From: Alphaproteobacteria bacterium | Lineage (GTDB): Bacteria > Pseudomonadota > Alphaproteobacteria > UBA8366 | Assembly: GCA_029861675.1 (NCBI GenBank) | Contig: JAOTYV010000122.1 | Span: 1 to 12,413 of the forward strand | DNA length: 12,413 nt | Direction: 5' to 3' | In this document: positions 1 through 12,413 of the stretch, one piece after another | How positions within the stretch are numbered: the first letter of the stretch is position 1 | How the letters are laid out: each line of letters begins with the position of its first letter | Position numbers and translations under genes: made by a program | The notes under the pieces: model-generated | Database searches by the model: none | What the model saw: the letters and a program-made list of their open reading frames with translations, nothing else | Told to the model about the DNA's origin: nothing

Positions 1-800
1 CGGCGATCGCCGGTCTGCAGGAAGCGCTGGACGCCTTCCATATTCGCGGCATCTCGCACAACGTGGCGTTTCTGGCCGCGGTGCTGGCGCATCCCCGCTT
101 CGCGGAAGGCCGGCTCTCCACCGCATTCATCGACGAGGAATTCCCGGACGGGTACGGCGAACGCGCGTTGTCCGATGATGAACTACCGGTGTTCCTCGCG
201 GTCGCGGGGGCGGTCCATTGCCGGGCGGAACTCCGCAAGGCGGCGCTTTCCAAGCAGCCCACCGATGGCCGGCCGGCGTCGCAATCCTGTATTGCGCGTA
301 TGAATGGGAAAGGATTCGAATTGGATCTTTTCGATAATTCAGAGGCCTGCAGCGTCCAATTCAAGCTTGGCCGCAAGACGCACAAGCTTGAGGTGAGCAG
401 CGATTGGTCGCCCGGCAATGCGCTGTTTCGGGGTCGGCTCGATGGCCGCGAAGTGTGCTTTCAGGTCGATCGCGATGGCATCGGCTGGCGGCTGTTTCAT
501 GGCGGCGTCGACGCGAAGGTCACTTTGTTGCCGCGGCGCACGGCCGAGTTGCTTGCCCAGATGCCCGAAAAAGAGGCGCCGGACCTGTCCCGCCTTCTCC
601 TGTCGCCCATGCCCGGGCTGTTGATTCGGCTCGCGGTTTCGGAAGGCGAGGAGGTGAAGGCGGGTGAGGAATTGGCGGTGGTCGAAGCGATGAAGATGGA
701 AAACGTGCTACGCGCGGAGCGGGATGGTATCGTAAGAGTCCTCCACGCAGGAATTGGAGACAGCCTGGCGGTCGATCAATCGATTTTAGAATTCGAGTAG
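1..800 (+). CDS. pccA: Propionyl-CoA carboxylase alpha (biotin-carrying) subunit, C-terminal part; 5' end outside window
   Basis: This is the C-terminal part of the biotin-carrying subunit of a propionyl-CoA carboxylase. The enzyme carboxylates propionyl-CoA to methylmalonyl-CoA during catabolism of odd-chain fatty acids and some amino acids. The open frame runs in from the left edge (first full codon at base 3) and ends in TAG at 798-800, so about 265 residues are visible. The opening segment, with IRGISHNVAFL and LSTAFIDEEFPDG, is the end of the biotin carboxylase domain. A biotin-transfer region follows. The last ~70 residues are a biotinyl/lipoyl domain with MPGLLIRLAV and EAMKMEN; the lysine codon at 693-695 is the biotinylation site. 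The N-terminal ATP-grasp part lies outside the window. The wording matches PccA better than methylcrotonyl-CoA carboxylase alpha, which has a different sequence after the biotin carboxylase core. Acylphosphatase follows four bases after the stop, suggesting one transcript. Confidence 0.93.
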   Translation, partial: AIAGLQEALDAFHIRGISHNVAFLAAVLAHPRFAEGRLSTAFIDEEFPDGYGERALSDDELPVFLAVAGAVHCRAELRKAALSKQPTDGRPASQSCIARMNGKGFELDLFDNSEACSVQFKLGRKTHKLEVSSDWSPGNALFRGRLDGREVCFQVDRDGIGWRLFHGGVDAKVTLLPRRTAELLAQMPEKEAPDLSRLLLSPMPGLLIRLAVSEGEEVKAGEELAVVEAMKMENVLRAERDGIVRVLHAGIGDSLAVDQSILEFE

Positions 801-804
801 GAGC

Positions 805-1080
805 ATGGGAGAAACGGCGGTCCGAGTCTTTATTGAAGGCAAGGTGCAGATGGTCGGCTTTCGCTATTGGATGGCGCGTGAGGCGAGCCTGCTGGGTCTT
901 GATGGCTGGGTGCGCAATCTCGCCGACGGTTCGGTGGAAGCGGTGTTCAGCGGGCCGCAGGAGGCCGTTCGGGCGATGGTCGAGGGCTGCTGGCAAGGCC
1001 CGCCGATGGCATCGGTCACCACTGTCAGTGAATTGGCGATGAAAGAGGCGGTGGAACCGGGCTTCCGGCAATATCGCTGA
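805..1080 (+). CDS. acyP: Acylphosphatase
   Basis: A 91-residue acylphosphatase, the usual family size, predicted to hydrolyse acyl phosphates in the cytoplasm. The signature GKVQMVGFR at residues 12-20 supplies the phosphate-binding arginine, Arg20. GWVRN at 34-38 supplies the catalytic asparagine, Asn38. DGSVE follows, as expected. The common form of the first motif has Gly where Met16 stands here, a mild change outside the catalytic residues. The ATG lies four bases after the pccA stop. The purine run AGGAG that overlaps the stop is only one base from the ATG, so translational coupling to pccA is more likely than independent initiation. lipB ends convergently 18 bases downstream with no clear terminator between them. 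Confidence 0.93.
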   Translation: MGETAVRVFIEGKVQMVGFRYWMAREASLLGLDGWVRNLADGSVEAVFSGPQEAVRAMVEGCWQGPPMASVTTVSELAMKEAVEPGFRQYR

Positions 1081-1098
1081 GCCGGCCGCCAAGAGGCC

Positions 1099-1776
1099 CT
1101 ACGGCACTTTCTCCGATGGACCGAATACCGTTTCGAAACTCGCCGCCAGGGCGACGTCCACATCGGTCGCCGTTACCGGCAATCCCAAATCGACCAGGGA
1201 CGTGACGCCGTACTGCACCGGATCGATGCCGCACGGGACGATGCCGTCAAAATGCCGGAGGTCGGGTTCCACGTTTATGGCGATGCCATGCAGCGTGATC
1301 CAACGCCGGATTCGGACGCCGATCGCCGCGATCTTGTCTTCACGCCCGCCGTCGCGCGCAACCCAGATGCCGACCCGGCCTTCGCGCCGCTCACCGGTGA
1401 CGTTGAATTGGGCGAGGGCTTGAATGATCCATTCTTCCAGATCGCAGATATAGCGCCGCACGTCCGGGTTGCGCCGGCTCAGGTCCAGCATGACATAGGC
1501 GATACGCTGGCCCGGCCCGTGATACGTGTATTGACCGCCGCGCCCGGTTTGATGGACCGGAAATCGGTCCGGTACGAGCAGGTCGGCTTCATCGGCGCTG
1601 GTGCCCGCGGTATAGAGCGGCGGGTGTTCGAGCAGCCAAACCAGCTCGGGTGCGGTGCCGGCGTGAATTGCGGCGACCCGCCGGTCCATCTCGGCCAGCG
1701 CGGTTTCATAGGGGACGGGCGCTTCGCTGATCCGCCATTCCAGCGCGGATTCCGACGGGTTTTTTCGGTTCGGCAT
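1099..1776 (-). CDS. lipB: Lipoyl(octanoyl) transferase LipB
   Basis: LipB transfers the octanoyl group from acyl carrier protein to lipoyl domains of 2-oxoacid dehydrogenases and the glycine cleavage H protein, the first step of lipoate synthesis. From the chosen start it has 225 residues, normal for the family. [12 protein letters not shown] is the substrate-pocket signature, GRVGIWV follows, and the catalytic pair is Lys148 (in [10 protein letters not shown]) and Cys182 (in IVPCGI). The frame stays open upstream to 1956, but that would run through the tRNA-Leu gene and adds no family sequence. Plausible starts are the ATG at 1776 and the ATG at 1791. An AAGGA directly abuts the 1791 ATG, which is too close for it, and sits 15 bases from the 1776 ATG, so the choice is uncertain. 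The gene is divergent from the tRNA and convergent with acyP. Confidence 0.93.
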
Positions 1777-1900
1777 CAATTCTTCAAGCATTCCTTGCGA
1801 AGGGCTCCCGGTTTTGGTATCCCGCTGTCGAGTGCGATTCTCCGGTGACTGCGGCACGGCACCGATTATGGCCATAAGTGAGGGAGAGCGCAGCAAATAT

Positions 1901-1987
1901 GCGGTCGTGGCGGAATTGGTAGACGCGCAGCGTTGAGGTCGCTGTGGTGGAAACACCGTGGAAGTTCGAGTCTTCTCGACCGCACCA
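1901..1987 (+). tRNA. tRNA-Leu (anticodon GAG)
   Basis: An 87-base class II tRNA folds cleanly by eye. The acceptor arms are GCGGTCG (1901-1907) and CGACCGC (1977-1983), with discriminator A1984 and encoded CCA at 1985-1987. The D-arm region contains GGAATTGGTAGAC, typical of leucine tRNAs. The anticodon stem CAGCG/CGCTG (1928-1932 and 1940-1944) encloses the loop TTGAGGT with anticodon GAG at 1935-1937, reading CUC and CUU codons. A long variable arm, GGTG-GAAA-CACC (1946-1957), is present as expected for Leu. The T arm is GGAAG/CTTCT around TTCGAGT. No convincing -35/-10 pair is visible in the 124 bases upstream. Confidence 0.97.
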
Positions 1988-1996
1988 GTTTCTCGA

Positions 1997-2026
1997 GGCC
2001 CGCTGAGACGACAGCGGGCCCTTTTC
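1997..2026 (+). terminator. Rho-independent terminator after tRNA-Leu
   Basis: GGCCCGCTG (1997-2005) and CAGCGGGCC (2012-2020) form a perfect 9-bp GC-rich stem with a six-base loop, AGACGA. The stem is followed by CTTTTCT. It starts nine bases after the tRNA CCA end and is well placed to end the tRNA transcript. Confidence 0.9.
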
Positions 2027-2053
2027 TGTCGGGTTTGCCGGTACTCTGACGGT

Positions 2054-2060
2054 GAGGGGG
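2054..2060 (+). promoter_or_regulatory. Ribosome binding site of maeB
   Basis: GAGGGGG lies nine bases before the ATG at 2070. This favours that ATG over the in-frame GTG at 2052, which precedes the purine run and has none of its own. Confidence 0.6.
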
Positions 2061-2069
2061 AAATTAAGT

Positions 2070-4361
2070 ATGGCCGAAGACGATATCGCCGAAAGCGCGT
2101 TAGCGTATCATCGCCGCCGTCCGGCGGGGAAACTCGCCGTCACGGCGACCAAGCCATTGGCCAATCAGCGAGATCTGGCGCTCGCCTATTCTCCCGGCGT
2201 TGCCGCCGCCTGCAACGCCATTGTCGACTCCGCCGACGAGGCGGCCACCGTCACCGCGCGCGGTAACCTTGTGGGCGTGGTCACCAACGGCACCGCGGTG
2301 CTTGGATTGGGTAACATTGGCCCGCTTGCCTCCAAACCAGTGATGGAAGGCAAGGCGGTATTATTCAAGAAATTCGCCGGCATCGATGTCTTCGATATCG
2401 AGATTGACGAGCTCGATCCGGACCGCTTCGTGGATATCGTGGCGGCGCTGGAGCCGACCTTCGGCGGCATCAATCTGGAGGATATCCGGGCGCCGGAATG
2501 CTTCGAGATCGAGGCCAAGCTGCGCGAGCGGATGAAAATTCCGGTGTTCCACGACGATCAGCATGGAACCGCGATCATCGTTGCCGCAGCCATCGACAAT
2601 GCGTTGCAAATCGTCGGCAAGAAACTCCATGAGGTGAAACTGGTGACATCTGGTGCGGGCGCCGCCGCGCTCGCGTGTCTCAACCTTCTGGTCGATATGG
2701 GAATGCCGGTGGAAAATATCTGGGTGACCGATATCGTCGGCGTGGTGTTTAAGGGCCGCCAGCAAGAGATGGGCGGCCCCAAGGAACGGTTTGCCAAGGA
2801 AACCAAGGCGCGCACGCTTGCGGAAGTCATTGGCGGCGCGGATATCTTCCTGGGGTTGTCGGCGCCAGGGGTCCTGACCCAGGACATGGTCAAGCAAATG
2901 GGCGAGCAGCCGATCATCATGGCGCTGGCCAATCCGACGCCGGAGATCCTGCCCGAAGAGGCGCGCGCGGTCAGGCCCGAGGCGATTATCGCCACCGGCC
3001 GGTCCGACTACCCCAATCAGGTCAACAACGTGCTGTGCTTCCCCTTCATCTTCCGTGGCGCGCTCGATGCGGGCGCGACGGTGATCAACGAGGCGATGAA
3101 GATCGCCTGCGTCAAGGCGCTGGCCAAACTTGCGCAGGCGGAGAGTTCCGACGTTGTCGCCAGGGCCTATGGCGAACAGGCGACGCAATTCGGGCCGGAC
3201 TACCTGATCCCAAATCCATTCGATCCCCGGCTGATTACGGAGATCGCGCCGGCGGTGGCGAAGGCCGCGCATGACAGCGGCGTGGCAACGCGCCCGATCG
3301 CCGATTTCGATGCCTACGGTCAGCAATTGTCGGAATTCATCTGGAAGACCGGCTTGGTGATGCGGCCGGTCTTCGAGCGCGCCCGGCTGAACCCGAAGCG
3401 GGTCGTCTTCACGGACGGCGAGGAAGAGAGGGTACTCCAGGCGGTGCAGGCGGCGGTCGATGAGCGCTTGGCGAAACCGGTCGTGGTCGGACGCCGGTCG
3501 GTGGTTCTCTCACGGATCGAGCGGCTCGGGTTGCGGCTGCAACTCGGTCGGGATGTCGAACTGGTAGATCCGGAAGGCGACGAGCGGTACCATGAATATT
3601 GGACCAACTATTACGAGCTGATGGCGCGTAACGGCGTGTCGCCGGATTATGCGCGCCGGGTCATGCGAACCCGCACCACCGCGATCGGCGCCATGATGGT
3701 TCGACGTGGCGATGCCGACGCCATGCTGTGCGGCGCGGTCGGGCAGTTCCAAACGCATTTACGGCATATCCGCGAGATCATCGGCAAGCGGGAAGGCGCA
3801 GGCGATCTGTCGGCGCTGACGCTGCTGGTCATGCCGCGGGGGCTCTATTTCATCGCGGATACCCATGTCACGCCCGATCCCACGGTGGAGGAGATTGTGG
3901 AGCTCGCTCTGCTGGCATCGGCAGAAGTCCGGCGATTTGGCATCGAGCCGAACGTAGCCTTGCTGTCTCATTCCAACTTCGGCACGTCGCGGTACGATTC
4001 CGCGGCCAAGATGCGCGAGGCCGCGGCGATCTTGCATCGCGATCATCCGGAGTTGCAGGTCGATGGGGAGATGCATGGTGACGCCGCGATCGACGCGGAA
4101 ATCCGCAAGCGTATATTCCCGGATTCGAAACTGGTCGGCAGTGCGAACTTGCTGATCATGCCGTCGCTGGATGCGGCCAATATCTCCTACAATCTTGTGC
4201 GCGCGCTGGGTGAAGGGCTGATTACCGTTGGGCCGATGCTGATTGGCGCCGCATTGCCGGCGCATATCGTCACGCCGTCGATTACTTCACGCGGTCTCCT
4301 CAATATGACGGCGTTGTCCGTCGTCGGCGCGCAAGCGCACGCCATGCGACACGTTGCCTAG
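2070..4361 (+). CDS. maeB: NADP-type malic enzyme with C-terminal phosphotransacetylase-like domain
   Basis: This cytoplasmic enzyme oxidatively decarboxylates malate to pyruvate, producing NADPH and linking the TCA cycle to pyruvate. It has 763 residues, the normal length of the hybrid MaeB class. The N-terminal malic enzyme domain covers about residues 10-430. It contains the catalytic tyrosine in LAYSPGVA (Tyr40), the lysine in [15 protein letters not shown] (Lys95), a metal-binding segment at [10 protein letters not shown], and a nucleotide-binding fold around [13 protein letters not shown]. Residues of about 440-760 are a phosphotransacetylase-family domain ([42 protein letters not shown]). 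In studied relatives this domain does not make acetyl phosphate but mediates oligomerisation and acetyl-CoA inhibition; that role here is inferred from the family. NADP preference is likewise inferred. Only 43 bases separate the start from the tRNA terminator, and mgtE follows 12 bases after the stop. Confidence 0.95.
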
Positions 4362-4373
4362 GGTTCGGCGGTC

Positions 4374-5762
4374 ATGACCGATTTCGAAAACAGCGATCTG
4401 GTGGAGCAAGACGACCTCGAGGGGTTGTACGGCGCCACCGATACGCTGGTTCGCGAGGTTAAGACCGTGATCGCGGAGGATAATTGGGACGCGGCAAAGG
4501 TCCTGGTTCAGCCGCTCCATGCCGCCGATTTCGCAGATTTGTTCGAGCACCTGACGCAGGATGAGCGCCGGGCCGTGGTCTCCCGTATGGAGGACGCGCT
4601 CGATCCCGAATTTTATTCCCATTTGGACGAGTCGGTGCGCGAGGACGTCATCGAATCGCTCGATACCGAGCGCCTTGCCGAGGTCGTCCAGGAACTCGAA
4701 ACCGATGACGCCGTCGACCTGATCGAGGATTTGGACGAAAGCGAGCAGCAGGAACTGCTGGAGGCGGTGCCGCCGGGCGATCGCGTCGTCTATGAGGCCG
4801 CGCTGCGTTATCCGGAAGACAGCGCCGGCCGGCTGATGCGGCGCGAGGCCGTCACCGTGCCCAATTATTGGACGGTGGGGCAGACCATCGACTACATGCG
4901 CACGGACGCGGAATTGCCTGAGTCCTTTTACAATATTTACGTCGTCGGACCGACCCACGGCCCGCTTGGCCGGGTGCCGGTGAGCCGGCTGCTGCGAACG
5001 GCGCGGCCGGTCGAGATGGCCGAAATCATGGACATGGATTTGAAGCCGATCCCGGTTGTGATGGATCAGGAAGACGTGGCCTTTCTGTTCCGGCAATACG
5101 GCCTCGCATCGGCGCCGGTGGTCGACGACGATGGCCGGCTGATTGGCGATATCACCGTCGATGACGTGGTCGATGTGATCGAGGAGGAGCACGAAGAAGA
5201 CATCCTCAAACTCGGCGGTGTCCGCGAGGATGATTTTTACGATGCGGTGATCGATACCACCCGGGCGCGGTTTTCATGGCTTCTGGTCAATTTGGCGACG
5301 GCGATCGTCGCATCGGTGGTGATCGGCCTGTTCGATGCGGCGATCGAAAAGATGGTGGCATTGGCGGTCTTGATGCCGATCGTCGCATCGATGGGCGGCA
5401 ACGCGGGGACGCAAACGCTGACCGTTGCGGTGCGTGCGCTGGCGGTCAAAGAGCTGACGCCGACCAATGCGTTGCGGGTCGGCAAGGAGACCCTGGTCGG
5501 CGGCATCAACGGCATGCTGTTCGCGGTCCTGGTTGGACTGGTTGCCTGGTTCTGGTTCGACAGTACCGAGATCGGCGGCATTATTGCCGCCGCTATGGTG
5601 ATCAATCTGATTGTCGCGGGACTGGCCGGAACGCTCATTCCGCTCACGCTTGACCGGATCGGTATGGATCCCGCGGTCGGATCGGCGGTGGTGTTGACGA
5701 CGATCACCGACGTGATCGGCTTCCTGTCCTTTCTTGGACTCGCGGCGCTGGTTCTGCTGTAA
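4374..5762 (+). CDS. mgtE: Magnesium transporter MgtE
   Basis: An inner-membrane Mg2+ channel/transporter of 462 residues, typical of the family. An acidic N-terminal superhelical domain spans about residues 30-135 (repeated LEDLDESEQQELLEAV-like helices). A pair of CBS domains follows at about 140-265 (LPESFYNIYVVG, SAPVVDDDGRLIGDITVDD); these sense intracellular Mg2+ in studied MgtE proteins. The C-terminal pore domain, about 290-462, has around five hydrophobic segments, the MGGNAGTQT motif and TTITDVIGF. Asp446 in that last motif corresponds to the pore Mg2+-selective aspartate of the family. The ATG is 12 bases after maeB with a poor ribosome site, so co-transcription is likely. There is no room for a Mg2+ riboswitch immediately upstream. 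Confidence 0.95.
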   Translation: MTDFENSDLVEQDDLEGLYGATDTLVREVKTVIAEDNWDAAKVLVQPLHAADFADLFEHLTQDERRAVVSRMEDALDPEFYSHLDESVREDVIESLDTERLAEVVQELETDDAVDLIEDLDESEQQELLEAVPPGDRVVYEAALRYPEDSAGRLMRREAVTVPNYWTVGQTIDYMRTDAELPESFYNIYVVGPTHGPLGRVPVSRLLRTARPVEMAEIMDMDLKPIPVVMDQEDVAFLFRQYGLASAPVVDDDGRLIGDITVDDVVDVIEEEHEEDILKLGGVREDDFYDAVIDTTRARFSWLLVNLATAIVASVVIGLFDAAIEKMVALAVLMPIVASMGGNAGTQTLTVAVRALAVKELTPTNALRVGKETLVGGINGMLFAVLVGLVAWFWFDSTEIGGIIAAAMVINLIVAGLAGTLIPLTLDRIGMDPAVGSAVVLTTITDVIGFLSFLGLAALVLL

Positions 5763-5802
5763 AATGAATTCCGTGCGCCCCGTCGTTTTGAGCAAATCCC
5801 GA

Positions 5803-5821
5803 GCGAACCGAAACGGTTCGC
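5803..5821. repeat. Short hairpin downstream of mgtE
   Basis: GCGAACCG and CGGTTCGC form a perfect 8-bp stem around AAA, 41 bases after the mgtE stop. No T-run follows (the next bases are GGCGACG), so it is not a standard intrinsic terminator. It may stabilise the mgtE mRNA 3' end or mark the operon end, but the sequence does not decide this. Confidence 0.45.
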
Positions 5822-5831
5822 GGCGACGTAT

Positions 5832-5881
5832 TTGCGTAAAAACAAAGAGATAGATCATTTCATTTGAGTAAATTTACACAA
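5832..5881. promoter_or_regulatory. Candidate operator array (three TTGNGTAAA copies) upstream of the isovaleryl-CoA dehydrogenase gene
   Basis: Three copies of TTGNGTAAA lie in the gap before the leucine-degradation genes. TTGCGTAAA is at 5832-5840 and TTGAGTAAA at 5864-5872. The third is inverted at 5873-5881 and reads TTGTGTAAA on the minus strand. The second and third abut to form the 18-base palindrome TTGAGTAAATTTACACAA, with one mismatched base pair. The first and second copies are 32 bases apart, about three helical turns, and share the flank AT, giving 10 of 11 identical bases. Branched-chain amino-acid degradation genes in proteobacteria are commonly controlled by LiuR (MerR family) or LiuQ (TetR family), so such a repressor is a reasonable guess. 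No regulator gene is in the window, and no clear -35/-10 pair could be assigned. Confidence 0.5.
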
Positions 5882-5904
5882 GAAATGGTCTAGCCTGAGG
5901 TTTA

Positions 5905-5910
5905 AGAGGA
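5905..5910 (+). promoter_or_regulatory. Ribosome binding site of isovaleryl-CoA dehydrogenase
   Basis: AGAGGA lies nine bases before the ATG at 5920, a strong Shine-Dalgarno match that fixes the start. Confidence 0.65.
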
Positions 5911-5919
5911 ATTCCGACG

Positions 5920-7092
5920 ATGATTCCCAACGAATTACCCGGCTTGGATTTTGGATTGGGCGAAACCGTCGACTTGCTGCGCGATACCGTGCGCGGTTTC
6001 GCTGCCGACAAGGTTGCGCCGCGGGCGGCCGAGATCGATGAAAGCAATGAATTTCCCCGTGACCTGTGGCCGGAGCTGGGCGCGCTTGGCCTGCTCGGCG
6101 TGACGGTGGAAGAAGAATATGGCGGCGCCGGCATGGGCTATACCGAGCATGTGGTCGCGACCGAGGAATTGAGCCGCGCCTCGGCGTCGGTCGGCCTGTC
6201 CTATGGCGCCCATTCCAACCTGTGCGTCAATCAAATCCGGCGCAACGGCACCGACGAACAGAAGCGACGGTACCTGCCCAAACTGATCAGCGGCGATCAC
6301 GTCGGCGCGCTGGCGATGAGCGAACCGCAGGCGGGCTCGGACGTGGTGTCGATGCGGACCCGGGCCGACAAAAAGGGCGACCGATACGTCCTCAACGGCA
6401 CCAAGATGTGGATCACCAACGGTCCCGACGCCGACGTTCTGGTGGTCTATGCCAAGACCGACCCGGATGCGGGATCGCGCGGCATGACCGCCTTCCTGAT
6501 CGAGAAATCCATGAAGGGATTCTCGACCGCGCAGAAGCTCGACAAGCTCGGTATGCGGGGATCGAACACCTGCGAGCTGGTCTTCGAGGATTGCGAGGTG
6601 CCCGCGGACAATGTGCTCGACCAGGAGGGGCGCGGCGTCAACGTGCTGATGAGTGGCCTCGATTATGAACGACTGGTGCTCGCGGGCGGGCCGCTCGGCA
6701 TCATGCAAGCCTGCATGGACGTGGTGATGCCGTATCTGCACGAGCGGACGCAATTCGGCCAGCCGATCGGCACCTTCCAGCTTATGCAAGGTAAGGCCGC
6801 CGACATGTACACGACGATGAACGCCGCCAAATCCTACGTCTATATGGTGGCGAAGGCCTGCGACCGCGGCGACGTCACCCGCAAGGATGCCGCCGGGGTT
6901 ATCCTGTATGCGGCGGAAAAGGCGACCTGGATGGCGCTGGAAGCGATCCAATGCCTCGGCGGCATGGGATATATCAACGAATCACCAACCGGCCGGCTGC
7001 TGCGCGACGCCAAGCTTTACGAGATCGGCGCCGGCACATCGGAAATCCGTCGCATGCTGATCGGCCGCGAATTGTTCGAGGAGACGATGTAA
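5920..7092 (+). CDS. liuA: Isovaleryl-CoA dehydrogenase
   Basis: An FAD-dependent acyl-CoA dehydrogenase of 390 residues that oxidises isovaleryl-CoA to 3-methylcrotonyl-CoA in leucine degradation, passing electrons to electron-transfer flavoprotein. The family signatures are present: [29 protein letters not shown], the flavin-side [18 protein letters not shown], and the C-terminal QCLGGMGY and GAGTSEIRR. The decisive feature is the catalytic base. Isovaleryl-CoA dehydrogenases carry it in the motif [14 protein letters not shown], where Glu250 (codon 6667-6669) stands here. Other acyl-CoA dehydrogenases place it about 120 residues later, in the segment before the C-terminal arginine motif, and here that segment has Gly (YEIGAGTSE) instead of Glu. 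The gene has its own ribosome site and an operator-like upstream region, and its stop overlaps the next start in TAATG. Confidence 0.95.
7078..7083 (+). promoter_or_regulatory. Ribosome binding site of the cupin gene
   Basis: GAGGAG inside the end of the dehydrogenase gene lies eight bases before the ATG at 7092. It fixes that start over the longer open frame reaching back to 6951. Confidence 0.55.
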
Positions 7093-7568
7093 TGGCACCT
7101 TCGAAGTACGACAAGATAGACCCGATGGCGGTCGAGCCGTCGTTTGGATCGAGTTATCCGCCGGAATTCGCGGGCGTTTGCGAGATGCGTGAAAAGCGGC
7201 GGCTCGGCGATGTGTTCGGCTTGACGAATTTCGGCGTCAATATTGTGCGCCTGGCGCCGGGCGCGGCGTCCGCGCAACGCCATTGGCACAGCGCGCAGGA
7301 TGAATTCGTGTATATCCTCGAGGGCGAGGCGACGCTGGTCACCGATGCAGGCGAAACGGTCATGGGGCCGGGCGCGATGATGGGCTTTCCCGCCAACGCG
7401 CCGGATGGCCACCAACTGGTCAATAACTCGGCGAAGGACATGCTCTATCTCGAAATCGGCGACCGCAGCGGCGGCGATGAAGTGGACTATCCCGACATCG
7501 ATCTCTTGTTGCGATTCGTCGATGGCAAACGCCGCTTCGTCCATAAGGATGGAACACCGTACGATTAG
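7092..7568 (+). CDS. Single-domain cupin protein
   Basis: A 158-residue cytoplasmic protein with one cupin barrel, about residues 48-135. Cupin motif 1 is visible as His64, His66 and Glu71 within RHWHSAQDEFVYILEGE. Motif 2 is seen at GPGAMMGFPANAPDGH, with His107 as the fourth likely metal ligand, so a metal site is probably intact. There is no DNA-binding or second catalytic domain. The substrate cannot be read from the sequence; cupins include isomerases, dioxygenases and binding proteins. The ATG shares its A with the TAA stop of the dehydrogenase gene, and a good ribosome site precedes it, so the two are translationally linked. This suggests a role in leucine or acyl-CoA metabolism, by context only. 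Confidence 0.85.
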   Translation: MAPSKYDKIDPMAVEPSFGSSYPPEFAGVCEMREKRRLGDVFGLTNFGVNIVRLAPGAASAQRHWHSAQDEFVYILEGEATLVTDAGETVMGPGAMMGFPANAPDGHQLVNNSAKDMLYLEIGDRSGGDEVDYPDIDLLLRFVDGKRRFVHKDGTPYD

Positions 7569-7571
7569 GGA
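7567..7571 (+). promoter_or_regulatory. Ribosome binding site of the DUF1272 gene
   Basis: AGGGA overlaps the cupin stop codon and sits seven bases before the ATG at 7579. It supports that start over the out-of-frame ATG at 7572. Confidence 0.5.
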
Positions 7572-7578
7572 ATGGCCA

Positions 7579-7761
7579 ATGGCGCTGGAAATGAAATCCG
7601 CCTGCATGAAATGCGACGCGGGGCTCGAGTGGGCGGGGGAGGCCTATATCTGCTCCTACGAATGCACCTTCTGTGCGCCGTGCACCGAGTCCATGGCGCA
7701 TGTTTGCCCGAATTGCGGCGGCGAATTGGTGCGGCGGCCCCATCGCGTGAAGAAAGACTGA
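7579..7761 (+). CDS. Small Cys-rich DUF1272 protein
   Basis: A 60-residue protein with eight cysteines, at 9, 12, 25, 29, 32, 35, 43 and 46. They lie in CxxC-type pairs (CMKC, CTFC and CPNC), which fits one or two zinc-ribbon-like metal sites. The overall pattern, including YICSYECTFCAPC and VCPNCGGELVRRP, matches the DUF1272 family, whose function is unknown. It has a basic tail (RRPHRVKKD). The start is set by AGGGA seven bases upstream; the longer frame reaching back to 7405 is inside the cupin gene. It begins 10 bases after the cupin stop and ends four bases before the RidA-family start, placing it firmly in the operon. A metal-binding or protein-interaction role is likely, but the partner is not known. 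Confidence 0.88.
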   Translation: MALEMKSACMKCDAGLEWAGEAYICSYECTFCAPCTESMAHVCPNCGGELVRRPHRVKKD

Positions 7762-7765
7762 CTCG

Positions 7766-8152
7766 ATGCGTCGGCAAATCTCGTCCGGCTCCCCATTGGA
7801 AGCCGAGTACGGCTACGCCAGGGCCCTGGTTGACGGCGACTGGGTCTTCGTCTCGGGCACGACCGGCTTCGATTACACGACGATGACAATCTCAACGGAT
7901 GTCGCCGAGCAGGCGGCGCAAGCCTTCCGCAATATATCCGACGCGCTGGCGCAGGCGGGCTGCGGCCTCGAAGATGTTGTCCGCGTGCGGTACATCCTGC
8001 CGGATCGCGATGACGTGACGGCGGTGCAACCGGTCTTGCGCAAATTCATGGCGCGGGTGTCACCCGCGGCGACTGCGATCGTCGCGGGCCTTGTCGATCC
8101 GCGCATGAAAATCGAAATCGAAGCCACCGCCCGCAAGCGGCATGCGGAATGA
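7766..8152 (+). CDS. RidA-family protein (YjgF/YER057c/UK114), probably not a RidA-type deaminase
   Basis: A 128-residue member of the RidA superfamily, the normal length. The N-terminal half has WVFVSGTTGFD, the middle GLEDVVRVRYILPDRDD, and the C-terminal strand VDPRMKIEIEATA. True RidA proteins deaminate reactive enamines and imines such as 2-aminoacrylate, using an arginine in the segment VARLPKD (Arg105 of E. coli RidA). Here the matching segment reads VAGLVDPRM, with Gly108 in that place, so the deaminase activity is doubtful. Arg113 is displaced by several residues and is not an obvious substitute. Other Rid subgroups with unknown functions also lack the arginine. The ATG at 7766 is four bases after the DUF1272 stop and has only a weak ribosome site, suggesting coupling. 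It is the last gene of the four-gene unit that starts with isovaleryl-CoA dehydrogenase. Confidence 0.88.
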   Translation: MRRQISSGSPLEAEYGYARALVDGDWVFVSGTTGFDYTTMTISTDVAEQAAQAFRNISDALAQAGCGLEDVVRVRYILPDRDDVTAVQPVLRKFMARVSPAATAIVAGLVDPRMKIEIEATARKRHAE

Positions 8153-8237
8153 CGCATTGTCCGCGGTCGCGACCGAAGGGAACGGCGTGCGATTCATGGC
8201 GGAGTATCATTGCCTTGGTAGCCAATTTGTGGAACTA

Positions 8238-8261
8238 GTACCCGCCATCATAATAGGATGA
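8238..8261 (+). repeat. Left terminal inverted repeat of the MITE
   Basis: The 24 bases match the reverse complement of 8477-8500 without mismatch. With the flanking CTA the perfect inverted match extends to 27 bases (8235-8261 against 8477-8503). Outside it is the TA duplicate at 8236-8237. Confidence 0.9.
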
Positions 8262-8476
8262 TGCGTCTGATCGCGTGGTGGGTCCGCCGGGTAGGAAGCG
8301 TCGCGCGGGCGATGCGGCGCATCGGCAAGCGGCGCTGACGCCCGCCGGCGGATGCGGCACGCGACCCTTCGGGCGGCCTTACGGCCCCTTCGGACAGCGT
8401 CGCGCGGCCCTCGTGATGCGCGGGCATCACGGCGGACCACGCTCCTAGCCGAAGAGGCCGAAGGCCGTCATACGTG

Positions 8477-8500
8477 TCATCCTATTATGATGGCGGGTAC
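8477..8500 (-). repeat. Right terminal inverted repeat of the MITE
   Basis: This is the perfect inverted partner of 8238-8261, ending in GGCGGGTAC, followed by the TA duplicate at 8501-8502. It contains TATTAT at 8483-8488, which resembles a -10 hexamer pointing toward the AsnB-like gene, but no matching -35 was found. Confidence 0.9.
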
Positions 8501-8563
8501 TAGCGCTGTGATACGGAGTGTCGCGCCCGGCGCGGCGCAATCCCAATTATTCAGGCGGGGCGG

Positions 8564-10501
8564 ATGGGCGGAATCGCCGGGTTGATCGACACGGACCGCC
8601 GCATGGACACCGGCTCGCTGCAGCGTCTTGCCGGCTCCATGGCGGCACAACTAAAGCATCGTGGGCCCGACGGTGCGGGCAGTTTTGGCGATTCCGAAGC
8701 CGGGGTGGCGATCGGCAACCGTCGCCTTGCAATTCAGGAATCGGTCGAAAACGCCAATCAGCCAATGGAATCGCCCAATGGCCGCTACGTCGTGGCAATG
8801 GACGGTGGTGTATTTAATTTCACGGCGTTGCGCGCCGACCTTGAAGCGGCAGGCGAACGGAATTGGCGGGACGGTTCGGACACCGAGGTGATGCTGCGGG
8901 CGATCACGCGGCTCGGTGTTATGGGCGCGTTGGATCGGTTTGACGGCAGCTTCGCCTTTGCCCTGTGGGACAAGCAGACCCGCCGTCTCTATCTGGTTCG
9001 CGATCGAATGGGGGAAAAGCCCCTCTATTATGGCTGGTGCGGCGGGCATTTCGTTTTCGCTTCGGAACTGAAGGCGCTAACGATGCACCCGGACTGGAAG
9101 GGCGAAATCGACCGGGAGTCGTTGGCGTCGTTCATGCGCTACCGCTACGTGCCGGCGCCGCGGTCGATCTATCGGGAGATATCGAAGCTGGCGCCGGGAC
9201 ATTGGCTGACTGTCGATGCCGCGACGCTGCGGTCGGATGGGATCGGGAAGCCGCAGCCTTATTGGAGCTTGCGCGGTGTCGCCGAACGCGGCGTGCGCCA
9301 TCCGTTCCAGGGCGATGATGGCGAAGCGGTAGCCGAACTGGACCGGTTGCTCACCGATTCGGTGCGCAACCGGATGCAAGCCCGTGTTCCGGTTGGCGCG
9401 CTCTTGTCGGGAGGTCCGAATTCGTCGTTGATCGTATCGCTCATGCAGCGGGTGGCGGAGGGGCCGGTTCGGACGTTCACCATCCATTCGGCCGAGGGTT
9501 CCGACCGTGAAGGGGCGAGGGCGGATCACGTTGCGAAAATGCTCGGCGTCGACCATACGGATCTGCATGTGGATGCGGAAAGTACCCTTGAACTCGTCGG
9601 CCAGATGCCGCGTGTCTATGATGAGCCGACCGCCGATACGCGCCAATTGTCGGCGTTCTTGTTTGCGCAGATGACCCGGGAGCACGTCGGGGCCGCGTTG
9701 ACCGGCGGCGGCGGCGACCCGTTGTTTTGCGGCCATCCGCGCTACGCGGTCGGTGCGCGCCTTTGGGCACAGTTGGCCCGCCGTCCGGCGTGGCGCCGCG
9801 CGCTTGCCACGACCTTGTCACGGCAACTGCCGCTGCGCGTTTTCAATCGAATTTCGAATCTGCCGCAGTTACCGCTTCGGCTGGGCGACCGCCTGTACCG
9901 CGCGCTCATGGAATTGGCGAGCGGCGCGCCCGAACAGATATTCGAACGGATGACCAGCCTATGGCGAACGGTGGATGCGCCGATGCCGCGGCCGGTCACC
10001 GGGTATTTTCTGACCCCCGGCGCGTGGCCGGATCTCGACGGGCCGATGGCGCGGTTCAGCTATGCCGATTCGGTCACCGATCTGCCCAACGGATTCCTTG
10101 CGGGCGTCGATCGTGCAGCCATGGCCGTGGGATTGGAAGTGCGCGCACCCTTGCTGAGCCGGCCGCTTGCCGAGTTCGCCTGGCGCCTGCCGAACGACTT
10201 CAAATACCGCGAAGGCCGGCCGAAATGGATCCTGGGGACGCTGCTGGCACGCTATTGTCCCGACCTGACGATTGCCAAGACCCAACCGGGGTTCGTGCCG
10301 CCGATTGCCGCGTGGCTGCGGGGCCCGCTGCACGATTGGGCCGGTGACCTCTTGTCGCCGGATACTCTCAAAGCCGACGGGTTGATCGATCCGGCGCCAA
10401 TACTGGCCGTCTGGAACGAGCATCGCCGAGGCACTCATGATTGGAGCGGCGAACTTTGGAATGTCTTGATGTACCTGTCGTGGCGGGCCGAATGGCGCTA
10501 G
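8564..10501 (+). CDS. Asparagine synthetase-like (AsnB family) protein with both active sites degenerate
   Basis: A full-length, 645-residue protein with the two-domain AsnB layout: a class II glutamine amidotransferase domain (about 1-210) and an ATP-pyrophosphatase synthetase domain (about 250-640). The fold markers are clear (KHRGPDGAG, GSDTEVML, MGEKPLYYG, YDEPTAD, LEVRAPLL, AAWLRGPLHDWA). Catalytic residues are not. The N-terminal nucleophile Cys2 is Gly (MGGIAGL). The glutamine-pocket NGEIYN is DGGVFN at 80-85. The pyrophosphate loop SGGxDSS is SGGPNSS at 282-288, so Asp is Asn286. The SGxGxDELF motif is TGGGGDPLF at 380-388, losing two acidic residues while keeping Asp385. The typical PFLD is PLLS. 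The gene is otherwise intact, so it may be a pseudoenzyme or have a changed activity; ordinary asparagine synthesis is unlikely. It overlaps the metallophosphoesterase gene by 10 bases. The ribosome site is weak (GGCGGGGCGG next to the ATG). Confidence 0.9.
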   Translation: MGGIAGLIDTDRRMDTGSLQRLAGSMAAQLKHRGPDGAGSFGDSEAGVAIGNRRLAIQESVENANQPMESPNGRYVVAMDGGVFNFTALRADLEAAGERNWRDGSDTEVMLRAITRLGVMGALDRFDGSFAFALWDKQTRRLYLVRDRMGEKPLYYGWCGGHFVFASELKALTMHPDWKGEIDRESLASFMRYRYVPAPRSIYREISKLAPGHWLTVDAATLRSDGIGKPQPYWSLRGVAERGVRHPFQGDDGEAVAELDRLLTDSVRNRMQARVPVGALLSGGPNSSLIVSLMQRVAEGPVRTFTIHSAEGSDREGARADHVAKMLGVDHTDLHVDAESTLELVGQMPRVYDEPTADTRQLSAFLFAQMTREHVGAALTGGGGDPLFCGHPRYAVGARLWAQLARRPAWRRALATTLSRQLPLRVFNRISNLPQLPLRLGDRLYRALMELASGAPEQIFERMTSLWRTVDAPMPRPVTGYFLTPGAWPDLDGPMARFSYADSVTDLPNGFLAGVDRAAMAVGLEVRAPLLSRPLAEFAWRLPNDFKYREGRPKWILGTLLARYCPDLTIAKTQPGFVPPIAAWLRGPLHDWAGDLLSPDTLKADGLIDPAPILAVWNEHRRGTHDWSGELWNVLMYLSWRAEWR

Positions 10502-11367
10502 CCGGAGCAACCAGGCGTTTCGTGTTGTGGTTCACGCTTGGCGGATTGCTGGTCGGCACGGCGCTTACGGTTTGGGGTTTCATAATTGAACCGAACCGTT
10601 TGGTTACGACCGAGTTGGTCCACCGATCGCCGAAATGGCCGGCGGCTTTGCCGCCCCTCCGGATTGTGTCCGTCAGCGACATCCATACGGGATCGCCCCA
10701 TCTCGACGTGAACAAATTGTCCAGCGTGGTGCGGCGGATCAATGCCCTCCAGCCGGACATCGTGCTGTTGCTCGGCGACTACGTGATCCATGGCGTTTTG
10801 TTCGGCCGGTTCGTCACGCCGGAAGCGACGGCGAAGATACTCGGCGGTATTCGGGCCAAATACGGGGTTTTCGCGGTTCTCGGCAATCATGATTGGTGGC
10901 TCGACGGTCCGCGAATTCAATCGACCTTGCGAACCAACGGCATCGCGGTGCTGGAGAACCGGGCCCATCGAATCGAAGCGGCTGAAGGGCCGTTCTGGAT
11001 CGCCGGAATATCCGATGACACCACGCGGCACCCCGATCCCGTTGGGGCGCTGCGGCACATTCCGGCGGGAGAACCGGTCATCGTTTTTAGCCACGATCCC
11101 GCGATCTTCCCGGATGTTCCCGGACGGGCGGCGATAACCGTGGCTGGGCATACGCATGGGGGTCAGATATATCTTCCTTGGATCGGCGCCCTTATCGTGC
11201 CCGGCCGGGCGCCCCGGCGACACGCCCATGGGCTGATCGAGGAAAACGGCAAGGCGATGATTGTCACCAGTGGGCTCGGAACCAGCATAATTCCCGTTCG
11301 GATTAACATGCCGCCCGAGATTGCTTCGATTACACTCATGAGCGAACACGCCCAAATCGACCGGTAA
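10492..11367 (+). CDS. Membrane-anchored metallophosphoesterase (YkuE-like)
   Basis: A 291-residue calcineurin-like phosphoesterase with one N-terminal hydrophobic segment at about residues 10-32, which probably anchors it in the inner membrane with the catalytic domain outside. All metal-site motifs are present: SDIHTG (Asp63, His65), GDY (Asp96), GNHD (Asn132, His133), SHDP (His201) and GHTHGGQ (His220, His222). The order and spacing fit the YkuE/YaeI-type group, whose studied members act on phosphate esters including lipid A-type or other phospholipid substrates; the substrate here is unknown. The ATG at 10492 lies inside the end of the AsnB-like gene, giving a 10-base overlap and likely coupled translation. 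The frame is open back to 10441, but those 17 residues add nothing recognisable before the membrane segment. The next gene starts 27 bases after the stop. Confidence 0.9.
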   Translation: MALAGATRRFVLWFTLGGLLVGTALTVWGFIIEPNRLVTTELVHRSPKWPAALPPLRIVSVSDIHTGSPHLDVNKLSSVVRRINALQPDIVLLLGDYVIHGVLFGRFVTPEATAKILGGIRAKYGVFAVLGNHDWWLDGPRIQSTLRTNGIAVLENRAHRIEAAEGPFWIAGISDDTTRHPDPVGALRHIPAGEPVIVFSHDPAIFPDVPGRAAITVAGHTHGGQIYLPWIGALIVPGRAPRRHAHGLIEENGKAMIVTSGLGTSIIPVRINMPPEIASITLMSEHAQIDR

Positions 11368-11394
11368 ACAAATAACAGCGATCGTTGACGCATC

Positions 11395-12413
11395 ATGCCC
11401 GTACTCAAGACAATCGCCGATCCACGCTCCGATACGTTCCGTGCCAACGCGGACGCGATGCGGACGGTGGTGGGTGAATTGCGCGCCGCCTTTTCGGAGA
11501 TCGAGAAGGGCGGTGGTGACGCGGCGCGCGAGCGGCATTTGTCGCGCGGCAAGTTGCTGCCGCGGGATCGCATCGAACAATTGCTCGATCCCGGCGCGCC
11601 GTTTCTCGAATTCTCGCCGCTCGCGGCCCATGGCATGTATGGCGACACCATCGCGGCGTCGGGACTAATCACCGGGATCGGCGCGGTGTCGGGTGTCGAG
11701 TGCGTCATTGTCGTGAACGACGCGACGGTCAAGGGCGGAACCTATTTCCCGATAACCGTCAAGAAACACCTGCGCGCCCAGGAGATCGCACAGGAAAACA
11801 ACCTGCCCTGCATCTATCTGGTCGATTCCGGCGGCGCCAATCTGCCGAACCAGGACGAGGTGTTCCCCGACCGCACGCATTTCGGGCGGATTTTCTACAA
11901 CCAGGCCAACATGTCGGCGCAGGGCATTCCGCAAATTGCGGTCGTCATGGGGTCTTGCACCGCCGGCGGCGCGTATGTCCCGGCAATGTCGGACGAGGCG
12001 GTGATCGTGCGCGAACAAGGCACGATCTTTCTTGGCGGTCCGGCCCTGGTGAAGGCGGCCACCGGAGAAGTCGCGACGCCGGAGGAGTTGGGCGGTGCCG
12101 ACATTCATTCCCGCGTCTCCGGCGTCACCGACCACTATGCGACCGATGACGCGCATGCGCTGGCCATCTGCCGGCGGATCGTCGCAAATCTCAACCGACG
12201 GAAGCAGATCACGCTCGATGTGGTGGACCCGAAACCGCCGCTTTACGCCAGCGAGGAAATTTACGGCGTCGTGCCGGACGATGTACGGAAGCCGTACGAT
12301 GTCCGTGAGGTTATCGCCCGCATGGTCGACGGCAGCGAGTTCGACGAATTCAAGGCGCTGTACGGCACCACGCTGGTTTGCGGCTTCGCACGGCTGCACG
12401 GTTATCCGGTGGG
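11395..12413 (+). CDS. liuB: 3-Methylcrotonyl-CoA carboxylase beta (carboxyltransferase) subunit, 3' end outside window
   Basis: This is the non-biotin, carboxyltransferase subunit of methylcrotonyl-CoA carboxylase. It moves the carboxyl group from biotin to 3-methylcrotonyl-CoA, the step directly after isovaleryl-CoA dehydrogenase in leucine degradation. The frame stays open from the ATG at 11395 to the window edge, giving 339 residues of an expected ~535. Diagnostic segments are [65 protein letters not shown] and [15 protein letters not shown]. The [19 protein letters not shown] wording separates it from the propionyl-CoA carboxylase beta subunit. No good Shine-Dalgarno precedes the ATG, which is 27 bases after the metallophosphoesterase stop, so it may be read from the upstream transcript. 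The biotin-carrying partner would be expected just beyond the right edge; the biotin subunit at the left edge is the propionyl-CoA type. Confidence 0.93.

What the first reader, a model, noticed from the sequence alone, without database searches (positions are those of the whole stretch)
8564..10501. AsnB-family protein with signature residues lost in both catalytic sites
The reading frame is intact over 645 residues, yet the glutaminase nucleophile Cys2 is Gly, the glutamine-pocket NGE is DGG (80-82), the pyrophosphate-loop Asp is Asn286, and SGxGxDELF is TGGGGDPLF (380-388). Several changes hit exactly the residues that define the two reactions, while structural motifs around them are kept. 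A decaying gene would normally also show stops or frameshifts. The simplest reading is a conserved pseudoenzyme or a family that has switched to another reaction, for example a scaffold or adenylating protein acting with the overlapping phosphoesterase. The GGC codon at position 2 is one base from a Cys codon, so that single change alone could be error; the others cannot all be.
Basis: partly seen in the sequence, partly recalled or inferred. Interest (0 to 1): 0.75.

Follow-up and report, generated by a model that had tools for sequence, protein, structure and literature searches.

The report
Conserved dead asparagine-synthetase-like protein with phosphoesterase
A bacterial protein that keeps the whole shape of an ammonia-transferring enzyme has lost the key residues of both its reaction centres, and related lineages have lost the same residues on their own, which suggests it now works as a non-catalytic partner, perhaps of the phosphoesterase encoded right behind it.

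The parts
8564..10501 (+). AsnB-like pseudoenzyme gene, 645 aa (P0001)
8567..8569 (+). codon 2: Gly in place of the glutaminase nucleophile Cys
   Evidence: Gly also in P0002
8801..8809 (+). codons 80-82 DGG in place of NGE (Asn74, Gly75, Glu76 of E. coli AsnB)
9407..9427 (+). codons 282-288 SGGPNSS: pyrophosphate loop with Asp286 replaced by Asn (Asp238 of E. coli AsnB)
9701..9727 (+). codons 380-388 TGGGGDPLF in place of SGDGGDELF (E. coli Glu348 -> Gly, Glu352 -> Pro)
9764..10063 (+). codons 401-500, helical segment variable in active-like homologues but with only 3 differences in the window pair (13.6 expected)
   Evidence: not specially conserved in the second degenerate group
10103..10105 (+). 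codon 514 Gly in place of a Lys kept in 196 of 210 homologues
10283..10285 (+). codon 574 Gln in place of Lys449 of E. coli AsnB
10492..10501 (+). 10-base overlap: probable start codon of the phosphoesterase inside the last codons of the AsnB-like gene
   Evidence: sequence read directly; similar arrangement inferred from protein ends in relatives
10492..11367 (+). calcineurin-like metallophosphoesterase (291 aa) with an N-terminal hydrophobic segment (by eye), catalytic motifs intact
   Evidence: Pfam Metallophos 39.5 bits, for the reading frame from 10441; DIH, GDY, GNHD, SHD, GHTH motifs

Best explanation
The gene encodes a retained, folded pseudoenzyme of the AsnB type. Shown here by sequence: both active sites have lost catalytic side chains, the same losses are present in a 90%-identical relative, and a related group lost the same sites, apparently independently. 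Inferred: after losing first the glutaminase nucleophile and then the ATP-site residues, the protein kept a structural job. It is made in step with the phosphoesterase whose start codon lies inside its own last codons, and it most likely acts as that enzyme's non-catalytic cytoplasmic partner, stabilising, tethering or regulating it. The working surface would be elsewhere than the old ATP pocket: the glutaminase-type domain and, in the window lineage, the outer helical segment 401-500.
Against: Constraint is relaxed: relative rate at the most conserved quartile is 0.37 in the window pair, 0.59-0.72 in four second-group pairs and 0.74 in P0010/P0011, against 0.04-0.16 in ten comparison pairs; in two of the four second-group pairs the rank correlation of differences with variability is not significant (p 0.1, 0.07). 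Overlap of the lost sites is what any loss of catalysis with a kept fold predicts, so it does not by itself show a shared new job. Segment 401-500 is not specially conserved in the second group. No DNA of a clade relative could be obtained, so dN/dS is untested. The phosphoesterase linked to P0017 starts MRR, and within the second-group phosphoesterase cluster P0240 and P0227 do not start MAV or MAL (P0227 has MAV further in). Close phosphoesterase relatives on contigs of 127 and 117 kb were not matched to a clade AsnB. High mirror-tree r is expected from shared species history. No interaction was modelled or measured.
Confidence: 0.45

Rival explanations
1. Slow decay: the enzyme became dispensable and the gene is drifting, held open for now by its overlap with a needed downstream phosphoesterase whose translation it couples.
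For: Long branch to the pair (0.77) and relaxed constraint at formerly invariant sites, stronger still in the second group. The overlap at 10492-10501 would by itself penalise frameshifts and stops. The protein search favours full-length candidates, so broken copies would be under-counted.
Against: Differences between P0001 and P0002 remain depleted at conserved sites, p = 0.0002. Segment 401-500 is more conserved than expected in that pair, p = 0.0004, uncorrected for five segments. The second group spans 71-91% identity to P0117 in ten full-length rows, with entropy still correlated to that of active-like rows, rho 0.29. Both models fold with high confidence.
Confidence: 0.22
2. Prozyme-type partner: the pseudoenzyme forms a mixed dimer with an active AsnB-family paralogue elsewhere in the genome and regulates it.
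For: Human ASNS is a head-to-head dimer (PMC11296641 passage); enzyme-prozyme pairs appear in the reference list of the pseudoenzyme review PMC10211241.
Against: No whole genome is held for the window, so a paralogue could not be looked for. The gene is physically tied to a phosphoesterase, not to another AsnB.
Confidence: 0.13
3. New reaction in the old fold, with relocated catalytic residues.
For: Equivalents of Arg49, Gly75 and Asp98 of the Gln pocket and of Ser234 are kept in all 210 rows. Residue 80 changed Asn to Asp in three places on the tree, and residues 80 and 509 carry the same derived residue in all 12 fully degenerate rows.
Against: Nucleophile, loop Asp, two acidic motif positions and Lys all replaced; in the second group the replacements at some of these vary among rows, and the stretches 302-344 and 345-387 near the ATP site are among its more variable parts.
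Confidence: 0.12
4. Sequencing or assembly error.
For: Codon 2 GGC is one base from a Cys codon (sequence).
Against: P0002 on another contig, 10% different in sequence, has the same changes; at least seven catalytic positions are involved.
Confidence: 0.01

Closest known systems
Glutamine-dependent asparagine synthetase B (AsnB; E. coli 1ct9, human ASNS)
   Different: Cys1, Asn74, Glu76, Asp238, Glu348, Glu352, Lys449 all replaced
XrtA/PEP-CTERM system amidotransferase (TIGR03108) and its relatives
   Same: Best NCBIfam score, 410.5 bits over the full length
   Different: Far below the curated cut-off of 816.9 bits; no polysaccharide genes recognised in the window by eye
Hydroxyamidotransferase TsnB9 (7ylz)
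   Different: 26% identity; P0001 lacks the loop Asp and the two motif Glu that the 7ylz sequence keeps in the alignment
Beta-lactam synthetase and carbapenam synthetase
   Different: They keep an ATP-using synthetase site (1mb9 is titled an ATP complex; activity recalled); the window protein has lost those residues too
YaeI / LpxG-type metallophosphoesterases (for the overlapping gene)
   Same: Calcineurin-like fold and motifs; 97.8 and 116.5 bits
   Different: Below both curated cut-offs (188 and 350 bits); substrate unknown

Membership tests
Asparagine synthase, glutamine-hydrolysing (TIGR01536) | score over the curated cut-off | tested here: met
   351.5 bits against 267.1
Asparagine synthase, glutamine-hydrolysing (TIGR01536) | N-terminal Cys nucleophile and NGE glutamine pocket | tested here: not met
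   Gly2, DGG
Asparagine synthase, glutamine-hydrolysing (TIGR01536) | pyrophosphate-loop Asp, acidic SGxGxDE motif and catalytic Lys of the synthetase site | tested here: not met
   Asn286, Gly382, Pro386, Gln574
AsnB-type fold superfamily | Ntn glutaminase fold plus PP-loop synthetase domain | tested here: met
XrtA/PEP-CTERM amidotransferase (TIGR03108) | score over the curated cut-off | tested here: not met
   410.5 against 816.9 bits
Beta-lactam/carbapenam synthetase-like | glutaminase lost while the ATP site is kept (recalled) | tested here: not met
   ATP-site residues lost as well
Pseudoenzyme (protein lacking conserved catalytic motifs) | catalytic motifs lost, fold and gene retained in more than one organism | tested here: met
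   definition from the start of the abstract of PMC10211241
Pseudoenzyme (protein lacking conserved catalytic motifs) | absence of activity in an assay | not testable with these tools
   needs purified protein
LpxG or YaeI (overlapping phosphoesterase) | score over the curated cut-off | tested here: not met
   116.5 against 350 and 97.8 against 188 bits

The most novel reading that the evidence does not exclude
In one bacterial clade an AsnB-type amidotransferase has repeatedly been turned, by loss of the same catalytic residues, into a ligand-sensing regulatory subunit of a membrane-bound phosphoesterase: the retained Arg49/Gly75/Asp98 part of the glutamine pocket would still bind glutamine or another amino compound and signal to the coupled phosphoesterase, while the dead ATP domain serves as scaffold.
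Probability: 0.15. Interest if true: 0.8.

Novelty: new variant of a known kind. Interest (0 to 1): 0.6.

Why it matters
Here is a large two-site metabolic enzyme that lost both sites while keeping its fold, apparently several times within one sampled clade, with intact, half-lost (Cys only) and fully lost members side by side. That graded series makes the order of loss, and what is still selected afterwards, directly testable. If the coupling to the phosphoesterase is functional, it would give an AsnB-type protein a regulatory role that the searches run here did not find described.

Tried and rejected
Whole-genome context of relatives: no genome is held for the window; the single genome-contig scan gave only a Bacteroidales locus at 31% identity; two scans of viral contigs gave no relative; 61 genomes (the Bacteroidales one and its relatives) gave no match at 1e-100. 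So neighbourhoods were inferred only from the contig lengths listed with the proteins.

All protein lists are capped: the best 120 of up to 8000 scored candidates, so counts of relatives are lower bounds and 'not matched' means not matched within those lists.

Two further contig-length coincidences (P0256/P0171, different sources; P0323/P0073, 3,018 bp, both jgi) involve rows outside the clade and were set aside as likely chance. Two rows without a listed contig length (P0080, P0275) and P0001 itself were left out of that comparison.

Plasmids: best AsnB-family hits 44.1% (P0001) and 48.9% (P0004); best phosphoesterase hit 38.8%. I had first taken these to lie outside the clade by identity alone; the 48.9% hit (Burkholderia multivorans) was then read by eye: 655 aa, catalytic motifs intact, C-terminus not of the EWx type, no phosphoesterase recognised in the 4 kb on either side; it was not placed on a tree because that script failed. 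The Isosphaeraceae hit sits among glycosyltransferase genes. In the two Burkholderia records shown in both lists (NZ_CP101525.1, NZ_CP091013.1) the two genes lie over 100 kb apart.

Literature: searches pairing 'pseudoenzyme' with asparagine synthetase or synthase and 'catalytically inactive' with asparagine synthetase and glutaminase domain held no paper; 'pseudoenzyme' with amidotransferase gave ten listed papers, none on AsnB by title or abstract start. 'Asparagine synthase', 'metallophosphoesterase' and 'operon' gave one paper on Bacteroidetes iron deficiency, seen as a listing only. In the pseudoenzyme review PMC10211241 a term search found no mention of asparagine, glutamin- or amidotransferase; the rest of it was not read. 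Of PMC6748925 passages were seen. Searches were seen as listings. The library is open-access PMC only, so absence there is weak. Human ASNSD1 was considered as a possible parallel; PMC9140057 calls it a potential enzyme predicted by similarity (passages), so it was not used.

Structure: the models could be searched but I had no coordinates in scripts, so pockets were judged from alignment with published contact residues, not by geometry. The alignment of E. coli Asp384 to residue 505 looks a few positions off and was not used as a loss.

Full report
What is there. The ORF at 8564-10501 (+) is open for 645 codons and matches Pfam Asn_synthase (263 bits) and GATase_7 (123.4 bits). Residue 514, Lys in 196 of 210 aligned proteins, is Gly. 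Kept are Arg49, Gly75, Asp98, Ser234 and Asp351. That Arg49, Asn74, Gly75, Glu76 and Asp98 contact glutamine, and Ser234, Asp238, Ser346, Val272 and Glu352 contact AMP, was read in passages of PMC11296641; the roles of Glu348 and Lys449 are recalled.

It is not an error. The best 120 hits list one close relative, P0002, 90% identical, on a 3,548-bp contig from jgi (the window's own source is not told). It has the same residue at each of the positions named above, except 514 (Ser instead of Gly). The next listed relatives are near 53% identity; P0003 to P0009 are intact.

Two groups, same losses. A search with P0117 added more members of a second degenerate group: ten proteins, 71-91% identical to P0117, with Ser2, DGA, SG[ST]VA, an altered SGDGGDE motif and neither lysine. 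Three other clade rows are part-way: P0011 (Ser2 only among the catalytic set), P0010 (Ser2, Lys574 lost) and P0012 (Ser2, Asp80, Ala382, Ala386, Gln514, Glu574); P0017 is partly degenerate and sister to the second group. P0018, outside the clade, has Gly2 with the other catalytic residues intact.

In a tree of 74 chosen rows out of 210, the window pair, the second group, P0017, P0010-P0012 and ten active-like rows form a clade of 26 with SH-aLRT 99. The fewest changes needed at Cys2 are five, at Lys574 four, at Asp286 two (read as losses, which parsimony does not prove). With 36 trait positions taken out, the window pair and the second group stay apart, separated by the intact P0003, and holding window, second group and P0017 as one clade costs 37 log units, p-AU 0.037 (quick trees, and the groups were named after seeing the first tree). 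Among 120 positions near-invariant in 192 active-like rows, the window pair changed 20 and the second group 23, with 12 in common (hypergeometric p 7e-6): 2, 80, 82, 286, 360, 363, 364, 382, 386, 391, 514, 574. Six active-like rows used as controls showed 3, 0, 0, 0, 0 and 0 changes, but they belong to the 192 rows that defined the positions. Ligand-contact positions are enriched among the changes in both groups. Such overlap is what loss of catalysis with a kept fold predicts; it argues for that, not for a particular new job.

Is it still selected? P0001 and P0002 differ at 65 positions: 6, 16, 20 and 23 from the most to the least conserved quartile, p = 0.0002. About 2.9 nonsense changes would be expected alongside 65 missense changes without selection, not a strong test by itself. 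The positional constraint is weaker than in active-like pairs: rate in the most conserved quartile relative to overall 0.37, against 0.04-0.16 in ten comparison pairs (nine active-like, and P0018/P0023, which includes the Cys-less P0018). Four second-group pairs give 0.59-0.72 and the partly degenerate pair P0010/P0011 0.74; in two of those four, and in P0010/P0011, the rank correlation of differences with variability is not significant (p 0.1, 0.07, 0.07). Over all ten second-group rows the site entropy does follow that of active-like rows, rho 0.29. Segment 401-500, normally variable, has 3 differences in the window pair where 13.6 were expected, p = 0.0004 before correction for five segments; the second group does not show this, and one active-like pair, P0029/P0033, is also slow there. 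In the second group the stretches 302-344 and 345-387 are among the more variable, while 130-172, 173-215 and 603-645 are the quietest. So the protein seems retained but under different demands. The gene's GC by codon position (0.67, 0.50, 0.74) resembles its neighbours.

Neighbourhood. The next gene, a metallophosphoesterase with an N-terminal hydrophobic segment (by eye), most likely starts at the ATG at 10492, inside the last codons of the AsnB-like gene (GAA TGG CGC TAG). Its catalytic motifs are intact, as they are in the other 18 full-length proteins aligned with it (P0214 is a fragment). A homologue search (best 120 listed) gives phosphoesterases on contigs whose lengths equal those of six Cys2-less clade rows, with the same sources: P0230/P0123 (4,961 bp), P0255/P0125 (4,086), P0243/P0017 (11,333), P0235/P0113 (51,197), P0231/P0124 (3,554,369), P0239/P0117 (4,975,855) (208 against 119 rows). 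That is 6 of 15 such rows besides the window; none of the ten active-like clade rows was matched. On the two shortest contigs the two genes must be close together. In the phosphoesterase tree the partner of P0017 is sister to the cluster that holds the partners of the second group, as in the AsnB tree. All ten second-group AsnB-like proteins end EWL and the five linked phosphoesterases start MAV or MAL, as expected if a GAATGG overlap is used; all 15 phosphoesterases among the 120 that start so belong to the window group, the second-group cluster or P0215. In that 13-row cluster P0240 (MAR) and P0227 (longer, MAV further in) do not start so. This is an inference from protein ends. The P0017 partner starts MRR and does not fit, and 9 of 10 active-like clade rows also end EWx, so the overlap may be older than the losses.

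Interpretation. A retained pseudoenzyme is well supported (about 0.8). That its job concerns the coupled phosphoesterase is the best available reading (about 0.45 for the whole statement): two lineages that seem to have lost activity separately keep the same partner gene, and the overlap would tie their synthesis together. Slow decay, shielded from stops by the overlap, is the main rival. An adenylating role is unlikely because the ATP-site residues are gone. A glutamine-sensing role is not excluded, because the Arg49, Gly75 and Asp98 equivalents are kept in all 210 rows.

Against the known. By score it passes TIGR01536 but fails the catalytic features that define it; it is far below TIGR03108. 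Beta-lactam-type relatives lose the glutaminase but keep the ATP site (recalled). No description of an AsnB pseudoenzyme of this kind was found in the searches listed, which cover open-access papers only.

Noticed in passing
window 8235-8503: 36-nt inverted repeat arms, 92% complementary, 197 nt apart, in the gap between the RidA gene and the AsnB-like gene; looks like a small mobile element or its remnant.
   Followed up: no
window 5920-8152 and 11395-12413: The AsnB-like/phosphoesterase pair sits between an acyl-CoA dehydrogenase (isovaleryl-type, by eye), a cupin and a RidA protein (both Pfam) and the start of an acyl-CoA carboxylase beta subunit (by eye from the translation), like an insertion in a leucine-degradation-type cluster.
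   Followed up: partly
P0018 (Aestuariispira ectoiniformans): An AsnB-family protein outside the clade with Gly2 and otherwise intact catalytic residues: an apparently glutaminase-dead, synthetase-intact form.
   Followed up: no
P0010, P0011, P0012: Part-way members (Ser2 with the synthetase site intact or partly lost) beside intact sisters, giving a graded series of loss.
   Followed up: partly
window residues 80 and 509 of the AsnB-like protein: All 12 fully degenerate rows carry the same derived residues Asp80 and Asn509 although the two groups are separate on the tree; parallel change to the same residue is not what random decay would favour.
   Followed up: no
window 1901-1984 (+): tRNA gene found by Rfam (51.7 bits).
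   Followed up: no
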